A program made the position numbers and the translations under genes. DNA of 64,000 bases from Altererythrobacter sp. C41. GTDB taxonomy: Bacteria > Pseudomonadota > Alphaproteobacteria > Sphingomonadales > Sphingomonadaceae. The stretch spans positions 1 to 64,000 of the forward strand of contig NZ_JAEVFE010000011.1 of assembly GCF_016803135.1 (NCBI RefSeq), given 5' to 3'. The first letter of the stretch is position 1. Each line of letters opens with the position of its first letter. Shown here piece after piece: positions 1 to 64,000 of this stretch. A model generated the notes under the pieces. That model did no database searches, was not told the DNA's origin, and saw nothing but the letters and a program-made list of their open reading frames with translations.

Positions 1-331
1 TCCCGGACCCCAGGGATCGAACCGGGCCCACCGCGGCGGCGGCGGGCAAGCGGATCGTGCGCGGCGAACCTCACGCCGCGGCCCGTCCGCCGGTCGTTCG
101 CAAGCAAACCGCCACCCGCCCGACCCCCGCGCGCACGCCTCCTGGCATGCCGCACCGGCCGCGCGATCCGAGTTTCCAGGCGTCACGCATCCGGGTTCGC
201 CGCCGGAGGATTTCGTGTGGGTGCGGGCTTTCTCCGATTACGCGAGCAGCTTCGCCTCACCTACCCCCTTGGTGGGGACCTCCCGGCCGGCCTTAGCATT
301 CGCCAGCGACCTGTGTCCGGCCCCCCGACCT
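1..331. other. non-coding stretch downstream of motB, no recognised gene
   Basis: No credible gene was found in these 331 bases, which lie beyond the motB stop codon and run to the window edge. Short open frames exist on both strands but lack a ribosome-binding site and any recognisable protein motif. A small C4/G4 hairpin near 268-280 (minus strand) has no T run, so it is not a convincing terminator. The first 30 bases contain a T-arm-like sequence on the minus strand, but no tRNA can be folded around it. Confidence 0.4.
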
Positions 332-1162
332 CTACTCCGTCAGCAGGATCGACATCCGCCGGTTGCGCGGGTCCTGCGGGTTGTCGGCAACCAGCGGTTC
401 GCGGTCGGCCACGCCTTCGATACGGCGGAAGCGGCTCTCGCCAATGCCGCCACGCATCAGCGCCTGGCGCGTGGCTTCGGCGCGGCCGGCGGAGAGCGAC
501 CAGTTGTTCGCCGTCGCGCCGCTCCTCCATGGCAGAGCGTCGGTGTGCCCACGGATCGTCAGATCGCCCGGCTCGGGCCGCACCGCCTCGGCGATTACCT
601 TCATCAGCTTTGCCGCGTCGGGCGTGAGCACGGTCGTGCCGAGCACGAACATCGAGAAATCGGCGTCGTCGACCAGGTCGATCCGCACGCCCTCGATCGT
701 CTCGACCATGCGCACCTGGCGCATCAGGCGGCGCAGGCGCCGGTCGTCGGCGATATCCTCCTGCACGCGCTCGCGCATGCGCTTGACCCGGTCGATGCTT
801 TCCTTCGGTCCGCCCGAAACGTCGCGCGGGACGGTGATCGGCCGGCTGCCGGTCTGCGCCGCGCGGTGCGGATAGCTGTCGGGATCGATCAGCGAAGCCC
901 CGCCGAGCAGTCCGTCGGAGCCGGCGCTCTTCTCCTTCAGCTTGACCAGCGTCGGGGTGAAATAGTCGGCAATCCCCTTGCGCTGCGCCTCGGTGGTCGA
1001 GCCGAGCAGCCACAGCAGCAGGAAGAACGCCATCATCGCGGTCACGAAGTCGGCATAGGCGACTTTCCACGCGCCGCCGTGGTGGCCCGCGTCCTGAACG
1101 ACGGTGACTTTCTTGACGATGATCGGCGGCGGCGGATCGTTGCGCCCTGCCCGCGAAGCCAT
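332..1162 (-). CDS. motB: flagellar stator protein MotB
   Basis: This 276-residue inner-membrane protein anchors the flagellar stator to peptidoglycan and carries the proton-binding residue. The N-terminus has a basic proline-containing stretch followed by one membrane helix beginning YADFVTAMMAFFLLLWLL, which contains the conserved motor aspartate. The C-terminal half is an OmpA-like peptidoglycan-binding domain (IRGHTDALPW near the middle, NRRMSILL at the end). The start was placed at the ATG two bases beyond the motA stop codon. A longer reading exists but would run back into motA. It is the last gene of the minus-strand flg-mot block and is co-transcribed with motA, its obligate partner. 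Confidence 0.95.
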   Translation of the reverse strand: MASRAGRNDPPPPIIVKKVTVVQDAGHHGGAWKVAYADFVTAMMAFFLLLWLLGSTTEAQRKGIADYFTPTLVKLKEKSAGSDGLLGGASLIDPDSYPHRAAQTGSRPITVPRDVSGGPKESIDRVKRMRERVQEDIADDRRLRRLMRQVRMVETIEGVRIDLVDDADFSMFVLGTTVLTPDAAKLMKVIAEAVRPEPGDLTIRGHTDALPWRSGATANNWSLSAGRAEATRQALMRGGIGESRFRRIEGVADREPLVADNPQDPRNRRMSILLTE

Positions 1163-1163
1163 C

Positions 1164-2027
1164 TCACCGCCCCCGCAGGCTGTCGAGCAGCTCCGAAAGG
1201 CCGGGCCGGAACGCATGGCCGAGGCCCGAGCGCGCGCTTTCGACCACCAGCGGCTGCGGATAACCGTTGAGCGAGGCGATGATCACCTGCTTCACCGCAT
1301 GGAAGATCTGCTCGTCCTGATCGATGATCTGCTTGAGCCGCGAGGCGAGCGGGCCGACGACGCCATAGGCGAGGAGCACGCCGAGGAAGGTGCCGACGAG
1401 CGCCGATCCGATCATTCCGCCCAGCACCGCCGGCGGCTGGTCGATCGAGCCCATGGTCTTCACCACGCCGAGCACCGCGGCGACGATGCCGAGTGCCGGC
1501 AGCGCGTCGGCGAGCGACTGCAGCGCGTGCTGCGGCTCGCGCATGTCGTGGAAATGCGTCTTCATCGCATTGTCCATCACGTCCTCCACCGCATGCGTTT
1601 CCAAGGTGCCGGAGGAGACGACGATCAGCGTCAGCGTATCGCAGATCAACGCAGTCAGCGGCTGGTTGGCGAGCAGGTTCGGGTATTCGGCGAAGAGTTC
1701 GGATTCCTGCGGGGTTTCCACATGGCTTTCCAGCGCAACCGGCCCCTCGGTGCGCAGCAGCTTCATCAGCTTGGTGGTGAGCGCGATCGCATCGATGTGG
1801 TCCTGCCGCGAATGACGCGGGCCCTTGAATATCTTCACGAACGAGCGGCCGATCGCCTTCAGCTCGTGCATCGAGTTGCCGGCGATCAGCGCGCCGACCG
1901 CAGCGCCGCCGATGATCATCATCTCGTGCGGCACCGCCTCCATCACGGGGCCGAGCGCGCCGCCGGTGAGGGCGAAGCCGCCGAACACCATGACGAGCAG
2001 GACGACGATACCGATTGCAGCGTACAT
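1164..2027 (-). CDS. motA: flagellar stator protein MotA
   Basis: This 287-residue integral membrane protein forms the proton channel of the stator with MotB and transmits torque to the rotor. The first helix begins immediately (YAAIGIVVLLVMVFGGFALTG). The family-typical LPALGIVAAVLGVVKTMG segment and a following hydrophobic helix lie in the second half, with the charged cytoplasmic loop between. The size matches the MotA family (about 285-295). It ends one base before the motB start, and flgL lies 25 bases upstream, so it probably shares the flg transcript. Confidence 0.95.
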   Translation of the reverse strand: MYAAIGIVVLLVMVFGGFALTGGALGPVMEAVPHEMMIIGGAAVGALIAGNSMHELKAIGRSFVKIFKGPRHSRQDHIDAIALTTKLMKLLRTEGPVALESHVETPQESELFAEYPNLLANQPLTALICDTLTLIVVSSGTLETHAVEDVMDNAMKTHFHDMREPQHALQSLADALPALGIVAAVLGVVKTMGSIDQPPAVLGGMIGSALVGTFLGVLLAYGVVGPLASRLKQIIDQDEQIFHAVKQVIIASLNGYPQPLVVESARSGLGHAFRPGLSELLDSLRGR

Positions 2028-2052
2028 GTCTAGGAAACCCTTGTTCTTTTTA

Positions 2053-2961
2053 TCAGCGCATCATGTCGAACAGCGACAGGCCGGCGAGCCGCACGAAGCT
2101 CGCCTGGCTCGCTTCGAGCACGGTCGTCACTTCCTGCAGCCGCGTCATGGTGACCGCGAGATCGGCCCCGCCGATCGCCTTCTGCTCGTCGGCGACAAGT
2201 TCGGAATTGGCCACCCGGCGCTCGTCCATCACCTCGATCCAGCCGAGCCGCGCACCGACCACCGTCTGCGCGGTGGTGATGCTGTCGAGCCCTGCGGCGA
2301 GCCCGTCGAGCGCCACGCCGGTCGGCCCTGTCGGGTCGCCGCCGCCCTTGAGCGCGGTGGCGAGATCGCCCAGCACTGCGAACAGGTCGGTCGGAACGCC
2401 GCCGGCCTCGAACGTGAACACTTCGGGGCCCGTCAGCGAGGGAACGACCGACTGTCCGTCGCCGAGGTCGACCGCGTCCTTCGCCGCGGTTCCGACATAG
2501 GCGGCCGCCCCGCCGCTCTCCTGATAGGCGGCCCCCGCCGCCTGCCCGCCGAACAGCGCATGCCCGGCGCTGTTGCGGCTGTTCGCGATCTGCAGCACGG
2601 CCTGGCGCAGGCTTTCGACTTCACCGCCGATCGCAGCGCGCTGTTCTGCGCTCAGCGTCTCGGTCGCGGCCTTGGTCGCGAGCTCCTTGGCGCGGATCAC
2701 CAGCGTGGCGAGCGAACCGAGCGCGTCGTCGGTCATCTTGAGGTCGGTCGAGGCGAGGTCGGAACTGCGCTGGTCGATCTGGGCCAGCCGCTCCCCGCGC
2801 GCCAGCGTGCGCAGCCGCGCCGCAGCGACCGGATCGTCGGACGAGCGCGACAGGCGTTCGCCGGTGCCCATCTGCTCCTGCAGCTTCTCGGCCTCGGCGC
2901 GCAGCGTGCCCACCTGACGGGTCGCGCGCTCGTAGAAGGCGGACGTGCTGAGATTGATCAT
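2053..2961 (-). CDS. flgL: flagellar hook-filament junction protein FlgL (HAP3)
   Basis: FlgL is the exported junction protein between the hook-associated protein FlgK and the filament. This 302-residue protein has the flagellin-like N-terminal coiled-coil region (INLSTSAFYERATRQ, then a heptad-rich helix) and ends with the matching C-terminal helix (VLEASQASFVRLAGLSLFDMM). Flagellin and FlgL share these paired terminal helices. Its position directly after flgK with a 7-base gap is the standard order and separates it from a true flagellin. No signal peptide is present, as expected for flagellar type III export. Confidence 0.92.
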   Translation of the reverse strand: MINLSTSAFYERATRQVGTLRAEAEKLQEQMGTGERLSRSSDDPVAAARLRTLARGERLAQIDQRSSDLASTDLKMTDDALGSLATLVIRAKELATKAATETLSAEQRAAIGGEVESLRQAVLQIANSRNSAGHALFGGQAAGAAYQESGGAAAYVGTAAKDAVDLGDGQSVVPSLTGPEVFTFEAGGVPTDLFAVLGDLATALKGGGDPTGPTGVALDGLAAGLDSITTAQTVVGARLGWIEVMDERRVANSELVADEQKAIGGADLAVTMTRLQEVTTVLEASQASFVRLAGLSLFDMMR

Positions 2962-2968
2962 CGCGGCC

Positions 2969-4297
2969 TCACCTCAGTTGCAGCAGGGACTGGAAGATGT
3001 CGCTCGCGACCTGCATCGCGCGGCCCGACGCCTGGAACGCCTGCTGGAAGCGCATCAGGTTGGCGGCTTCGGTATCGAGATCGACGCCGGCCTGCTGCTC
3101 GAGCGAGATCCGCGCCGACGATGCGATCGCGTCGAGCGCATCGCGCGTCACGGTCTTGCCCGCGACGGCGCTCGACACGTCGAACAGCAGCGCATTGGCC
3201 GAGCCGGCGACGCCGCCGCTTTCCAGCGCCTGCCGCAGAGCGGCAAGATTCGACCCGTCGTTGCTGCCCGCGGGCGCACCAGCCGGCGCGGTGGCGATCC
3301 CGCCGCTGTCGGTCATGACGACTTTGATACCGCCAGCGCCGGTGCCGGCGAAGATCGGCTGGCCGGCCGTGCCGTCCAGCCCGACGCCGCTCGCCTGCGC
3401 GGCATTGACCGCGCTCGCGATCCCGTCGGCCAGCGCATCGAGCCGGCCGCGCACCTGCGCCGCCGATTCGAGCGCCAGCGCGGCCCCCGCCAGCGCGCCG
3501 CCGGTGGGCTGCACGGCCGTGCCGCCAACCGCGAAGGAGATCGTGCCGTCGGCCGCGGTTCCCATGGAGAGCTCGGCGAAGTCCCCGCCGCTCACCAGTG
3601 TCGCACCGCCGGTGGTCACGGTGACCGCGCCGTCGGACGCAAAGCTGGTGGTGATGTCGACGATGCCGCTCATCTGCTCGAGCAGCGAATCGCGCTGGTC
3701 GAGCAGGGTCGCGCGGTCGCTGCTGCCCTCGCCCGCGCGCGACAGGCGCAGGTTCACCCGCGCCAGTTCCTGGCCGAGCACGTTCGCCTGTTCGGTCGCG
3801 GCGCTGGCGTTGAAGCGCAGCCCCTCGCCCGCGGCGCCGAGCGAATCGACCGCGATGTTGAACTTGTTCGCCAGCGTGTCGGCACCCGCGAGGACCGCGG
3901 AGCGCAGCGAGGAATTGGTCGGGTCGGAGGCGAGCTGCTGCAGCGCCGCCTCGAACTCGACGATCGAATCGTAGAGGCCCGACTGCTCGATCGCGGACTC
4001 GATGTTCTCCAGTCCGCCGAGTTCGGCATCGGCGCGCGCGAGGTCGCTGCCGGTGCGCCGCACTTCGGCCTGGCGGAACAGGTCGGCGTTGCGGTGAATG
4101 CCCGAAACGCGCGCGCCCGACAGCGAGATGTCGCCGATGCGGAGCTGCCCGCCCGAGGCGGACACTTCCTCCATCCGCACGCTGCGCCGGACGTAGCCGT
4201 CGCTTGAGGCGTTGGCGATGTTCTGCGCCGTCACGTCGAGCGCAGCCCGCGCCGCGCGCGCGCCGCTGGCGGCGATCGAGAGGAGATCGGATGCCAT
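2969..4297 (-). CDS. flgK: flagellar hook-associated protein FlgK (HAP1)
   Basis: FlgK forms the first junction layer on the distal end of the hook. The 442-residue protein begins with the rod/hook-family N-terminal motif (ALDVTAQNIANASSDGYVRR, residues 17-36) and ends with the corresponding C-terminal helix (NLMRFQQAFQASGRAMQVASDIFQSLL). The middle is Ala/Gly/Thr-rich, as in other FlgK surface domains. It is shorter than enterobacterial FlgK (about 550), matching the generally compact proteins of this flagellar block. It lies 3 bases after flgJ. Confidence 0.93.
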   Translation of the reverse strand: MASDLLSIAASGARAARAALDVTAQNIANASSDGYVRRSVRMEEVSASGGQLRIGDISLSGARVSGIHRNADLFRQAEVRRTGSDLARADAELGGLENIESAIEQSGLYDSIVEFEAALQQLASDPTNSSLRSAVLAGADTLANKFNIAVDSLGAAGEGLRFNASAATEQANVLGQELARVNLRLSRAGEGSSDRATLLDQRDSLLEQMSGIVDITTSFASDGAVTVTTGGATLVSGGDFAELSMGTAADGTISFAVGGTAVQPTGGALAGAALALESAAQVRGRLDALADGIASAVNAAQASGVGLDGTAGQPIFAGTGAGGIKVVMTDSGGIATAPAGAPAGSNDGSNLAALRQALESGGVAGSANALLFDVSSAVAGKTVTRDALDAIASSARISLEQQAGVDLDTEAANLMRFQQAFQASGRAMQVASDIFQSLLQLR

Positions 4298-4300
4298 GCG

Positions 4301-4612
4301 TCAGTTCCCCCCCGGCTCGACGAAGCGCGCAAGCTGCGCCTCGATCGTGGTCGCGAGGCCGAGCGCGCCGGTGCTGGCGGCGAGTTCCGCGAAACGCGCG
4401 TCGCGCATCTCGTGGAACGTCTCGTCGCTCTTGCCCCCGAACAGCTCGTCGCCGCCGAAGTCGGTGTTGCGCGCCGCGGCGAGCATCTGACGCACGAAGA
4501 TCGCCTCGAACTGCCGGGCCGCTTCGGCCAGCCGTTCGCGCTCGGAGCCGCCCGGCGCGGTGGCCGATACGATCGTGGGATTGGCGCCGGCCAGAGTGAT
4601 CGGGTCCGTCAT
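4301..4612 (-). CDS. flgJ: FlgJ-type rod-binding protein, single domain
   Basis: This 103-residue protein corresponds to the N-terminal rod-binding/rod-capping domain of FlgJ: ARQFEAIFVRQMLAAAR is followed by a conserved GG/FGGKSDETFHEM segment and a leucine-rich tail. It lacks the muramidase domain of enterobacterial FlgJ, as is usual in alphaproteobacteria. The hole in peptidoglycan must then be cut by another enzyme, probably the lytic transglycosylase encoded at 12443-13306. The start codon overlaps the flgI stop (ATGA), which indicates translational coupling. Confidence 0.9.
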   Translation of the reverse strand: MTDPITLAGANPTIVSATAPGGSERERLAEAARQFEAIFVRQMLAAARNTDFGGDELFGGKSDETFHEMRDARFAELAASTGALGLATTIEAQLARFVEPGGN

Positions 4613-5706
4613 ATCACCACCATCTCGGCCTTGAGCGAGCCGGCCTGCTTGAGCGCCTCGAGGATCGCGACGAGATCGGACGGCGAGAGGCCCAGCATGT
4701 TGAGCCCGTCGACCAGCTCGGCCAGCGAGGCGCCGGGTTCGAGCAGGGCGACGCGATTGCCCTCTTCGTAGACCTCGATGTCGCTGTCCTGCTCGAACGC
4801 GGTCTCGCCGTCGCTGAACGGAGCGGGCTGGACCACGGTCGGGTTCTCGTCGATCCGCACGACCAGGCTGCCGTGGCTGATCGCCGCGGGTGCGAGCCGG
4901 ACCGCGCTGGAGATGACGACGGTGCCGGTGCGGCTGTTGACGATGACTTTCGCCGAAGCTTCGGCCGGATCGATCTCGAGCATGCCGATGTCGGCCATGA
5001 TCCCGGCGCGCGCATTGGCGCCGTAGGGCAGCCGCAGCGCCAGGGTCACGCCGTCCTCGACCACCGCCATGCCAGGATAGCGCGTGTTGATCGCATCGCG
5101 CACCCGCGTGGCGGTGAGGAAGTCGGCCTGGTTGAGATTCCAGCGCAGCACGTCGGCATCCTCGAACCCGGTCGCGACCGCGCGCTCGACGCTCGCTCCG
5201 TCCGGAATGCGGCCTACCGTCGGCACGTTGACCGTCAGCTTCGAGCCGTCGCGGCCCGACACGCCGAGCCCGCCGACCGCGAGGTTGCCCTGCGCCATGG
5301 CGTAGATCTGCCCGTCGGCGCCCTGCAGCGCGGTCAGGATCAGCGATCCGCCGCGCAGCGACTTGGCCTTGCCGATGGTCGACACGGTCACGTCGATCCG
5401 CTGGCCCGGCTTGGAAAAGGCGGGCAGTTCGGCCGTCACGATTACCGCGGCGGCGTTCTTGAGCGCCGGATTGACGCCGGGCGGCAATTGCAGCCCGAAG
5501 CGGTCTGACACGCCGCGCATGGCGTGGGTGACGTAGGCGAAGTTGTCGTCTCCGGTCCCGTCGAGCCCGACGACGATGCCGTAGCCGGTCAACTGGTTCG
5601 AACGGACCGACTGGAACGTGCCGAGATCGCGCACGCGCTCCGCCTGGGCGGGCGCGGCGAGGCCGGCGAGCAGGGCCGCGAGGCCGAGGATCATCGTCCT
5701 GAACAT
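4609..5706 (-). CDS. flgI: flagellar P-ring protein FlgI
   Basis: FlgI forms the periplasmic P ring around the flagellar rod. The 365-residue product starts with a Sec signal peptide (MFRTMILGLAALLAGLAAPAQA) and then the characteristic RVRDLGTFQSVRSNQLTGYG and VGLDGTGDD segments. Its length equals the family standard (about 365-370). It lies between flgH and flgJ in canonical order. Assembly needs the chaperone FlgA, which is encoded divergently at 11156-11644. Confidence 0.97.
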   Translation of the reverse strand: MFRTMILGLAALLAGLAAPAQAERVRDLGTFQSVRSNQLTGYGIVVGLDGTGDDNFAYVTHAMRGVSDRFGLQLPPGVNPALKNAAAVIVTAELPAFSKPGQRIDVTVSTIGKAKSLRGGSLILTALQGADGQIYAMAQGNLAVGGLGVSGRDGSKLTVNVPTVGRIPDGASVERAVATGFEDADVLRWNLNQADFLTATRVRDAINTRYPGMAVVEDGVTLALRLPYGANARAGIMADIGMLEIDPAEASAKVIVNSRTGTVVISSAVRLAPAAISHGSLVVRIDENPTVVQPAPFSDGETAFEQDSDIEVYEEGNRVALLEPGASLAELVDGLNMLGLSPSDLVAILEALKQAGSLKAEMVVI

Positions 5707-5719
5707 GGCAGCCCCTCCC

Positions 5720-6382
5720 CTAGAACGGCGTCACGAGGTTGAAGAACTTCGACAGCCAGCCTTCGCGGCTCGCGCGCTGGACGGCGCCCTTGCCGGCATA
5801 GGTGATCCGCGCATCGGCGATCCGCGGGGATGCGATGCGATTGAGCTGGTCGACGTCGGCCAGGCGAATGATGCCCGAAAGCTGCACCCATTCCTCGCCC
5901 TGGCTGAGCTGCATGACCTTCTCGCCGCGGACGAACGCGGTCCCGTTGGGGCGCACTTCGGCGATGGTCACGGTGATATCCCCCCTGAAGCTGCTCGTCT
6001 GGGAAGCATCCCCCTGCCCATTGAACGACGATTGGCCGCCGGAATTAAGGACGCCCGGATCGAACGAGAACGGACCGGCGCTCGGCGGCGAGAGCGAAAA
6101 GCCCCCGTCGCGCTGGGTGTTCGAGCTGGCCGACTTCGCGGTCTGCGTACGCTCCATCAGCATCACGGTGACGAGGTCGCCCACGCGGCTGGCGCGCTGG
6201 CCGTTGTAGAGCGGCGTGAAACCGCCGGTCGGCTGGAAGATCGCGCCGTTCTCCGGCGCTGCGGCCATCGGCGGCGGCGGCGGGAGTGCGGCGTGGAAGC
6301 CGGCGGTGCGCTCGGCCCCGCAGGCCGCCAGCGCGAACGCCGATCCGGCGACGAGTGCGGTGCGGAAGAAGGTGCGGTTCAT
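5720..6382 (-). CDS. flgH: flagellar L-ring lipoprotein FlgH
   Basis: FlgH is the outer-membrane L-ring lipoprotein. The chosen ATG gives a 220-residue precursor with a lipoprotein signal (MNRTFFRTALVAGSAFALAACG, Cys about residue 21). Longer readings run into flgG and would bury this signal. Family hallmarks include LVTVMLMERTQTAKSAS, GDITVTIAEVRPNGTAFVRGEK, and the C-terminal ISRP-like region (IRLADVDQLNRIASPRIADARITYAGKG). The spacing to flgG is 8 bases. Confidence 0.96.
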   Translation of the reverse strand: MNRTFFRTALVAGSAFALAACGAERTAGFHAALPPPPPMAAAPENGAIFQPTGGFTPLYNGQRASRVGDLVTVMLMERTQTAKSASSNTQRDGGFSLSPPSAGPFSFDPGVLNSGGQSSFNGQGDASQTSSFRGDITVTIAEVRPNGTAFVRGEKVMQLSQGEEWVQLSGIIRLADVDQLNRIASPRIADARITYAGKGAVQRASREGWLSKFFNLVTPF

Positions 6383-6390
6383 GGGACTGC

Positions 6391-7179
6391 TCACAATGTC
6401 TGGTTGGCGTTGCGGAGCATCTCGTCGACGGCGGAGACCATCTTCGAGCTGATCTCGTAGGCACGCTGGCATTCGATCATGTCGACCAGCTCCTCGACGA
6501 TGTTCACGTTCGAGGCTTCGAGCATGCCCTGGCGGATATTGCCGCGGCCCATCTCTCCGCCGGGTGCGAGCTGGACGGCGCCGCTGGCGGCGGTCTCGAC
6601 CAGGAAGTTGTCGCCGATCGCCCGCAGTCCGCCCGGGTTGGCGAAGGCCGCGACCTGAAGCTGGCCGAGCTCGGCCGGTTCGGCGTCTCCGGGCGTGATC
6701 GCAGTGACGATGCCGTCGGGCGAGACTGCGATCGAGGTCGCGCCTTCGGGAATGGTGATCGCCGGCTGGACGATGTAGCCCTGCTGGGTCACGAGCTGCC
6801 CTTCGGCCGAACGGGTGAAGTTGCCCGCTCGGGTATAGCCGAGCTCGCCCCCGGGCATCTCGACCTGGAAGTAGCCGTCGCCGTCGAGCGCGAGGTCGAG
6901 CGCATTGCCCGTGGTGTTGAGCGCGCCCTGCGACACGATCTGACTGGTCGACTGGACGGCGACGCCGGTGCCGAGGTTGAGCCCGGTGGCATAGGCCGTC
7001 TCGCCCGAGGAACGCTGCCCCGCGACCCGCGCGTCCTGATAGGCGAGCGTGGCGAAATTGGCGCGGTCCTTCTTGAACCCGGTGGTGCCGACGTTCGCGA
7101 GGTTGTTGGCGATCACGCGCATGCGCGCGTCCTGCGCCTCGAGCCCGGTACGGGCGACCTGGAGAGCGGAAGTAGGCAT
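6391..7179 (-). CDS. flgG: flagellar distal rod protein FlgG
   Basis: FlgG forms the distal rod. The 262-residue length is that of the FlgG family. The N-terminal motif ALQVARTGLEAQDARMRVIANNLANVGTTGFKK and the C-terminal motif VNIVEELVDMIECQRAYEISSKM are the diagnostic ends of rod/hook proteins. The internal GTGVAVQSTSQIVSQGAL segment and NTTGNALDLALDGDGYFQV are FlgG-like. It follows flgF with a 40-base gap, the largest inside the flgB-flgI block. Confidence 0.97.
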   Translation of the reverse strand: MPTSALQVARTGLEAQDARMRVIANNLANVGTTGFKKDRANFATLAYQDARVAGQRSSGETAYATGLNLGTGVAVQSTSQIVSQGALNTTGNALDLALDGDGYFQVEMPGGELGYTRAGNFTRSAEGQLVTQQGYIVQPAITIPEGATSIAVSPDGIVTAITPGDAEPAELGQLQVAAFANPGGLRAIGDNFLVETAASGAVQLAPGGEMGRGNIRQGMLEASNVNIVEELVDMIECQRAYEISSKMVSAVDEMLRNANQTL

Positions 7180-7219
7180 TGTGCTGTCCCTTTCGTCAGC
7201 GAATTCGTCGGCGAGATCG

Positions 7220-7963
7220 TCAGGTCAGGCGCATGAGCTGCGCGCCGCCCTCGTCGCACTCGCGTGCGGTGGCGATCAGTTTGCTGCGCATGTCGAAGAG
7301 GCGCTGCGCCTGGATCATGTCGACCAGCACCTCGGTAGGCTTCACGTTGGATTGCTCGAGCGCGCCGGTGATCACGGTCGCCTGCGCATCGGCGGGCAGG
7401 ATGCCCCCGCCCTCGACCCGGAACAGGCCGTCGAGCCCCTTGGCGATCGGGCTGCCCTGCCATCCGGCGAGCTTGATCCGCCCGATTTCCATCGGCGGTT
7501 CATCGGGCGGCGCGGCCGGGTCGGTCACGCTGACCACCCCGTCGGGCGCGATCGTCGGGTTGGTGCCGAGCGGCACCGTGATCGGCCCGGCCTCGCCGAG
7601 CACCGGCAGCCCTTCGCCGTTCACGATCACCCCGGTCGGGGAGATCGAGAGATCGCCGCGCCGGGTATAGGCCTCGGTCCCGTCGGCCGCCTGAACCGCC
7701 AGCAGCGCCTCGCCCTCGATGTAGATGTCGAGGCCGTTGCCGGTCCGCGTCATCTCGCCCGCTTCCATCACCGCCCCGCGAACCGCGGCGCGCTGCATGG
7801 CGCGCACGTCGAGAGTCTCGCCGTCGACGGTGACGGGGCGCTGGTCGAGCAGTTCCGCGCGAAAGCCCACCGTGTTGGCGTTCGCCATGTTGCTGGCGAT
7901 CACCCGCTGGCGGTCCATCGAGGCGTTCATGCCCGAGAGGGCGGTGTAGATCAGGCGGTCCAT
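7220..7963 (-). CDS. flgF: flagellar proximal rod protein FlgF
   Basis: FlgF is one of the proximal rod proteins. The 247-residue product has the rod signature RQRVIASNMANANTVGFRAE near the N-terminus and ends with LVDMIQAQRLFDMRSKLIAT. Its identification as FlgF rather than FlgG rests on length, the MDRLIYTALSGM start and its position between flgE and flgG. The gap to flgE is 4 bases. Confidence 0.95.
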   Translation of the reverse strand: MDRLIYTALSGMNASMDRQRVIASNMANANTVGFRAELLDQRPVTVDGETLDVRAMQRAAVRGAVMEAGEMTRTGNGLDIYIEGEALLAVQAADGTEAYTRRGDLSISPTGVIVNGEGLPVLGEAGPITVPLGTNPTIAPDGVVSVTDPAAPPDEPPMEIGRIKLAGWQGSPIAKGLDGLFRVEGGGILPADAQATVITGALEQSNVKPTEVLVDMIQAQRLFDMRSKLIATARECDEGGAQLMRLT

Positions 7964-7967
7964 CGGA

Positions 7968-8780
7968 TCAGGTCCTCAGGTTGATGACCGTCTGCGAGAT
8001 CTGGGTCGCGGTATCGATCGCCTTGGCATTCGCCTGGAAGTTGCGCTGCGCGGTGATCAGGCCGACCAGTTCCTCGGCAATGTCCACGTTGGAGCGCTCG
8101 ACCGCGCCCGAGAGCAGCGAGCCGTACTGGCCGGTGCCGGGCGAGCCGTACTTGGCCTCGCCCGAAAGGCCGGTCGATTCCCAGTTGGACGAGCCGATCT
8201 GCTTGAGGCCGGTCGGAGTGATGAACGAGGCGAGCGCGATGCTGCCGACCGCCTCCACCGAACCGTCGGCATAGGAAGCCGAGACGACCCCGTCCTCGCC
8301 GATCACCACGCCGACGAACTCGGCGCCCGCGGCATTGGTCGCGGCGACCTGCGCGTCGACCGGCGTGTCCGAGGTGACGTTTCCGTCCGCATCGGTCGGG
8401 AAGATCTGCAGGCGGTTGACCCCGCCGTCGGTGATGAAGCCGTTCTCGTCGGTCCCGAAGGCGCCGTTGCGGGTATAGACCGTCTTGCCGCTTTCCGCCG
8501 ATTTCATGGCGAAGAAGCCGTCGCCGGTGATCGCCACGTCGAGCGCGCCGCCGGTCTGCTCGATCGGGCCGAGTGCGAAGTTCTGCGTGATCGCCTCCAG
8601 CGTCGCGCCGATGCCCTTGACCATCCGCGGATTGGTCTGGGCCGATCCGGCGACGATATCGGCGAACTGGGTGCTGCCCTTCTTGAAACCGTTGGTTTCG
8701 ACGTTGGCGATGTTGTGGGCGATGACGCCCAGGTCCGTCTGGGCGTTCTTCATCCCGTTCAGCGAAGTGTAGAAAGACAT
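7968..8780 (-). CDS. flgE: flagellar hook protein FlgE, short form
   Basis: FlgE polymerises into the hook. The chosen ATG gives MSFYTSLNGMKNAQTDLGVIAHNIANVETNGFKKGS, the classic hook/rod N-terminus. The C-terminus (VDIAEELVGLITAQRNFQANAKAIDTATQISQTVINLR) is also typical of FlgE. The protein has only 270 residues, against about 400 for enterobacterial FlgE, so most of the outer D2-type domain must be missing. Order (flgD-flgE-flgF) and terminal motifs make FlgE the best call. A duplicated rod protein cannot be fully excluded. Confidence 0.88.
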   Translation of the reverse strand: MSFYTSLNGMKNAQTDLGVIAHNIANVETNGFKKGSTQFADIVAGSAQTNPRMVKGIGATLEAITQNFALGPIEQTGGALDVAITGDGFFAMKSAESGKTVYTRNGAFGTDENGFITDGGVNRLQIFPTDADGNVTSDTPVDAQVAATNAAGAEFVGVVIGEDGVVSASYADGSVEAVGSIALASFITPTGLKQIGSSNWESTGLSGEAKYGSPGTGQYGSLLSGAVERSNVDIAEELVGLITAQRNFQANAKAIDTATQISQTVINLRT

Positions 8781-8799
8781 GGGTCCGTACTCCTGTGCG

Positions 8800-9084
8800 T
8801 CATTCGGTGGGGGTGGCGGCCGCCTGCGCGGCCGCGAGAGCGTCGAGCTTTTCGGCAATCTGCTGCAGCGTCGCGTTCATCTCGGTGATCCCGGACAGCG
8901 ACGAGAACTGCGCCATCTGCGCCAGCATCTCCTTGTTATCGACCGGGTCGAAGGGGTCCTGCTGCTGCACCTGCACGGTCAGCAGGCGGAGGAAATCGGC
9001 CTGGCCGAGCGTCGCGTAGTCGCGCCCGGTCGTGGCGGTGCCCGCCGCGGTCTGCGCGGCGCCGGAAGTCGCTGTTACGGTCAT
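8800..9084 (-). CDS. flgD: flagellar hook capping protein FlgD, minimal form
   Basis: FlgD caps the growing hook and directs FlgE polymerisation. The 94-residue product keeps the conserved N-terminal part (FLRLLTVQVQQQDPFDPVDNKEMLAQMAQFSSLSGITEMN) and then stops after an Ala-rich helix. The C-terminal tudor/Ig-like FlgD domains of enterobacterial FlgD (about 230 residues) are absent. The reading frame is intact and overlaps the flgC stop by four bases, so this looks like a natural minimal FlgD and not a frameshift. Confidence 0.92.
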   Translation of the reverse strand: MTVTATSGAAQTAAGTATTGRDYATLGQADFLRLLTVQVQQQDPFDPVDNKEMLAQMAQFSSLSGITEMNATLQQIAEKLDALAAAQAAATPTE

Positions 9085-9491
9085 TTCATCCTCATCGTGT
9101 CGAGCATCAGTTGCTTGGCGGTGGAGAGCGCCTCGACCATGTTCTGGTACTGGCGCGAGGCTTCGAGCATCTCGACCATCTCGGCGTTCTCATCGACCGG
9201 GCTGGCCCAGACGTCGCCGTTTTCGTCGGCCAGCGGATGGCCCGGCTCGTGCCGGCGAACCGGCGCGACGTCGGCGCGGTAGACGCCGTCGACGCGCACC
9301 GTGCTCATGCCCGTGGCGGTATCGAGATGTTCGGCGAAGACCGGCCGCAGCGGCCGGTAGGCCTGCTCCTCGCTGCCGGCGACGCTGCCTGCGTTGGCGA
9401 GATTGGACGCCGCGGCGTTCATCCGCACGAGCTGCGCCGACATGGCGCGCTGGCCGAGGTCGAAGAGAGTCATCGGGCCCGGCATGGTCAT
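9081..9491 (-). CDS. flgC: flagellar proximal rod protein FlgC
   Basis: FlgC is a proximal rod protein. The start at 9491 overlaps the flgB stop (ATGA) and gives 136 residues. A second in-frame ATG two codons later is an alternative. MNAAASNLANAGSVAGSEEQAYRPLRPVF near the N-terminus and VEMLEASRQYQNMVEALSTAKQLMLDTMRM at the C-terminus are diagnostic. Much longer upstream readings of the same frame cover flgB and are artefacts of the high GC content. Confidence 0.95.
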   Translation of the reverse strand: MTMPGPMTLFDLGQRAMSAQLVRMNAAASNLANAGSVAGSEEQAYRPLRPVFAEHLDTATGMSTVRVDGVYRADVAPVRRHEPGHPLADENGDVWASPVDENAEMVEMLEASRQYQNMVEALSTAKQLMLDTMRMK

Positions 9492-9835
9492 TCGCCCTTG
9501 ATCGCGCGGGTCAGCTTCTCGACCCGGCCGCTGAGGAAGCTGAGCGTCGCGGTGTAGGCGACGGCATTTTCGGCGAAGGCGGTCTGCTCGGTCGCCATCT
9601 CGACCGTATTGCCGTCGAGGCTGGGCATGACCGGGACGCGGTAGCGGGTCGCGCGATCGATCGCCGCGCCGTCGGGCGCGCCGCCCAGCTTCGCGTCGAG
9701 CGCGGCGGCGAAGTCGATGTCGCGCGCCTTGTACCCCGGCGTTCCCGCATTGGCGATGTTCGATCCGAGCATGCCCATGCGCTGCGCCCTGATCTCCAGC
9801 GCCGCGCCGTGAATGCCGAAAAGGCCCTTGCTCAT
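9488..9835 (-). CDS. flgB: flagellar proximal rod protein FlgB
   Basis: FlgB is a proximal rod protein and the first gene of the minus-strand flg block. The 115-residue product carries RAQRMGMLGSNIANAGTPGYKARDIDF, the family motif, and a C-terminal helix ending in LSGRVEKLTRAIKGE. A good GGAGG ribosome-binding site precedes the ATG. A near-consensus sigma-54 promoter lies about 33 bases further upstream. FlgC, FlgD and the later rod, ring and hook genes follow with overlaps or short gaps, implying one long transcript. Confidence 0.95.
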   Translation of the reverse strand: MSKGLFGIHGAALEIRAQRMGMLGSNIANAGTPGYKARDIDFAAALDAKLGGAPDGAAIDRATRYRVPVMPSLDGNTVEMATEQTAFAENAVAYTATLSFLSGRVEKLTRAIKGE

Positions 9836-9867
9836 GACAGTCCTCCAGACGTGTTCGGGCCTGATGG

Positions 9868-9884
9868 AGCAAAGAGCGTGCCAA
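9868..9884 (-). promoter_or_regulatory. sigma-54 promoter of the flgB operon
   Basis: Read on the minus strand, the sequence is TTGGCACGCTCTTTGCT. It matches the sigma-54 consensus TGGCACR-N4-TTGCW with the invariant GG at -24 and GC at -12 at the correct spacing. It ends about 33 bases before the flgB start. Sigma-54-dependent class II rod/hook operons are well known in alphaproteobacteria. The activator gene is not in this window. Confidence 0.85.
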
Positions 9885-10015
9885 CTCTTCGCAGCGAGCC
9901 CGTTTGCCGGGAAACGCAGGCGGATGGCGGCAAACGCTTGCCGGAAGCGGCAAATGTCCGCCGCGGGCTAAATCCGGCACCGGCAGGGGCGTTCTTTCGT
10001 GGCAAGGAGAACCAC

Positions 10016-10684
10016 GTGGACATCATGCAATTGCTCGATCCGCTTTCCGCAGCGATCGTATTGGGCGGCACGCTCGCCGCGACCCTGCTGCGCTGCGGCT
10101 GGCGCGATGCGCGGGCGGCCCTGCGCGCGCTGGCGCGGCTTGCGGGCCGTCCGTTCGACAGCGCGCGCGTCCGCGCCGAACTCGCCGCCCAGGTGCAGGA
10201 GATCGGCGAGGACGGCATCTTCCGGGCCGAGGCGCATCATTGCGGCGACGGCGAGTTCGACACGCTCAGCGAGGCGCTGATCCGCCACCGCTCGGTCGAG
10301 GCGCTGCACGAAGGGCACGCGCATTATCGCTCGCAGCGCCAGGCCGCCGCCGACACCGCCGCCCGCGTGCTGGGCGAGGCCGCCGAGCTGGCGCCGGTGC
10401 TCGGGCTCGCGGGAACGCTCGTCGCGCTGGGCGGCTTCTCCGCTGCGGCGGACGCCGACTATGCCCGCTCGATCGGCACGGCCGTCATCACCACGCTTTA
10501 CGGCCTCGTCCTGGCGAACTTCGTCTTCGCACCGCTCGCCGCAGCGGTGGCGCGGCGCGCGCGGATCGAGGAGGGCGAGCGGCAGGAACTGATCGACTGG
10601 CTTGCCGCGGCGGTCGAGCGGGCGATCCCCCGCCAGGTCGCCGAGCGCCCGGTCGACGAGACGGACGAGAAGGCCGCAGCATGA
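10016..10684 (+). CDS. MotA/TolQ/ExbB-family proton channel protein
   Basis: This 222-residue membrane protein belongs to the MotA/TolQ/ExbB proton-channel family. The signature is in the second half: ELAPVLGLAGTLVALGGF, then SIGTAVITTLYGLVLANFVFAPLAAAVA, which covers two helices. An N-terminal helix begins LDPLSAAIVLGGTLAATLL. The start is a GTG at 10016 with a clear AAGGAGA ribosome-binding site six bases upstream. It is divergent from flgB and overlaps the next gene by ATGA. A classical MotA is already present at 1164-2027, so this is a second stator-like unit. Its force-transducing target is unknown, though flagellar context suggests a motor role. Confidence 0.85.
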   Translation: MDIMQLLDPLSAAIVLGGTLAATLLRCGWRDARAALRALARLAGRPFDSARVRAELAAQVQEIGEDGIFRAEAHHCGDGEFDTLSEALIRHRSVEALHEGHAHYRSQRQAAADTAARVLGEAAELAPVLGLAGTLVALGGFSAAADADYARSIGTAVITTLYGLVLANFVFAPLAAAVARRARIEEGERQELIDWLAAAVERAIPRQVAERPVDETDEKAAA

Positions 10685-11151
10685 TCGCGACCACCCGCGT
10701 CGGCTGGCAGACCACGCTGGCCGACCTCGCGCTGATCCTGTTCATGGTCACCGCCGCTGCCATGGCCGAGCGGCCCGACGCGGCCGATCCGGCCGCGGCG
10801 GCGAGCCCCGTCCCCGCGCGCGGCGAACCGCTGGCCATCTACCGCTCGGCACCCGGTGCACCGCCGCTGGCCGACTGGCTCGCCGAGCAGCCGCACGACG
10901 CGCGGCAGAACCTCACCATCGTCGCGCGCTATGCCGCCGGCAAGAGCGCGGAAATGGCCGCCGCGGCGGTCGCTCTCGCGCGCGAGGCGGGTGCGGCCGG
11001 ACGCAGCGCCCGGATCGTGGTCGAACCGGCATCGGCCAGCGAACTCACCGCGGTGCTCGATTTCGACGGCCGCGCATCTGGCACAGGGATTGCAGAGACG
11101 CCCGCACGCCCGGCGCCCCGCGCGCCGCAGGAAAGCGACATCGGAAGGTGA
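10681..11151 (+). CDS. ExbD/MotB-like partner of the upstream channel protein
   Basis: A 156-residue protein with one N-terminal membrane helix (TTLADLALILFMVTAA) and a periplasmic remainder. The helix places an aspartate where ExbD, TolR and MotB carry their proton-binding Asp, which fits its position four bases into the end of the MotA/ExbB-like gene. The rest (LADWLAEQPHDARQ onward, with an Ala-rich helical part) resembles no OmpA peptidoglycan-binding domain I recognise, so it is not a normal MotB. Its function is inferred from the helix and pairing only. flgA follows 4 bases later. Confidence 0.6.
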   Translation: MIATTRVGWQTTLADLALILFMVTAAAMAERPDAADPAAAASPVPARGEPLAIYRSAPGAPPLADWLAEQPHDARQNLTIVARYAAGKSAEMAAAAVALAREAGAAGRSARIVVEPASASELTAVLDFDGRASGTGIAETPARPAPRAPQESDIGR

Positions 11152-11155
11152 CATC

Positions 11156-11644
11156 ATGCGACTGATCCCAGCAGCAATCCTCGCCGCCGCCGCGCCGGCG
11201 CTGGCCGCCGGCTTCCACGATCTCGCCAGCATCGACCGCGAGGTCGCCCGCTTCACCGGTGCTCCGCAAGGCACCGATGGCGGCGCGCGCCTGCCGGTCG
11301 ACCGGCGGCTCAAGCTGACCCGGTGCCCGATGCCGCTCGCGCTCGAATGGTACGGCAGCGCCAACAGCACGGTGCTGGTGCGCTGCCCGGTGGCGGGCGG
11401 CTGGCGGCTGTTCGTGCCGGTCTCGTCGGGACCGGCTGCAGCCAGGGCCGAACCGGTGATTGCCCGGGGCGAAGCCGTCTCGATAGCGGTACAAGGCAGC
11501 GGCTTCACCGTGTCCCGTCAGGGCGAGGCGCTCGAGAGCGGCGCAGTCGGCGAATGGATCCGCGTGCGTCCCGCAGGCGACAAGCGCGATCCGATCCGCG
11601 CACGGGTGATCCAGCCGGGCCGGGTCGGCATCGATTTGCCGTAA
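11156..11644 (+). CDS. flgA: flagellar P-ring assembly chaperone FlgA
   Basis: FlgA is a periplasmic chaperone for P-ring (FlgI) assembly. The 162-residue precursor has a short Sec signal peptide (MRLIPAAILAAAAPALAAG) and a C-terminal SAF/ChapFlgA-type domain: VIARGEAVSIAVQGSGFTVSRQGEALESGAVGEWIRVR, then DPIRARVIQPGRVGIDL. The N-terminal part has the RLKLTRCP...STVLVRCP pair of cysteines seen in this family. The target FlgI is encoded in the divergent block. Confidence 0.92.
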   Translation: MRLIPAAILAAAAPALAAGFHDLASIDREVARFTGAPQGTDGGARLPVDRRLKLTRCPMPLALEWYGSANSTVLVRCPVAGGWRLFVPVSSGPAAARAEPVIARGEAVSIAVQGSGFTVSRQGEALESGAVGEWIRVRPAGDKRDPIRARVIQPGRVGIDLP

Positions 11645-11734
11645 GGCCGGCGCGAGCGGCAAATTCGCGGCGGAGGCCTTAAACACCCGCATCCCGCGCC
11701 GTCCTGGGTTCCGGTACACGAACGGAGCGAACCG

Positions 11735-12025
11735 ATGGACCGGATCGACATGCACGGGCCGAACGGCATCCTGCGCAGCCTGCGGGCGAAGGGCACTGCG
11801 CCCGTTTCGCATGGCGAACGCGCACGGCCGGCCGGTACGGACGCCGATCAGGCCGCCGGGGTCGCCCTCACCGGCGTCGGCCTCGCCGGCACCGAAGCGC
11901 CCGTCGATCAGGAGCGCGTGACCGAACTCCGCCAGGCGATCGAGCAGGGCCGTTACCCGCTCGATCCGCGCAAGACCGCCGATGCGATGATCGCCGCGGG
12001 CTTCATGCTGAGGAACGAGCGATGA
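11735..12025 (+). CDS. flgM: anti-sigma-28 factor FlgM
   Basis: FlgM binds and inhibits the flagellar sigma factor FliA until it is exported through the completed hook. The 96-residue protein has a disordered, Ala/Gly-rich N-terminal half and the conserved sigma-binding C-terminal helix region (ERVTELRQAIEQGRYPLDPRKTADAMIAAGF). Its stop codon overlaps the flgN start (ATGA). The FliA target is encoded 3.4 kb downstream at 15405-16139. Confidence 0.93.
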   Translation: MDRIDMHGPNGILRSLRAKGTAPVSHGERARPAGTDADQAAGVALTGVGLAGTEAPVDQERVTELRQAIEQGRYPLDPRKTADAMIAAGFMLRNER

Positions 12026-12363
12026 CCACGGACAATCTCCTTCGTGACGCACTCCGGCAAATGCTTGCCCTTCTCGAAAGCGAGCGGCAGGCGCTTGCCG
12101 CCCTCGACCTCGATTCCATCCTCACCTGCTCCGACGGCAAGCTGGAGCTGTGCGAGACGATCGAGCGTGAAGCGCACGGTCCGCTGGACGAGGAATGCCG
12201 CGGCCTGCTCGACGCCGTCGCGCGCCTCAACGAGATCAATCGCAAGATCCGCAACCTGATCGCCGCCAACGTCGATGCCCGCCTGGGCTCGCTTACCGGC
12301 CGCATCAATCTCTACGGCGCGGGCCGCCCCTCGGTGGCGCGGGAGATGCCCTACTACGCCTGA
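12022..12363 (+). CDS. flgN: FlgN-like flagellar export chaperone
   Basis: FlgN proteins are cytoplasmic chaperones for the junction proteins FlgK and FlgL. The 113-residue product is predominantly helical with coiled-coil character (LRQMLALLESERQALAALDLDSIL near the N-terminus, LLDAVARLNEINRKIRNLIAANVDARLGSL toward the C-terminus). The family is weakly conserved, but position immediately after flgM and the helical pattern support the call. Confidence 0.82.
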   Translation: MTTDNLLRDALRQMLALLESERQALAALDLDSILTCSDGKLELCETIEREAHGPLDEECRGLLDAVARLNEINRKIRNLIAANVDARLGSLTGRINLYGAGRPSVAREMPYYA

Positions 12364-12389
12364 ATCCAGTTCTGGGCCTGACGCCGCTA

Positions 12390-12406
12390 TTGGCACACCT
12401 CTTGCT
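12390..12406 (+). promoter_or_regulatory. sigma-54 promoter before the lytic transglycosylase-flhA-fliA genes
   Basis: The sequence TTGGCACACCTCTTGCT carries the sigma-54 elements GG (-24) and GC (-12) with correct spacing: TGGCACA-N4-TTGCT. It ends 36 bases before the TTG start of the lytic transglycosylase gene and closely resembles the flgB promoter at 9868-9884. flhA and fliA overlap downstream, so sigma-54 may also drive part of their expression. Confidence 0.8.
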
Positions 12407-12442
12407 TGAACCCCGGCGAATACAACCAAGCCGGGGATTACC

Positions 12443-13306
12443 TTGTCAGGGGTCACACCAGTCCAGCACAGCGCAGCGCCGCCCGACAGCGTGCAGGCGT
12501 CGATCGCCCGCGCCTCGGCCGCGACCGGGGTCGATTTCGACTACCTGCTGGCGCAGGCGAAGATCGAATCGAATCTCGACAGCAACGCCCGGGCGCGCAC
12601 CTCGAGCGCGTCGGGGCTCTACCAGTTCATCTCCTCCACCTGGCTCGAGACGCTCGACCGCCACGGCAGGACTCACGGGTTCGGCTGGGCGGAGGCGGCG
12701 ATCGTCGAGCAGGGCGGCCGCGCGACGGTCGGCGATCCGGGGCTGCGCGCGCAGATCATGGCGCTGCGCTTCGATCCCGACGCATCCTCGCTGATGGCGG
12801 CGGAGCTCGCGCGCGACAATGCGGGCGAGCTGCGCGGCTTCCTCGGCCGCGAACCGGACCATGCCGAACTCTATCTCGCGCATTTCCTCGGCGCAGGGGG
12901 CGCCAAGAGCTTCCTCGGCGCGCTGCAGGACAACCCGTTGGCCCCGGCTGCGGCGCTGTTTCCCCAGCCGGCCGAAGCAAACCCGTCGATCTTCTACCAG
13001 GGCGGACGCGCGCGCTCGGTCGGCGAAGTCATGGATCTGGTGCGCGGCAAGGTCGAAAGCGCCAAGCAAGGCGGCGGCGCGATCGCCGCGCCCGGAGCCG
13101 GGTATCTGCCCCCAACGCCTGCCGCCGCCTTCACCCATGCGCGCAGCGCTTTCGCCGCCGAGCCCGCCCGGCCCGCCCGGCCCGCGCCGCGCCCCTCGAT
13201 GGCCGAGACGCTGCGGGCGACCTTCGGCGGCTCCGACGGTCTGGATAGCCGCGCGGCGCAGCACGTAGGCGAAGCCTATGGCAAGTTCCGGGCGTTCGGG
13301 CTGTGA
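12443..13306 (+). CDS. flagellar-associated lytic transglycosylase (SLT domain)
   Basis: A 287-residue lytic transglycosylase that probably opens the peptidoglycan for rod passage. The SLT domain occupies roughly residues 15-150: FDYLLAQAKIESNLDSNARA contains the catalytic Glu, followed by SSASGLYQFISSTWLETL and AELYLAHFLGAGGAKSFL. The C-terminal part is Ala/Pro-rich linker with no recognised domain. No clear signal peptide is seen, so export may use the flagellar apparatus. The start is a TTG preceded by GGGGA, downstream of a sigma-54 promoter. The frame overlaps the flhA start. It complements the muramidase-less FlgJ. Confidence 0.87.
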   Translation: MSGVTPVQHSAAPPDSVQASIARASAATGVDFDYLLAQAKIESNLDSNARARTSSASGLYQFISSTWLETLDRHGRTHGFGWAEAAIVEQGGRATVGDPGLRAQIMALRFDPDASSLMAAELARDNAGELRGFLGREPDHAELYLAHFLGAGGAKSFLGALQDNPLAPAAALFPQPAEANPSIFYQGGRARSVGEVMDLVRGKVESAKQGGGAIAAPGAGYLPPTPAAAFTHARSAFAAEPARPARPAPRPSMAETLRATFGGSDGLDSRAAQHVGEAYGKFRAFGL

Positions 13307-15408
13307 CCTGGCGGTCCTTCCTCGCGCCCTCGATGGCGCTGCCGGTCGGCATCCTCACGATCATCGTGCTGATGGTCGTGCCGATCCCGCCGATGATGCT
13401 CGACCTGTTCTTCGTGCTCAATATCGCCCTTTCGGTCGCGGTGCTGATGGCGGCGATGAACGCGGAAAAGCCGCTCGACTTCTCGTCCTTCCCCTCGGTC
13501 CTGCTGTTCGCGACGCTGCTGCGCCTCGCGCTCAATGTCGCCTCGACCCGCGTCGTCCTGATGAACGGGCACGAGGGCGAGGCCGCGGCGGGCAAAGTGA
13601 TCGAGGCGTTCGGCGCCTTCCTGATCGGCGGCAACTTCGCGGTCGGCCTGTTCGTCTTCATGATCCTGATGATCATCAACCTGGTCGTCGTGACCAAGGG
13701 CGCGGGCCGCGTGTCGGAAGTCTCGGCGCGCTTCACGCTCGACGCCCTGCCCGGCAAGCAGATGGCGATCGATGCCGATCTCGCCGCCGGGCTGATGACC
13801 GCCGACGAGGCCAAGGCTCGCCGCCGCGAGATCGCGACCGAGGCGGATTTCTACGGCTCGATGGACGGTGCCAGCAAGTTCGTGAAGGGCGACGCGATCG
13901 CGGCCCTGCTGATCCTGTTCGTAAATATCGTCGCAGGTTTCGTGCTCGGCATGGTCTCGCACGGCCTTTCGGCCAGCGAGGCGGGCGAGCTCTACGTGAC
14001 GCTGGCCGTGGGCGACGCGCTGGTCGCTTCGATCCCCGCGCTGCTGCTGTCGATCGCCGCCGCAGTGATCGTGACCCGCGTGTCGGACGCGCGCGACCTG
14101 ACCGGCCAGATCGGCGGCCAGTTCGCGGAGCCGGGCATCTGGCTGCCGGTCGGCTGCATCCTCGCCGCCATGGGCATGATCCCGGCGATGCCGCAGTCGG
14201 TCTTCCTGCCGCTCGCCGCCGGCGCTTTCGTGCTCTGGCGCATGCTCAAGCGCCGCAAGGCCTTCGTGCCCGTCGAGGAAGCGGAACCCGCGCCCGATGC
14301 AACCCGGATCGCGATCGAGGACATCTCCGAACAGGCATTGGTGACGATCGAGCTCGGCTTCGGCCTCGTCCACCTTGCCGACGACCGGCGCGGCGCGCCG
14401 CTCGTCTCGCGCCTCACCGGTCTGCGGCGGCAGCTCTGCGAATCGTTCGGCTTCATCGTGCCGCAGTTCCGGATCAAGGACAGCTTCGACCTGCCGCCCG
14501 ACCGCTACCGCGTGACGCTGGGCGGTGCGCCGCTCGGCTCGGGCCAGCTCCGCCCCGACCGCATGCTCGCGATCGACACCGGCGAGGCCGGCCAGCTCGC
14601 GCACCTTCCCGGCGAGGCGACGCGCGACCCGAGCTTCGGCTGCCCGGCCGTATGGATCGACGCCGCGACCCGCGATCTCGCGGTGGCCGAGGGCTATCTC
14701 GTCGTCGACCCGGAAAGCGTCGTCGCGACCCACGTCAACCAGCTCCTCTCCGCCCGGCCGCAGGACCTGCTCGGTCCCGACCAGGTGCGCGAGCTGCTGG
14801 ACATGGTGCGCGAGCGGAATGCGCAGATGGTCGAGACGATCACGCCGCAGCCGCTCTCGCTCGCTGCGGTCACCCGCCTGCTGCGCGCGCTGCTGGCGGA
14901 CGGCATCTCGCTCGCGCATCCGCTGCCGATCCTCGGCAGCCTGTCGCAAGCCGCGCAGCAGACGACTGACCACGATCGGCTGGTCGACATGCTCCGCGCC
15001 GATCTCGGCCCGATGCTCGTCGGCAGCCTCTGCGCGCCGGACGAGCGACTGCCGGTCATCACGCTCGCCGCCGAGCTGGAGGAGATGGTCGTCGGCGGGC
15101 TGCAGGATCCGGCGAGCGGGAATGTCGTCATCGAACCCGATCTCGCGCGTTCGATCGGCGAACGGATCGCCGCGATCGTCGCCAGCCGCCCGGCCGGTGC
15201 GGGCAAACCCGCGCTGATCGTCCAGCCCCGCGCCCGCCGCCCGCTGGCCGGCCTGCTGCGACTGCGCGCGCCGGGATGCGCGGTTCTTTCGATCAACGAA
15301 CTGCCCGTCGCCCAGCCGATCGAAGTGATCGCTGTCGTCGGCGGCGATGACCAGGCGCCGGCGCCGCAGCCGGTGCCGGATATGGACAGGGAGCCCTTGG
15401 CCGCATGA
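13303..15408 (+). CDS. flhA: flagellar type III export gate protein FlhA
   Basis: FlhA is the major export-gate membrane protein of the flagellar type III apparatus. The 701-residue protein has about eight membrane helices in the first half, the FHIPEP-type segment FPSVLLFATLLRLALNVASTRVVL, and VKGDAIAALLILFVNIVAGF. The large cytoplasmic C-terminal domain binds chaperone-substrate complexes. The length agrees with the family (690-700). The start is a GTG overlapping the upstream stop, and fliA overlaps its end by four bases. Other export genes (flhB, fliP, fliQ, fliR) are not in the window. Confidence 0.97.
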   Translation: MTWRSFLAPSMALPVGILTIIVLMVVPIPPMMLDLFFVLNIALSVAVLMAAMNAEKPLDFSSFPSVLLFATLLRLALNVASTRVVLMNGHEGEAAAGKVIEAFGAFLIGGNFAVGLFVFMILMIINLVVVTKGAGRVSEVSARFTLDALPGKQMAIDADLAAGLMTADEAKARRREIATEADFYGSMDGASKFVKGDAIAALLILFVNIVAGFVLGMVSHGLSASEAGELYVTLAVGDALVASIPALLLSIAAAVIVTRVSDARDLTGQIGGQFAEPGIWLPVGCILAAMGMIPAMPQSVFLPLAAGAFVLWRMLKRRKAFVPVEEAEPAPDATRIAIEDISEQALVTIELGFGLVHLADDRRGAPLVSRLTGLRRQLCESFGFIVPQFRIKDSFDLPPDRYRVTLGGAPLGSGQLRPDRMLAIDTGEAGQLAHLPGEATRDPSFGCPAVWIDAATRDLAVAEGYLVVDPESVVATHVNQLLSARPQDLLGPDQVRELLDMVRERNAQMVETITPQPLSLAAVTRLLRALLADGISLAHPLPILGSLSQAAQQTTDHDRLVDMLRADLGPMLVGSLCAPDERLPVITLAAELEEMVVGGLQDPASGNVVIEPDLARSIGERIAAIVASRPAGAGKPALIVQPRARRPLAGLLRLRAPGCAVLSINELPVAQPIEVIAVVGGDDQAPAPQPVPDMDREPLAA

Positions 15409-16139
15409 AGCTCGACCATTCCCACTTCGCCGCGGCCGAGGCCTATCGCGGCAATGTCGGCGACCGGGTGACCCGGTTCCTGCCGATGGTGCGCAAGCTC
15501 GCCTGGCACCTCTCGGGCAGCGGCGGCCCCACCGTCGACGTCGACGACCTGATGCAGGCCGGCCTCGTCGCGCTGACCGAATGCGCGCAGAAGCACGATT
15601 CGCCGAGCGAGGACGGCTTTGCCGCCTATGCCAAGCTGCGCGTTCGCGGCGCCATGGTCGACCTCCTGCGCAGCGCCTCGCCCGATCCGCGCGGAGCGCG
15701 CGCCAAGCGGCGCATGATCGAGAGCACCAGGGCGAAGCTCCACACCGCACTGGGACGCGAACCTTCTCCCGCCGAACTTGCCGAAGCGCTGGGCATGACG
15801 GCGGAGGACTTCCATCGGCTCGAAAGCGATCTGGTCGAAACCCGGCTGAACTCGCTCGACGAATGCTATTCGGAAACCGACACCGCCTTCGCCTCGCACG
15901 AACCCGACGCCGAACGGCAGGTTCTCCAGCAGGAGGACCGCGAGATCCTGATCGCGGCGCTCGGCTCGCTCGGCGAGCGGCATCAGCTCGTGATCCAGCT
16001 CTACTTCGTGGAAGAACTGAACCTGTCGGAGATCGCCGACGTGCTCGGCGTCAGCGTGCCGCGCGTGCACCAGCTCAAGGCCGCCGCCCTGGCGCAGATG
16101 CGCAAGGCGATGATAGATGCGGGTAGCGGGTCGGCTTGA
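15405..16139 (+). CDS. fliA: flagellar sigma factor FliA (sigma-28)
   Basis: FliA directs RNA polymerase to late flagellar promoters and is held inactive by FlgM. The 244-residue protein shows sigma-70 region 2 (VDVDDLMQAGLVALTECAQK, YAKLRVRGAMVDLLRS), region 3 (GREPSPAELAEALGMTAEDFHRLE) and region 4 with a helix-turn-helix (LNLSEIADVLGVSVPRVHQLKAAAL). The length is the FliA standard. It overlaps flhA by four bases and ends the plus-strand flagellar run. Confidence 0.95.
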   Translation: MKLDHSHFAAAEAYRGNVGDRVTRFLPMVRKLAWHLSGSGGPTVDVDDLMQAGLVALTECAQKHDSPSEDGFAAYAKLRVRGAMVDLLRSASPDPRGARAKRRMIESTRAKLHTALGREPSPAELAEALGMTAEDFHRLESDLVETRLNSLDECYSETDTAFASHEPDAERQVLQQEDREILIAALGSLGERHQLVIQLYFVEELNLSEIADVLGVSVPRVHQLKAAALAQMRKAMIDAGSGSA

Positions 16140-16148
16140 ACCAATTCT

Positions 16149-16305
16149 CCCCTCCCGCTTGCGGGAGGGGATCAAGGGGTGGGTGTAGCGGCACCGGAGG
16201 CTCGATGCCTCCGATGCCGCTTTGCGCCGCAAGAGCGACGGGCACGGCATTGAGCCGCATCCGCCGCTGCCCCACCCCCTGCCCCCTCCCCTGAAGGGGA
16301 GGGGG
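16149..16305. repeat. inverted pair of palindromic (REP/BIME-like) elements
   Basis: Two strong hairpins face each other. At 16149-16170 a 10-bp perfect stem (CCCCTCCCGC/GCGGGAGGGG) has a TT loop. At 16282-16305 an 11-bp stem (CCCCCTCCCCT/AGGGGAGGGGG) has a GA loop. Each hairpin is followed, on its own strand, by a G-rich GGGGTGGG-type tail, so the two units form an inverted pair enclosing about 110 bases. Neither has a T run, so they are not simple terminators. The arrangement resembles REP/BIME elements of bacterial intergenic regions. Confidence 0.6.
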
Positions 16306-16394
16306 AGATGTTCTTTTCAAACTGACCGGCCGCCGCGGAGGATTGATTCGCTCCGGCATTGACAACCCGCGCCTCGCGGCCGCAAGTGCGGCGC

Positions 16395-16590
16395 CAGACG
16401 GTGCCGCACTTGCTTCACGCACGGGCGGCTAAGAGGGAAGCCGGTGCGATGCCGGCGCTGTGCCCGCAACTGTAGGCGGGGAGTCCCGGGCCATCACGTC
16501 ACTGGACAATCGTTCCGAAAACGGAATGATTCTTCCGGGAAGACGGCCCAGGGGCGCCGATCCGCAAGCCAGGAGACCTGCCGTCGCGTC
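16395..16590 (+). ncRNA. cobalamin (adenosylcobalamin) riboswitch
   Basis: The conserved B12-box elements appear in order: AAGAGGGAAGCCGGTG (about 16431), GCTGTGCCCGCAACTGTA (16458-16475), TCACTGG (about 16499) and GCCAGGAGACCTGCC (16568-16582). A hairpin-forming insert near 16509-16530 (ATCGTTCC/GGAATGAT) occupies the variable arm. The element sits 170 bases before btuF in the sense orientation, so cobalamin binding should lower expression of the btuF-btuC-btuD uptake genes. Exact ends are approximate. Confidence 0.93.
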
Positions 16591-16760
16591 GTTCGTCCGG
16601 GGAGCCGGGTCAGCTCGATCGGACGGGAAACGCGTTTTCCCGCAGAAGCGACAGCCGTCGGCCGGGCTACCGGCGCCAGGGTGAGGAGCCCGGGCGGGCC
16701 AAGACTGTCCAGGGCGATGCGGGGTCCCGAGCCTTCCCGCGCCGCAAACGAGGTTCCGCC

Positions 16761-17639
16761 ATGCGCGATGCAGCGGAAGGCATGAAGCGAGGGGGCCGAC
16801 TTGCCGCGGGTCTTGCCGCGCTCGCGGCGCTGGCCCTCACCGGCTGCACTTCCGCGCCCGAGCCAGCCCCCGCACGCGGCCCCCAACCGCAGCGCATCGT
16901 CAGCCTCGACTACTGCGCCGACCAGTACGTGCTCCGCTTCGCCGATCGTGACGCGATTCTCGCGCTGTCGCCCTATGCCGGGGAGCGTTTCTCCTACATG
17001 CGCGCCGAGGCCGAGGGGCTGCCCACGGCGCGGCCGCGCACGGCCGATGTGCTGGCGCTCCGGCCCGATCTCGTCGTGCGCTCGTTCGGCGGGGGCGCCG
17101 ACGTGGTGCCCTTCCTCGAGGAGCTCGGCGTGCCGGTGATCCAGATCGGCTTTCCGCAGACGATCGCCGAGGTGCGCGACGAGGTCCTGCGCGTCGGCAG
17201 CGCGCTCGGCGCCGAGGCCGAGGCGCGGCGGGTGGCGGCCGACATGGACCGCCGCCTCGCTGCCCTGCCCGAACCGCCCGAGAAACCGCGCACTGCGCTC
17301 TATATGACGCCGGGCGGCATGACCTCGGGCGAGGGAACGCTGGTCCACGAAATCCTGCGCACCGCCGGCTTCGCCAATTTCCAGAACCGGCCGGGCTGGA
17401 ACGCCCTGCCGCTCGAACGGCTCGCCTACGAACACCCCGACGTGGTCGCCGCAGCCTTCTACGAGGGCGTCGAGAGCCAGGCCGAAATCTGGAGCGCCGC
17501 CCGCCATCCGGTCGCGCGGGCACAGCTCGAGAACCGGTCCGTCGTGCCGCTCGAAGGCGCCTGGACGAGCTGCGGCGGCTGGTTCCTGATCGATGCGATC
17601 GAGGCGCTGGCGCAGGCGGCACAAGGAGAAGCGCCATGA
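16761..17639 (+). CDS. btuF: periplasmic cobalamin-binding protein BtuF-like (ABC transporter)
   Basis: A 292-residue substrate-binding protein of the BtuF/FecB class. The N-terminus is a lipoprotein signal (LAALAALALTGC, Cys at about residue 29). The mature part has the family pattern PQRIVSLDYCADQYVLRFAD, RPRTADVLALRPDLVV and VPFLEELGVPVIQIG. The cobalamin assignment comes from the riboswitch immediately upstream and the btuC-btuD partners that follow with overlaps. An alternative ATG lies seven codons downstream. The outer-membrane receptor BtuB is not in this window. Confidence 0.88.
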   Translation: MRDAAEGMKRGGRLAAGLAALAALALTGCTSAPEPAPARGPQPQRIVSLDYCADQYVLRFADRDAILALSPYAGERFSYMRAEAEGLPTARPRTADVLALRPDLVVRSFGGGADVVPFLEELGVPVIQIGFPQTIAEVRDEVLRVGSALGAEAEARRVAADMDRRLAALPEPPEKPRTALYMTPGGMTSGEGTLVHEILRTAGFANFQNRPGWNALPLERLAYEHPDVVAAAFYEGVESQAEIWSAARHPVARAQLENRSVVPLEGAWTSCGGWFLIDAIEALAQAAQGEAP

Positions 17640-18619
17640 CCGTTCGCGCCAACGCCCTCCTCACCCTCGCGCTGATCGCGGCAATCCTGCTTGCCCTGTT
17701 GCTCGGCTCGGTGCCGCTATCGCCGGGACGAATACTCGGCGCGCTGGGCTTGCAAGGGAACCCGGGCGACATCCTTGTCGTCTGGCAGATTCGCCTGCCC
17801 CGCGCGCTCGCCGCCGCGCTGGTCGGCGCGGCGCTGGGGATGAGCGGCGCGGCCTTGCAGGGCCTGCTGCGCAATCCGCTCGCCGAGCCCGGCATTCTCG
17901 GCGTCTCCGCCACCGCGGCGCTATTCGCGACGTTCGTGCTGTTCTTCGGCCTCGCCGGTGCCGGGCCGCTGATCCTGCCGCTCGCCGCGATCGCCGGGGC
18001 GCTGGCGGCAACGCTGGTGGTCGCCATCGCGGCACTGCGAACCCGCTCGGCGGTGACGCTGATCCTCGTCGGTATCGGCCTGTCGAGCTTCTCCGCCGCG
18101 CTGATGGCGCTGCTGATGAACCTCGCCCCCAATCCCTTCACGTTGGCCGACATGATCAACTGGACGCTCGGCACGGTCGCCAACCGCAGCTTCGCCGATC
18201 TCGCCTATGCCGCGCCGTTCCTTGCGGTGGGTGTCGGCACACTCCTCGCAACGCGGCGAGGCCTCGCAGCGCTCGCGCTAGGTGAGGAAGCGGCCGAGGG
18301 GGTCGGGCTCGACCTCAGGCGGCAGCGGCTCGCGGTGATCCTCGGCGCGGGGCTGGCGACCGGGGCGGCGGTTTCGCTCGCGGGGGCGATCGGCTTCGTC
18401 GGGATCGTCGCGCCGCACCTCGTCCGGCCCTTCGTCGGCTACGATCCTGCGCGTCTGCTGGTGCCCTCGGCCTTACTCGGCGCGCTGGTGCTGGTCCTCG
18501 CCGACATCGGCGTGCGGCTGCTGCCGACCGACAGCGAACTGCGGCTGGGTGTCGTCGCCGCGCTGATCGGCGCACCGATCTTCGTCTGGATCGCCGCGCG
18601 CGGGAGGCTGGTGGAATGA
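17636..18619 (+). CDS. btuC: cobalamin ABC transporter permease BtuC (FecCD family)
   Basis: A 327-residue polytopic permease of the FecCD/BtuC family. About nine to ten hydrophobic segments are visible. Typical motifs include IRLPRALAAALVGAALGMSGAALQGLLRNPLAEPGILG near residues 50-90 and the coupling-helix region AGAIGFVGIVAPHLVRPFVGYDPARLLVPSALLGA. It overlaps btuF and btuD by four bases on each side, consistent with one operon under riboswitch control. Confidence 0.92.
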   Translation: MTVRANALLTLALIAAILLALLLGSVPLSPGRILGALGLQGNPGDILVVWQIRLPRALAAALVGAALGMSGAALQGLLRNPLAEPGILGVSATAALFATFVLFFGLAGAGPLILPLAAIAGALAATLVVAIAALRTRSAVTLILVGIGLSSFSAALMALLMNLAPNPFTLADMINWTLGTVANRSFADLAYAAPFLAVGVGTLLATRRGLAALALGEEAAEGVGLDLRRQRLAVILGAGLATGAAVSLAGAIGFVGIVAPHLVRPFVGYDPARLLVPSALLGALVLVLADIGVRLLPTDSELRLGVVAALIGAPIFVWIAARGRLVE

Positions 18620-19392
18620 GCGTTCTGGAGGCACGCGCGCTCACCTACCGCGCCGAGGATCGACCGCTGGTCGAAGATGCCAGCTTCCGCCTCGAACCGG
18701 GCGGGCTGACGATGCTGATCGGCCCCAACGGCTCGGGCAAGTCGACCCTGCTGCGGCTCGCGCTGGGGCTGCTGGCGCCAGACGCGGGTGAGGCGCTGAT
18801 CGACGGCACCAGCGTCCGCCGCCTCTCGCCCACGGCCCGCGCGCGCAAGGCCGCCTACCTGCCGCAGACCCGCCCGCTCGCCTGGCCCATGCCGGTGTGC
18901 GACGTGATCGCGCTCGGCCGCTTCGCCTATGGCGCGGCGCCCGGCCGGCTCTCGGCGAAGGATGCGGCGGCGGTCGAACGCGCGATCGTGGCCTGCCGCC
19001 TCGCCGGGTTCGAGGACCGCGCCGCCGACACGCTCTCCGGCGGAGAACTGGCGCGGGTCCATCTCGCCCGCGCACTGGCGGCGGAAACGCCGCTGCTGGT
19101 GGCAGACGAGCCGGTCGCCGCGCTCGACCCGCGCTACCAGCACGAGGTCGCGCGGCTCTTCGCCGCCGCCGCGCATGCGGGGCGCGCGGTGCTCACCGTC
19201 GTCCACGACCTCACGCTCGCCGCGCGCTACGCCGACCGGCTGATCTGGATGAAGGACGGCCGCATCATCGCCGACGGCAGCGTCGCCGACACGATGACGG
19301 CCGAGCGGCTCGCCGAAGTGTTCGGGATCGAGGCCGAAGTCACGCCCAACGGATCGCGAGTGTCGCTGACCGTCGCCGGCCCCGCTCGCTGA
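18616..19392 (+). CDS. btuD: cobalamin ABC transporter ATPase BtuD
   Basis: A 258-residue ABC ATPase that energises BtuC. Walker A is GPNGSGKST at residues 36-44, the signature motif is LSGGELARVHLARAL, Walker B is LLVADEPVAALD, and the switch histidine lies in LTVVHDLTLAARYADR. The start codon overlaps the btuC stop (ATGA). The gene ends 8 bases before the convergent purD stop, and no terminator is visible between them. Confidence 0.92.
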   Translation: MSVLEARALTYRAEDRPLVEDASFRLEPGGLTMLIGPNGSGKSTLLRLALGLLAPDAGEALIDGTSVRRLSPTARARKAAYLPQTRPLAWPMPVCDVIALGRFAYGAAPGRLSAKDAAAVERAIVACRLAGFEDRAADTLSGGELARVHLARALAAETPLLVADEPVAALDPRYQHEVARLFAAAAHAGRAVLTVVHDLTLAARYADRLIWMKDGRIIADGSVADTMTAERLAEVFGIEAEVTPNGSRVSLTVAGPAR

Positions 19393-19400
19393 CCCGCGCG

Positions 19401-20690
19401 CTACTTGCCCGCTTCGCGCTGGACCTCGCGCCAGCCGATGTCGCGGCGGCAGAAGCCGCTCGGGAACTCGATCGCGTCGACCGCGCGATAGGCGGCCACC
19501 TGTGCTGCCGTAACGTCCTTGCCGCACGCGGTGACGTTGAGCACGCGCCCGCCGCTCGCGACCAGCGTGTCCCCTTCCAGCCGCGTGCCGGCGTGGAAGA
19601 CCTTGGCACCGTCCGCTTCGGCCGCGCCGAGATCGACCGCGCCGCCTTTCTCGGGCGTGGCGGGATAGCCGCTCGCGGCCATGACGACCGTCAGCGCCGC
19701 CATCTCCGACCGCTTGACCGGCGGCTGCGTGGCAAGGCTGCTGGTGGCGCAGGCGAGCATCAGTTCGCCCAGATCGCTCTCCAGCCGCATCATCAGCACC
19801 TGGCATTCGGGGTCGCCGAAGCGGCAGTTGTATTCGATCAGCTTGGGCCCGTCCTCGGTCAGCATGAGCCCGGCGTAGAGCACGCCCGAATAGGGCATGC
19901 CCTCGTCCGCCATGGTCTTCACCGTCGGCGCGATGATGCGCTTGAGCACTTCGCCGTGCATCGCCGGGGTCAGGACCTTGGCCGGGCTGTAGGCGCCCAT
20001 GCCGCCGGTGTTCGGGCCGGTGTCCCCGTCGCCGACGCGCTTGTGATCCTGCGCCGTGCCGAACGGCAGGATCGTCGCGCCGTCGGTAAGCGCGAAGAAG
20101 CTCGCTTCCTCCCCCTCCATGAATTCCTCGATCACGACTTCGGCGCCGGCCTCTCCGAACTGGCCGCCGAACATGTCGGCCAGCGCAGCCTCGGCGTCCG
20201 CGCGGTCCTGCGCGATCACCACGCCCTTGCCCGCGGCGAGCCCGTCGGCCTTGAGCACATAGGGCGCGTCGAACCGGCCGAGCGCGGCCTGCGCTTCGTC
20301 GAGCGAGGTTGTGCGGACATAGCCGGCGGTCGGAATCCCGGCGCGCTCGCACAGGTCCTTGGTGAAGCCCTTGCTCCCCTCAAGCTGGGCGGCGGCTTTC
20401 GAAGGGCCGAACACTGCGACCCCTTCGCCCCGCAGCGAATCGGCCAGCCCATCGACCAGCGGCGCCTCCGGCCCGATCGCGACCAGGCCGATGCGCTGCT
20501 CTTCGCAGAAGGCGATCACCGCCGCGTGATCGGTCGCATCGAGCGCGACGCATTCGGCATGATCGGCGATGCCGGGGTTGCCGGGCGCGGCGTAGAACTT
20601 ATCCTCGGGTCGCGACAGCAGGCGGGATTGCGCCAGCTTCCACGCCAGCGCATGTTCGCGCCCGCCCGAGCCCAGCAGAAGGATGTTCAT
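19401..20690 (-). CDS. purD: phosphoribosylamine-glycine ligase PurD
   Basis: PurD (GARS) joins glycine to phosphoribosylamine in purine synthesis. The chosen ATG gives 429 residues, the normal family size, starting [22 protein letters not shown], the canonical N-terminus. ATP-grasp motifs include [52 protein letters not shown] and [12 protein letters not shown]. The start overlaps the first bases of the divergent xseA coding region, so each promoter must lie inside the other gene. Confidence 0.97.
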
Positions 20691-22170
20691 GGCCGCTCCA
20701 GATTTCGACGATGATGGCAGTAACGGCGGGCTCGTAGCGCGCTCGGCCAAGGGGGACAACGCCGCGCCGCTCTCGATCACGGAAATATCCCAGTTGCTCA
20801 AGCGAACGGTCGAGGACCGGTTCGGCTTCGTCCGGCTGCGCGGCGAGCTTTCGGGCGTCAAGCGCGCCGCCTCGGGCCATGTCTACTGCTGCCTGAAAGA
20901 CGAAGGCGCGGTGATCGACGGGATCATGTGGCGCACGACCGCCCAGCGCCTCTCCTTCGTGCCGGAGGACGGGCTGGAAGTCGTCGCTAGCGGCAAGCTG
21001 ACGACCTATCCCGGGCGCTCCAAGTACCAGATCGTGATCGACAGCCTCGAAATCGCCGGCGAAGGCGCGCTGCTCGCGCTGCTGGAAAAGACACGCCAGC
21101 GGCTTGCGGCGGAAGGCCTCTTCGCAGCCGAGCGCAAGCGTGCGCTGCCGTTCCTGCCGCGCACGATCGGCGTCGTCACCAGCCCCACCGGCGCGGTGAT
21201 CCGCGACATCCTCCACCGCCTGGCCGACCGGTTCCCGAGCCACGTGGTCGTCTGGCCGGTGCTGGTGCAGGGCCAGGGCTCGGCCGAGCAGGTTGCCGCC
21301 GCGGTGCGCGGGTTCGGCGGGATAGCGCAGGACGGACCGGTCCCGCGCCCCGACCTCCTGATCGTCGCGCGCGGCGGCGGCTCGATCGAGGACCTGTGGA
21401 GCTTCAACGAGGAGATCGTGGTCCGCGCGATCGCCGAGAGCCCGATCCCGGTGATCTCCGCCGTCGGGCACGAGACCGACACGACGCTCGCCGACCATGC
21501 CGCCGACCGCCGCGCGCCGACGCCCACCGCAGCGGCCGAAATGGCCGTGCCCGTGCGGGGCGAACTCGCGGCGACCGTCGCCGACTTCGCAGCGCGCAAG
21601 CGCCGCGCGATCCTGCGCCCGGTGGCGATCGGGCGCGAGCGGCTGGAGGCGCGCGTCCAGCGCCTGCCGCGGCCCGAAGCGCTGCTCCAGCCGCAGGCGC
21701 AGAAGCTCGACGAACTGACCGAACGCCTGCGCCGCGGCCTCAAGGATCGGGCCGCGCAGGCCCGCGAGCGGCTGCAGGCCGACGCGGCGCGGCTCTCGCC
21801 CGCCAGTCTGCGCCACCGGATCGACCGGGCGCAGGACCGGCTGGACGCCACACGCCTTACGCCCCTGCTTGCCACGGCGCGCCTCCAGCGCGAACGCGAG
21901 CGTTTCGCGGCACTCGAACGACTGCACGCCTCGCTCAACCCCAAGGCGCCGCTCGCACGGGGATTCGTGCTGGTGAAAGATCCGGGCGGCGAGCTCGTAC
22001 GCTCGCGCGTCGCCGCAGCCGCGCAGGACCGGCTCGAGATCGAGTTTGCCGACGGCACGCTGGGCGTCGTCCCCGCCGGTTCAGCGCCGGGCAACCCGGC
22101 GCCGCGCAAAGTGCCCAAACGCCCTGCCGGCGCACCGCCGCGGCAGGACGATTTGTTCGATCTCGAATGA
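20683..22170 (+). CDS. xseA: exodeoxyribonuclease VII large subunit XseA
   Basis: XseA, with XseB, degrades single-stranded DNA. The 495-residue protein has an N-terminal OB fold ([49 protein letters not shown]), then the catalytic core ([70 protein letters not shown]) and a helical C-terminal region. The first ATG at 20683 gives an eight-base overlap with divergent purD. ATG at 20689 is a two-codon shorter alternative. XseB is not adjacent. Confidence 0.96.
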
Positions 22171-22187
22171 CTTGCTAGGGCGATGGC

Positions 22188-22394
22188 ATGTTGATGAATT
22201 CCGGCAGCAATGGCGAGGCGAAGCTCGCTTACGGCCCCAACGGCTTTCGCGTGATGCGCCCGGGCCAGCACGTGTTCTGCGCCGTAACGGGCGAGGCGAT
22301 CCCGCTGGAGGAGCTGCGCTACTGGAGCGTCGACCGGCAGGAGCCCTATGCCAGCGCCGAGATCGCCACGCAGCGCCTGAACAAAGGCGAATGA
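22188..22394 (+). CDS. DUF2093 family small protein
   Basis: A 68-residue protein of the DUF2093 family, recognisable from MNSGSNGEAKLAYGPNGFRV, HVFCAVTGEAIPLEELRYWSVDRQEPY and ASAEIATQRL. No function is established for the family. It sits 17 bases after xseA, an arrangement common in alphaproteobacteria, and its stop overlaps the start of the next gene. There is no signal peptide or membrane segment. A single cysteine lies in FCAVTGE. Confidence 0.85.
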   Translation: MLMNSGSNGEAKLAYGPNGFRVMRPGQHVFCAVTGEAIPLEELRYWSVDRQEPYASAEIATQRLNKGE

Positions 22395-23329
22395 GCCGCG
22401 CGGCCTTCGCCATTCGCGCGCTGACCGGCGCAGTCGCCGCGGCTGCGCTTGCCAGTTGCATCCCTTCGGCAGAGGTTCCGGACGCGGTGGTCCAGCCGAT
22501 CCCGGCTCCCGTCCCGAGCCCGGCGCCAGCCCCCATGCCCAGTTCTACCCCCACGCCGCTGCCCGGCCCGACGACCTTCCTCTTCCAGGGCGAGACCACA
22601 CAGGGCGGCTGGATCCGCGGGCAGGCACCGGCCGGAACCGTCTCGGCACGGCTCGGCGCGCAAGAGCTTGCGCTCGATGCCGAGGGCCGCTTCTTCGCCG
22701 CCTTCGACCGCGATGCCGCACCGACGGCCAAGCTCGTCGCCACTCTCTCCGACGGGCGCACGATCGAGAGCCCGATCGCGGTCAGCCCTCGGGACTGGAA
22801 CATCGAGCACGTGAACGTCGCGCGCAGGTCGGGCGGGCCGAGCGAGGCGTTCATGAAGATCCGGCGGCCGGAGCTCGAGCAGATCTACGCAGCGCGCGAG
22901 ATCGAATCCGACATCGACGGCTGGCGGCAGGATTTCATCTGGCCCGCGACCGGACGCATCTCCGGCCGCTTCGGCTCCCAGCGCGTCTATCGCGGGGAGC
23001 CGGGTGCCTATCACTCGGGCCTCGACATCGCGACGGGCGAGAGCGGCACGCCGTTCGTCGCGCCCGCCGACGGGGTGGTCGTGCTCGCGACCGACGAGCC
23101 CTTCAGCCTCGAGGGCAACCTGCTGATCATCGATCATGGGCAGGGGCTCAACAGCGCCTTCCTCCACCTCTCGCGGATCGCCGTGAAAGAAGGGCAGGTC
23201 GTGCGCCGAGGGCAGCACATCGGCAATATCGGCGCCAGCGGACGCGCCACCGGGCCGCATCTGCACTGGAGCCTCAAGTGGCGCGACGCGCGTCTCGATC
23301 CGCTGCTGTTCCTCGGCCCGATGCCGTGA
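22391..23329 (+). CDS. M23 family metallopeptidase (LytM-type), lipoprotein
   Basis: A 312-residue probable peptidoglycan endopeptidase. It has a lipoprotein-type signal (ALTGAVAAAALASC, Cys near residue 22), a Pro/Ala-rich linker, a beta-rich middle domain, and a C-terminal M23 domain. The zinc ligands are intact: SGRFGSQRVYRGEPGAYHSGLDIA (HxxxD) and GPHLHWSLKW (HxH). The start overlaps the DUF2093 stop (ATGA). A longer upstream reading would run through xseA and the DUF2093 gene and was discarded. Confidence 0.9.
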   Translation: MSRAAFAIRALTGAVAAAALASCIPSAEVPDAVVQPIPAPVPSPAPAPMPSSTPTPLPGPTTFLFQGETTQGGWIRGQAPAGTVSARLGAQELALDAEGRFFAAFDRDAAPTAKLVATLSDGRTIESPIAVSPRDWNIEHVNVARRSGGPSEAFMKIRRPELEQIYAAREIESDIDGWRQDFIWPATGRISGRFGSQRVYRGEPGAYHSGLDIATGESGTPFVAPADGVVVLATDEPFSLEGNLLIIDHGQGLNSAFLHLSRIAVKEGQVVRRGQHIGNIGASGRATGPHLHWSLKWRDARLDPLLFLGPMP

Positions 23330-23369
23330 CGGCTTGACCGGCCGGCGAGGAACGGCGACCCGCGCGGCC

Positions 23370-24341
23370 ATGCGGCGCCCCACACGAATCCGGCTCCTGG
23401 CGATCTTCGCGGTCGTGGTGCTTGCGGCACCGACCACTTGGCTGCGCACGCCGCCAGCGGAGGATTTCCGCCCTATCCTCGAAATCACACCCGTCGAGAT
23501 CGGCCGGGACCGCATTGGCGAACTGGCGATCGAGGGGGTGTGGGAACTGCGCAGCACGAACAGCCACTTCGGCGGCTATTCCGCCCTGCTCGCTTTGCCG
23601 GACGGGCGCCTTCTCGCCGCCAGCGACCGCGGACGTTTCCTGCGCTTCGCCCCGCCCAGTGCTGCGCCGAGCGTGCCCGAATTTGGCGCAATTGGCGGTG
23701 AGGCTACCGAGAACAAGCACGCGGTAGACGCCGAGGCGCTCGCCAGCGACCCGGCCGCGGACCGCATCTGGGTCGCCTACGAAGGGCGCAATTCGATCGT
23801 CCGCTTCGGCCCTACACTTGTCGAGGGCGAATCGGTTTCGCCACCCGCCATGCGCCGGTGGTCGAGCAATGGCGGACCGGAGGGGCTGGCGCGCCTGCCC
23901 GACGGACGTTTTCTTGTTCTGCAGGAAGGGCGCCCCGACTGGTCGGAGCAGCGCCACGAGGCCCTGCTGTTCCCCGGCGATCCGGTGGAAGGTGCCGCGC
24001 CGGTCGAATTCCGCTACGCGCCGCCAGCAGGCTATCGCCCGGTCGATGCCGCACCGCTGCCCGACGGACGGGTATTGATCCTCCACCGGGCCGTCACGCT
24101 GGGGCTGCCCTATGCTTTCGCGGTGCGCATCGCGGTGGCCGATCCGGAGGAGATCCGCGCCGACGAGGTCTGGCGCGGGCGCGAGATCGGCGCGATCGCG
24201 GCGCCGCTGCCGGCCGACAACTTCGAAGGGATCGCGGCCGTCCCTCGCGCAGACGGATCGGTGACCGTCTGGCTCATCAGCGACGACAACAACGCCGTCC
24301 TCCAGCGCACGCTGCTCTACCGCCTGCGCTGGACGCCCTGA
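23370..24341 (+). CDS. esterase-like activity of phytase family protein
   Basis: A 323-residue exported or membrane-anchored protein. The N-terminal segment RPTRIRLLAIFAVVVLAAPTTWL is a signal anchor. The rest is beta-propeller-like and matches the phytase-like esterase family by the repeated pattern GGYSALLALPDGRLLAASDRGRFL, DAEALASDPAADRIWVAYEGRNSIVRF, GPEGLARLPDGRFLVLQE, and DNFEGIAAVPRADGSVTVWLISDDN. The ATG at 23370 is preferred over a TTG twelve codons upstream because it starts the basic part of the signal. Substrate unknown. Confidence 0.8.
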   Translation: MRRPTRIRLLAIFAVVVLAAPTTWLRTPPAEDFRPILEITPVEIGRDRIGELAIEGVWELRSTNSHFGGYSALLALPDGRLLAASDRGRFLRFAPPSAAPSVPEFGAIGGEATENKHAVDAEALASDPAADRIWVAYEGRNSIVRFGPTLVEGESVSPPAMRRWSSNGGPEGLARLPDGRFLVLQEGRPDWSEQRHEALLFPGDPVEGAAPVEFRYAPPAGYRPVDAAPLPDGRVLILHRAVTLGLPYAFAVRIAVADPEEIRADEVWRGREIGAIAAPLPADNFEGIAAVPRADGSVTVWLISDDNNAVLQRTLLYRLRWTP

Positions 24342-24355
24342 CGCCGGACACAGCG

Positions 24356-24388
24356 AAAGGGCGCGCGAATCGCTTCGCACGCCCTTTT
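24356..24388. terminator. bidirectional rho-independent terminator
   Basis: An inverted repeat (AAGGGCGCGCGAA / TTCGCACGCCCTT with one mismatch and a short loop) is followed by TTTT on the plus strand and by a CTTT-type run on the minus strand. It lies between the convergent phytase-like gene and rpmB, and could terminate both transcripts. Confidence 0.75.
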
Positions 24389-24430
24389 CGAAATCCTGTC
24401 GCGGGGAGGCGCCCGCAGGCGCCGTCCGGA

Positions 24431-24718
24431 TCAGGCGGCCGCTTCGGTCTTCTTGAGCTCGCGCTTCACCTTGAGCGCGCGCGCGCTGAGCTTCTCGTCG
24501 CGGGTCTTGAGCAGCCAGTTGTCGAGGCCGCCGTTGTGCTCCACCGAACGCAGGCCGTGCGTCGAGACGCGGAACTTGAAGCTGCGGTCCAGCTTCTCGC
24601 TCATCAGCGTGACGTGCTGCAGGTTCGGCAGGAAGACACGCTTGGTCTTGTTGTTGGCGTGGCTCACGTTGTGGCCGACCTGGCGGCCCTTGCCGGTCAG
24701 TTCGCAGATGCGCGACAT
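24431..24718 (-). CDS. rpmB: 50S ribosomal protein L28
   Basis: Ribosomal protein L28, 95 residues. The start at 24718 gives [27 protein letters not shown], the canonical N-terminus; a reading 14 codons longer lacks support. Downstream motifs ([33 protein letters not shown]) match L28 of alphaproteobacteria, which carries the longer C-terminal basic helix seen here. It is transcribed alone, divergent from tadA. Confidence 0.97.
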
Positions 24719-24851
24719 GGGAAAATCTCTCGTTCGTGATCTGATGGGACTGTAGGCCATGCCTGTCCCGGAAAGCGGCGCGCTTAGCGGGGCCCATGCG
24801 AATCGTCAAGCGCGTTGCGCCCCGCGCGGGGTGCGGCTAGCCCCGGATGTC

Positions 24852-25307
<456 letters not shown>

Positions 25308-25365
25308 GTTTCAGCGGCTTAACTGGTCCGTCATCCCAGGAAGGAGGGTGATGCACCCCTGCGAG

Positions 25366-26082
25366 CTATAACCCTCGCCACACCTTCACCCGCGTTCCAT
25401 CCTTCGCCCCATACCGCCGGGCATCGCATTTCGCCGGCCGGAAATCCTTGCCGTAGCAGAGCCGCAACTCCTCCAGCCAACCCCGTCCGTCGAGATGGAC
25501 CCCCACCGCATCCGCGCGCCAGCCGCGGTTGGCGAGGAGGAAATGCTCGCGGATCGTGCCCGCCGTCAGACCCTCCCGCCGCGAGAGCCGGTCCATGTCG
25601 GGAAAGCGGAGGCTGTTCCAGAGGATGCGGGTGACCTTGAAGTACGTCTCGGGCCTCGCGACCATGCAACTCCCGTGCTTCACCCACTGGCGCGCCGCCA
25701 GCGACGCGGAGGGCATCATGCACAGGTTCCGCCGCACTTCGGCGGGCGACGCACGACGCGCGGTTTGGCACCACTGTGGCCACGTCTTGTGCCCCTCCGG
25801 CCATAGCCCGTGGACCACGAATCCGAAGCGGCCATTGCGGCCGGAACACTGCATGCGCTGCGCCGCCCGCCCCTCGCGCCCCTTGCAGAATTCCGGCGAC
25901 CACGACAGCGCCAGCGTATACCCCCGCACCGGCACCTGCCGCGCCGGCCCCTCCCGCGCGACCTCGGGCACCCAGACGCTGCGCGGCACCTGGCACTGAT
26001 AGGCCTGACCGTGCGCCGGCACGGCTATGGCCGCGATCAGAAATCCTGCCCCGACGGCGGCGGCGGCCCGGCGCGAATTCAC
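25366..26082 (-). CDS. secreted ribonuclease T2 family protein
   Basis: A 238-residue RNase T2. The signal peptide (AAAAVGAGFLIAAIAVPAHGQA) directs it to the periplasm. The two catalytic boxes are present: CAS I FGFVVHGLWPEGHKT and CAS II ARQWVKHGSCM, each with its histidine. Six or more cysteines suggest disulfides. The start is a GTG overlapping the stop of the upstream membrane-protein gene, giving the correct signal peptide. A longer frame runs antisense-free into that neighbour but has no signal. Role: probably nutrient scavenging from RNA. Confidence 0.9.
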   Translation of the reverse strand: MNSRRAAAAVGAGFLIAAIAVPAHGQAYQCQVPRSVWVPEVAREGPARQVPVRGYTLALSWSPEFCKGREGRAAQRMQCSGRNGRFGFVVHGLWPEGHKTWPQWCQTARRASPAEVRRNLCMMPSASLAARQWVKHGSCMVARPETYFKVTRILWNSLRFPDMDRLSRREGLTAGTIREHFLLANRGWRADAVGVHLDGRGWLEELRLCYGKDFRPAKCDARRYGAKDGTRVKVWRGL

Positions 26083-26504
26083 TCGAACGTAGTGAAGTCG
26101 ACTTCCTTCCGGTCGAGCCAGTCTTTCGCGTCCGGTCGGAAAAGGAAGTAAATCGCGGCCACCTGCATTACCGTGATCACGACCGATGCGATCATCGCGA
26201 CACTGGACATTTGCGCAAGCGATCCCGGGAGCATGATGATTCCCAGAACGGTAAATGCGATGAGTATCCACTTCGCGATCTTGCTGCGCATGCGGGAAAT
26301 GAGGAACCACAGCAGCAGTGTAATGCCCATCCCGACGGCGAAAACGCCGATCGCGAAACCTGCCCCGAGACCCGTCTGGGCCACGGCCGGGTCGGACCGG
26401 AGGACTTCCATAGTATCGCCGAAACTGAACACGAAGTTCACCACGCCCAGCGCCAGTGAGCCGAGCAGCAGGTAGTCGAACATCTTGATGGATTGCGGCC
26501 GCAT
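26079..26504 (-). CDS. small four-helix membrane protein, unknown function
   Basis: A 141-residue integral membrane protein I do not assign to a named family. Four hydrophobic segments are visible: YLLLGSLALGVVNFVFSF, GLGAGFAIGVFAVGMGITLLLWFLI, WILIAFTVLGIIMLPGSLA and SVAMIASVVITVMQVAAIYFLF. The C-terminus (RPDAKDWLDRKEVDF) is soluble and charged. Its base composition is slightly less GC-rich than its neighbours. Its stop overlaps the start of the RNase T2 gene, so the two are probably co-translated. Confidence 0.7.
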   Translation of the reverse strand: MRPQSIKMFDYLLLGSLALGVVNFVFSFGDTMEVLRSDPAVAQTGLGAGFAIGVFAVGMGITLLLWFLISRMRSKIAKWILIAFTVLGIIMLPGSLAQMSSVAMIASVVITVMQVAAIYFLFRPDAKDWLDRKEVDFTTFE

Positions 26505-26561
26505 ATTATCCCCCTCTTTGCGTTTGCAGCGGCATCATACGCATGGGGACGCCGGACGCAA

Positions 26562-27422
26562 TCAGATCGGCGTGAAGTCCAGCCCGATATCCGCCGCGGG
26601 CGCGCTCTGGGTCAGGCGGCCGACGGAGACGTAGTCGACTCCCGTCGCGGCCTTGGCGGCGATGGTCGTCAGGTCGATGCCGCCGCTGGCCTCGGTCGGG
26701 ACGCGGCCGGCGACCATTGCGACCGCCGCGCGCAGCGTCGCGGGATCCATGTTGTCGAGCAGCAGATGGTGCGCACCGGCTTCCAGAGCGGGCTCGATCT
26801 GATCGAGCCGATCGACCTCGCAGATGATCGTCGCGACCCCGGCCTCGCGCGCGCGGCGCACGGCCTCCGCCACGCCGCCGGCCACGAGGACGTGGTTGTC
26901 CTTGATCATCGCCGCGTCCCACAGCCCCATGCGGTGGTTCTGCGCCCCGCCCATGCGGACTGCGTACTTCTCCAGATGGCGCAGGCCGGGGATCGTCTTG
27001 CGGGTGTCGAGCAGCACGCAGTCCGCATCGCCCATCGCGTCGACATAGGCGCGCGTCATCGTCGCGATGCCAGAGAGGTGCTGCACGGTGTTGAGTGCGC
27101 TGCGCTCCGCCGTGAGCATGGCCCGCGCCTTGCCCGAGAGGCGCATGACGTCGGTCCCGGCCGGCACGCGGGCGCCCTCCTCCGCCAGCACCTCGATCTC
27201 CATCTCCGGATCGAGCGCACGGAAGAAAGCCGCGGCGATCGGCAGCCCCGCGACCACGATCGCATCGCGCGTATCCATCGCACCGGAAAAGCGCGCGTCG
27301 GCCGGGATCACGCTCTCGCTAGTCACATCGCGCCCGCCGCCGGGCAGCCCCTCGCCCAGATCCTCGGCCAGCGTTTCGCGCACGAAGCGGGCCAAGTCGA
27401 AGCCTTCGATCCGGAACGTCAT
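26562..27422 (-). CDS. nadC: nicotinate-nucleotide pyrophosphorylase NadC
   Basis: NadC (quinolinate phosphoribosyltransferase) makes nicotinate mononucleotide in NAD synthesis. The 286-residue length is typical. Motifs include LAEDLGEGLPGGGRDVTSESVIP near residues 17-40, RSALNTVQHLSGIATMTRAYVDA, LLDTRKTIPGLRHLEKYAVRMGGAQNHRMGLWDAAMIKDNH, and EASGGIDLTTIAAKAATGVDYVSVG. It stands alone on the minus strand; nadA and nadB are not in the window. Confidence 0.96.
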   Translation of the reverse strand: MTFRIEGFDLARFVRETLAEDLGEGLPGGGRDVTSESVIPADARFSGAMDTRDAIVVAGLPIAAAFFRALDPEMEIEVLAEEGARVPAGTDVMRLSGKARAMLTAERSALNTVQHLSGIATMTRAYVDAMGDADCVLLDTRKTIPGLRHLEKYAVRMGGAQNHRMGLWDAAMIKDNHVLVAGGVAEAVRRAREAGVATIICEVDRLDQIEPALEAGAHHLLLDNMDPATLRAAVAMVAGRVPTEASGGIDLTTIAAKAATGVDYVSVGRLTQSAPAADIGLDFTPI

Positions 27423-27501
27423 GCCTTCTCCATCCTAACTCGCCCGCTCGTTACGAACGGACGCCGCCGAAGGCCAGACATTCCGCGGCTGCCGGCACAC
27501 C

Positions 27502-27543
27502 AAAAAGGCCGATGCCTGCCTTCGAAGAAGCCAGGCATCGGCC
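27502..27543 (-). terminator. rho-independent terminator after the STN-type TonB receptor
   Basis: Read on the minus strand, a 12-bp perfect stem (GGCCGATGCCTG with its complement, 27507-27518 and 27532-27543) is followed directly by TTTTT. It lies 30 bases beyond the stop codon of the TonB-dependent receptor gene and should end that transcript before nadC. Confidence 0.9.
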
Positions 27544-27572
27544 CAGTGATCCCTCGGGGAGAGGGAGATGTA

Positions 27573-30500
27573 CTAGAACCCCTTGGTCACGCTGAAGCCG
27601 ATGATCCGCGGATCGAGGGTAAATACGTTGGCAGTTAGGCCGGTGTCGTCGCTGTTGAGGAAGAAGTCGGTGATCGGCGCATCGTTGAACACGTTCTTCA
27701 CGTAGAGTTGCAGCGCGAAATCATCATCCGGCCGCACGAGCGTGATGGCCGCATTGACGTTATCCCATGCCTTCAAGCGGTCTATTTCCGTGTTGTACAC
27801 CCGCGCGTAGCTCTCCGATTGGCGATAGTAGTCGCCGCGCAGCGTCAGCATCCAGTCGCCGCCATCGATCGGAATTGTGTATTGAGCGCCGATATTGAAC
27901 GTCAGGTGCGGCGCGTTGGGAAGCTCGTTGCCCGAAAGATCCGCGAAGAACCCGCGTCCGCCGTTGGGAGCATCGGTGAGGGGATCATAGGTGAAGCCGA
28001 AGAGCGCATGAAACGGTAGCCCCGGCCGTTCCGGGTCGAAGCTGCCATATCGCTGCGATCCCGCGCAAAGTGACCCCAAGGCAAAGTTGGCAAGCCCGCC
28101 GTCAGGGGGCACTGCCAGGAAGCTGTTCATTATGATCTCAACTTTGTCCCGTGGCGCGATGCAGTTCGACGGCACCGCCGGCGAGGGCCGGATCAAAACC
28201 CAGTCCTCGTTGCCCTGGGTGCGGTTCATCACATCGATCGACTGCTCGCCGTTCCCGATGCGGGTTTGGAGAAAACCCAGCGTGGCGTCGACGCGGAATC
28301 GCTCCGTCGGGTTCCACGCCGCTTCCAGTTCGACGCCCCAAGTGGTGGCATCGAAATTTTCGTTGAGCGATATCCGGTCGACGATCTGCGAAACCTGATA
28401 GTCCTTATAGAGGTTGAGGAACACCGTCGCGTTGAGAGACAGGCGCCCGCCGGCAAAGCTGTTTTTCGTGCCGATCTCGAATGCTGTGACGTACTCGGGA
28501 TCGAAATCGGCGGGAAGCGGCTCATACTGGATGACCGACGGATCGACATCGATCCGGGGCGGGTTGGTACCACCAGCCTTGTATCCGCGCGACACGGATG
28601 CATACACGAGCGTATCGTCGCTGAAGGACGTCATCGGCTGCCAGTCCACCACGAAGCGCCCGGTGAACGCATCCGACTTCAGCACCGACGGCGGAAATTC
28701 GCGGAAGCCCCGGCTGATATAGCCACCCGAGGTGGGCCCGGTGTCCTGACCGAAGTTCGCGGCGCCGAGAAGGAGCTGTGTCGGGATCGGCGTGGTCGTC
28801 TTGGTGTCTTTCGTATAGCGGCCGCCAAGGGTTACCTTCAGGCTTTCGGTCACGTCCCAGTAGAGCTCGCCGAACGCCCCCCAGGACTCGATCTCAACAA
28901 CGTTCTTGCTGCGAAAATAGTTATGGCCCTCGCCGTTGATTTGATCGATCGGATTGGGGTCGACGTAGACGCATTCGCGCGCCTCGGTTTCGGGTGGCCC
29001 ACAATTCACGGTAGTTACACCGTTGCTTAGCCGGTCAGCATTCGAATTGAACAACAGCTCCGCGATGTACGAGAAGACATTGCTCATCACATAGTAGTCA
29101 TCTTGCGTATCGAAGTTGAGGTAGTTCGCGCCGACATTGAAATTGATCGGCCCGTCCATATCGGACTGAAGGCGCAGCTCCTGAAACCACTGCTCGTTCT
29201 CCGAGCGACTGATGTCTACCGTCAACCACCGGTCTGAGGGACCGAGCTGCGGATCGGTGTAGACGCCTCCGGGGGTCAGACCGGGATTTGGGAGTAAGTT
29301 CCCGCCAGCATCGACGAGCGTGGCACTGTCCGGAAATATCGGCGCGGACACGAATCTGCTATAGTCTTGGGACGAGTAGTAGCTGTCCTTTGCGAAGGTC
29401 GTCTGCGAATAGAGGCCGACGTTGCCCAATCCAAGTTCGAGATTGAGCTGGAATATGTCGTTCTTTGCCCGGAATACAGGATCATAGCTCGTTTCGATCT
29501 CGCGCAAGTTTCGCGACTGAACGACATCGGCATAAGGAGACGTTTCGAAACTGATGCCTTGCACATTCTGGCGCGTGATGGGATCGCGCCCGACAGCCAC
29601 GACGCCTGCTGCAAAGAACTGCGACGAACCGCGCAAGTTCGGCGCTCCGAAGGCCGCGTCGCTATACAAGGTGCTCGGTAGACAGCCCTGGCTCAGCTTT
29701 GCTTGCATGTACCCGTAGGGTACCGTCGTCTCGCCGACCTGCGTCGGCCCCGGGTCGCGCGTACACAGCTGCTTGCCCGTCCGCGAGCGGTTGTCGTCCT
29801 CCTCGAAGTGTTGCCAAATGAAGCTCGCGCTGAAATTGTCGCTTGGCTCCCACCCGACTGACAGGCGCGTGGACCACAGGTCGCGCCCGTTTACCCGCTT
29901 GTTGGTATAAGTGTTGAAATCGTAGCCGTCGCGCTTGGTCATCATGCCCGCGGCGCGCACCGCCAGAGTATTGCCGAGCGGCACATTGATATGACCGCTG
30001 AGCCGGCGGGTGTCATAGCTGCCCGACTCGGCCTTCACCTGTCCGCTGAACTCCGAATATTCGGGAAGCGCGGGGATCATGTTGACGACGCCAGCCGTCG
30101 CGTTGCGGCCATAGAGCGTGCCCTGCGGCCCGCGCAGTACCTCGATCCGCTCCATGTCGAAGAACTCGGACTCGAAGAGCCGATTGCGGATGAGCGGAAT
30201 GTTGTTGAAGCTGACTGCAACCGCCGGATCCGAAGCGGCCGAGATGGCCTTGGTCCCGATGCCGCGGATCGAGAAGTTGTACATGCTGAAGTTGCTCTTG
30301 GAGAAGTTCACATTCGGCACGGCCCGCAACAGCTCCGAACCGCCCTCGATCTTCTGCGCATCCAGATCCTCGCTCGAAAGCGCCGTCACCGCAATCGGCA
30401 CGTCCTGGATCGATTCTTCTCGCTTCTGAGCGGTGACGATGATCACTTCCTGGCGCAGCGGCTCCGCTGCCGGGGCAGCGCTCGCCGAGGGGTTCGGCGC

Positions 30501-30818
30501 CGGGGCCGAAGCGGGCGCGAGGGCGTAAGTCCGGTCGTCGCTCGAGACCACGCGAAGGCCCGCATCTGCAGCGATGCGGCGGATCGCCTGGTCTACTGTC
30601 ATCGCACCTTTCAGTGCGCGGATCGACTTACCCCGCACCGCCGCCGCGCTGACCAGGATCTGCACTTCGGCCTGGGCGGCCACGGCGGGAATACCGGTCG
30701 CTGCTGCCTGAGCCGGCACGTCGAAGGTTCTCGTCTGCGCCACGGCCGGCGTGGCCATGACCACCGCGCAGACGGCCGCCGAAGCCGCGAGAGCGCCGCG
30801 AAGATCGCGATACCGCAT
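27573..30818 (-). CDS. TonB-dependent receptor with STN signalling domain (FecA-like)
   Basis: A 1081-residue outer-membrane receptor. The signal peptide is about residues 1-27. An STN (secretin/TonB short N-terminal) domain follows at about 45-105, which contacts FecR in transcription-signalling receptors. The plug starts with a TonB-box-like EVIIVTAQKREESIQDVPIAVTAL and includes LRGPQGTLYGRNATAGVVNMIP. The barrel ends in GFSVTKGF with terminal Phe. A GGAGGGATT ribosome-binding site supports the start. The upstream FecR- and FecI-like genes on the same strand make a cell-surface signalling set. The ligand is unknown; the base composition is a little lower in GC than the surroundings. Confidence 0.93.
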   Translation of the reverse strand: MRYRDLRGALAASAAVCAVVMATPAVAQTRTFDVPAQAAATGIPAVAAQAEVQILVSAAAVRGKSIRALKGAMTVDQAIRRIAADAGLRVVSSDDRTYALAPASAPAPNPSASAAPAAEPLRQEVIIVTAQKREESIQDVPIAVTALSSEDLDAQKIEGGSELLRAVPNVNFSKSNFSMYNFSIRGIGTKAISAASDPAVAVSFNNIPLIRNRLFESEFFDMERIEVLRGPQGTLYGRNATAGVVNMIPALPEYSEFSGQVKAESGSYDTRRLSGHINVPLGNTLAVRAAGMMTKRDGYDFNTYTNKRVNGRDLWSTRLSVGWEPSDNFSASFIWQHFEEDDNRSRTGKQLCTRDPGPTQVGETTVPYGYMQAKLSQGCLPSTLYSDAAFGAPNLRGSSQFFAAGVVAVGRDPITRQNVQGISFETSPYADVVQSRNLREIETSYDPVFRAKNDIFQLNLELGLGNVGLYSQTTFAKDSYYSSQDYSRFVSAPIFPDSATLVDAGGNLLPNPGLTPGGVYTDPQLGPSDRWLTVDISRSENEQWFQELRLQSDMDGPINFNVGANYLNFDTQDDYYVMSNVFSYIAELLFNSNADRLSNGVTTVNCGPPETEARECVYVDPNPIDQINGEGHNYFRSKNVVEIESWGAFGELYWDVTESLKVTLGGRYTKDTKTTTPIPTQLLLGAANFGQDTGPTSGGYISRGFREFPPSVLKSDAFTGRFVVDWQPMTSFSDDTLVYASVSRGYKAGGTNPPRIDVDPSVIQYEPLPADFDPEYVTAFEIGTKNSFAGGRLSLNATVFLNLYKDYQVSQIVDRISLNENFDATTWGVELEAAWNPTERFRVDATLGFLQTRIGNGEQSIDVMNRTQGNEDWVLIRPSPAVPSNCIAPRDKVEIIMNSFLAVPPDGGLANFALGSLCAGSQRYGSFDPERPGLPFHALFGFTYDPLTDAPNGGRGFFADLSGNELPNAPHLTFNIGAQYTIPIDGGDWMLTLRGDYYRQSESYARVYNTEIDRLKAWDNVNAAITLVRPDDDFALQLYVKNVFNDAPITDFFLNSDDTGLTANVFTLDPRIIGFSVTKGF

Positions 30819-30908
30819 GTAATCCCTCCCATGTCATCGCCCGTTGTTCGGGTCCCATGACTACGATGCATCACGTAGGTATTTCCGTTTCCCCCGTGGT
30901 CCTTTCTT

Positions 30909-31922
30909 TCACTTTCGCGACAGCACGATCCGGTCCGGCCCGGTCTCGACGCGGGCGCCCAGCAGCGCCGCCGCCGCGCGGGCGAAGGCGTCCGGCTCGT
31001 TGGTGCGGAAGCGGCCGATCATCTCCTTCTGCCCCAGCGCCGGATCGGCGATCTCCAGCTTGACCGCGTTATAGCGATTGAACGCCGCAGCGGCCTCGGC
31101 CACCGTGTCGCCTTCGAACACGAGCTGCCCCGTGCGCCATGAAAGCGAGCGGTCGATCTCGTTTCCGGCAGCGACCACCCGCGGGTCGCCACGCGTCTTG
31201 CCGACGAACGTGCGCATGCCGGCGGAAACGCGGCGGCGCGCACCCTCCTGCCCGTCGCGCCAGACCTCGACGATGCCCTCGGTGACCTGGACGTCGACCC
31301 CGGTGCCCGTGCGGTGCACGGCAAAGGCGGTGCCGACGGCCCTCACCCTCACCTCGCCGGCCTCGACCACAAACGGCCGCGTCCGGTCTTTGGCGACCTG
31401 GAACCAGGCCTCGCCTCGCGCCAGCTCGACCTCGCGCACCTCGGGGGTGAGCGTGACGTCCAGCGTCGTCTGCGTGTTGACCGCCGCGAGCGAACCGTCC
31501 TCCAGCGGCACGCGCCGGATCTCGCCCAGCGCAGTCTCGATCCGCTGCGACGGAGGCTGGAGAATTCCGGGAAGGAACAGGCCGGCGGCGAGGCTCGCCG
31601 CGATGGCGACGCCGGCGCCCCAGAGAACCCGTCGGCGCTGCAGCGCCGGCCCTCGATTGGCGGGCGCCAGATTTGCCTCAAACCCGCCCAAATCCTCCGT
31701 CGCCTCCTGCGCCGGAGCCTGGCCCGCGCCCAGCACGCTCGCACGGTCGAGCATGCGCCACGCGGCCTGCGCGCGGAAATAGGCGCCGCGGCGACGTTCG
31801 TCCCCGGCGAGCCAGGCTTCCAGCTCGGCACGCGCGGCCGCGCCGCCGCCCTCGCGGTCGACGCGGGCGACCCACTCGGCCGCGCGATCAGAGATCGCCT
31901 GTGCTGTCTCGCGCTCGCTCAT
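30909..31922 (-). CDS. fecR: FecR-family transmembrane anti-sigma/sensor protein
   Basis: A 337-residue FecR-type regulator. The cytoplasmic N-terminal part has the DUF4880-like segment (AAEWVARVDREGGGAAARAELEAWLAGDERRRGAYFRAQAAWRMLD). One membrane helix follows (VLWGAGVAIAASLAAGLFL, about residues 98-116). The periplasmic FecR domain contains ETALGEIRRVPLEDGSLAAVNTQTTLDV and FVVEAGEVRVRAVGTAFAVHR, ending in a C-terminal STN-like part. It overlaps the ECF sigma gene by 35 bases, and the receptor gene lies 90 bases downstream. Confidence 0.92.
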   Translation of the reverse strand: MSERETAQAISDRAAEWVARVDREGGGAAARAELEAWLAGDERRRGAYFRAQAAWRMLDRASVLGAGQAPAQEATEDLGGFEANLAPANRGPALQRRRVLWGAGVAIAASLAAGLFLPGILQPPSQRIETALGEIRRVPLEDGSLAAVNTQTTLDVTLTPEVREVELARGEAWFQVAKDRTRPFVVEAGEVRVRAVGTAFAVHRTGTGVDVQVTEGIVEVWRDGQEGARRRVSAGMRTFVGKTRGDPRVVAAGNEIDRSLSWRTGQLVFEGDTVAEAAAAFNRYNAVKLEIADPALGQKEMIGRFRTNEPDAFARAAAALLGARVETGPDRIVLSRK

Positions 31923-32478
31923 CTCGTGCCATTTCCGTCAGTGCCTGCTCGGCGTTCCGCTCCCCCTCCGCGATCGCTTGCAGAATCAGTTTGAGCCCCC
32001 TGCCGACGTCGTTCTCCACCACATGCTCGGTCACGCCCAGCCGGCGAGCGACCTCGCGCTGCGGCAGGCCTTCAATCTTGCGCAGCTCGAATATCCTCCG
32101 GCATCGCTCGGGCAGCCCTTCGATCAGTCGCCGCACGCGCTCCAGCTCGCGGCGGCCGCCCGCCACCCGTTCGGGCGACGGTTCATCGAGAACGATGTTC
32201 AGATTGTCGATTTCCGTAACTGAATCGATCCGCACCACCCGCGCGCGCCTGAGCTGCATGAGAACGACGTTGCGCGCCGTGGTGAAGAAATAGGCGCGGC
32301 CGCTGCGGATGTGGCCGACCTCCTCGAGCCGCGCGATCTGACAATAGGCTTCCTGCACGACGTCCTCGATATCCGCGGGATCGAGTGTACGGCGGAGCCA
32401 CGCGCGCACCTCGCCCTCGTGGGGAAGGATCTCGCTCCCCACCCAGTCCATGATCCTCTCGCGGCTCTGCCTGCTCAC
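31888..32478 (-). CDS. fecI: FecI-like ECF sigma factor
   Basis: A 196-residue ECF sigma factor. Region 2 is visible as LRRTLDPADIEDVVQEAYCQIARLEEVGHIRSGRAYFFTTARNVVLMQLRRARV. Region 4 contains LIEGLPERCRRIFELRKIEGLPQREVARRLGVTEHVVENDVGRGLKLI, with a helix-turn-helix. The pairing with FecR and an STN-type receptor is the standard FecI arrangement. An internal ATG nine codons downstream is an alternative start. The C-terminal 11 residues are encoded in the overlap with the FecR gene. Confidence 0.92.
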   Translation of the reverse strand: MSRQSRERIMDWVGSEILPHEGEVRAWLRRTLDPADIEDVVQEAYCQIARLEEVGHIRSGRAYFFTTARNVVLMQLRRARVVRIDSVTEIDNLNIVLDEPSPERVAGGRRELERVRRLIEGLPERCRRIFELRKIEGLPQREVARRLGVTEHVVENDVGRGLKLILQAIAEGERNAEQALTEMARDERARDSTGDL

Positions 32479-32563
32479 GACGCGCTGCTACACCCCCATT
32501 CCAGGCACGATGCACGGCGAACGGATTTCCGTACGCGCGCGTGAAAAATTTCTGCCGGCGCCC

Positions 32564-34714
32564 TCAGTCCGCTGTCGTGGCTGGCCGCTCCCAGCCCTCG
32601 CGGTAGCGGGCGAACCAGGCGAGGATGGCCGAGGCCTTGGCGGCCGATTGCGAGGGGCGCGCCGCGATGCCGCCGTGGCTGGCGCCGGGTACCTTGACCA
32701 GCGCCGTCGGCACGCCGCGCAGGCGCAGCGCGGTATAGTATTGCTCGGATTCGCTGACTGGCGTGCGGTAATCCTCGCTGCCGACCACGACCAGCGTCGG
32801 CGTCTCGACATTGCCGACCAGCGACAGCGGCGAGAGCCGCCAGTAGGTCTCGTGGTCCTCCCACGGCTGGGCGCCGAGCCAGTAGCGACCGAAGAACGCA
32901 GGGCCATCGGCGGTGAGCGCCTGCGTCGTCCAGTTGATCACCGGCTTCTGCGTCGCCGCTGCCTTGAAGCGCCGGGTCTTGCCGACGATCCAGCTCGTCA
33001 GCACGCCGCCGCCCGAGCCGCCGGTGACGAACAGCGCGTCGGGATCGGCTATGCCCAGCGCGATCGCCCGGTCGACGATGCTCATCAGGTCGAAGTAGTC
33101 GTTGCCCGGATAGGCCTTGTCGATCTGGTTCGCGAAGGCCTCGCCGTAGCTGGTCGAACCGCGAGGATTGGCCGAAAGCACCGCGTAGCCCGCAGCGGCA
33201 TAGAGCTGGTTGTCGGTCGAGAAATGCGGGCCGTAGGCGGAGAAGGGTCCGCCGTGAATCTCCAGGATCAGCGGCACGCGCTGCCCCTCGACGTAACCGG
33301 GCGGCAGCGTCAGCCAGCCATCGATCTCCAGACCGTCATGGCTCGACGCGGCCGTGATCTTGCGCACTTCGCCGAGCGCCTTCACCTCGCGCAGCGAGCG
33401 GTTGAGGTCGGTCAGCATGCGCGCCTTGCCGCCGCGGGCGATCTGCACTTCCGCCGGACGCGTCGGAGTTCCGCCGGTAAAGGCGATGCTGTCGTCCGCG
33501 GCGACCGAGAAGCTGCCGCCGGTGTAGGGCCGGTCGAACCCGCCGCCCGACAGTCCGCCGATCACCTCTTTGACCGAACCGTCCAGGCCGACGCGCGCGA
33601 CCTTTGTCTCGCCCCGCTCGTCGTACTGGACGTAGATGCCTCGGCCGTCAGCATCCCAGGCGATGCTGGCTGCGCTGAAATCCCAGTCGGCGGTCAGGTT
33701 GCGGCGGCCCGATCCGTCGCGATTCATGACGTAGAGATTCGTGTTCTCGTATGCGCGCAGCGCATCATCGAAGCCGAGGTAGGCGATCAGTTTCCCGTCG
33801 GGTGAGGAGAGCGGGCTACCGTCGGGACCGTCGCGGTCGGTCAGCCGGGTGAGGCCGCCGGTCGCCACGTCGAGGGCATAGATCTCCCCCTCGAGCGGGT
33901 CGGTCTGCCAGTCGGCATTGCGATTGGCGCCGAAGTAGAGCGTGCCCCCGTCGGGCGACCAGCTCAGCGGCCCGCCATCGTGGTAGCGGCCGAAGGTGAG
34001 CTGCCGCGGCGCGCCGCCGGTGGCCGGGACGACGAAGACCTTCTCGAACCCCGGCTCGATGTAGCCTTGCCCGTCGGCGCGGTAGGTGAGGAGGTCGTGG
34101 ACTTCGAGCGGCTCGGCCCATTCTGCGCCTTCGGGCTTGTCAGTGGGCGCCGCGCCGAGCTTCGGCCCATCCTGCTTGACCAACATGGTGTAGGCGATCG
34201 AGCGCCCATCGGGTGACCAGGTGATGTTCGAGGGACTCGTCGGCAGGCCGGTGAGACGCACGGCCTCCCCGCCCTCCATCCAGCGCACCCATAGCTGCGG
34301 ACTGCCGCCTTCGGTCGAGGCATAGGCGAGGCGATCGCCGTCGGGGGACCAGCGGGGTGCGAAGGCGTCTCCCCCACGTCCGGCGACCGGCACTTCCTCG
34401 CCGGTGCGGGTGTCGATCAGCCAGATCGTGCTCACCGCCCGGTCGGACATGATGTCGTTCGAGCGGCGGACATAGGCGATGTAGCGCCCGTCGGGGCTTA
34501 TCTGCGGATCGGCGGCGATGGCGAGGTCGAACAAGTCCGCACCGGTGAAGCGCCGCTCGGGGCCGCTGCGGTCCGCGCCGGCGGCGGAACCCGACATGGC
34601 GGCCTCCGGCCTCTGCTCTGCCGAGGGCTCCGGAGCTTCCTGCGGCTCCTGTGCCAACCCGGCTTGCGCCTGAAGCATCAGAAGGCTCGCGCTCAGAACC
34701 GCCAGTTTCCGCAT
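32564..34714 (-). CDS. secreted S9 family prolyl oligopeptidase-type peptidase
   Basis: A 716-residue serine peptidase of family S9 (acylaminoacyl/dipeptidyl peptidase type). The signal peptide is MRKLAVLSASLLMLQAQAGLAQ. Residues 60-430 form a WD40-like beta-propeller with repeated SPDGRYIAY, SPDGDRLAY, SPDGRSIAY and SPDGGTLYF blades. The C-terminal alpha/beta-hydrolase domain carries the triad Ser567 (GGSGGG), Asp648 (GSEDYRTP) and His680 (GASHGG). It is transcribed alone on the minus strand and is probably a periplasmic peptide-scavenging enzyme. Confidence 0.93.
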   Translation of the reverse strand: MRKLAVLSASLLMLQAQAGLAQEPQEAPEPSAEQRPEAAMSGSAAGADRSGPERRFTGADLFDLAIAADPQISPDGRYIAYVRRSNDIMSDRAVSTIWLIDTRTGEEVPVAGRGGDAFAPRWSPDGDRLAYASTEGGSPQLWVRWMEGGEAVRLTGLPTSPSNITWSPDGRSIAYTMLVKQDGPKLGAAPTDKPEGAEWAEPLEVHDLLTYRADGQGYIEPGFEKVFVVPATGGAPRQLTFGRYHDGGPLSWSPDGGTLYFGANRNADWQTDPLEGEIYALDVATGGLTRLTDRDGPDGSPLSSPDGKLIAYLGFDDALRAYENTNLYVMNRDGSGRRNLTADWDFSAASIAWDADGRGIYVQYDERGETKVARVGLDGSVKEVIGGLSGGGFDRPYTGGSFSVAADDSIAFTGGTPTRPAEVQIARGGKARMLTDLNRSLREVKALGEVRKITAASSHDGLEIDGWLTLPPGYVEGQRVPLILEIHGGPFSAYGPHFSTDNQLYAAAGYAVLSANPRGSTSYGEAFANQIDKAYPGNDYFDLMSIVDRAIALGIADPDALFVTGGSGGGVLTSWIVGKTRRFKAAATQKPVINWTTQALTADGPAFFGRYWLGAQPWEDHETYWRLSPLSLVGNVETPTLVVVGSEDYRTPVSESEQYYTALRLRGVPTALVKVPGASHGGIAARPSQSAAKASAILAWFARYREGWERPATTAD

Positions 34715-34773
34715 CGTAAAGTCCCCTCGTCCAATCCCTGAACGCCGGACCCTAGCGGCACCGAAAGGGCTTG

Positions 34774-35625
34774 TCAGCGCACCAGGAGCACCGGCGCTTT
34801 CACCGTGCGGATCATTGCGGTCGTCGTGCTGCCGACGAGCATCGTCCTGATCGGGGAATGGCCGTAGGCGCCCATCATCAGCAGCGCGCCGTCGATGCCG
34901 GCGACGACCTCCCCGATCGCCTGCTCCGCCTTGCCGCGTTCCACCAGCGTTTCCACAGGTCGCCCCTCGGCTATCGATGCAGCCGCGCGTTCGAGCTCGT
35001 CCCAGTCGCCCGCCCCGCGCGCCTCGGCCATGACCATGGTCACCGGCAATGCGGCGAACAGCGGCGAGTTCGCCAGGCGCTCCAGCGCGCGTCCGGCGGC
35101 GGGACTGCCGTCGTAGGCCAGCACCACGTGCTGCGGTTCATGGAATGCGTGAGCGGCGACCAGCACCGGCTTGCTGCTCGCGCGCACGATGCGTTCGATC
35201 TTCGATCCGACGTGGTCGCTGGCAAATTCATGGCTGGCACCGCGCTTGCCGATCACCACGACCCGCGCCGCTTTCTCGCGCTCGAGGATCGTCTCCACGA
35301 TCCCCCCGTGGCGGTGTAGCGGGACGACGTTCGCCGCGCCCGCGCCGCGCAGCAGCGCCCCTCCCGCGGCGAGCAGGGCGCGTCCCTTCTCAACCTCCAC
35401 CCGGGCATCGGCTTCGGACAGGCGGACGAGTTCCTCCATCAGCTCGCTCTTGACCCCGAGCCCGATGGCGCCGGACAGATCGCGCCGCGCAGTGACGGGA
35501 TCGCTCCGCTGCACGACGTGGAGCAGCTCGATCGGCAGCGCCAGCCGCGCCGCGGCCCAGGCCGCGAGGCGGCAGACGCTTTCGGTGTAGGCGGACGCGT
35601 CGATCGCGGCGAGCACCCGTTCCAT
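34774..35625 (-). CDS. tandem-domain universal stress protein (UspA family)
   Basis: A 283-residue cytoplasmic protein made of two UspA-like domains. The first is about residues 3-140 (VLAAIDASAYTESVCRLAAWAA, ARVVVIGKRGASHE) and the second about 150-283 (HVVLAYDGSPAAGRALERL, LLMMGAYGHSPIRTMLVGSTTTAMIRTVKAPVLLV). The second keeps the nucleotide-binding G-2X-G-9X-G(S/T) pattern. The start at 35625 is preferred over an ATG five codons upstream because GGGAGAG is spaced six bases before it. It follows the SulP transporter gene closely and is probably co-expressed. Confidence 0.9.
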   Translation of the reverse strand: MERVLAAIDASAYTESVCRLAAWAAARLALPIELLHVVQRSDPVTARRDLSGAIGLGVKSELMEELVRLSEADARVEVEKGRALLAAGGALLRGAGAANVVPLHRHGGIVETILEREKAARVVVIGKRGASHEFASDHVGSKIERIVRASSKPVLVAAHAFHEPQHVVLAYDGSPAAGRALERLANSPLFAALPVTMVMAEARGAGDWDELERAAASIAEGRPVETLVERGKAEQAIGEVVAGIDGALLMMGAYGHSPIRTMLVGSTTTAMIRTVKAPVLLVR

Positions 35626-35639
35626 CGCGTTCTCTCCCA

Positions 35640-37124
35640 TCAGTGCCCTCCAGAATGCGCTTCGGCGCCCGGCTTGTCATGCACGGCGTAGCGCTCGATC
35701 ATCGCCGCGCTGGCCGGGTTGAGCGCGGCGACCTCGACCGCGGTGCCCTCGCGCCGGAACTTGAGGATCGCCTTGTCGAGCGTTCCGACGGCGGAAATGT
35801 CCCAGAAGTGCGCCCGGCCGACGTCGATCACCACCCGGTCGACCACCTCCTTGTAATCGAAGGCCGAGACGAAACTGTCGGACGAGGCGAAGAACACCTG
35901 CCCCTCGACACGGTAGGTGCGGGTCGTACCATCGGGCGAAAGTTCGCTCCCGACCGTGAACAGCCGCTTGACCTTGCTCGCGAAAAACAGGCCCGAGAGG
36001 ATCACGCCGGCGAGCACGCCCCGCGCGAGATCGTGGGTCCACACCACCACGACGACGGTGACCACCATGACGACCGAGGACTGCCAGGGATGGTAGCGGA
36101 TGTCGCGGATCGAGCGCCACGAGAAGGTGCCGATCGAAACCATGATCATTACCGCCACCAGCGCCGCCATCGGGATACGCGCGACGAGCGGGCCGAGCAC
36201 GACGATCAGGAACAGCAGGAAGGAGCCGGCGACGAAGGTCGAAAGCCGCGTCTCGCCGCCCGACTTCACGTTGATCACCGACTGGCCGATCATCGCGCAG
36301 CCGCCCATTCCGCCGAGGAAGCCGGTGAAGAAGTTGGCAATGCCCTGCCCCTTCATTTCGCGCTGCTTGTCCGAACCGGTGTCGGTCAGGTCGTCCACGA
36401 TCTGCGCGGTCAGCATCGATTCGAGCAGGCCGACGGCGGCCATCGTCGCCGAATAGGGGAAGATGATCTGCAGCGTCTCGAGCGTGAAGGGCACGTCGGG
36501 AATCAGCCACTGCGGCAGCGAGGACGGCAGCTCGCCCATGTCGCCCACGGTGCGCACGTCGAACCCTGCGTAGTGAACCACCGCCGTCAGGACCACGATC
36601 GCGACCAGCGGCGAGGGAACGGCGCGGGTCAGACGCGGGAAGAGATAGATGATGGCGAGGCCTCCGGCGACGAAGCCGTAAGTCGCCATCGGCACGCCGA
36701 TCAGTTCGGGAAGCTGCGCCATGAAGATCAGGATCGCGAGCGCGTTGACGAACCCGGTGATCACCGAGCGCGAGACGTACTGCATCAGCAGGTGCAGCCG
36801 CAGGTATCCGGCGACGATCTGGATCACGCCCATCAGGATCGTCGCGGCGAACAGGTAATCGAGCCCGTGCTCGCGGATCAGCGGCGTGACGACCACGGCA
36901 ACGGCGGCGGTCGCGGCGGAAATCATGCCGGGGCGTCCACCGACCAGCGCGATGATCACCGCGATCGAGAACGAGGCATAGAGCCCCACGCGCGGGTCGA
37001 CCCCGGCGATGATCGAGAAGCCGATCGCTTCGGGGATCAGCGCCAGCGCGACGACGGTGCCGGCGAGGATATCGCGCCGGGGATTGGAAAGCCATTCGCG
37101 CCTGAGCGCGGGAATATCGATCAT
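35640..37124 (-). CDS. SulP family anion transporter with STAS domain
   Basis: A 494-residue SLC26/SulP transporter. Residues 15-375 contain the multi-helix membrane domain with family motifs [34 protein letters not shown] and [31 protein letters not shown]-terminal STAS domain follows (about 390-480: [48 protein letters not shown]). SulP proteins carry sulfate, bicarbonate or other anions and the substrate cannot be read here. The UspA gene downstream may regulate it. Confidence 0.92.
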
Positions 37125-37326
37125 CTTGAAACTACGTCCGACACACGGTGACCGGCGGGCGCAGGCGCGATGCTGGTGCGATCACGATGCGCGGCGATGA
37201 AAGCCGGTCTGGAAAGTTGTCCCGGGGATAGGCGCCGGGCCGAGCCACCCGGCAGCGCCGGGTCCGGTGGAATGCGGCCCTTAGGCGGCGAACGATCACG
37301 CTGCAAGTGCGAAGAACCCGCGGGGC

Positions 37327-38025
37327 TTAGCGCCAGCCGTTCGCTTTCGCCTCCGCTTCGGCTTCGGCATCGAGGGCCGGGCCTTGTGCCATATCCTGCG
37401 CGCGGGCGAGAAGATCGGCGTCGCTCGCGCCCGCCATGCGGTAGTCGGTCGCAGCGCCGGCACTGCCCTCGCCGAGGGCCTCCAGGCGCCAGCCGTCCCC
37501 GTCGCGGCAGGCGATCCCGCCGCCGCCTTCGCCGCTGAAGACGCGGCAGAATTCGCCGCCCTGCGCGCGGAAACTCAGCAGCACGCGCGTATCCGCACCG
37601 GGCACCTGTTCGGCGACGAGGCGACTGTCGAGCACCGCGGCAAGCTGCGGATCGGCATAGCCCGCCCCGTTGCCGCCGCTTCCCGGCAAGAGCAGTACCA
37701 GCGCGAGCGAGGCAGCCAGCGCCGGTCCCACGATCCAGCCCCAGCGCGGGATAGTGCGTCGCGTCTCGCGGCGTTCCTTCGCCTCGGCGAAGTCGACCAC
37801 TTCGGCCTCCCGCGGCCGGGTCAGCAGGGCCGCGAGGCGATCGGGCACGGGCGCCGCGGCCACCGGCGCGTAATGATCCGCCAGCCGCGCCCGGAGAGCG
37901 CGGTGCGCCTCGACCTCGCCCGCCAGCGCAGGATCGGCGGCGACGGCAGCGGCGACCCGCGCGGCGCGTTCGCCGGTCAGTTCGCCGTCTGCGAAAGCCG
38001 CCAGTTCCTCCCGTGTCACGGTCAT
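37327..38025 (-). CDS. transmembrane anti-sigma factor, partner of the downstream-named ECF sigma
   Basis: A 232-residue membrane protein with anti-sigma architecture. The cytoplasmic N-terminal domain is TREELAAFADGELTGERAARVAAAVAADPALAGEVEAHRAL, without a zinc HxxxCxxC motif. One membrane helix (WGWIVGPALAASLALVLLLPG, near residue 110) is followed by a periplasmic domain with two cysteines (GGEFCRVFSGEGGGGIACRDGDGWRL). The ATG overlaps the sigma gene stop (ATGA), the usual sign of sigma/anti-sigma pairing. The inducing signal is unknown. Confidence 0.88.
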   Translation of the reverse strand: MTVTREELAAFADGELTGERAARVAAAVAADPALAGEVEAHRALRARLADHYAPVAAAPVPDRLAALLTRPREAEVVDFAEAKERRETRRTIPRWGWIVGPALAASLALVLLLPGSGGNGAGYADPQLAAVLDSRLVAEQVPGADTRVLLSFRAQGGEFCRVFSGEGGGGIACRDGDGWRLEALGEGSAGAATDYRMAGASDADLLARAQDMAQGPALDAEAEAEAKANGWR

Positions 38026-38486
38026 TGCGTTTCTCCCAGCATCGCCATCAGCGCGTCGCGCCCGCGCACCAGGCGCGAGTTGAGCGTGCCGACCGGGCAG
38101 CCGGCGATCTCCGCCGCTTCCTTGTAGGCATAGCCTTCGACCATCACGAGCAGCACCGCCTCGCGCTGGTCGGGCGGCAGTTTCTGCATCGCCCGGTCGA
38201 CGTAAGACAGCTCGACCGCGGCTTCCTGCGCGCCGTCGCCGCCCTGCCTTGCACCGGCTTCCTCGTCCACGAAGGTCTGCCTGCGGCGGGTCCCCGCGCG
38301 GCCCTCGTCGATCCAGATGTTGCGCATGATCCTGTACATCCAACTGTCGAGCCGCGTACCTTCCTGCCACCTGGACCGGTTGGCGAGCGCGCGTTCGAGC
38401 GACATCTGGCAGAGGTCGTCGCCGTCCGCAGGATTGCCCGCCAGCCCGGCGGCGAAACGGCGCAGCCGGGGCAGCAGGTCCAGCAA
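38022..38486 (-). CDS. ECF-type RNA polymerase sigma factor
   Basis: At least 154 residues of an ECF sigma factor. Region 2 reads LLPRLRRFAAGLAGNPADGDDLCQMSLERALANRSRWQEGTRLDSWMYRIMRNIWIDE and region 4 reads MQKLPPDQREAVLLVMVEGYAYKEAAEIAGCPVGTLNSRLVRGRDAL. There is no in-frame ATG or GTG. A TTG at 38486 is the annotated start, but a CTG at 38510 has a better-placed GGAAGG/AGAGG ribosome-binding site. The promoter at 38527-38558 reads in both directions. The anti-sigma gene overlaps its end. Confidence 0.9.
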   Translation of the reverse strand: MLDLLPRLRRFAAGLAGNPADGDDLCQMSLERALANRSRWQEGTRLDSWMYRIMRNIWIDEGRAGTRRRQTFVDEEAGARQGGDGAQEAAVELSYVDRAMQKLPPDQREAVLLVMVEGYAYKEAAEIAGCPVGTLNSRLVRGRDALMAMLGETQ

Positions 38487-38526
38487 GTCCTGTTCGAACT
38501 TCGTGCTCAGTGCCTCTGCCTTCCAC

Positions 38527-38558
38527 GGATTAAACGGACGACCCGGTGCGTTTCATCC
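38527..38558. promoter_or_regulatory. palindromic divergent ECF-type promoter
   Basis: On the plus strand GGATTAA-N15-CGTTTC points at the S8 protease gene. On the minus strand the same 32 bases read GGATGAA-N15-CGTTTA and point at the ECF sigma gene. The two 10-base arms (GGATTAAACG and CGTTTCATCC) are near-perfect complements, so the -35 element of each promoter overlaps the -10 element of the other. A copy at 39846-39873 keeps the same elements and the 15-base spacing. This is sequence pattern only; transcription starts have not been seen. Confidence 0.65.
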
Positions 38559-38593
38559 ATGCTTAATCGCTTTCGCGAGACAAGGGACAGCCG

Positions 38594-39844
38594 ATGCGCC
38601 GAATTTTCTTCATTTCCGCCGCCTGCGCCCTGATCGCCGCGCCCCTGTCGGCACAGATCGCGCTGCCGGGCGTGCAGGTGCCCGACATCGGCGGAGTGCT
38701 CGACACCACAACCGACGTGCTCGACCGCACGACGCGCGACCTCCGCGGCACGGTCGAGGAGCTCGCGCGCGACCGGCTGCGGACCATCGACCGGCTCGTC
38801 CGGCGGCACCGCGACGTGATCGAGCGCGACGCCCGCGGCGCACCCGCGCGGCGGGGAGAGATCCTGGTGATGGATGCCTCGGCCGAAGCGCTGGCGGCCG
38901 GCGAGGCGGCGGGCTTTGCCGTCCTCTCGCGAGAAGAGATCGAAGGCCTCGGCTTCGCGGTCGTCCGACTGCAGGTGCCCGAGGGGATGGACCTCGCCGA
39001 AGCCGAGGGCACTCTGGCGCGGCTGATGCCGCAGGCGAGCGTCGCACCCGACAATCTCCACTTCCGGTCGGGCGCCGCGACCCGTTCCGTCCCCCCTCCG
39101 CCGCTTCCGATCGCCGCCGCGGCCGCGACGAGCGGCGGAGCGCCGGTCGGCATGATCGACGGCGCGCCGGGCAAGGCTGCGCCGGTCGTCGCGGTCCGCG
39201 GCTTCGCAAAGGGCGCGCCCTACCCCAGCAACCACGGCAGCGCGATCGCCGCGCTGCTTGCCCACGCCGGGGCCGGCCCGATCCGCGTCGCCGACGTCTT
39301 CGGCACCGACGACGCGGGGGGCAATGCGCTGGCCATGGCCAAGGGGCTCGGCTGGCTGGTCGGTGCGGGCTCGAAAGTGGTGACGATCAGCCTGGTCGGC
39401 CCGCGCAATCCGGTTCTGGAACGCGCGATCGGCGCCGCGCAGCGCAAGGGAGTGGTCGTGGTCGCAGCCGTGGGCAACGGCGGCCCGGCGGCCCCACCCG
39501 CCTATCCCGCATCGTACGACGGGGTAGTCGCAGTGACCGCGGTCGACGGCAAGCGCCGCGCGCTGATCGAGGCGGGCCGTGCGCTCCATCTCGACTATGC
39601 CGCGCCCGGCGCCGACATTCACGGCATCGATGCCGAGGGAGACCGGGTGCGCCTGCGCGGCACCTCGTTCGCAACGCCGCTCGTTGCAGCACGGGCTGCG
39701 CTGGCGATCGGGCGAGGCCGCGCCTGGCGCGCGGCACTCGACGCGCAGGCCGAAGACCTCGGGCGCGAGGGGCCGGACGATACTTATGGCCGCGGCCTGA
39801 TCTGCGGTTCCTGCGAGGGCGTGCCGAAAAAATCTCGCGACTGA
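38594..39844 (+). CDS. secreted S8 (subtilisin-like) serine protease
   Basis: A 416-residue exported serine protease. Signal peptide MRRIFFISAACALIAAPLSAQ. Residues 22-165 are a helical and mixed pro-region unlike the common inhibitor_I9 prodomain. The catalytic triad is intact but embedded in shortened motifs: Asp189 (GMIDGAPG), His214 (SNHGSAIAALLA), Ser358 (GTSFATPLVAAR), with oxyanion Asn295 (AVGNGG). The C-terminus carries two close cysteines (ICGSC). Gene start has an AAGGGA ribosome-binding site. It is divergent from the ECF sigma gene and shares its palindromic promoter, so it is probably a target of that sigma factor. Confidence 0.88.
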   Translation: MRRIFFISAACALIAAPLSAQIALPGVQVPDIGGVLDTTTDVLDRTTRDLRGTVEELARDRLRTIDRLVRRHRDVIERDARGAPARRGEILVMDASAEALAAGEAAGFAVLSREEIEGLGFAVVRLQVPEGMDLAEAEGTLARLMPQASVAPDNLHFRSGAATRSVPPPPLPIAAAAATSGGAPVGMIDGAPGKAAPVVAVRGFAKGAPYPSNHGSAIAALLAHAGAGPIRVADVFGTDDAGGNALAMAKGLGWLVGAGSKVVTISLVGPRNPVLERAIGAAQRKGVVVVAAVGNGGPAAPPAYPASYDGVVAVTAVDGKRRALIEAGRALHLDYAAPGADIHGIDAEGDRVRLRGTSFATPLVAARAALAIGRGRAWRAALDAQAEDLGREGPDDTYGRGLICGSCEGVPKKSRD

Positions 39845-39845
39845 T

Positions 39846-39873
39846 GGATTAAGCGCCCCGGGGCGTCCGTTTC
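39846..39873 (+). promoter_or_regulatory. putative ECF-sigma promoter of the Ala/Gly-rich secreted protein gene
   Basis: GGATTAA, a 15-base spacer and CGTTTC repeat exactly the elements and spacing of the plus-strand promoter at 38527-38554. The element begins immediately after the S8 protease stop codon and ends 56 bases before the start of the Ala/Gly-rich gene. Unlike the first copy it is not palindromic and should act in one direction only. Confidence 0.6.
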
Positions 39874-39929
39874 CCTTTCAAGCGAACGCATCCCCCCTCC
39901 CGCGTTCGCCGGAAAGAAAGGGACATGTC

Positions 39930-40787
39930 ATGAAGAACCTTCTTCTCGCAGCTTCGGCTCTCACACTGTTCGCCGCGCCCGCGCACGCACAGCTCCTTGG
40001 CGGCAGCGGCGGCGCGCTCGGCGGCCTCGGCGGCACGGTGAACGGCGCGATCAATTCGACCCTGCGCACTTCGACCGATTCGATCCGCTCGACCACCCGC
40101 AGCACCGTGCGCGGCGATGCCCGGACCCGCGGCGAGCAGCATGTCGACCATCGCTCCGGCGAGGTCTCGGTCGACCGCTCGCTCGACGCGAGCGTCGATG
40201 GTGCGGCCTCTCAGCTTCTTGAGGGTCCGGCGGGTTCGACCAATGGTAACGCCTCCGCTTCGGGCAGTGCTTCCGGCTCGGTGGGTGCCGACGCGCAGCT
40301 CGTGGGCACCGACGCGGTTCGCGGCCTCGCCGCGCAGGGCGTCGCCACGGCCGGCGAAGGCGTCGCCGCGGTCCGCGGCAGTGCGGCCGGTGCGGCGAGC
40401 GCGGCGGGCGATCTCGCCGCCTCGGCCAGCGGCAACGGCTCGGCCGCGGGTTCGGCGGCCGGATCGGGCGCGGCCGGTCTCGGCTCCGGCATGCTGGCTG
40501 CTGCCGGCAGCGCAGCCGCGGCAGCGGACGGCGCGTTCTCCGTCGCCCCGGGCATGCCGGTCGTGACGCCCGAGGGCGCGCAGCTCGGCACGGTCAGCGA
40601 AGTCGTCGCCGACCAGCAGGGCCGCGTGCAGCAGGCGCTCGTCGCCACGCCAGACGGAACCGCGACCATCCCCGCGGCCGACCTCAGCGCCAGCGGCGAC
40701 GCTCTGGTCGCCGGCACCGGCACCCTCTCCACTGCCAGTGAAGGCGCGACCAGCTCCGCAACGCAAGGTGACGCGTCCCCCCGTTAA
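39930..40787 (+). CDS. secreted Ala/Gly/Ser-rich protein with PRC-barrel-like C-terminus
   Basis: A 285-residue exported protein of unknown function. Signal peptide MKNLLLAASALTLFAAPAHA. The middle (about 100-200) is low-complexity Ala/Gly/Ser with repeated short motifs. A more ordered region at about 205-260 (APGMPVVTPEGAQLGTVSEVVADQQGRVQQALVATPDGTATIPAADL) resembles a PRC-barrel strand pattern. No catalytic motif is seen. It is preceded by the same promoter type as the S8 protease gene and followed by a strong terminator, so it is a single-gene unit of the presumed ECF regulon. Confidence 0.8.
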   Translation: MKNLLLAASALTLFAAPAHAQLLGGSGGALGGLGGTVNGAINSTLRTSTDSIRSTTRSTVRGDARTRGEQHVDHRSGEVSVDRSLDASVDGAASQLLEGPAGSTNGNASASGSASGSVGADAQLVGTDAVRGLAAQGVATAGEGVAAVRGSAAGAASAAGDLAASASGNGSAAGSAAGSGAAGLGSGMLAAAGSAAAAADGAFSVAPGMPVVTPEGAQLGTVSEVVADQQGRVQQALVATPDGTATIPAADLSASGDALVAGTGTLSTASEGATSSATQGDASPR

Positions 40788-40812
40788 CCCGTCCTTGCCT
40801 TGCGAACCGGAG

Positions 40813-40848
40813 GGGCGGCCGAGCGAGAACTCGGCCGCCCTCTTTTTT
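40813..40848. terminator. strong rho-independent terminator
   Basis: An 11-bp perfect stem (GGGCGGCCGAG, 40813-40823, with its complement at 40830-40840) has a six-base loop and is followed by TCTTTTTT on the plus strand. It lies 26 bases after the Ala/Gly-rich protein gene and just before the convergent end of the formylglycine-generating-enzyme homologue. Confidence 0.93.
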
Positions 40849-40854
40849 CCCGTT

Positions 40855-41889
40855 TCAGCGGCGCTCGTCGTAGACGAGGCGGAAGCCGACGTTGGAGGCG
40901 CCCATGCCCGGATCGCGGCCCGTGCGGGCCGCGGGGCGGTAACGGCGGCAGTAGTTGGGCGCGCAGAGGTAGCTGCCGCCCTTGATGACGCGGGGCCTCA
41001 GCCCCGGCTGAACCGGATCGTAGGCGGCGTTTTCACTGGGTCCCGGGGGGTTCTCCGCGGGAGCATCCGGATCGTGCCCCGGGGCGTAGAAGTCGGACGT
41101 CATCTCCCACACGTTGCCGACCATGTCGTGAAGGCCGTGGGCGTTGGGCGCGTAGCAGCCGACCGGCGCAATGCGGTCGAAGCCGTCCTCGCCCGAGTTC
41201 TGGACCGGGAACGCGCCCTGCCAGCTGTTCGCCTCCGTCGGCTGCTCGGTGCTCGGCGCCGCGCCCGCGCGGGCGGCATATTCCCATTCCGCCTCCGTCG
41301 GCAGCCGGCCGCCGCGCCAGTGGGCGTAGGCCGCCATGTCGTCGTAGGCGAGGTGCACCACCGGCTCGTCGGCGCGGTAGTCGGGCCCGGCGGGGCCGTA
41401 GGGCTTGCGCCAGTTCGCGCCCGGCACATATTCCCACCAGTCGGCATAATGCGCCGACGGGCTGTCGGGCGGCGTGAACACTGCCGATCCGGGCTTCAGC
41501 ATGTACGGCGGAATCTGGTCCAGAGGCACGCCGAACAGCGCAGGATCGACCGGTTCTTCGGCGATCGTGCGGTAGCCGGTCGCCTCGACGAATGCCGCGA
41601 ACTGGCGGTTGGTGACTTCATGGCGATCGATGCGGAAGCCGCTGACCGTCACTTCGCGCGCCGGCCCTTCTTCGGGATAGACGTCGTCCTGCCCCATCAG
41701 GAACCTGCCGCCGGGGAGACTGACGGGTTCGTCGGACGGGGTGGCGCAGGTCCGCTCCGGAGCGGCAGCGGGCCGCGGCTCGCTGTCGGCGGGCGCCGGA
41801 TCGCTGCACCCGCCGATCGCCAACAACGGCACGATCAGGCACAGCGGCGCACCGAAGGGCACCGAACGCGCATATCGGGAGCGTGCCAT
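40855..41889 (-). CDS. formylglycine-generating enzyme (SUMF1) family lipoprotein
   Basis: A 344-residue protein of the formylglycine-generating enzyme family, which oxidises a sulfatase active-site Cys or Ser. The signal is lipoprotein-like (PLCLIVPLLAIGGCSD). Family motifs include MGQDDVYPEEGPAREVTVSGFRIDRHEVTNRQFAAFV, RLPTEAEWEYAARAG, NAHGLHDMVGNVWEMTSDFY and, at the C-terminus, SYLCAPNYCRRYRPAAR. Cys309 and Cys314 in the last motif correspond to the two catalytic, copper-binding cysteines of true FGE. No sulfatase gene is in the window. It lies next to the sugar-degradation locus. Confidence 0.87.
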   Translation of the reverse strand: MARSRYARSVPFGAPLCLIVPLLAIGGCSDPAPADSEPRPAAAPERTCATPSDEPVSLPGGRFLMGQDDVYPEEGPAREVTVSGFRIDRHEVTNRQFAAFVEATGYRTIAEEPVDPALFGVPLDQIPPYMLKPGSAVFTPPDSPSAHYADWWEYVPGANWRKPYGPAGPDYRADEPVVHLAYDDMAAYAHWRGGRLPTEAEWEYAARAGAAPSTEQPTEANSWQGAFPVQNSGEDGFDRIAPVGCYAPNAHGLHDMVGNVWEMTSDFYAPGHDPDAPAENPPGPSENAAYDPVQPGLRPRVIKGGSYLCAPNYCRRYRPAARTGRDPGMGASNVGFRLVYDERR

Positions 41890-41920
41890 CACCATGACGG
41901 CCGGGCGTCCGGGACCCGCC

Positions 41921-42949
41921 TCAGTTCGGGAACGCCTTGACCAGCGCGTCGTACTGCGCACGGCTGATCGGCAGCATCGAGCCGTGCCGGGCGCCCGGCG
42001 TCATCTCGTAACGGTTCCACTCGGGAATCCCCGAATTGCCCGAGACCTGATACCACGGCCCTTCCAGCCGCGGCGCCATCGAGAGGCCGTAGCTGGTCCC
42101 CGCATATTGCTCGTAATAGAGATACCAGTCCCCGCCGTCGGGCGAGCGGATGAGCGTCGGCGCCTCGCGGAAATTGGGGCTGAGCGGCGGGCCCGGCTCG
42201 GGGAACGGGCCGGTGAGCGTGGGGCCGCAGGTGATGCGGATCGTCTTGCCTGTGGTCCAGTTGTACGAGGGATAGCGCTCGTCCTTGATGATCGCGCAAT
42301 AGCCGCCGGCAGGGTTGGGCTGCATGATCGTGTCGATCGTCGCCATGTCCCAGGTGAAGAGCCGCTTCGGCGGCGCGGTGAAGGTCTTGAGATCCTTCGA
42401 GAGCGCGTAGAGCGTGCGCTGGCTCGCCCAGTAACGCTCCGGGTCCTCGTCGCTGCCGGGCACGTTCGGGGTATGCCACATCAGCAGGAACTGGCCGGAT
42501 GGCTTATCGAAGAACAGCTTGGGCGCGCCGATCCGCTGGAGCGCGTGCGGATGGTTCTTCACCTTCGCCAGATCGGGCTGGTACGTGCCGAACGGTTCCC
42601 AGCGGATCAGATCGTCGGAGACCCAGAAGCGGATCAGCGGATCGTCGTCGCTCTTGTTGCCGACGAGGTAGTAGCGCCCGTCGGGCCCCTGCGCGATCGA
42701 GGCGTGGCCGTGGTAGTCGGACGAGACCGGCTTCCCCTTGTTGAGGAAGGTCCAGTGCAGCCCGTCGGTGCTGATCGAATAATAGAGCGTGCCGTAGTCG
42801 CCCTTCATCATGTGCGCGAAGAGATAGGCCTTTTCGGATTCCGCGGCAGGTTTCGCCTCCTCCGCAGCCTGCGCCATCGCCTGCCCCGCGCCGAGCACGA
42901 ACAGCATCGGCGCGAGCGCGCGCAGTATCCCCTTCACCATCGATGTCAC
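41921..42949 (-). CDS. secreted GH43-like five-bladed beta-propeller glycosidase
   Basis: A 342-residue exported protein resembling glycoside hydrolase family 43-type propellers. The start is a GTG five bases after GGAGG, with signal peptide to about residue 26 (LFVLGAGQAMAQA). Blade-like motifs are YYSISTDGLHWTFL, QGPDGRYYLVGNKSDDD, FWVSDDLIRWEPF and SPDGGDWYLYYEQYAG; candidate acidic residues lie in TIDTIMQ and FREAPTLIRS. The exact family and substrate cannot be assigned. It is upstream-separated from dgoA by an AT-rich 102-base gap and probably belongs to the galactose/arabinose polymer locus. Confidence 0.75.
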   Translation of the reverse strand: MTSMVKGILRALAPMLFVLGAGQAMAQAAEEAKPAAESEKAYLFAHMMKGDYGTLYYSISTDGLHWTFLNKGKPVSSDYHGHASIAQGPDGRYYLVGNKSDDDPLIRFWVSDDLIRWEPFGTYQPDLAKVKNHPHALQRIGAPKLFFDKPSGQFLLMWHTPNVPGSDEDPERYWASQRTLYALSKDLKTFTAPPKRLFTWDMATIDTIMQPNPAGGYCAIIKDERYPSYNWTTGKTIRITCGPTLTGPFPEPGPPLSPNFREAPTLIRSPDGGDWYLYYEQYAGTSYGLSMAPRLEGPWYQVSGNSGIPEWNRYEMTPGARHGSMLPISRAQYDALVKAFPN

Positions 42950-43051
42950 GCCAGCCTCCTCCCAAACATTCCGAGCCGATGCGAGATCGCCGCATCCTCG
43001 GAATAGAGGAGTATCATTAATCTTATAAATGGCAACCCAGCATGTCTGCGA

Positions 43052-43693
43052 TCAGGACGCGCCCTCGGCGCTAGCGGCGGCGACGAAGCGGGTCGCGCGT
43101 TCCCGAATCTCGGCCGGAGTCACGCCCGGCGCATAGAGCGCCGACCCGATGCCGAAGCCGGCCGCGCCGGCCGCGCGCCACGGGTCCATTCCTTCGGGCG
43201 TGACGCCGCCCACGACCAGCACCGGCAACGTCGGCGGCAGCACCGCCCGCTGGGCCTTCAGCACTTTGGGCGAGGCCGCCTCCGCAGGAAACAGCTTCAG
43301 CGCATGCGCGCCGGCCCGAGCGGCCGCGAAGGCTTCGCTGGGCGTGAAATAGCCGGGCATCGAGATCAGCCCCGCGTTCACCGTGCCTGCGATCACCGAA
43401 ACGTCCGTATTGGGGGAAACTATCAGTTCGCCGCCGACATCGCGGACTTTCGCGACCTCCGCCGGGTCGGTCACCGTCCCCGCCCCCACCATCGCCGTGC
43501 CTTCGAGCTGGCGGGCCAGCCGGCCAATGCTGTCGAACGGATCGGGCGAGTTGAGCGGGACCTCGATCAGCGTGAATCCCGCCTCCGCCAGAGCCTCGCC
43601 CACGCCTTCGACCTCGTCGGGCCGGACGCCGCGCAGGATCGCGACGAGGGGGCATTGCGCAAAGGCGCTCCGGAATCTCGCATCCACACTCAT
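43052..43693 (-). CDS. dgoA: 2-dehydro-3-deoxy-6-phosphogalactonate aldolase DgoA
   Basis: This class I aldolase splits KDPGal into pyruvate and glyceraldehyde 3-phosphate. With the start at 43693, which overlaps the dgoK stop (ATGA), the protein has 213 residues. The Schiff-base lysine is Lys133 (ALKLFPAEAA). Glu44 and Arg21 (FTLIEVPLNSP, LVAILRGV) complete the active site. The PLNSP motif favours the KDPGal over the KDPG (Eda) branch. An ATG five codons further upstream also exists. Confidence 0.92.
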   Translation of the reverse strand: MSVDARFRSAFAQCPLVAILRGVRPDEVEGVGEALAEAGFTLIEVPLNSPDPFDSIGRLARQLEGTAMVGAGTVTDPAEVAKVRDVGGELIVSPNTDVSVIAGTVNAGLISMPGYFTPSEAFAAARAGAHALKLFPAEAASPKVLKAQRAVLPPTLPVLVVGGVTPEGMDPWRAAGAAGFGIGSALYAPGVTPAEIRERATRFVAAASAEGAS

Positions 43694-44559
43694 TCTACCA
43701 AATCCCATATTAGCCGGATGCCGGCGACGAAGGCGGCATGGCTGTCGACGATCGTGGCCTCGCCCCCGAACGCGGCGACCGCGCGCGCGTAGAGCCGGCC
43801 GAGCTCTGGCCCGGCGAGGACGAAGGGGCTGGCGCCGGCGGCATGTGCGGCGACGTCCGCACCGATCAGCAGGCCGCTGGCGTAAGAGGCCGATTCCTCG
43901 CGCGGGCGCCGGCCCAGCAGCACGTCCGCCCGCACGCCGAACAAGTGCGCGAGCAGGTCGGGCGAGCGCGCCCGTTCGACGCCGGCGAGGAACGCCGCAT
44001 CGTCTTCCGCCGCGCGGTCGATCTGGCCGGCGAGCAGGCTGTGGTTCCTCAGGAGAGCGAACATCTCACCGGTGATGGCGGTGGTGAAGCGGGTGATCGC
44101 GCCGTCGGCGACGTGGGCCCATTTGCAATGGGTCCCAGGCTGCGCGAGGACCGCTGTCGAGGGCACCTGCCCGGCCGCCACGGCGCCGAGAAACTGCACT
44201 TCCTCCCCGCGCATGGTGTCGGCGCGGCCTTCCCCTTCGAACGAGAGGCCGGGGACGATCGCGGTGCGGCCCGGCTCGACCCAGCGGACGGCCGCGGCCA
44301 GATCCCCGATCCGGGCGGGACACCGGACGTATCCGGCATCCACCCACCCCCGGTCGGAGCCGGCCATGCCCGCGCAGAGGATCGGCAGATTGCCGAACCG
44401 CTGCCGGATCGCCGCCGCCTCGCCTGCAAAGGCGTCGCGCCCGATCTTGATCACGCCCCGGTCGTCGCGCTCGGTGTGCTCCACCGTGCCGTCCTCGCCG
44501 ACGACGAACACGCGCCGGTTGGTAGTGCCCCAGTCGACCGCGAGGAAACGCCCCTTCAT
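43690..44559 (-). CDS. dgoK: 2-dehydro-3-deoxygalactonokinase DgoK
   Basis: DgoK phosphorylates 2-keto-3-deoxygalactonate. The 289-residue protein has the N-terminal actin-fold nucleotide motif FLAVDWGTTNRRVFVV and the family motifs ILCAGMAGSDRGWVDAGYV, IVPGLSFEGEGRADTMRGEEVQFLGA and VLAQPGTHCKWAHVADGAI, plus LSFLxG-type SLLAGQ. It overlaps the dgoA start, and the symporter gene ends 10 bases upstream, so symporter-dgoK-dgoA form one operon. Confidence 0.94.
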   Translation of the reverse strand: MKGRFLAVDWGTTNRRVFVVGEDGTVEHTERDDRGVIKIGRDAFAGEAAAIRQRFGNLPILCAGMAGSDRGWVDAGYVRCPARIGDLAAAVRWVEPGRTAIVPGLSFEGEGRADTMRGEEVQFLGAVAAGQVPSTAVLAQPGTHCKWAHVADGAITRFTTAITGEMFALLRNHSLLAGQIDRAAEDDAAFLAGVERARSPDLLAHLFGVRADVLLGRRPREESASYASGLLIGADVAAHAAGASPFVLAGPELGRLYARAVAAFGGEATIVDSHAAFVAGIRLIWDLVE

Positions 44560-44569
44560 GGCCGGCCGC

Positions 44570-46228
44570 TCACCACCAGGTCGCGTAGAGCGCGACGAGG
44601 ATGGCGATCACCCCGAAGGCGGCGGCGTTGAAGCCGGCCGTCGTTCGATAGCTGATCCCCGTCGTTGTGATCCGGTCGCGTCCGGCGGCGCTCGGCATGG
44701 CGAGGGAGAGAACCACCGCCAGTGCGAGCGCGATCACGAACACCAGGCCCATCCGGTTCATGAACGGGAAGTCCGGCATGAACTCCTTGAACGCATAGGA
44801 AAGCACCACCGATGCGATCGCCGCGGCGATGGCGCCGGCCTCGCTCGCTCGCTTCCAGAACAGGCCGAGCAGGAAGATCACGGTGATCCCGGGCGTGAAG
44901 AAGCCCGAGAATTCCTGGATGAACTGGAACGCCTGGTCCGATCCGCCGAGCAGCGGGCGCGCCGTCAGGAGCGCGATCACCGTGGCCGCAGCGGCGGCGA
45001 GGCGGCCGACGAAAACGAGATGCTTCTCGTTCGCGGCACGCAGGCTCTCGTCCTCGGCCGGCGGATAGGGCGCGTGCCCGGCCGCATCGGGATCGCCGGC
45101 CACGCGCTCCTCGTCCTCCGCGCGCGTCGCGACGCGGCGGTACTTGGCATAGAGGTCGAGCGTGAAGATCGTCGCGATCGAGTTGATCTTGGACGCGGTC
45201 GAGGCGACGACGGCGGCCATGAGCGCGGCGAACACCAGGCCGAGCAGGCCCGGCGGCAGGTAGCGCATCATCGTCGGATAGGCCTCGTCCGCCGGATCGA
45301 GCCCGGGGGCGAGGATCACCGCGGCGAGACCCGGCAGGACGACCACCGCCGGCATCAGCAGCTTGAGGAAGGCGGCGAACACGACGCCCTTCTGCGCTTC
45401 GCCCAGGCTGCGGGCGGCGAGCGCGCGCTGGATGATGTACTGGTTGAAGCCCCAGTAGCTGAGGTTGGCGATCCACATGCCGCCGACGAGCACGGCGATC
45501 CCCGGCAGTTCCTGATAGCCCAGTTCACCGGGCTCGAGGATCATGTTGAACTTCTCCGGCGCCTGGTCGAGCAAGGTCGTGAACCCGGCCCACACGCCCT
45601 GCCCGCCGCCGACTTCGTTGAGCGTCAGGCCGGAGATGATGAGCCCGCCGAGCACCAGCAGCGTCACCTGGACGATGTCGGTCAGCGCCACCGCCTTGAG
45701 GCCTCCGTAGAGCTGGTAGAGCAGCGCAAAGCCGCCCAGCGCGTAGAGCGCGACGTCCTGATCGACGCCCGCGACCTTGTTGACCGCGATCGAACCGAGC
45801 CAGACGATCGAAGTGAGGTTCACGAAGATGTAGAGCGCGAGCCAGAAGATCGCCATCAGCGTGCGAATGGTGGGGCCGTACCGCTGCTCCAGGAACTGCG
45901 GCATCGTGTAGATTTCGTTCTTGAGGAAGATCGGCAGGAAGTACTTGCCGACGATAAGCAGCGTCAGCGCCGCCATCCACTCGTAGGACGCGATCGCGAG
46001 CCCGAGCCGGTAGCCGGCGCCGGACATGCCGACGATCTGCTCGGCCGAGATATTGGCCGCGATCAGCGAGGCGCCGATCGCCCACCAGGGCAGATCCTTG
46101 GAGGCGAGGAAATAGTCGGAGCTGTTCTTGGCGTGCCCGCCCTTCTCGCGCGACACCCACTGCGCCAGACCGAAAATGCCGATCGCGTAGATGACCACCA
46201 CGATCGCATCGATGGCTGCTAGATCCAA
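44570..46228 (-). CDS. sodium/sugar symporter (SSS/SGLT family)
   Basis: A solute:sodium symporter with about 14 membrane helices. Characteristic parts are NSSDYFLASKDLPWWAIGASLIAANISAEQIVGMSGAGY, GGLKAVALTDIVQVTLLVLGG, and the SGLT-type VASTASKINSIATIFTLDLY. The start at TTG 46228 is chosen because GGGAGG lies five bases before it and the helix then starts at the expected distance (552 residues). An ATG at 46270 would add 14 residues. It heads the symporter-dgoK-dgoA operon, so galactose or arabinose are likely substrates. Confidence 0.9.
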   Translation of the reverse strand: MDLAAIDAIVVVIYAIGIFGLAQWVSREKGGHAKNSSDYFLASKDLPWWAIGASLIAANISAEQIVGMSGAGYRLGLAIASYEWMAALTLLIVGKYFLPIFLKNEIYTMPQFLEQRYGPTIRTLMAIFWLALYIFVNLTSIVWLGSIAVNKVAGVDQDVALYALGGFALLYQLYGGLKAVALTDIVQVTLLVLGGLIISGLTLNEVGGGQGVWAGFTTLLDQAPEKFNMILEPGELGYQELPGIAVLVGGMWIANLSYWGFNQYIIQRALAARSLGEAQKGVVFAAFLKLLMPAVVVLPGLAAVILAPGLDPADEAYPTMMRYLPPGLLGLVFAALMAAVVASTASKINSIATIFTLDLYAKYRRVATRAEDEERVAGDPDAAGHAPYPPAEDESLRAANEKHLVFVGRLAAAAATVIALLTARPLLGGSDQAFQFIQEFSGFFTPGITVIFLLGLFWKRASEAGAIAAAIASVVLSYAFKEFMPDFPFMNRMGLVFVIALALAVVLSLAMPSAAGRDRITTTGISYRTTAGFNAAAFGVIAILVALYATWW

Positions 46229-46391
46229 ACTCGCCTCCCGTCCCGGACTCTTGTCTTCTGCCGTGCCCATACGATAATGCGCGAAGCAGCAGGTGGTCTA
46301 TTTATATGATCTATAGGACTTGTCCAGCGGCCTGTTGCCCGCTTATATGCGATGCAATGGACGGGGACATCACAGGGAGGATAGCAGCCTG

Positions 46392-47132
46392 ATGACGGCG
46401 ATGGACCCGGCAGAAGTGCGAACGCAGCTTGGCCGCAATCTTACCTACGGTATGCTCGACACGCTCGGGCGCGCGATCGTCATCGGCAGCTATCAGGACC
46501 GCGTCTTCCCGACCGAGGCCGAACTGGCCAAGGAATACGGCGTCAGCCGTTCGGTCACGCGCGAGGCGGTGAAGATGCTGACGGCCAAGGGGCTGCTGAG
46601 CGCGCGCCCGCGGCAAGGCACGATCATCCAGCCGGCCACATCGTGGAACCTGTTCGACACCGACGTGCTGCGCTGGCTGCTCGAGCGCAAGTTCTCGGTC
46701 GAGCTGCTGCGTCACTTCAACCAGCTCCGCGTCGCGATCGAGCCCGAAGCCGCTGCCCTCGCGGCCACTTATGCCCAGCCGTCCGATCTCGAGGCGATCG
46801 ATGCCGGGCTCAAGCGCATGCGCGCGGCCGAGCAGGGGAACGACGATACGCTCGATGCCGACATCGCCTTCCACGTCGCCGTGCTGCGCGCCTCGGCCAA
46901 CCCGTTCTACGCGCAGTTCCGCGATGTGGTGTCGACGGCGCTCAGGACCTCGATCCGCTTCACCAACCGGATCAAGGGCCGCTCCGCCAGCGTCGACGAT
47001 CACGCCGCCGTGCGCGACGCGATCGCGGCGCGCAAGCCCGACGCCGCGCGCAAGGCGATGAAGCGGCTGATCGGCGACGTGCTCGACCTCATCGAAACGG
47101 CCGACGACGAGCCGGAGCGGCCGGCCGACTGA
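46392..47132 (+). CDS. GntR/FadR-family transcriptional regulator (DgoR-like)
   Basis: A 246-residue FadR-subfamily regulator. The winged helix is at about residues 15-75 (FPTEAELAKEYGVSRSVTREAVKMLTAKGLLSARPRQGTII) and the all-helical FCD ligand domain follows (LLRHFNQLRVAIEPEAAALAA, DADIAFHVAVLRASANPFY, DDHAAVRDAIAARKPDAARKAMKRLI) with the metal-binding Asp/His set. It is divergent from the symporter-dgoK-dgoA operon, with an AT-rich operator-like stretch between. By analogy to DgoR it should sense a sugar acid of the pathway. The longer upstream start lacks a ribosome-binding site. Confidence 0.9.
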   Translation: MTAMDPAEVRTQLGRNLTYGMLDTLGRAIVIGSYQDRVFPTEAELAKEYGVSRSVTREAVKMLTAKGLLSARPRQGTIIQPATSWNLFDTDVLRWLLERKFSVELLRHFNQLRVAIEPEAAALAATYAQPSDLEAIDAGLKRMRAAEQGNDDTLDADIAFHVAVLRASANPFYAQFRDVVSTALRTSIRFTNRIKGRSASVDDHAAVRDAIAARKPDAARKAMKRLIGDVLDLIETADDEPERPAD

Positions 47133-47146
47133 TCAGCCGCGTCCGC

Positions 47147-48175
47147 TCACCCGCCCGTGCCGGGCGCGGGGAGCGGCGTATCGCCGGCGACCGGTTCGCC
47201 GAACACGGGCGCACCCTCGCCGTCCCATTCGAACCGCTGGATCCGCGGCGAGCGCTTGCTGGTGCATTGCATGTCGGGCCCGGGATTGGCGTGATAGATG
47301 ATCCAGTTCTCGCGGCCGTTCGCGGCGGTGAAGAAGCCGTTGTGCCCCGGCGCATAGACGCCGTTCTCCGGTGACTTGTGGAAGACCGGTTCCGGCGACT
47401 TGGTCCAGGCGTCGGGATCCAGCGGGTCGCTTCCCGCGGGCGCCGAAAGCAGGCCGAGCGCATAGTTGTCGGACCAGCATGCGCTCGCCGAATAGCTGAG
47501 GAACAGGTCGCCCTCGGGGCCGAGCAGGAATTCGGGACCTTCGAGGATCTGCCGTCCGCCCTGCTTCTCCCAGGCGTGTTCCGGGCGGGCGATGATCGCT
47601 TCCTTGCCCTCCAGCGTCCACGGGTTCGCCATGCGCGCGATCGCGAGCACGCTGTCGGGTCCCACGTAGGGCGAATAGACGAAGTAGCGAGCACCTTCGT
47701 ACACGAAGGTCGTGCCGTCGATGCCGCTGTAGCGGGTGTTGACACGGCCCCGGTCGACCCAGGTGCCGGTGGTCGGATCCTCCGCGCCGTTCTCCAGCAC
47801 GAACACGCCGCGATGCGCGTCGTTGTCCTGCCCGCTCGCCGCCGCGGTGTAGTAGACGTACCACTTGCCGTCGATCCGGTGCAGCTCCGGCGCCCAGATC
47901 GAAACCGCGTTGGGGCCGGTCGCCGGCGGGCGCCAGATCACCGTGGGCGATGCGTCGGCGAGCTGGGCCATGTCACGCGTCTTGCGCATCTCCAGCCGGT
48001 CCCCGCTGGTGTGCATGTAGTAGAACACGCCCTCGTGCTCGGTCACCCAAGGATCGGGGCCGGACGGCAGGAGGGGGTTGGTGAACGTGCGCGGGGTGGC
48101 GGCCGTGCAGGCCGCGAGCAGCCCGCAGGCGGCCATGGTCAGCCAGCGGACGCGGCGCTTCTTCGGGTCGGACAT
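47147..48175 (-). CDS. GH43 family arabinosidase/xylosidase-like lipoprotein
   Basis: A 342-residue lipoprotein (signal LTMAACGLLAAC, Cys23) of glycoside hydrolase family 43. The catalytic set is visible: base Asp41 (SGPDPWVTEH), pKa-modulating Asp153 (YSGIDGTTFV) and acid Glu212 (ILEGPEFLLG). Propeller strands alternate WYVYYTAAASG, YFVYSPYVG and LFLSYSASA. GH43 enzymes act on arabinose-, xylose- or galactose-containing side chains, and the locus favours arabinose or galactose. An AAGGA site supports the start at 48175. It lies downstream of the TonB receptor on the same strand. Confidence 0.9.
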   Translation of the reverse strand: MSDPKKRRVRWLTMAACGLLAACTAATPRTFTNPLLPSGPDPWVTEHEGVFYYMHTSGDRLEMRKTRDMAQLADASPTVIWRPPATGPNAVSIWAPELHRIDGKWYVYYTAAASGQDNDAHRGVFVLENGAEDPTTGTWVDRGRVNTRYSGIDGTTFVYEGARYFVYSPYVGPDSVLAIARMANPWTLEGKEAIIARPEHAWEKQGGRQILEGPEFLLGPEGDLFLSYSASACWSDNYALGLLSAPAGSDPLDPDAWTKSPEPVFHKSPENGVYAPGHNGFFTAANGRENWIIYHANPGPDMQCTSKRSPRIQRFEWDGEGAPVFGEPVAGDTPLPAPGTGG

Positions 48176-48284
48176 GGGCGATCCTTCAGGCAAAGAAATG
48201 GGCGGCACGGCGGCCGCCCAAGGGAGAGGAAGGGATGCCGCCGGAAAGTCCGGCGGCGCTTCAGGAGAGTGGCGGGCCGCCGCG

Positions 48285-51011
48285 TCAGAACTTCACTCGG
48301 ACGCTGGCCCCGTAGAAGGTGTCGTCGATCCGGATGTCGTGCGGATACCGCGGAATGTCGAAGTAGCTGAGATACTTGCCCTTCAGCACGTTCACCCCTT
48401 CGAAATTGACCGTGATGTTCTCCGTCACGTCGTAACCGATCGAAAAGTCGAGACGGCCGTTCGGACGCACGTAGTTGAAATAGATCTGCTGCTCCGGAAC
48501 CAGGAGCTGCGTGAACGTGCCGTCGTAGTAGCGGTCGCGCCAGTTGTAGGCGACGCGGGCGTGGAGACCGTACTTCTCGTAAAGTGCGCCGACGTTGTAG
48601 GCGTGCTTCGACACCCCGCCCAGCGCCTCGCCCTGGAGCAGGTCGCCTTCTGTCAGAACCTCGGTATCGGCATAAGTGTAGTTCGCGAAGAGGCCGAAAC
48701 CGTCGAGTCCTTCCGGCAGGAAATCGAAGAAGTACTGGCCGCCCACTTCGAAGCCCTGCAGCCTGGACGAGCCGAGGTTGCGCGGGCGATTGATGTTGTA
48801 GGTGATGCCGTCGATCACCTCTTCGGCGACGTTCCGGGCCACGCGGTCCTTGATGTCGCGGTAGTAGACGCCGGCGGCGATGTACGAGCCGCGGCCGAAG
48901 TAATACTCCAGCGTTGCGTCGTAGGATTCCGCCACCTGCGGCCGCAGGTTCGGGTTGCCGCCCGTGCCGCTCGGACGGATGTTCGCGTTCGAGGGGACCG
49001 AGTAGGTCAGACCCGGATTGAGATCGGTGAACAGCGGCTGCGAGATCGTCTTGCCGTAGCTGGCGCGGAACTGAAGCTCCGGCGTCAGCTGGACGCGGAT
49101 GCTCGCGTTGGGCAGGAACTTCTTGCTCGAGGAGCTCGCCTTCACCGGCGTAAGCACGCCGACGCCGCTCTCGGTCACCACGCCGGTGCCCTCGATCGTG
49201 CGGTCCGTGATGACGTAGCGGCCACCGATCAGACCGTCGACCGGAATGGTCCCGACGTCGAACGCGTACCGGCCCTGCAGGTAGAGCGCCATGGTCGATT
49301 CGTCCGCGTCGAAGCTGCGCGTCGGGCTGTCCTCCGGGTCACCCGCGGGCGATCCGTAGAGCGCGCGCAGCACGTCGGTCTGGTCCCGCAGGAAGTCGGG
49401 ATCGGGCGTGATCCAGTGCTGGCCACCGTTGATGACCGGGATCGTCGCCGGCGATTCGATCAGGAAGCCCGCAGGCAGGCCCGAGTTCGCGACCAGCCGG
49501 TCGTCCATGTTCGCTGCCGGCGGCCCGCCCGCCAGATTGCCGCGGAAGGTCGCGTTGCGATCCGCGTAGCGCACGCCGAACTGGACCTCGTCGAGGAACG
49601 AACCGACGTCGTAGGTGCCGTCGAACATCGCCTGCGTGATCGTGCTGTCGGCGCGCCGATAGTCCTGGAACAGGCTGTTGATGAACATGAAGCCGTTCGG
49701 ATCGCCGACGGGATTGCCGACCATCTCGGTCGTGCCGTGCCGGTCGTCGTTGATGTCGACGTTGACCTGCTCGATCCGCTTGCCGATGTCGACGATCGTC
49801 GTCCGGTTGTTGGTCTTGCTCTGGAAGCGCGAGATGTCGAGCCGCAGATTCCACGGGCCGTCGGTGATCTTGACGCCGCCGCCGAACAGGTACTGGTCGG
49901 TCTTGTCGCGCTTCGCCTGGGTGCTGGTGTTGCCGGGCACGTTGTTGAACGTCGCCGAGCTGCCGATGCACAGATCCTGGATATCGGCCGAGTTGGGATC
50001 GCGGAAGCCGGCCGGGCTGACCGGCGCCTGGAAGCACAGGTCGGTCGCCTCGACGTTGCTGATGCTCTCAGCCGCGAAAATGTCGGAGAAGATGAAGTAC
50101 GTGCCGAATTTCGCGCGGTAGCCCGTGTAGAGGCCGTCGAGATAGAATTCGACGGTGTCGTTCGGACGCCACTGAAACGCCGCATTGACCTGGGGCCGCT
50201 GATACGAGCCGGTGTCGGTCAGTCCGCCGACGCAGGTCGGCAGGACCACGCCGTCAGCGCCCGGAGGGCCGTTGGAACCCGAACGCGGATCGCAGTTGAA
50301 CGAGATCGGCCGGTTGAAGGCGTTGTCGGAGTAGGACAGGTTGACGAGCGCGCCCATCTCGCCGTCACCCGCATCCCAGCGGCCGCCGATCAGGATGCCG
50401 CCGTTGTAGCTCACCTTGTCGGCGTTCTCGCCATAGGTCGCGCGACCGAGCGCGCTGACCGTCAGGCCGTCGTCGAGATCGAAGGGCTTGCGCAGCCGCA
50501 GGTCGATATTGCCCGCGATACCGCCTTCGATCTTCTCGGCCGAATTGGACTTGTAGACATCCGCCCGCGCGAGCGCTTCGGCCGGCAGGTCCTGGAAGGC
50601 AAAGCCGCGTCCGACGCCGGTGAAGATCTCGCGCCCGTCGAGCGTGGTGATGATGTCGCCGATGCCGCGGATCAGCGGGTTGACGATTTCGTTGTTGAAG
50701 CCGTTGACCACCTGCACGCCGGGCACGCGCTGAAGCGCCGCGGCGGTGGTGGTGTCGGGAAACTTGCCGATGTCCTCGGCCACGATGGAATCCACCACCA
50801 TGTCCGAGTTGCGCTTGATCTCCGCCGCCTGGCTGAGACTGGCGCGAATGCCGGTGACGACGATGAGATCGCCGCCCTCTTCGGTCGGGAGGCCGGCCGA
50901 GGCGTCGACCTCCGCCTGAGGTTCTGCTGCGTCTTGTGCGTACGCTGCGCCCGACCATGCAATGGCGAGCAGCGACGCCGAACGGATAAAGCCCTTGGAC
51001 CAGTTCATCAT
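48285..51011 (-). CDS. TonB-dependent receptor, polysaccharide-type
   Basis: A roughly 908-residue outer-membrane receptor without an STN domain. Signal peptide WSKGFIRSASLLAIAWSGAAYAQ. The TonB-box region is DLIVVTGIRASLSQAAEIKRNSDMVVDSIVAEDIGKFPDTTTAAALQRVPGVQV, characteristic of the sphingomonad/Caulobacter carbohydrate-receptor group. The barrel ends in ASVRVKF. GGAGG precedes two adjacent ATGs (51011 and 51008). It is flanked by GH5-like and GH43 genes on the same strand and a perfect inverted repeat lies 70 bases upstream, so it probably imports oligosaccharides released by these enzymes. Confidence 0.94.
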   Translation of the reverse strand: MMNWSKGFIRSASLLAIAWSGAAYAQDAAEPQAEVDASAGLPTEEGGDLIVVTGIRASLSQAAEIKRNSDMVVDSIVAEDIGKFPDTTTAAALQRVPGVQVVNGFNNEIVNPLIRGIGDIITTLDGREIFTGVGRGFAFQDLPAEALARADVYKSNSAEKIEGGIAGNIDLRLRKPFDLDDGLTVSALGRATYGENADKVSYNGGILIGGRWDAGDGEMGALVNLSYSDNAFNRPISFNCDPRSGSNGPPGADGVVLPTCVGGLTDTGSYQRPQVNAAFQWRPNDTVEFYLDGLYTGYRAKFGTYFIFSDIFAAESISNVEATDLCFQAPVSPAGFRDPNSADIQDLCIGSSATFNNVPGNTSTQAKRDKTDQYLFGGGVKITDGPWNLRLDISRFQSKTNNRTTIVDIGKRIEQVNVDINDDRHGTTEMVGNPVGDPNGFMFINSLFQDYRRADSTITQAMFDGTYDVGSFLDEVQFGVRYADRNATFRGNLAGGPPAANMDDRLVANSGLPAGFLIESPATIPVINGGQHWITPDPDFLRDQTDVLRALYGSPAGDPEDSPTRSFDADESTMALYLQGRYAFDVGTIPVDGLIGGRYVITDRTIEGTGVVTESGVGVLTPVKASSSSKKFLPNASIRVQLTPELQFRASYGKTISQPLFTDLNPGLTYSVPSNANIRPSGTGGNPNLRPQVAESYDATLEYYFGRGSYIAAGVYYRDIKDRVARNVAEEVIDGITYNINRPRNLGSSRLQGFEVGGQYFFDFLPEGLDGFGLFANYTYADTEVLTEGDLLQGEALGGVSKHAYNVGALYEKYGLHARVAYNWRDRYYDGTFTQLLVPEQQIYFNYVRPNGRLDFSIGYDVTENITVNFEGVNVLKGKYLSYFDIPRYPHDIRIDDTFYGASVRVKF

Positions 51012-51080
51012 GTACCTCCCCATGCCGCGCGGCGGAACGCCGGTATTCCGGTTCCGCCATTCGTAACCCGGCTGTAATAG

Positions 51081-51103
51081 TCCTACAAGTAGTATTTGTA
51101 GGA
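51081..51103. promoter_or_regulatory. 23-bp perfect inverted repeat upstream of the polysaccharide TonB receptor
   Basis: Two 8-base arms (TCCTACAA and TTGTAGGA) flank a 7-base spacer, 70 bases upstream of the receptor start codon. The symmetry and location suggest a regulator-binding site. A degenerate relative (about 13 of 23 positions) can be aligned on the minus strand at 46296-46320 between the symporter and the GntR regulator genes. Confidence 0.5.
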
Positions 51104-51152
51104 TAATTGACGGCGGACGCAGGTTACCCGCGCCCGCCGCCTTGATTCGATG

Positions 51153-52319
51153 TCAGTCGGCGGCGCCGATCGCCGGCTGCGGCGGAGTCGGAGGCACGAC
51201 GCCCTTGGGCGCCGAAGCCAGGCGCTTGATCAGATCGACCTCGGCCTGCCGATAAGGCGTGCCGTCAGTGTGAAGCACGTCGTGGAACCAGACCGTCGGC
51301 TCGTCGAAAGTGTACGGCTTCTTCCAGCTATCCCAGGGCAGGCGCGTCTGCGATTCCCCATCGACGAAGCCCCAGTTGTACATCGCGATGTTGAGACGCT
51401 TGGCGATCGGCAGCGAGCCGTCGAAGGTCGAGCCGTTGCCGCGTGCCATGTACTCGGTGCACAGGACCGGCCGGCCGTAGCTCAGCATCTGCTGCGCCCG
51501 CTGCTCGAACTGTTCAGGCCAGTTGTAGTCGTGGAAGCTCATCACGTCGGATTGGGCGAGCTGGATCTTCTCGACCGCGTCCCGCTTCTCCACCCGGTGC
51601 CAATCCTCACCGATCCACAGGCCGCTGGTCAGCGGCTGGGTGGGATCGGCACTGCGCGCCCACTCGAACACGTCGTCGAGAAGCCCTGCAACCATTTCCT
51701 TCTTGTTCGGCGTGGGTTCGTAGTTGCCGCCGCCTGCGTTGTTCGGCTCGTTCCAGACGTCCCATGCTAGGATGCGGTCGTCGTTGGCGAAATGCCCGAC
51801 GACGTCCTTCACGTAGCCTTCCAGCTTGTGATGCTGGCTCTTGTCGGCGAGCCGCTCTGCGCCGGGCGCTTGGACCCAGCCCGAGTTGTGAACGCCGGGG
51901 ATCGGCGGGTGCTGCGCACCGGCGACCGGATGGGGATCCCAGCAACTGTCGAACAGCACGAACATCGGCCGGATGCCGTGCTTGGCCGCGATGGTCAGGA
52001 ACTGGTCCATCCGCTGCTTGAGCCCTTCGGGATCGTTCTCCCACAGCAGGTTGTGGAGGTAGACCCGCATGGTGTTCATGCCGAGATCCGCCGCCCAGCC
52101 GAGCTCCTTGTCGATCGTCGCGGGATCGAAGGTTTCGGCCTGCCACATGTCGAGCTGGTTGATCGCGGTCGCCGGATTGTAGTTCGCGCCAACGAGCCAC
52201 GGCTGCTCTTCGTACCAGTCGTTCGCCTCCTGCTTGGTCCACATCTCGCGCGCCTCCGCAGGCGCCGTCATCGCGGCGACCGAGACGGCCGCGAAGAACA
52301 GGGTCATCGAACGCTTCAT
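51153..52319 (-). CDS. secreted GH5-like (clan A) glycoside hydrolase
   Basis: A 388-residue exported TIM-barrel hydrolase. Signal peptide KRSMTLFFAAVSVAAMTAPAEA. Clan GH-A features are present: WLVGANYNPATAINQLDMW, LGMNTMRVYLHNLLW, the acid/base Glu191 (LAWDVWNEPNN) and the nucleophile Glu289 (VLCTEYMAR). Such sequences are often labelled 1,4-beta-xylanase or cellulase family, but the true substrate is not readable. Here the context favours a galactan or arabinan. It lies upstream of the TonB receptor and downstream of the aldose epimerase gene, all on the minus strand. Confidence 0.87.
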   Translation of the reverse strand: MKRSMTLFFAAVSVAAMTAPAEAREMWTKQEANDWYEEQPWLVGANYNPATAINQLDMWQAETFDPATIDKELGWAADLGMNTMRVYLHNLLWENDPEGLKQRMDQFLTIAAKHGIRPMFVLFDSCWDPHPVAGAQHPPIPGVHNSGWVQAPGAERLADKSQHHKLEGYVKDVVGHFANDDRILAWDVWNEPNNAGGGNYEPTPNKKEMVAGLLDDVFEWARSADPTQPLTSGLWIGEDWHRVEKRDAVEKIQLAQSDVMSFHDYNWPEQFEQRAQQMLSYGRPVLCTEYMARGNGSTFDGSLPIAKRLNIAMYNWGFVDGESQTRLPWDSWKKPYTFDEPTVWFHDVLHTDGTPYRQAEVDLIKRLASAPKGVVPPTPPQPAIGAAD

Positions 52320-52356
52320 TGAAATCTCCCGTACTATTCTGTGCGGCGCCCGCGTG

Positions 52357-53514
52357 TCAGCGCGCCGCCTTGGCCTGTCCGCTCGACAGGCGGTAAATCA
52401 TGACGTTGCGATAGGTCTCACCCGGCTCCAGCCGCCCGGAGCCGAACGTCGGCTGGTTGGGCGTGTCGGGGAAGAGCTGCGGCTCGAGCACGATGGCGTC
52501 GCCCTGGCGGTAGATGCCCTTCGACTTGCCCGCGATCGTGCCGTCGAAGAAGTTGCCCGAATAGAACTGCAGCCCCGGCTGGTTGGACCAGAGCTCGAAG
52601 CCACGGCCCGAAACCGGCTCCTCCACGCGCGCCATCAGGCGCAGGTCGGCCGAGACGGTCTTCGCGATGACGAAGTTGTGATCGTAGCCGCGCCCGTAGA
52701 CGATCTGGTCGTCACTGGCATCGCGGACACGCTCGCCCACCGCATGCGGCTGGCGGAAATCGAACACCGTGCCTTCGACCGGACGGAACTCGCCCGTCGG
52801 GATCAGCGTCTCGTCGACCGGAGTATAGTGATCCGCCGGAATGGTGAGCACATGACCCATGGCGCTGCCCGCACCTTCGCCGAGCAGGTTCCAGTAGGCA
52901 TGATTGCTGATGTTGACGACCGTCGGCTCGTCGGTGGTCGCGCGATACTCGATCGTCAGCGCGTTCGCTTCGTCGAGCGAGTAGATCGCGAACACCGTCA
53001 GTTCGCCCGGGTAGCCCTGATCGCCGTCCGGGCTGACGTAGCGCATGGTGACTTTCGCCGTCGGCCCGTCTTCGACCGACACGACCTCCCACAGCACCTT
53101 GTCGAAACCGGCTGTACCGCCGTGCAGCGAGTTGGGGCCGTTGTTGACCGGCGTCTCGTAGGTCTTTCCGTCGAGCGTGAACCGCCCCTTGGCGATCCGG
53201 TTGGCGAACCGGCCGACGGTCGCACCGAAGTATTCCGGCTTGGCCAGATAGCCTTCGAGTGTGGGATAGCCGAGCTGGACGTCCGCCTTCTCGCCGTTGC
53301 GGTCGGGCATGATCAGCGACTGGAGCGTCGCGCCGAGATTGATCACGGTCGCCGACACGCCCTGCCCGTTCGACAAGGTCACCGCCGTGACCTGGCGCCC
53401 GTCGGGCAGCGTGCCGAAGCTTTCCTGCGATGCCGTCGCGGCGAGCGCCGCGCCCGGCATGCCCATCGCGATCGCCGCCGCCGCGAGCGCGGCCGCCTTT
53501 GCCTTAAGCATCAT
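52357..53514 (-). CDS. galM: secreted aldose 1-epimerase (galactose mutarotase)
   Basis: A 385-residue GalM-family mutarotase that interconverts alpha and beta anomers. The start at 53514 follows GGAGGG, giving signal peptide MMLKAKAAALAAAAIAMGMPGAALAA. Family motifs are YFGATVGRFANRIAKGRFTLDGKTY, NNGPNSLHGGTAGFDKVLW, NISNHAYWNLLGEG with catalytic His, and VLEPQLFPDTPNQP with catalytic Glu. Export of a mutarotase to the periplasm fits sugar release there. It belongs to the minus-strand cluster with the dehydratase and lactonase. Confidence 0.92.
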   Translation of the reverse strand: MMLKAKAAALAAAAIAMGMPGAALAATASQESFGTLPDGRQVTAVTLSNGQGVSATVINLGATLQSLIMPDRNGEKADVQLGYPTLEGYLAKPEYFGATVGRFANRIAKGRFTLDGKTYETPVNNGPNSLHGGTAGFDKVLWEVVSVEDGPTAKVTMRYVSPDGDQGYPGELTVFAIYSLDEANALTIEYRATTDEPTVVNISNHAYWNLLGEGAGSAMGHVLTIPADHYTPVDETLIPTGEFRPVEGTVFDFRQPHAVGERVRDASDDQIVYGRGYDHNFVIAKTVSADLRLMARVEEPVSGRGFELWSNQPGLQFYSGNFFDGTIAGKSKGIYRQGDAIVLEPQLFPDTPNQPTFGSGRLEPGETYRNVMIYRLSSGQAKAAR

Positions 53515-53584
53515 CTTCTCCCTCCTGATGCGAGTCGTAACCACGGCTCTCTATCGAGTAAAGCAGTTTAATATGATAAATACT

Positions 53585-54439
53585 CTAGCCTGCATACTTG
53601 CAGGGCGCGAAGCCGCGCCGTCCGGTTTCGACTTCGAACAAGGCGCCGCCGTGCTCTTCCGTTACCCCGTCGGCAGCGGAGGTCACGAACATTCGGTCCA
53701 GGCCATGGCCGGCGAAGGCACAGCTCGTGATCTGCGATGCGGGCAGTTCGACCGCCTCGTCCGGCCGGCCATCGGGCGAGAAGCGCAAAACCCGCGAGGC
53801 GCCCCAGCATGCGACCCAGAGGCCGCCGTCGCTGTCGAAGGTCATGCCGTCGGGTGTTCCCCACCCGCTCTCGAACTCGACGAATAGCTCCCGCTGCCCC
53901 AGCGCGCCATCGGCGATGGGGAAACGATAGATCAGGCCCAGTCCGCTGTCGGTGTGGTAGATCCAGTCGCCCTCCGGCGCGATCGCGGGGCCGTTGGCGA
54001 TGCGGTATCCGCTGTCGACCCGGGTCACGCTGCGGTCCGGATCGAACCGGTAGAACGCGCCGTCCGGCCGGTCGGCGGTAACGGGCATGGTCCCCGCCCA
54101 GATTCTCCCGTCAGCGTCGGCTTTCGCGTCATTCATCCGATTGCCGGGCATATCAGGCTCGGGATCGGCGATGGGCTCGATCCGCAAGGGCTCCAGCAAG
54201 AGCTCGGCGAACCCGCTCTGCAGCCCCGCGATGAAGCCGGGCCGTTCGCGCCGCTCGATCACCCAGCCGATCATTTCAGGAACGGCCCATTCCTCCACCG
54301 CACCGCCATCCAGCGACAACCGGTTGAGCCGCCGCCCCAGGATGTCGACCCAGAACAGCGAATTTGTCCCGGGGGACCACAGCGGCCCTTCCCCAAGCTG
54401 GTCGCGGCGCGCGCGATCGATGACGCGAACGCGGGTCAA
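53585..54439 (-). CDS. SMP-30/gluconolactonase-type sugar lactonase
   Basis: A 284-residue SMP-30-type lactonase that would open an aldonolactone to the acid. Propeller motifs include [71 protein letters not shown] and [27 protein letters not shown]. The metal ligands Glu (GEGPLW), Asn (NRMND) and Asp (TPDGM) are in place. The start is a TTG overlapping the dehydratase stop (TTGA), implying translational coupling. It follows the sugar-dehydrogenase step. Confidence 0.9.
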
Positions 54440-56232
54440 TGGCTGTCGCGCGGCATGCTCTTGGCCGCGATCCGCTGATACTTGACTGCAGGTTCGAGCA
54501 CCGCGCCGCCGTCGAACTGGCCTACGATCCCGCGCTGGATCTCCTGCCAGGGGGTTTGCGATTCCGCGATGCCATAGCCGCCCGCCGCCTCCAGCGCGGT
54601 CCGGCGGCGGGTCAGCTCGACATCGTCGACCAGCATGTTCACCTCGCGCCGCTTGAGATCGACTCGGATGATGTCGCCGGTTTCGAGCAGCGCAATACCG
54701 CCTCCCGCCGCCGCTTCGGGAGAGGCGTTGAGGATCGACGGCGATCCGGATGTGCCGGACTGGCGCCCGTCGCCGATGCACGGCAGCGCCTCCACCCCGG
54801 CGCGGATCAGCGACGCGGGCGGCCGCATGTTCACCACCTCCGCCCCTCCGGGAAAGCCGATCGGGCCAGTGCCGCGGATGACCATGATCGTCCGTTCGTC
54901 GACGCCGAGCGCAGGATCGTCGATCTTCGCATGATAGTCCTCCGGCCCGTCGAAGACGACCGCCCGCGCCTCGAAGGCGTCCGGGTCGTCCGGGTCGGAG
55001 AGATAGCGCGCCCGGAACGATTCGGAGATGACGCTGGTCTTCATCACCGCGGTATCGAACAGGTTGCCGCGCAGCACCGTGAGGCCGGCGGCCGGCTTGA
55101 GCGGCGCGGCAAAACGGCGGATGACCCGCTCGTCCGCAGGCTCGGCCTCGCGGTTGTTCTCAGCGATCGTGCGGCCGTTCGCGGTCAGCGCTTCGCCAAA
55201 GATGCGGTCTGCCCGAAGCAGTTCGCCGATCACCGCCGGCACACCGCCCGCGCGGTAGAAATCCTCGCCCAGGTACTCGCCCGCTGGCTGCAGATTGACC
55301 AGCAGCGGCACCTCCGCTCCGTGCCGCTCCCAGTCGTCGAGCGACAGCTCGACCCCGATATGCCGGGCAATCGCGTTCAGGTGAATGGGCGCATTGGTCG
55401 ATCCGCCCAGCGCGGAGTTCACCCGGATGGCGTTGAGGAAGGCCTCGCGCGTCAGGATGTCCGACGGCTTGCGGTCCGCAGCGACCATTTCGACCGCGCG
55501 CCGCCCCGTTTCCCAGGCGCACTGCTGCCGATCCCGGTAGGGCGCAGGGATCGCGGCCGAGCCGGGGAGCGACATTCCCAGCGCTTCGGTCAGCGAGTTC
55601 ATCGTCGTCGCCGTGCCCATCGTATTGCAGAAACCGGTCGACGGGGCGGACGACGCGACCAGCTCGATGAAACCCTTGTAGTCGATCTCGCCCGCGGCGA
55701 GCATCTTGCGCGCCTTCCAGATGATCGTGCCCGAACCGGTCCGCTCGCCATCATGCCAGCCGTTGAGCATCGGCCCGACCGAGAGCGCGATCGCCGGGAT
55801 GTCCACGGTGGCGGCGGCCATCAGGCAGGCAGGCGTCGTCTTGTCGCAGCCGATCGTGAGCACGACCCCGTCGATCGGATAGCCGTGAAGAACCTCGACG
55901 AGGCTGAGATAGGCCAGGTTGCGATCGAGCCCCGCGGTCGGGCGCTTGCCGGTTTCCTGGATGGGATGGATCGGAAACTCCAGCGGGATGCCGCCGGCAT
56001 CGCGGATACCGTCCTTCACCCGCTCCGCCAGCACGACGTGATGCCGATTGCACGGCGTCAGATCGCTGCCCGTCTGGGCAATGCCGATGATCGGTCGATC
56101 CGACTGCAGTTCTTCCAGCGAAAGCCCATAGTTCAGATAGCGCTCGACATAGAGCGCCGTCATGTCGGGGTTATCCGGGTTGTCGAACCATGCGCGGGAA
56201 CGAAGGCGCGGGCGATCCTCACCTGTGCTCAT
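54436..56232 (-). CDS. IlvD/Edd-family sugar-acid dehydratase (pentonate/galactonate type)
   Basis: A 598-residue Fe-S dehydratase. The three cluster cysteines are Cys61 (TPCNRHH), Cys129 (TIGCDKTT) and Cys202 (GFCNTMGT). Overall sequence ([46 protein letters not shown]) is the xylonate/arabinonate dehydratase branch rather than IlvD proper. In this locus it should dehydrate galactonate and/or arabinonate to the 2-keto-3-deoxy acid. It replaces the enolase-type DgoD of enteric bacteria. The lactonase start overlaps its stop, and the divergent sugar dehydrogenase is 161 bases away. Confidence 0.92.
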
Positions 56233-56393
56233 TGCGACGCCGTCCGCTGAAATCCGAGTCCGAGCCAGGTCATTCCCCCTCCAATCGATCGGCCACGTCG
56301 GATACGCCAGCCGCTATGCATCCGGGTTGATTACCAAGCCGGTTTGAATTTATAAAGCGTATATATCCGATAAATCAGGGAAGGGAAGAACCG

Positions 56394-57338
56394 ATGCAAC
56401 ACGACGGCCATGGCGCAACGCCCATACGGCTGGCGCTCGTCGGCATCGGCAAGATTGCGCAGGACCAGCATATTCCAGCGCTACAGTCCGACAAGTCGTT
56501 CGAACTGGTGGCAGCCGTTAGCAGAAGCGGCGGAATTGAGAACCTCCCCTGCTTCACCGACATCGGCGACCTTCTCGAGAGCGGGCTCGACGTGGACGCG
56601 GTGTCCCTCGCCACGCCGCCGCAGGGCCGCCACGCGATCGCCGGCGCCGCGCTCGACGCGGGGCTCCACGTCATGCTGGAAAAGCCGCCGGCCGCGACCG
56701 TGAGCGAGGTGGCGGACCTCGCCGCCCGCGCGAGGGCAGCCGGTGTGACGCTCTTCACCACATGGCATTCGCGCGAGGCCGCCTCGGTCGACGCCGCGCG
56801 CGACTGGCTGGCGGGCAAGACCCTGCGTTCCGCCCGGATCGACTGGCGGGAAGACATCCGCGTCTGGCATCCGGGTCAGGAATGGATTCTCCAGCCCGGC
56901 GGGCTCGGCGTGTTCGACCCGGGCATCAACGCCCTGTCGATCGTGACGGCGATCCTTGCGGACCCCCTGCTGCTCCAGTCGGCACGGCTCGAATTTCCGG
57001 CCAATCGCCAGGCGCCGATCGCCGCGCAGCTTTCGCTTCGCAGCGGCGAAGCGGCGGCCGAGGCCGCGTTCGACTTCCTGCAGACCGGCCCGCAATCGTG
57101 GGACATCGTGCTGGAAACCGATTCCGGCCGCCTGGTTCTTTCCGACGGCGGCCAACGGCTCGCGATCGACGGCGCCGAAATTTCGGCCGGGACCGACGAG
57201 GAGTATCCGCGTCTCTATCGCCGCTTCGCCTCGCTCGTTCGGGCAAGCGCCAGCGACGTCGACCTCGCGCCCCTGCAACTCGTCGCCGACGCCTTCCTTC
57301 TCGGCGAGCGCGTCGAGGTACCCCCATTCAGCTTCTGA
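56394..57338 (+). CDS. D-galactose/L-arabinose 1-dehydrogenase (Gfo/Idh/MocA family)
   Basis: A 314-residue NAD(P)-dependent dehydrogenase that oxidises the aldose to its 1,4- or 1,5-lactone. The Rossmann motif is LVGIGKIAQDQHIPAL. The catalytic Lys lies in HVMLEKPPAATV. RVWHPGQEWILQPGGLGVFDPGINALSIVT is shared with characterised D-galactose and L-arabinose 1-dehydrogenases. It is divergent from the dehydratase-lactonase genes, with an AT-rich intergenic region. It provides the first step of the oxidative route completed by the lactonase, dehydratase, DgoK and DgoA. Confidence 0.92.
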   Translation: MQHDGHGATPIRLALVGIGKIAQDQHIPALQSDKSFELVAAVSRSGGIENLPCFTDIGDLLESGLDVDAVSLATPPQGRHAIAGAALDAGLHVMLEKPPAATVSEVADLAARARAAGVTLFTTWHSREAASVDAARDWLAGKTLRSARIDWREDIRVWHPGQEWILQPGGLGVFDPGINALSIVTAILADPLLLQSARLEFPANRQAPIAAQLSLRSGEAAAEAAFDFLQTGPQSWDIVLETDSGRLVLSDGGQRLAIDGAEISAGTDEEYPRLYRRFASLVRASASDVDLAPLQLVADAFLLGERVEVPPFSF

Positions 57339-57375
57339 CTTTATCCCGGCGCCCTCTGCAACTACGAGCAGACGG

Positions 57376-57936
57376 ATGGGGAGACTTGCAGCAATACGGA
57401 TCATGGGCGCGGCCGCCGCGGCTCTGGCGCTCTCGGCCTGCGCCGGGGGCAATTACAGGCCGGTGAGCGACAGTCCGGTTAGGATCGGCCAGCCCTACAC
57501 GATACGCGGCACGACTTACACGCCGGCCGCCGCGCCTGGCTACGATGCACTGGGCTACGCGAGCTGGTACGGCAGCGAGTCCGGCAATCGCACGGCCAAT
57601 GGCGAGCGCTTCCGTCCCGACTGGATCACCGGTGCCCACACCACGCTCCCCCTCCCGACCTACGTCGAGGTCACGGCGCTCGACACGGGCCGCCGGATCA
57701 TCGTGCGGGTCAACGACCGGGGGCCATTCAGCCGCGGCAATCGCATCATCGACTTGTCACGGGGTGCGGCCGAGGAATTGGGCATCAAGGCGCGGGGGAT
57801 TGCTCCCGTGCGCGTGCGCCGCGTCGAACCTTCGGAGAAGGATCGTGAGCGCCTTCGCGAGGGCGAGCCCGCTCGTGCGCTGAAACCCGTGCCGCAGCAG
57901 GAGCTGCAACGCCTCCGAGCGCGCCTGCCCAACTGA
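57376..57936 (+). CDS. rlpA: septal ring lytic transglycosylase RlpA family lipoprotein
   Basis: A 186-residue lipoprotein (MGAAAAALALSAC; Cys about 20) of the RlpA family. The double-psi beta-barrel domain is clear: GYASWYGSESGNRTANGERFRPDWITGAHTTLPLPTYVEVTALDTGRRIIVRVNDRGPF with the conserved Asp, then NRIIDLSRGAAEELGI. There is no C-terminal SPOR domain, so septal targeting may be absent. The ATG at 57376 is chosen; a second in-frame ATG nine codons later is possible. Confidence 0.9.
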   Translation: MGRLAAIRIMGAAAAALALSACAGGNYRPVSDSPVRIGQPYTIRGTTYTPAAAPGYDALGYASWYGSESGNRTANGERFRPDWITGAHTTLPLPTYVEVTALDTGRRIIVRVNDRGPFSRGNRIIDLSRGAAEELGIKARGIAPVRVRRVEPSEKDRERLREGEPARALKPVPQQELQRLRARLPN

Positions 57937-58152
57937 GGCCGCTGACCGGAAAAGATGCCTTCCAAGGGTGCGAACGTGCCGCGCTCGAGTTCGCTGCCCC
58001 GGCAACCATCCGCCATCGCGGTCCCTTAGACCCGCACGCTGAACTGCCCCGACCGTGCGTCGAAGCGGAACTGGAACGGCGGACGTGTGTTGAATGCACA
58101 CCGGAACGCCGGATTGCTCGCTTGTTCCGATACAAGGTTGAGAGGAATTCCG

Positions 58153-58407
58153 ATGAGACGCACGAATATCGTTCTCGCTGCGATGGGCGCCATTGTCCTC
58201 GCCGGTTGTGCGACCGAAGAGCCCCCCGCGCCGCCACCACCACCGCCGCTGCCGCCGGGCGCGGTTGCCGGTTCGGTAGCCGCCGACCGGGACGGCGACG
58301 GCATTATCGATGGCTACTACACGGCGGACGGGGTCTATCACCCCAACTACGTCCCGCCGCCGCCCCCACCGCCTCCGCCGCCGAGCTCGACCGGTGAACG
58401 CGGGTAA
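58153..58407 (+). CDS. small proline-rich lipoprotein with calcium-loop-like motif
   Basis: An 84-residue lipoprotein. The signal MRRTNIVLAAMGAIVLAGC gives a mature Cys19. The mature part has two polyproline runs of about seven to nine residues, flanking a segment AADRDGDGIIDGYYTADGVY that matches the DxDxDG calcium-binding loop. AGAGGA six bases upstream supports the ATG. It precedes the L,D-transpeptidase by 18 bases and may act in the envelope with it. I do not know the family. Confidence 0.75.
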   Translation: MRRTNIVLAAMGAIVLAGCATEEPPAPPPPPPLPPGAVAGSVAADRDGDGIIDGYYTADGVYHPNYVPPPPPPPPPPSSTGERG

Positions 58408-58425
58408 GGATAGAACCGAAACGTA

Positions 58426-59748
58426 ATGACTTTCCGCCAGTTCGTCCGTGGCTTCACGCCGGCCGCGTTGCTCAGCGTGGCCATGGTCGCCTTCGGATCC
58501 GCTCCTGCGCATGCAGCCGCCCCGGCAGCCCAACCGGCACTGTCCCAAGGCGCGTTGCTGGCCGATGCCATCGCAGACGCGGCTGGCGGAAAGATCAAGA
58601 AGTTCTATCGGGCGCGCGACTACCGCCCGCTCTGGATCGAGAACGGCCTGATCGGCCGCGATGCGCAGGTACTCCTGCGCTATCTCGACGACGCCGATCT
58701 GGACGGTCTGAAAGCTGCCCGATACGATCCCCACGAATTGCGGGAAGACATCGCCCGCGCCGACGCCGGCGATATGGAGGAACTCGCCGCCGCCGAAGTG
58801 GCGCTGTCGAAAGCCCTGGTCCGCTACATTCACGACATGCGCGAGACACGCGACGTCGGGATGACGTTCGTGGGCGACGGCCTGAAGCCGCCGGAGCTAG
58901 ACGACGATGCGATCCTGAAGGTCGCGGCGAGAAAGGATTTCAGCAGCTATCTGGCGGGCATGGCCTGGATGAGCCCGCACTACCTGCGCATGCGCGAATT
59001 GCTGCGCACTGCGCACGCGAGCGGGTCGAGCGGGCGCATTATCGACACCCTGCGCATAAACCTGGAGCGCGCGCGCGTCCTGCCCTCGGCGGACGTGCGC
59101 CATATCGTCGTCGACGCTGCATCCGCCCGGCTCTGGTATTACCAGAACGGCAGGGAGGTCGGCTCGATGCGGGTGGTCGTCGGCGCGCCCGAAACCCAGA
59201 CGCCGATGCTTGCCGGGTACATCAACTACGCGATTCTCAATCCCTACTGGAACGTCCCCGACTACCTCGCGCGCGACAACGTGGCGCGGAAGGTTCTGGC
59301 CGGCCGCTCGCTCAAGTCCATGCATATGGAAGTGCTCTCGGACTGGGGACCGGATGCTCAGGTCGTCGATCCCGAGACGGTCGACTGGCACGCGGTGGCC
59401 GGCGGTTACCAGCTTCTGCGGGTTAGGGAATTGCCGGGGCCGTGGAATTCGATGGGCAAGGTCAAGTTCCTGTTCCCGAACGACGAGGGCATCTATCTCC
59501 ACGATACCCCGGCGCGGGACTTGCTTCGCCGGAACGATCGCCATCTCAGCAACGGGTGCATCCGGCTGGAGAAGGCGGACGAGCTTGGCCGGTGGATGCT
59601 GGGCAAGCGCCTGAAAGCCGACGGGGACGAACCCGAGCAGCCCGTCCCGCTGGCCGCGCCGGTTCCGGTCTACCTGACCTATCTGACCGCTACGAGCGCC
59701 AAGAACGGTCTGGCGCTGCTCGACGACGTGTACGGACGGGACACGTGA
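58426..59748 (+). CDS. L,D-transpeptidase (YkuD/YcbB-like)
   Basis: A 440-residue exported enzyme that forms 3-3 crosslinks or attaches proteins to peptidoglycan. Signal peptide to about residue 31. Residues 40-210 are the YcbB-like scaffold domain. The YkuD catalytic domain follows (RHIVVDAASARLWYYQNGREVGSMRVVVG, ILNPYWNVPDYLARDNV) with GIYLHDTPARDLLRRNDRHLSNGCIRLEKADEL. The nucleophile is Cys378. The usual SHGC motif reads SNGC. It is downstream of the small lipoprotein and rlpA, forming an envelope cluster. Confidence 0.9.
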   Translation: MTFRQFVRGFTPAALLSVAMVAFGSAPAHAAAPAAQPALSQGALLADAIADAAGGKIKKFYRARDYRPLWIENGLIGRDAQVLLRYLDDADLDGLKAARYDPHELREDIARADAGDMEELAAAEVALSKALVRYIHDMRETRDVGMTFVGDGLKPPELDDDAILKVAARKDFSSYLAGMAWMSPHYLRMRELLRTAHASGSSGRIIDTLRINLERARVLPSADVRHIVVDAASARLWYYQNGREVGSMRVVVGAPETQTPMLAGYINYAILNPYWNVPDYLARDNVARKVLAGRSLKSMHMEVLSDWGPDAQVVDPETVDWHAVAGGYQLLRVRELPGPWNSMGKVKFLFPNDEGIYLHDTPARDLLRRNDRHLSNGCIRLEKADELGRWMLGKRLKADGDEPEQPVPLAAPVPVYLTYLTATSAKNGLALLDDVYGRDT

Positions 59749-59829
59749 CGCGCTGAGGGCCGGGCGCGTAAGACCTCTAACAAACATCGATCGCTTGCGC
59801 CGACGCTCGGGGCGAAGGATAGGCGAGCG

Positions 59830-61245
59830 ATGCTTCGGCCCGATCCATTCCATCTGATTCTCGCCAACAACCTGGTGCAGAACGTGATCAATTTCACGGT
59901 CTGGTTCGCTCTGGTGTTCTGGGCGTTCCTCGAAACGCGCTCGGTGTTCGTCACCGGCATGATCGGCGGCATCTACCTGGTGTTCACCGCCGGCTTCGCG
60001 ATCTGGTTCGGCAGCCTGGTGGATCATCACCGCAAGAAGCGGATCATGCTCGCTTCCAGCGCAGGCTCCTTCGTTCTCTACGCCGGCTCGCTGGCCGCCT
60101 ATCTGCTGGCGCCGGAAGGCGCGCTGGCGCGGGTCGACGACGCTCCGCTCTGGGGGTTCATCCTTCTCGTGATGCTGGCCGTGATCTGCGGAAACATCCG
60201 CATGATCGCGCTGCCGACGCTGGTCACTGCGCTGGTGGAGGAGGACAGGCGGGACAAGGCCAACGGGCTGGTCGGCATGGTGACCGGGATCGGATTCCTG
60301 CTGACGTCCGGCATCAGCGGCTTTCTCGTCGCCTGGGACGGGATTCGCGGCACGCTGGTTCTGGCGATCGCGTTCACGGCGCTGGTTTTCCTGCACCTTC
60401 TGACCGTACGCATCGACGATCCGGAGCCAGCCTCCTCCGCGCCGGGCGGGCGCAAGCACGTGGACCTCAAGGGCACGATCAGCGTCGTCGCCGCGGTGCC
60501 GGGGCTCTTCGCGCTGATCTTCTTCGCCACCTTCAACAACTTCCTCGGCGGCGTGTTCATGGCGCTGATGGACGCCTACGGCCTGTCGCTGATGGACGTG
60601 CAGGCCTGGGGCATCCTGTGGGCGGTCGCCTCGTGCTCGTTCATCGTCAGCGGCCTGACCATCGCGAGGACCGGGCTCGGAAAGAACCCGCTGCGCACCT
60701 TGCTACTGGTCAATCTGATGGTCTGGACGGTGGCGAGCGTATTCACGATCCAGTCCTCGATCGTGCTGCTGGCGGTGGGCTGCGTGATCTGGCTGTTCCT
60801 CGGCCCCTATGCGGAGGCCGCCGAACATACCACCCTGCAGAAGGTCGTGCCTTACGAGCGGCAGGGGCGGGTATTCGGCTTCGCGCAGTCGGTGGAGCAA
60901 TCGGCCGCGCCGCTGACCGCCTTCCTGATCGGCCCGCTCACCCAGTTCCTGGCGATCCCGTTCATGACCACGGGCGCAGGCGCCGAGGCGATCGGCGATT
61001 GGTACGGCACGGGGCCGGAGCGCGGCATGGCCCTCGTATTCAGCGCCACCGGCGTGCTCGGCATCGTGATGACGCTGATCGCGTTCGGCTCCCGGCAATA
61101 CCGCCAACTCTCCGCCACCTACGCAGGCACGACGAACGACGGGACGCCCCTCGCGTCCCCAGACGAAAACGCTGAGAGCTTCTCGACTCTCAGCGCGCCG
61201 GATGGCACCGAGCCTTCACACGTTCCACCGGGACGAGGGAGCTGA
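59830..61245 (+). CDS. MFS transporter
   Basis: A 471-residue major facilitator with about 12 hydrophobic segments (NLVQNVINFTVWFALVFWAFLETRSVFVTGMIGGIYLVFTAGFAIWFGSLVDHHRKKR at the start). The DHHRKKR loop after helix 2 corresponds to the MFS G-x-x-x-D-R-x-G-R-R motif. The hydrophilic C-terminal tail (from GTTNDG, about 40 residues) is not conserved in MFS proteins. The substrate is unknown. It is separated from the L,D-transpeptidase by 81 bases and ends convergent with the alpha/beta hydrolase. Confidence 0.85.
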   Translation: MLRPDPFHLILANNLVQNVINFTVWFALVFWAFLETRSVFVTGMIGGIYLVFTAGFAIWFGSLVDHHRKKRIMLASSAGSFVLYAGSLAAYLLAPEGALARVDDAPLWGFILLVMLAVICGNIRMIALPTLVTALVEEDRRDKANGLVGMVTGIGFLLTSGISGFLVAWDGIRGTLVLAIAFTALVFLHLLTVRIDDPEPASSAPGGRKHVDLKGTISVVAAVPGLFALIFFATFNNFLGGVFMALMDAYGLSLMDVQAWGILWAVASCSFIVSGLTIARTGLGKNPLRTLLLVNLMVWTVASVFTIQSSIVLLAVGCVIWLFLGPYAEAAEHTTLQKVVPYERQGRVFGFAQSVEQSAAPLTAFLIGPLTQFLAIPFMTTGAGAEAIGDWYGTGPERGMALVFSATGVLGIVMTLIAFGSRQYRQLSATYAGTTNDGTPLASPDENAESFSTLSAPDGTEPSHVPPGRGS

Positions 61246-61279
61246 TCCCAGTCCGACCTTTGCCTTTATTCGTGCACTC

Positions 61280-61930
61280 TCATTCCAGACCTATCCGCAG
61301 ATCGGTTCCGCGCTTCGGCAGATCCTTGCCTTGGGGAAGCGAAGGGATCGTGGGCCAGGAAAGATTGAGCACCAGTTGCTCGAGCAGATAGCGCCCGAAG
61401 GGCCAGGCGCCGATGTTCGAATCCGCGTTGATGTGCCCCAGCCACCCCGCGTTGACGAGACGGCTTCCCCATAGCCGGGCCATTTTGCGAGACTGGCCGA
61501 AGGTGGCGTAGGGATCGTCCTCGCTCGCAGCGAGGATGGATGGAAAGCGCAAGGGTTCGCGGACGAGCGGCGCGAATGACGCCAGCCTGCTCGTTTTCGG
61601 GAGGCCCGCCAGGTTGGGCGGAGCAACGAGCAGTGCACCCAGAACTTCGCCGCAAGCCGTCTGCTCCAGCCGGTTCCACCAGGCGACCGCATGGCACCCC
61701 AGGCTATGGGCGACGAGCACCACGGGGCGACCCGCCGCGGCAATCGCAGCGTTGAGCTTGTTGACCCAGGTATTGCGGTGCGGACGGCTCCACATGCCGA
61801 GATCGACCCGTGCGCAATCGTCGAGTTCCTTCTCCCACAGCGTTTGCCAGTGACCGGGACCGCTGTTGTCGATACCGGGAACCGTCAGAAGGAGGGGGCG
61901 CCGGCCGGCGTGATCGGTGATCTGTCGCAT
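61280..61930 (-). CDS. RBBP9/YdeN-family alpha/beta hydrolase
   Basis: A 216-residue serine hydrolase of the RBBP9/YdeN family. The N-terminal LLLTVPGIDNSGPGHWQTLWE, nucleophile elbow LVAHSLGCHAVAWW, SILAASEDDPYATFGQSRKMARLWGSRLV and GWLGHINADSNIGAWPFG contain the Ser-Asp-His triad. The natural substrate of the family is unknown. A CCTA-N9-TAGG palindrome lies 22 bases upstream of its start, shared in type with the SLC13 transporter and the probable Rrf2 regulator, so they may be co-regulated. Confidence 0.88.
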   Translation of the reverse strand: MRQITDHAGRRPLLLTVPGIDNSGPGHWQTLWEKELDDCARVDLGMWSRPHRNTWVNKLNAAIAAAGRPVVLVAHSLGCHAVAWWNRLEQTACGEVLGALLVAPPNLAGLPKTSRLASFAPLVREPLRFPSILAASEDDPYATFGQSRKMARLWGSRLVNAGWLGHINADSNIGAWPFGRYLLEQLVLNLSWPTIPSLPQGKDLPKRGTDLRIGLE

Positions 61931-61952
61931 TTATATGCCTCGGTAGATAATC

Positions 61953-61969
61953 CCTACTTATTTAGTAGG
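61953..61969. promoter_or_regulatory. palindrome CCTA-N9-TAGG, site 1 (before the hydrolase gene)
   Basis: The 17-base sequence CCTACTTATTTAGTAGG is a near-perfect inverted repeat (CCTACT/AGTAGG). It lies 22 bases upstream of the hydrolase start, where it would overlap the minus-strand promoter. Two more sites with identical ends and spacing are at 62099-62115 and 63951-63967. Confidence 0.55.
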
Positions 61970-62098
61970 TTTATTACGGGCAAGGAATTTGCGACCATGC
62001 GATGCCGCCGCGCGATGTGTCGCCCGATGCTCCGGTGAGAGGGTGGCACTTGGATCTCACGCCTCTCGAATACGGGTGAGAACGGCGAAGCTGATCTA

Positions 62099-62115
62099 CC
62101 TAGCTCGTTTATAGG
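62099..62115. promoter_or_regulatory. palindrome CCTA-N9-TAGG, site 2 (before the SLC13 transporter gene)
   Basis: CCTAGCTCGTTTATAGG shares the outer CCTA and TAGG and the 17-base length with the sites at 61953 and 63951. The core differs. It lies 63 bases before the SLC13 transporter start, in a typical operator position. Confidence 0.5.
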
Positions 62116-62178
62116 CTTTGTGGCATGGCAGCGGTCGTGGATGACGACGTGGCGGTGGCCCTTTGACGGATATCTCGC

Positions 62179-63918
62179 ATGACCTTTGAGCAGGGGGCGA
62201 TCGTGGTGATCCTGCTCGCGATGCTTGGCGCATATGCAACCGAGCGCTTCCGGGTGGAGGCCGTGGCGATGTGCGGCCTTGCCGCGGCCTTCGCCGCCGG
62301 GATCGTGCCGGCCGCCTCCGTATTCGCCGGCTTCGCAAGTCCGGCCGTGATCACCGTCGTCGAAATCCTGCTCGTGGTGGCAGCGCTCGCCGACACCCGC
62401 GCGCTCGATGCCTTCGCCCGGCGCATCGTAGCGCGGATACGGAGCGAGACCGGCGTGCTCGCCTTTCTCTGCGCCGCGGGAGCGGGCGTATCGGTGTTCA
62501 TGAACAACATCGGCGCGCTCGCCCTGATGTTTCCCGTCGCCATTTCGGTTTGCGCCCGGCTCGGCATTCCGTCGTCGCGCGTGCTGATGGCGCTGTCGTT
62601 CGCCACGCTTCTGGGCGGGATGTGCTCGCTGACGGGAACCCCGGCAAACCTGCTGGTCAACGATTGGGTGGTGCAGGAGACCGGACGCAATCTCGGCTAT
62701 TTCGAGCCGGCGGTGGTCGGCGCTCCGCTGACACTAGCGGGCATCGCATGGCTGGTGGTCGGCACGCCGCGCGTATTCGCGCGCTTCGCGGCGGGCGATG
62801 TCCCCTCGACCGACGCAGGTCCGTCGCATTTCCTTGTCGAGCGAAGCCTTCCGGATACGTCGCAATATGCCGGACTGCACCTGCCCGAGTTCGAGCGGCT
62901 CACCGGCCTGCATGTCCATGGCGTGATCCGGCGCGGCGCGCATGTCTTCGCCCGGCGCCAAGACGTGGTTCTTGCAGCTGGCGACATGCTGCTGCTCGAG
63001 GGCGCCCTGGGGCGGATCGAGGAACTCCATGAGGCGGGCGACCTCCTGCTCAAGCATGCGCTTCCGGGCGAGGAGACGCTCGAACTGGTCGTCATGCCGG
63101 AAAGCCTGCTGCTCGGCTCGCGGGTGGAGGACCTTGAGAACCACGCCGAGGGCACCGTGCGCGTTCTTGCTCTGGCCAGCCGGCGCGGGCGCGTCGAGGG
63201 CAGGTTCGACGATCTGCCGATATCGATGGGAGACGTGATCGTCCTATCCGGAGAGCGCGCCGCGATGCGGCAGCTCGCCGCCGAGTGCTGCATGCTTGCG
63301 CTGTCGCCCCGCCGAAGCACCGGACGGCGCCACAACGCTGCGGCAGGCGTCGGCATTTTCGCATTGGGAGTCGCGGCGACGGCGTTGGAGATCCTGCCCG
63401 CCCAGATGGCGTTCGGCGGCGTGGTGCTCGCACTGGTGCTTGCCCGGCAGCTCAATCTACGCACCGCATTGCAAGACGTGAACTGGGGTATCGTCATCCT
63501 CCTCGCCTGCATGATTCCGCTGGGGATGGCCGTGGAGGACACCGGCGCGGCTCGTCTCATTGCCGATGCGATGGCCGACGTCCTCCCGCTCGGTGAGCCG
63601 CTGGTAGTCGTTCTCGGCATCCTCGCGCTCGCAGTCGTGATTACGCCGTTCGTCGACAACGTCTCGGCCGCGGTCGTGCTGAGCCCGATCGCCGCCGGAC
63701 TCGCGGCGCGGACGGGCACGCCGGTGGAACCTCTGCTGATGGCGGTCGCGATCGGCGTATCACTCGATTTCCTGACGCCGTTCGGGCACCATAACAATGC
63801 GGTCGTCATGGGCGCGGGCGGTTATCGGTTCATGGATTTCCCGCGCCTCGGCGCGCCGCTCACTGCGATATGCTTGCTGGTGGCGGCAGCGGTCTTTGCC
63901 GTGATGCTCGCGGTGTGA
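62179..63918 (+). CDS. SLC13 family permease with internal RCK_C domains
   Basis: A 579-residue divalent-anion:sodium-type transporter. The N-terminal half has about five helices, then a cytoplasmic insert with two TrkA-C/RCK_C domains (about residues 220-375: SLPDTSQYAGLHLPEFERLTGLHVHGVIRRG and TLELVVMPESLLLGSRVEDLENHAEGTVRVLAL). The second membrane half ends FLTPFGHHNNAVVMGAGGYRFMDFPRLGAPLT. Both SLC13 substrate hairpins are visible (ATLLGGMCSLTGTPANLLVN and FLTPFGHHNNAV). Sulfate is a common substrate of this architecture but is not proven here. A CCTA-N9-TAGG site precedes the gene. Confidence 0.9.
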   Translation: MTFEQGAIVVILLAMLGAYATERFRVEAVAMCGLAAAFAAGIVPAASVFAGFASPAVITVVEILLVVAALADTRALDAFARRIVARIRSETGVLAFLCAAGAGVSVFMNNIGALALMFPVAISVCARLGIPSSRVLMALSFATLLGGMCSLTGTPANLLVNDWVVQETGRNLGYFEPAVVGAPLTLAGIAWLVVGTPRVFARFAAGDVPSTDAGPSHFLVERSLPDTSQYAGLHLPEFERLTGLHVHGVIRRGAHVFARRQDVVLAAGDMLLLEGALGRIEELHEAGDLLLKHALPGEETLELVVMPESLLLGSRVEDLENHAEGTVRVLALASRRGRVEGRFDDLPISMGDVIVLSGERAAMRQLAAECCMLALSPRRSTGRRHNAAAGVGIFALGVAATALEILPAQMAFGGVVLALVLARQLNLRTALQDVNWGIVILLACMIPLGMAVEDTGAARLIADAMADVLPLGEPLVVVLGILALAVVITPFVDNVSAAVVLSPIAAGLAARTGTPVEPLLMAVAIGVSLDFLTPFGHHNNAVVMGAGGYRFMDFPRLGAPLTAICLLVAAAVFAVMLAV

Positions 63919-63950
63919 CGGTTGAAGAATATTCTTTCTTAGGCTAAATG

Positions 63951-63967
63951 CCTACTTATTGAATAGG
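63951..63967. promoter_or_regulatory. palindrome CCTA-N9-TAGG, site 3 (before the probable Rrf2 gene)
   Basis: CCTACTTATTGAATAGG differs from site 1 at only three positions in 17. It ends 10 bases before the ATG of the probable Rrf2-family regulator, the position expected for autoregulation. Confidence 0.55.
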
Positions 63968-63977
63968 ATAAAGCAAG

Positions 63978-64000
63978 ATGATCTCCAACAAGGCCAGGTA
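63978..64000 (+). CDS. start of a probable Rrf2-family transcriptional regulator (partial)
   Basis: Only the first seven complete codons lie in the window: MISNKAR followed by an incomplete TA (a Tyr codon, or possibly a stop). This N-terminus (M-[IL]-S-[NQ]-K-A-[RK]-Y) is typical of Rrf2-family winged-helix regulators. The call is therefore an inference from very few residues and the operator-like palindrome immediately upstream. The gene continues beyond the right edge. Confidence 0.5.

Follow-up and report, generated by a model that had tools for sequence, protein, structure and literature searches.

The 32-bp palindrome between a sigma factor gene and a secreted protease gene of Altererythrobacter sp. 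C41 is best explained, as a whole, as two promoters of the neighboring ECF26-like sigma factor that would be superposed in opposite directions. We put the probability of this reading at about 0.88. Four kinds of observation point to it: the sequence of the site, its conservation, its co-variation with a one-way (non-palindromic) copy of the promoter beyond the protease gene, and its restriction to one sigma lineage. The palindrome occupies positions 38527..38558 of the window, the whole stretch of 64,000 nucleotides that was analysed, and has the form GGATTAAACG-N12-CGTTTCATCC (all 32 bases: GGATTAAACGGACGACCCGGTGCGTTTCATCC). In other words, two half-sites (38527-38536 and 38549-38558) surround a free 12-bp middle, and their centers are 22 bp, or two helical turns, apart.

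The palindrome contains two opposed ECF-type promoters, GGATNAA-N15-CGTTT. The protease-side promoter lies on the plus strand (38527..38553), with its -35 element GGATTAA at 38527-38533 and its -10 element CGTTT at 38549-38553. The promoter on the sigma/anti-sigma side lies on the minus strand (38532..38558), with its -35 element GGATGAA at 38558-38552 and its -10 element CGTTT at 38536-38532. The initial annotation had placed GGATTAA-N15-CGTTTC on the plus strand from 38527 and GGATGAA-N15-CGTTTA on the minus strand from 38558, and both are found there. Its description of the -10 of one promoter as the complement of the -35 of the other needs correction, because the two elements adjoin and consist of different bases. 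Each 10-bp half-site holds the -35 heptamer GGATNAA end to end with the -10 core CGTT of the opposite strand (AACG when reversed), with an overlap of 1 base, or of 2 bases if the -10 is written CGTTT. Three matches to GGATNAA-N14..17-CGTTT occur in the window, against 0.04 expected from 100 shuffles, and the third of them is the one-way site at 39846. The exact form GGATTAA-N14..17-CGTTT occurs only twice in the whole genome, at 38527 and 39846, and three of the seven genomic copies of GGATNAA-N15-CGTT are located at the sigma/protease locus. Transcription is predicted to start at ~38559-38561 (plus strand) and ~38526-38524 (minus strand), 33-37 bp apart. This prediction was made because the mapped start of SMa0142, the corresponding protease gene of Sinorhizobium (S.) meliloti with the promoter GGAATAG-N14-CGTT, lies 9 nt after CGTT, and 7-9 nt were allowed (PMC6180224, cited here, like the papers below, for the part of its text that was available). 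Since the predicted transcripts begin outside the palindrome, an RNA hairpin or terminator is an unlikely reading of the symmetry.

The sigma gene (38022..38510, minus strand) encodes an ECF26-like factor and probably starts at a CTG codon (38510-38508). The list of open reading frames starts it at TTG 38486; the conserved frame extends back to CTG 38508-38510. At the aligned start position, the 123 palindrome-bearing loci described below show CTG in 43 cases, ATG, GTG or TTG within -15 to +3 in 73, and neither in 7. Being a weak start codon, CTG may limit how much sigma is made, and automated gene prediction would put the N terminus in the wrong place. The protein shows 43.9% identity, across 89% of its length, to its counterpart at the RpoE6-type locus on S. 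meliloti pSymA (strain ml59). A putative membrane anti-sigma factor gene follows (37327..38025, minus strand), and its ATG overlaps the sigma stop codon. Its product has an NCBIfam anti-sigma match (E 2.3e-9) under the curated cutoff, no Pfam match, and a hydrophobic segment as judged by eye. On the plus strand, 83 bp separate the sigma CTG (38510) from the ATG (38594) of a secreted S8 (subtilase) serine protease gene (38594..39844; Pfam Peptidase_S8, E 1.9e-15), whose N terminus is signal-peptide-like, again by eye. The one-way promoter GGATTAA-N15-CGTT (39846..39871, plus strand), which is not palindromic, comes just past the protease stop codon and before a gene for a secreted-type protein (39930..40787, plus strand), whose match to the PRC-barrel family is weak (E 6.6e-4; 20.1 bits, cutoff 21.2). 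This gene is a probable third target of the sigma. How well does the locus fit the ECF26 group? A divergent serine protease gene, a trait of the RpoE6 subset of ECF26, is present here in the form of the Peptidase_S8 match, and the -10 CGTT includes the GT of the ECF26 motif. Anti-sigma partners in this group have an N-terminal anti-sigma domain and a transmembrane segment, to which the sub-cutoff NCBIfam match and the hydrophobic segment judged by eye may correspond. The -35 departs from the ECF26 element GGAATA in that base 4 is T in 112 of the 123 loci and A in 11. By these sequence features, the sigma would be a variant of the ECF26 group or a neighbor of it.

Is the palindrome conserved? 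Sigma protein searches in 98 genomes and then in 397 genomes of the family yielded 130 loci (24 and 106, respectively), which were picked regardless of the palindrome. Left out of these, from the 30 loci of the first search, were L027-L032, which showed 41-44% identity, no S8 or anti-sigma match, and no palindrome. The palindrome was present with at most two mismatches in 123 of the 130 loci (99 exact, 14 with one mismatch, and 10 with two), and every one of the 123 had an S8 match on the opposite strand. The length of 32 was invariant. Half-site positions carried 1.8-2.0 bits each, except for positions 4, 5, 28, and 29 (0.9-1.6 bits). The middle 12 bp carried 0.03-0.97 bits, and the 25 bases on each flank no more than 0.64 bits. 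Positions 8, 9, and 10 were A, C, and G, and positions 30 and 32 were T and C, in all 123 loci. The protease-side -35 was looser than that of the sigma side, its base 4 being T in 107 loci, A in 8, G in 6, and C in 2. In the four genomes where the locus is duplicated (G115, G255, G349, and G355), both copies had the palindrome, all eight within one mismatch. Single-base shuffles gave no site in 2600 stretches of 1500 nt, and the conservation of the palindrome is not due to chance. One locus (L008) has a second near-palindromic site (226-257), with two mismatches, beyond the anti-sigma gene. The seven loci that lacked the palindrome were L025, L026, L263, and L264, which kept a divergent S8 gene; L023 and L024, which had no divergent S8 match; and L262, which lies at a contig end.

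Further evidence comes from a blind DNA scan. One genome per species, from 84,980 species, was scanned for GGATNAAACG-N12-CGTTTNATCC, which gave at least 119 loci. Of the 119 matches listed, 103 were flanked by a sigma homologue and by a divergent S8 gene within 150 bp. Seven more had the sigma gene and less than 700 bp of sequence on the other side. At L085 the S8 frame lay ~234 bp from the palindrome, and at L053 the S8 gene was visible with the sigma side past the end of the stretch. An exact palindrome in L090 (2770-2801) lay upstream of a sigma homologue, and its divergent neighbor, ~218 bp off, was an nhaA antiporter gene. The anti-sigma match of L090 is split over two frames, and the locus has perhaps been rearranged recently. 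Neither gene accompanied the remaining six listed matches, which came from distant groups (e.g., Paenibacillus, Exiguobacterium, a cyanobacterium, and Bifidobacterium) and look like chance. The 80 matches listed by name include many Sphingomonadales, together with Brevundimonas, Caulobacter, and another Caulobacteraceae genome. The initial annotation had made its proposal depend on conservation of the palindrome in relatives that keep the sigma-protease pair, and this conservation was found both in the protein-found loci (123/130) and among the DNA-found matches listed (103/119).

More specific evidence for two promoters came from the one-way sites. A GGAWNRA-N14..16-CGTT site was found 4-347 nt past the end of the S8 frame in 95 of the 130 protein-found loci. 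In 67 of these 95 a PRC-type match came next on the same strand, and several of the other 28 were short stretches. Among the 35 loci with no such site, 8 were too short or offered no S8 match that could be used, and 27 lacked the pattern (27 of 122 searchable loci); a looser look gave candidates in 2 of the 27. The comparison with the palindrome used the first match per locus and 94 sites, all with N15, after L255 (spacing N14) was dropped. The search pattern fixes most of the -35 and the CGTT, and therefore only the free positions test anything. At these positions the two kinds of site differed sharply: of the 94 one-way sites, 5 had ACG at positions 8-10 and none had the mirror tail, against 123 of 123 and 111 of 123 palindromes, respectively. 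The sites that lack a mirror half indicate that the palindrome consists of two superposed promoters and is not the operator of a regulator. In other words, the sigma would not need symmetry for recognition, and what the palindrome conserves beyond a one-way site would be the bases of a second promoter.

The palindrome also co-varied with the one-way site. All 94 loci had the same base at position 4 of the -35 in the sigma-side promoter as in the one-way site (83 T/T and 11 A/A). The A-form loci comprised the ten of one genus, g42 (L018, L228, L230, L231, L236, L239, L240, L242, L243, and L249; split support 0.99), and L261, which belongs to another, otherwise T-type group (0.95). The A forms fall into two distinct lineages, each with support, so changes that affected both sites took place on at least two occasions. 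The protease-side -35 of the g42 loci mismatched the sigma side in 3 of 10 (two GGACGAA and one GGATGAA). A search for sigma residues that track -35 position 4 gave six columns that pass a simple filter and show clade-like differences, and the deep relatives with GGAATAA-type promoters do not consistently follow these columns. The g42 and L261 loci are a natural case of -35 elements that drift in step across a set of promoters.

The same kind of promoter may serve a gene elsewhere in the genome. A GGATTAA-N15-CGTT site on contig 7 (20770; L265 771-796) lies upstream of a gene for an outer-membrane-type protein (L265 836-1657). The gene was found at 89% identity or more in 4 of 7 genomes of the genus, its own included, one of them with a stop inside the match. 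A one-way site just upstream was kept in all four genus genomes with a close copy (L311-L314 examined), and 9 distant homologues in other genera had no such site directly upstream. From this pattern, the outer-membrane-type gene is a likely further target.

Where does the palindrome come from? A class-wide sigma protein search in 387 genomes was followed up for the best 30 of 45 places, which gave 29 examined loci (L282-L310), among them one repeat (L282 repeats L177). An exact palindrome with a divergent S8 gene was present in L282, L283, L299, and L304. The other 25 had no palindrome; in 19 of them a one-way promoter of the GGAATA or GGAAGA type faced the sigma gene, 4 had a divergent S8 match, and 2 had an S8 match on the same strand. 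Three loci without the palindrome but with a divergent S8 gene (L025, L263, and L306) show two separate back-to-back promoters instead. A sigma tree was built from 168 proteins, with L061 (too short), L262 (cut), and L282 (the repeat) left out; its 10 Caulobacterales-type loci had been picked because they carry the palindrome. The 136 palindrome-bearing sigmas grouped with no others inside. The support for this split was 0.09, and that for the split of the 136 plus L024 was 0.97. L024 has no palindrome, and its S8 match is on the sigma strand with none divergent. From these supports, the palindrome is a trait of a single, well-supported lineage of sigmas, and L024 either stands beside that lineage or lost the palindrome. 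For many sigma homologues that fall outside the palindromic group, the spacer before CGTT is 14 bases long; it is 15 bases in the palindrome and in 94 of the 95 one-way sites.

These results bear on several other explanations of the symmetry. A half-site spacing of two helical turns suits dimeric regulators, and the perfect dyad in the half-sites, with centers 22 bp apart, could suggest the operator of a dimeric transcription factor. Such an operator would have both half-sites at other sites of the same kind, and none of the 94 one-way sites does; they show the same -35, -10, and spacing past the S8 gene without the mirror half. Furthermore, 19 of the 25 sigma homologue loci without a palindrome carry a related one-way promoter. 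An operator is therefore extremely unlikely. The looser protease-side -35 might instead mean that only one promoter works and that the symmetry is incidental. This idea is hardly tenable in view of the invariant A, C, and G at positions 8-10 and T and C at positions 30 and 32 of all 123 palindromes, bases that the one-way sites almost never (ACG, 5/94) or never (mirror tail, 0/94) share. Another option is that both promoters work and are read by a different alphaproteobacterial ECF factor such as EcfG. The common CGTT -10 would permit this, and the targets of RpoE6 and RpoE2 overlap in S. meliloti by 27 genes in the available text of PMC6180224. The EcfG motif has GGAAC, and that of Sphingomonas melonis is GGAAC-N17-20-GTT. 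Against this, position 4 here is T (112/123) or A (11/123), position 5 is C in only 1 of 123, and a single sigma lineage has the palindrome, which makes reading by EcfG or a similar factor very unlikely. The EcfG analogue of the palindrome, GGAACG-N15/16-CGTTCC, was not enriched in 40 genomes, with 19 sites in 14 of them against 64 for the backwards-read pattern. This count speaks against palindromy as a general feature of ECF promoters.

A further possibility concerns only the consequence and is compatible with two superposed promoters. Both promoters would be real, and their overlap would be an economical form of co-activation with negligible competition and no switch. We regard this as somewhat more probable than its opposite. 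In its favor, bidirectional promoters of E. coli at basal activity work without competition (PMC12825309, available part). On the other side, the 32-bp register is unvaried in 123 loci, even though L025, L263, and L306 manage with separate back-to-back promoters, and an induced ECF promoter may be strong, which is the condition under which competition is described for E. coli in the same source. The superposed-promoter reading itself has points against it. Seven of the 130 loci have no palindrome, L090 keeps its palindrome beside nhaA, and the S. meliloti sigma gene was assigned an RpoD/RpoH-like promoter (PMC6180224, available part). Weighed together, the observations still favor two superposed promoters of the ECF26-like sigma.

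How would one site serve two operons? When the anti-sigma releases the sigma, the holoenzyme would land on the palindrome in either direction, with sigma region 4 on GGATNAA of one half-site and region 2 on CGTT of the other; rotated by 180 degrees, it would read the opposite strand. Each landing would yield either sigma/anti-sigma RNA or protease RNA, and a single landing site would thereby let free sigma raise both its own operon (sigma and anti-sigma) and the secreted S8 protease. One-way copies of the promoter would drive the secreted protein of PRC-barrel type and, in part of the genus, the outer-membrane-type protein. Reading by the ECF26-like sigma, the start sites, exclusion, competition, and any effect on output are what we infer from the sequence evidence. 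Activation of the protease by the sigma is additionally backed by experiment in a homologue, RpoE6 of S. meliloti (PMC6180224, in the part available), and would hold here by analogy. The conservation of the site (123/130, and 103/119 among the listed matches) backs the proposal of the initial annotation that a single site would autoregulate the sigma and fire the protease. Because each half-site serves both promoters, one polymerase would be loaded at a time and the two outputs would share, and compete for, the site. The mutual exclusion proposed earlier gains from this overlap, which makes simultaneous loading implausible. The switching proposed with it fares less well, as competition at the E. 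coli promoters occurs only under substantial one-way activation (PMC12825309, available part). A mutual-exclusion switch between the operons is possible, and plain co-activation in which competition hardly matters is no less likely.

We suggest, tentatively and at less than even odds, that such sites form a distinct class of bidirectional promoter, with reciprocal -35 and -10 elements, one sigma lineage (Sphingomonadales and Caulobacterales), an exact register, and a built-in limiter. If the limiter is real, a protease-facing holoenzyme cannot make more sigma, and the positive autoregulation has to be shared with the output gene. The promoter preference of the sigma also could not change without changing both genes. 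The arrangement would tie the sigma, its likely inhibitor, and a main target to one symmetric site. Each half-site base should affect two genes in opposite directions, so that the site could be dissected base by base. It is also a small, naturally occurring system for asking whether positive feedback is adjusted by polymerases that compete at a single promoter.

Among the closest known systems is the RpoE6 locus of S. meliloti. RpoE6 (ECF26), the anti-sigma EcfR6, and the divergent serine protease SMa0142 form an arrangement that the available text of PMC6180224 terms widely conserved in ECF26, and overexpression of RpoE6 raises ecfR6 and SMa0142 there. Its authors argue for autogenous control but point out that a separate RpoE6-dependent promoter within rpoE6 may serve ecfR6, and they assign RpoD/RpoH-like motifs to the region upstream of rpoE6. 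The gene set is the same as here, and the sigma activates the protease in that system. However, its -35 is GGAATA, with N14 to CGTT at SMa0142, and the protease promoter stands alone. The pSymA locus of strain ml59 has the order VOC protein, S8 peptidase, sigma, and anti-sigma, and a pattern scan of its sigma/S8 gap detected one promoter, which faces the protease, and no palindrome.

The sigma70 bidirectional promoters described by Warman, Grainger and colleagues (PMC12825309 and PMC10268837, both in part) have near-symmetric DNA and two mutually exclusive polymerase loadings. The present site shares with their description a pseudo-symmetric sequence able to load polymerase both ways. In the sigma70 promoters the starts diverge around or within one shared -10 and are mostly 18 bp apart, also 10 or 23 bp (PMC12825309, available part). 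The present site instead has two -10 cores at opposite ends; its -35 and -10 elements are exchanged between the strands, and it would be read by an ECF sigma whose own gene lies beside it. It would work like a bidirectional promoter, but with a different geometry. A Salmonella census counted bidirectional start pairs 7-25 bp apart and, on the range given in the available text, would have missed this geometry (PMC10268837). At hrpL/hrpJ of Pseudomonas syringae, hrpL is repressed when an ECF holoenzyme occupies the promoter of the divergent hrpJ, which amounts to negative feedback by occupancy (PMC5263251, available part). There, however, the elements are adjacent and do not form one palindrome, and hrpL depends on sigma54 and hrpJ on HrpL. 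The EcfG/PhyR general stress locus of Alphaproteobacteria has two divergent units that use the same ECF sigma (PMC8103513, available part), but the corresponding EcfG palindrome was not enriched in the 40-genome count given above. A full-text literature search, with subscription papers largely outside its scope, found no description of a palindromic shared ECF promoter among the papers listed. The statement of the initial annotation that this arrangement had no prior description must be narrowed accordingly, since the pairing of sigma and divergent protease is already in print (PMC6180224, available part), and it holds for the fused palindromic promoter as far as that search extends. Bidirectional promoters and the sigma-protease pairing are known; what appears to be new is the reciprocal -35/-10 geometry of the fused ECF site.
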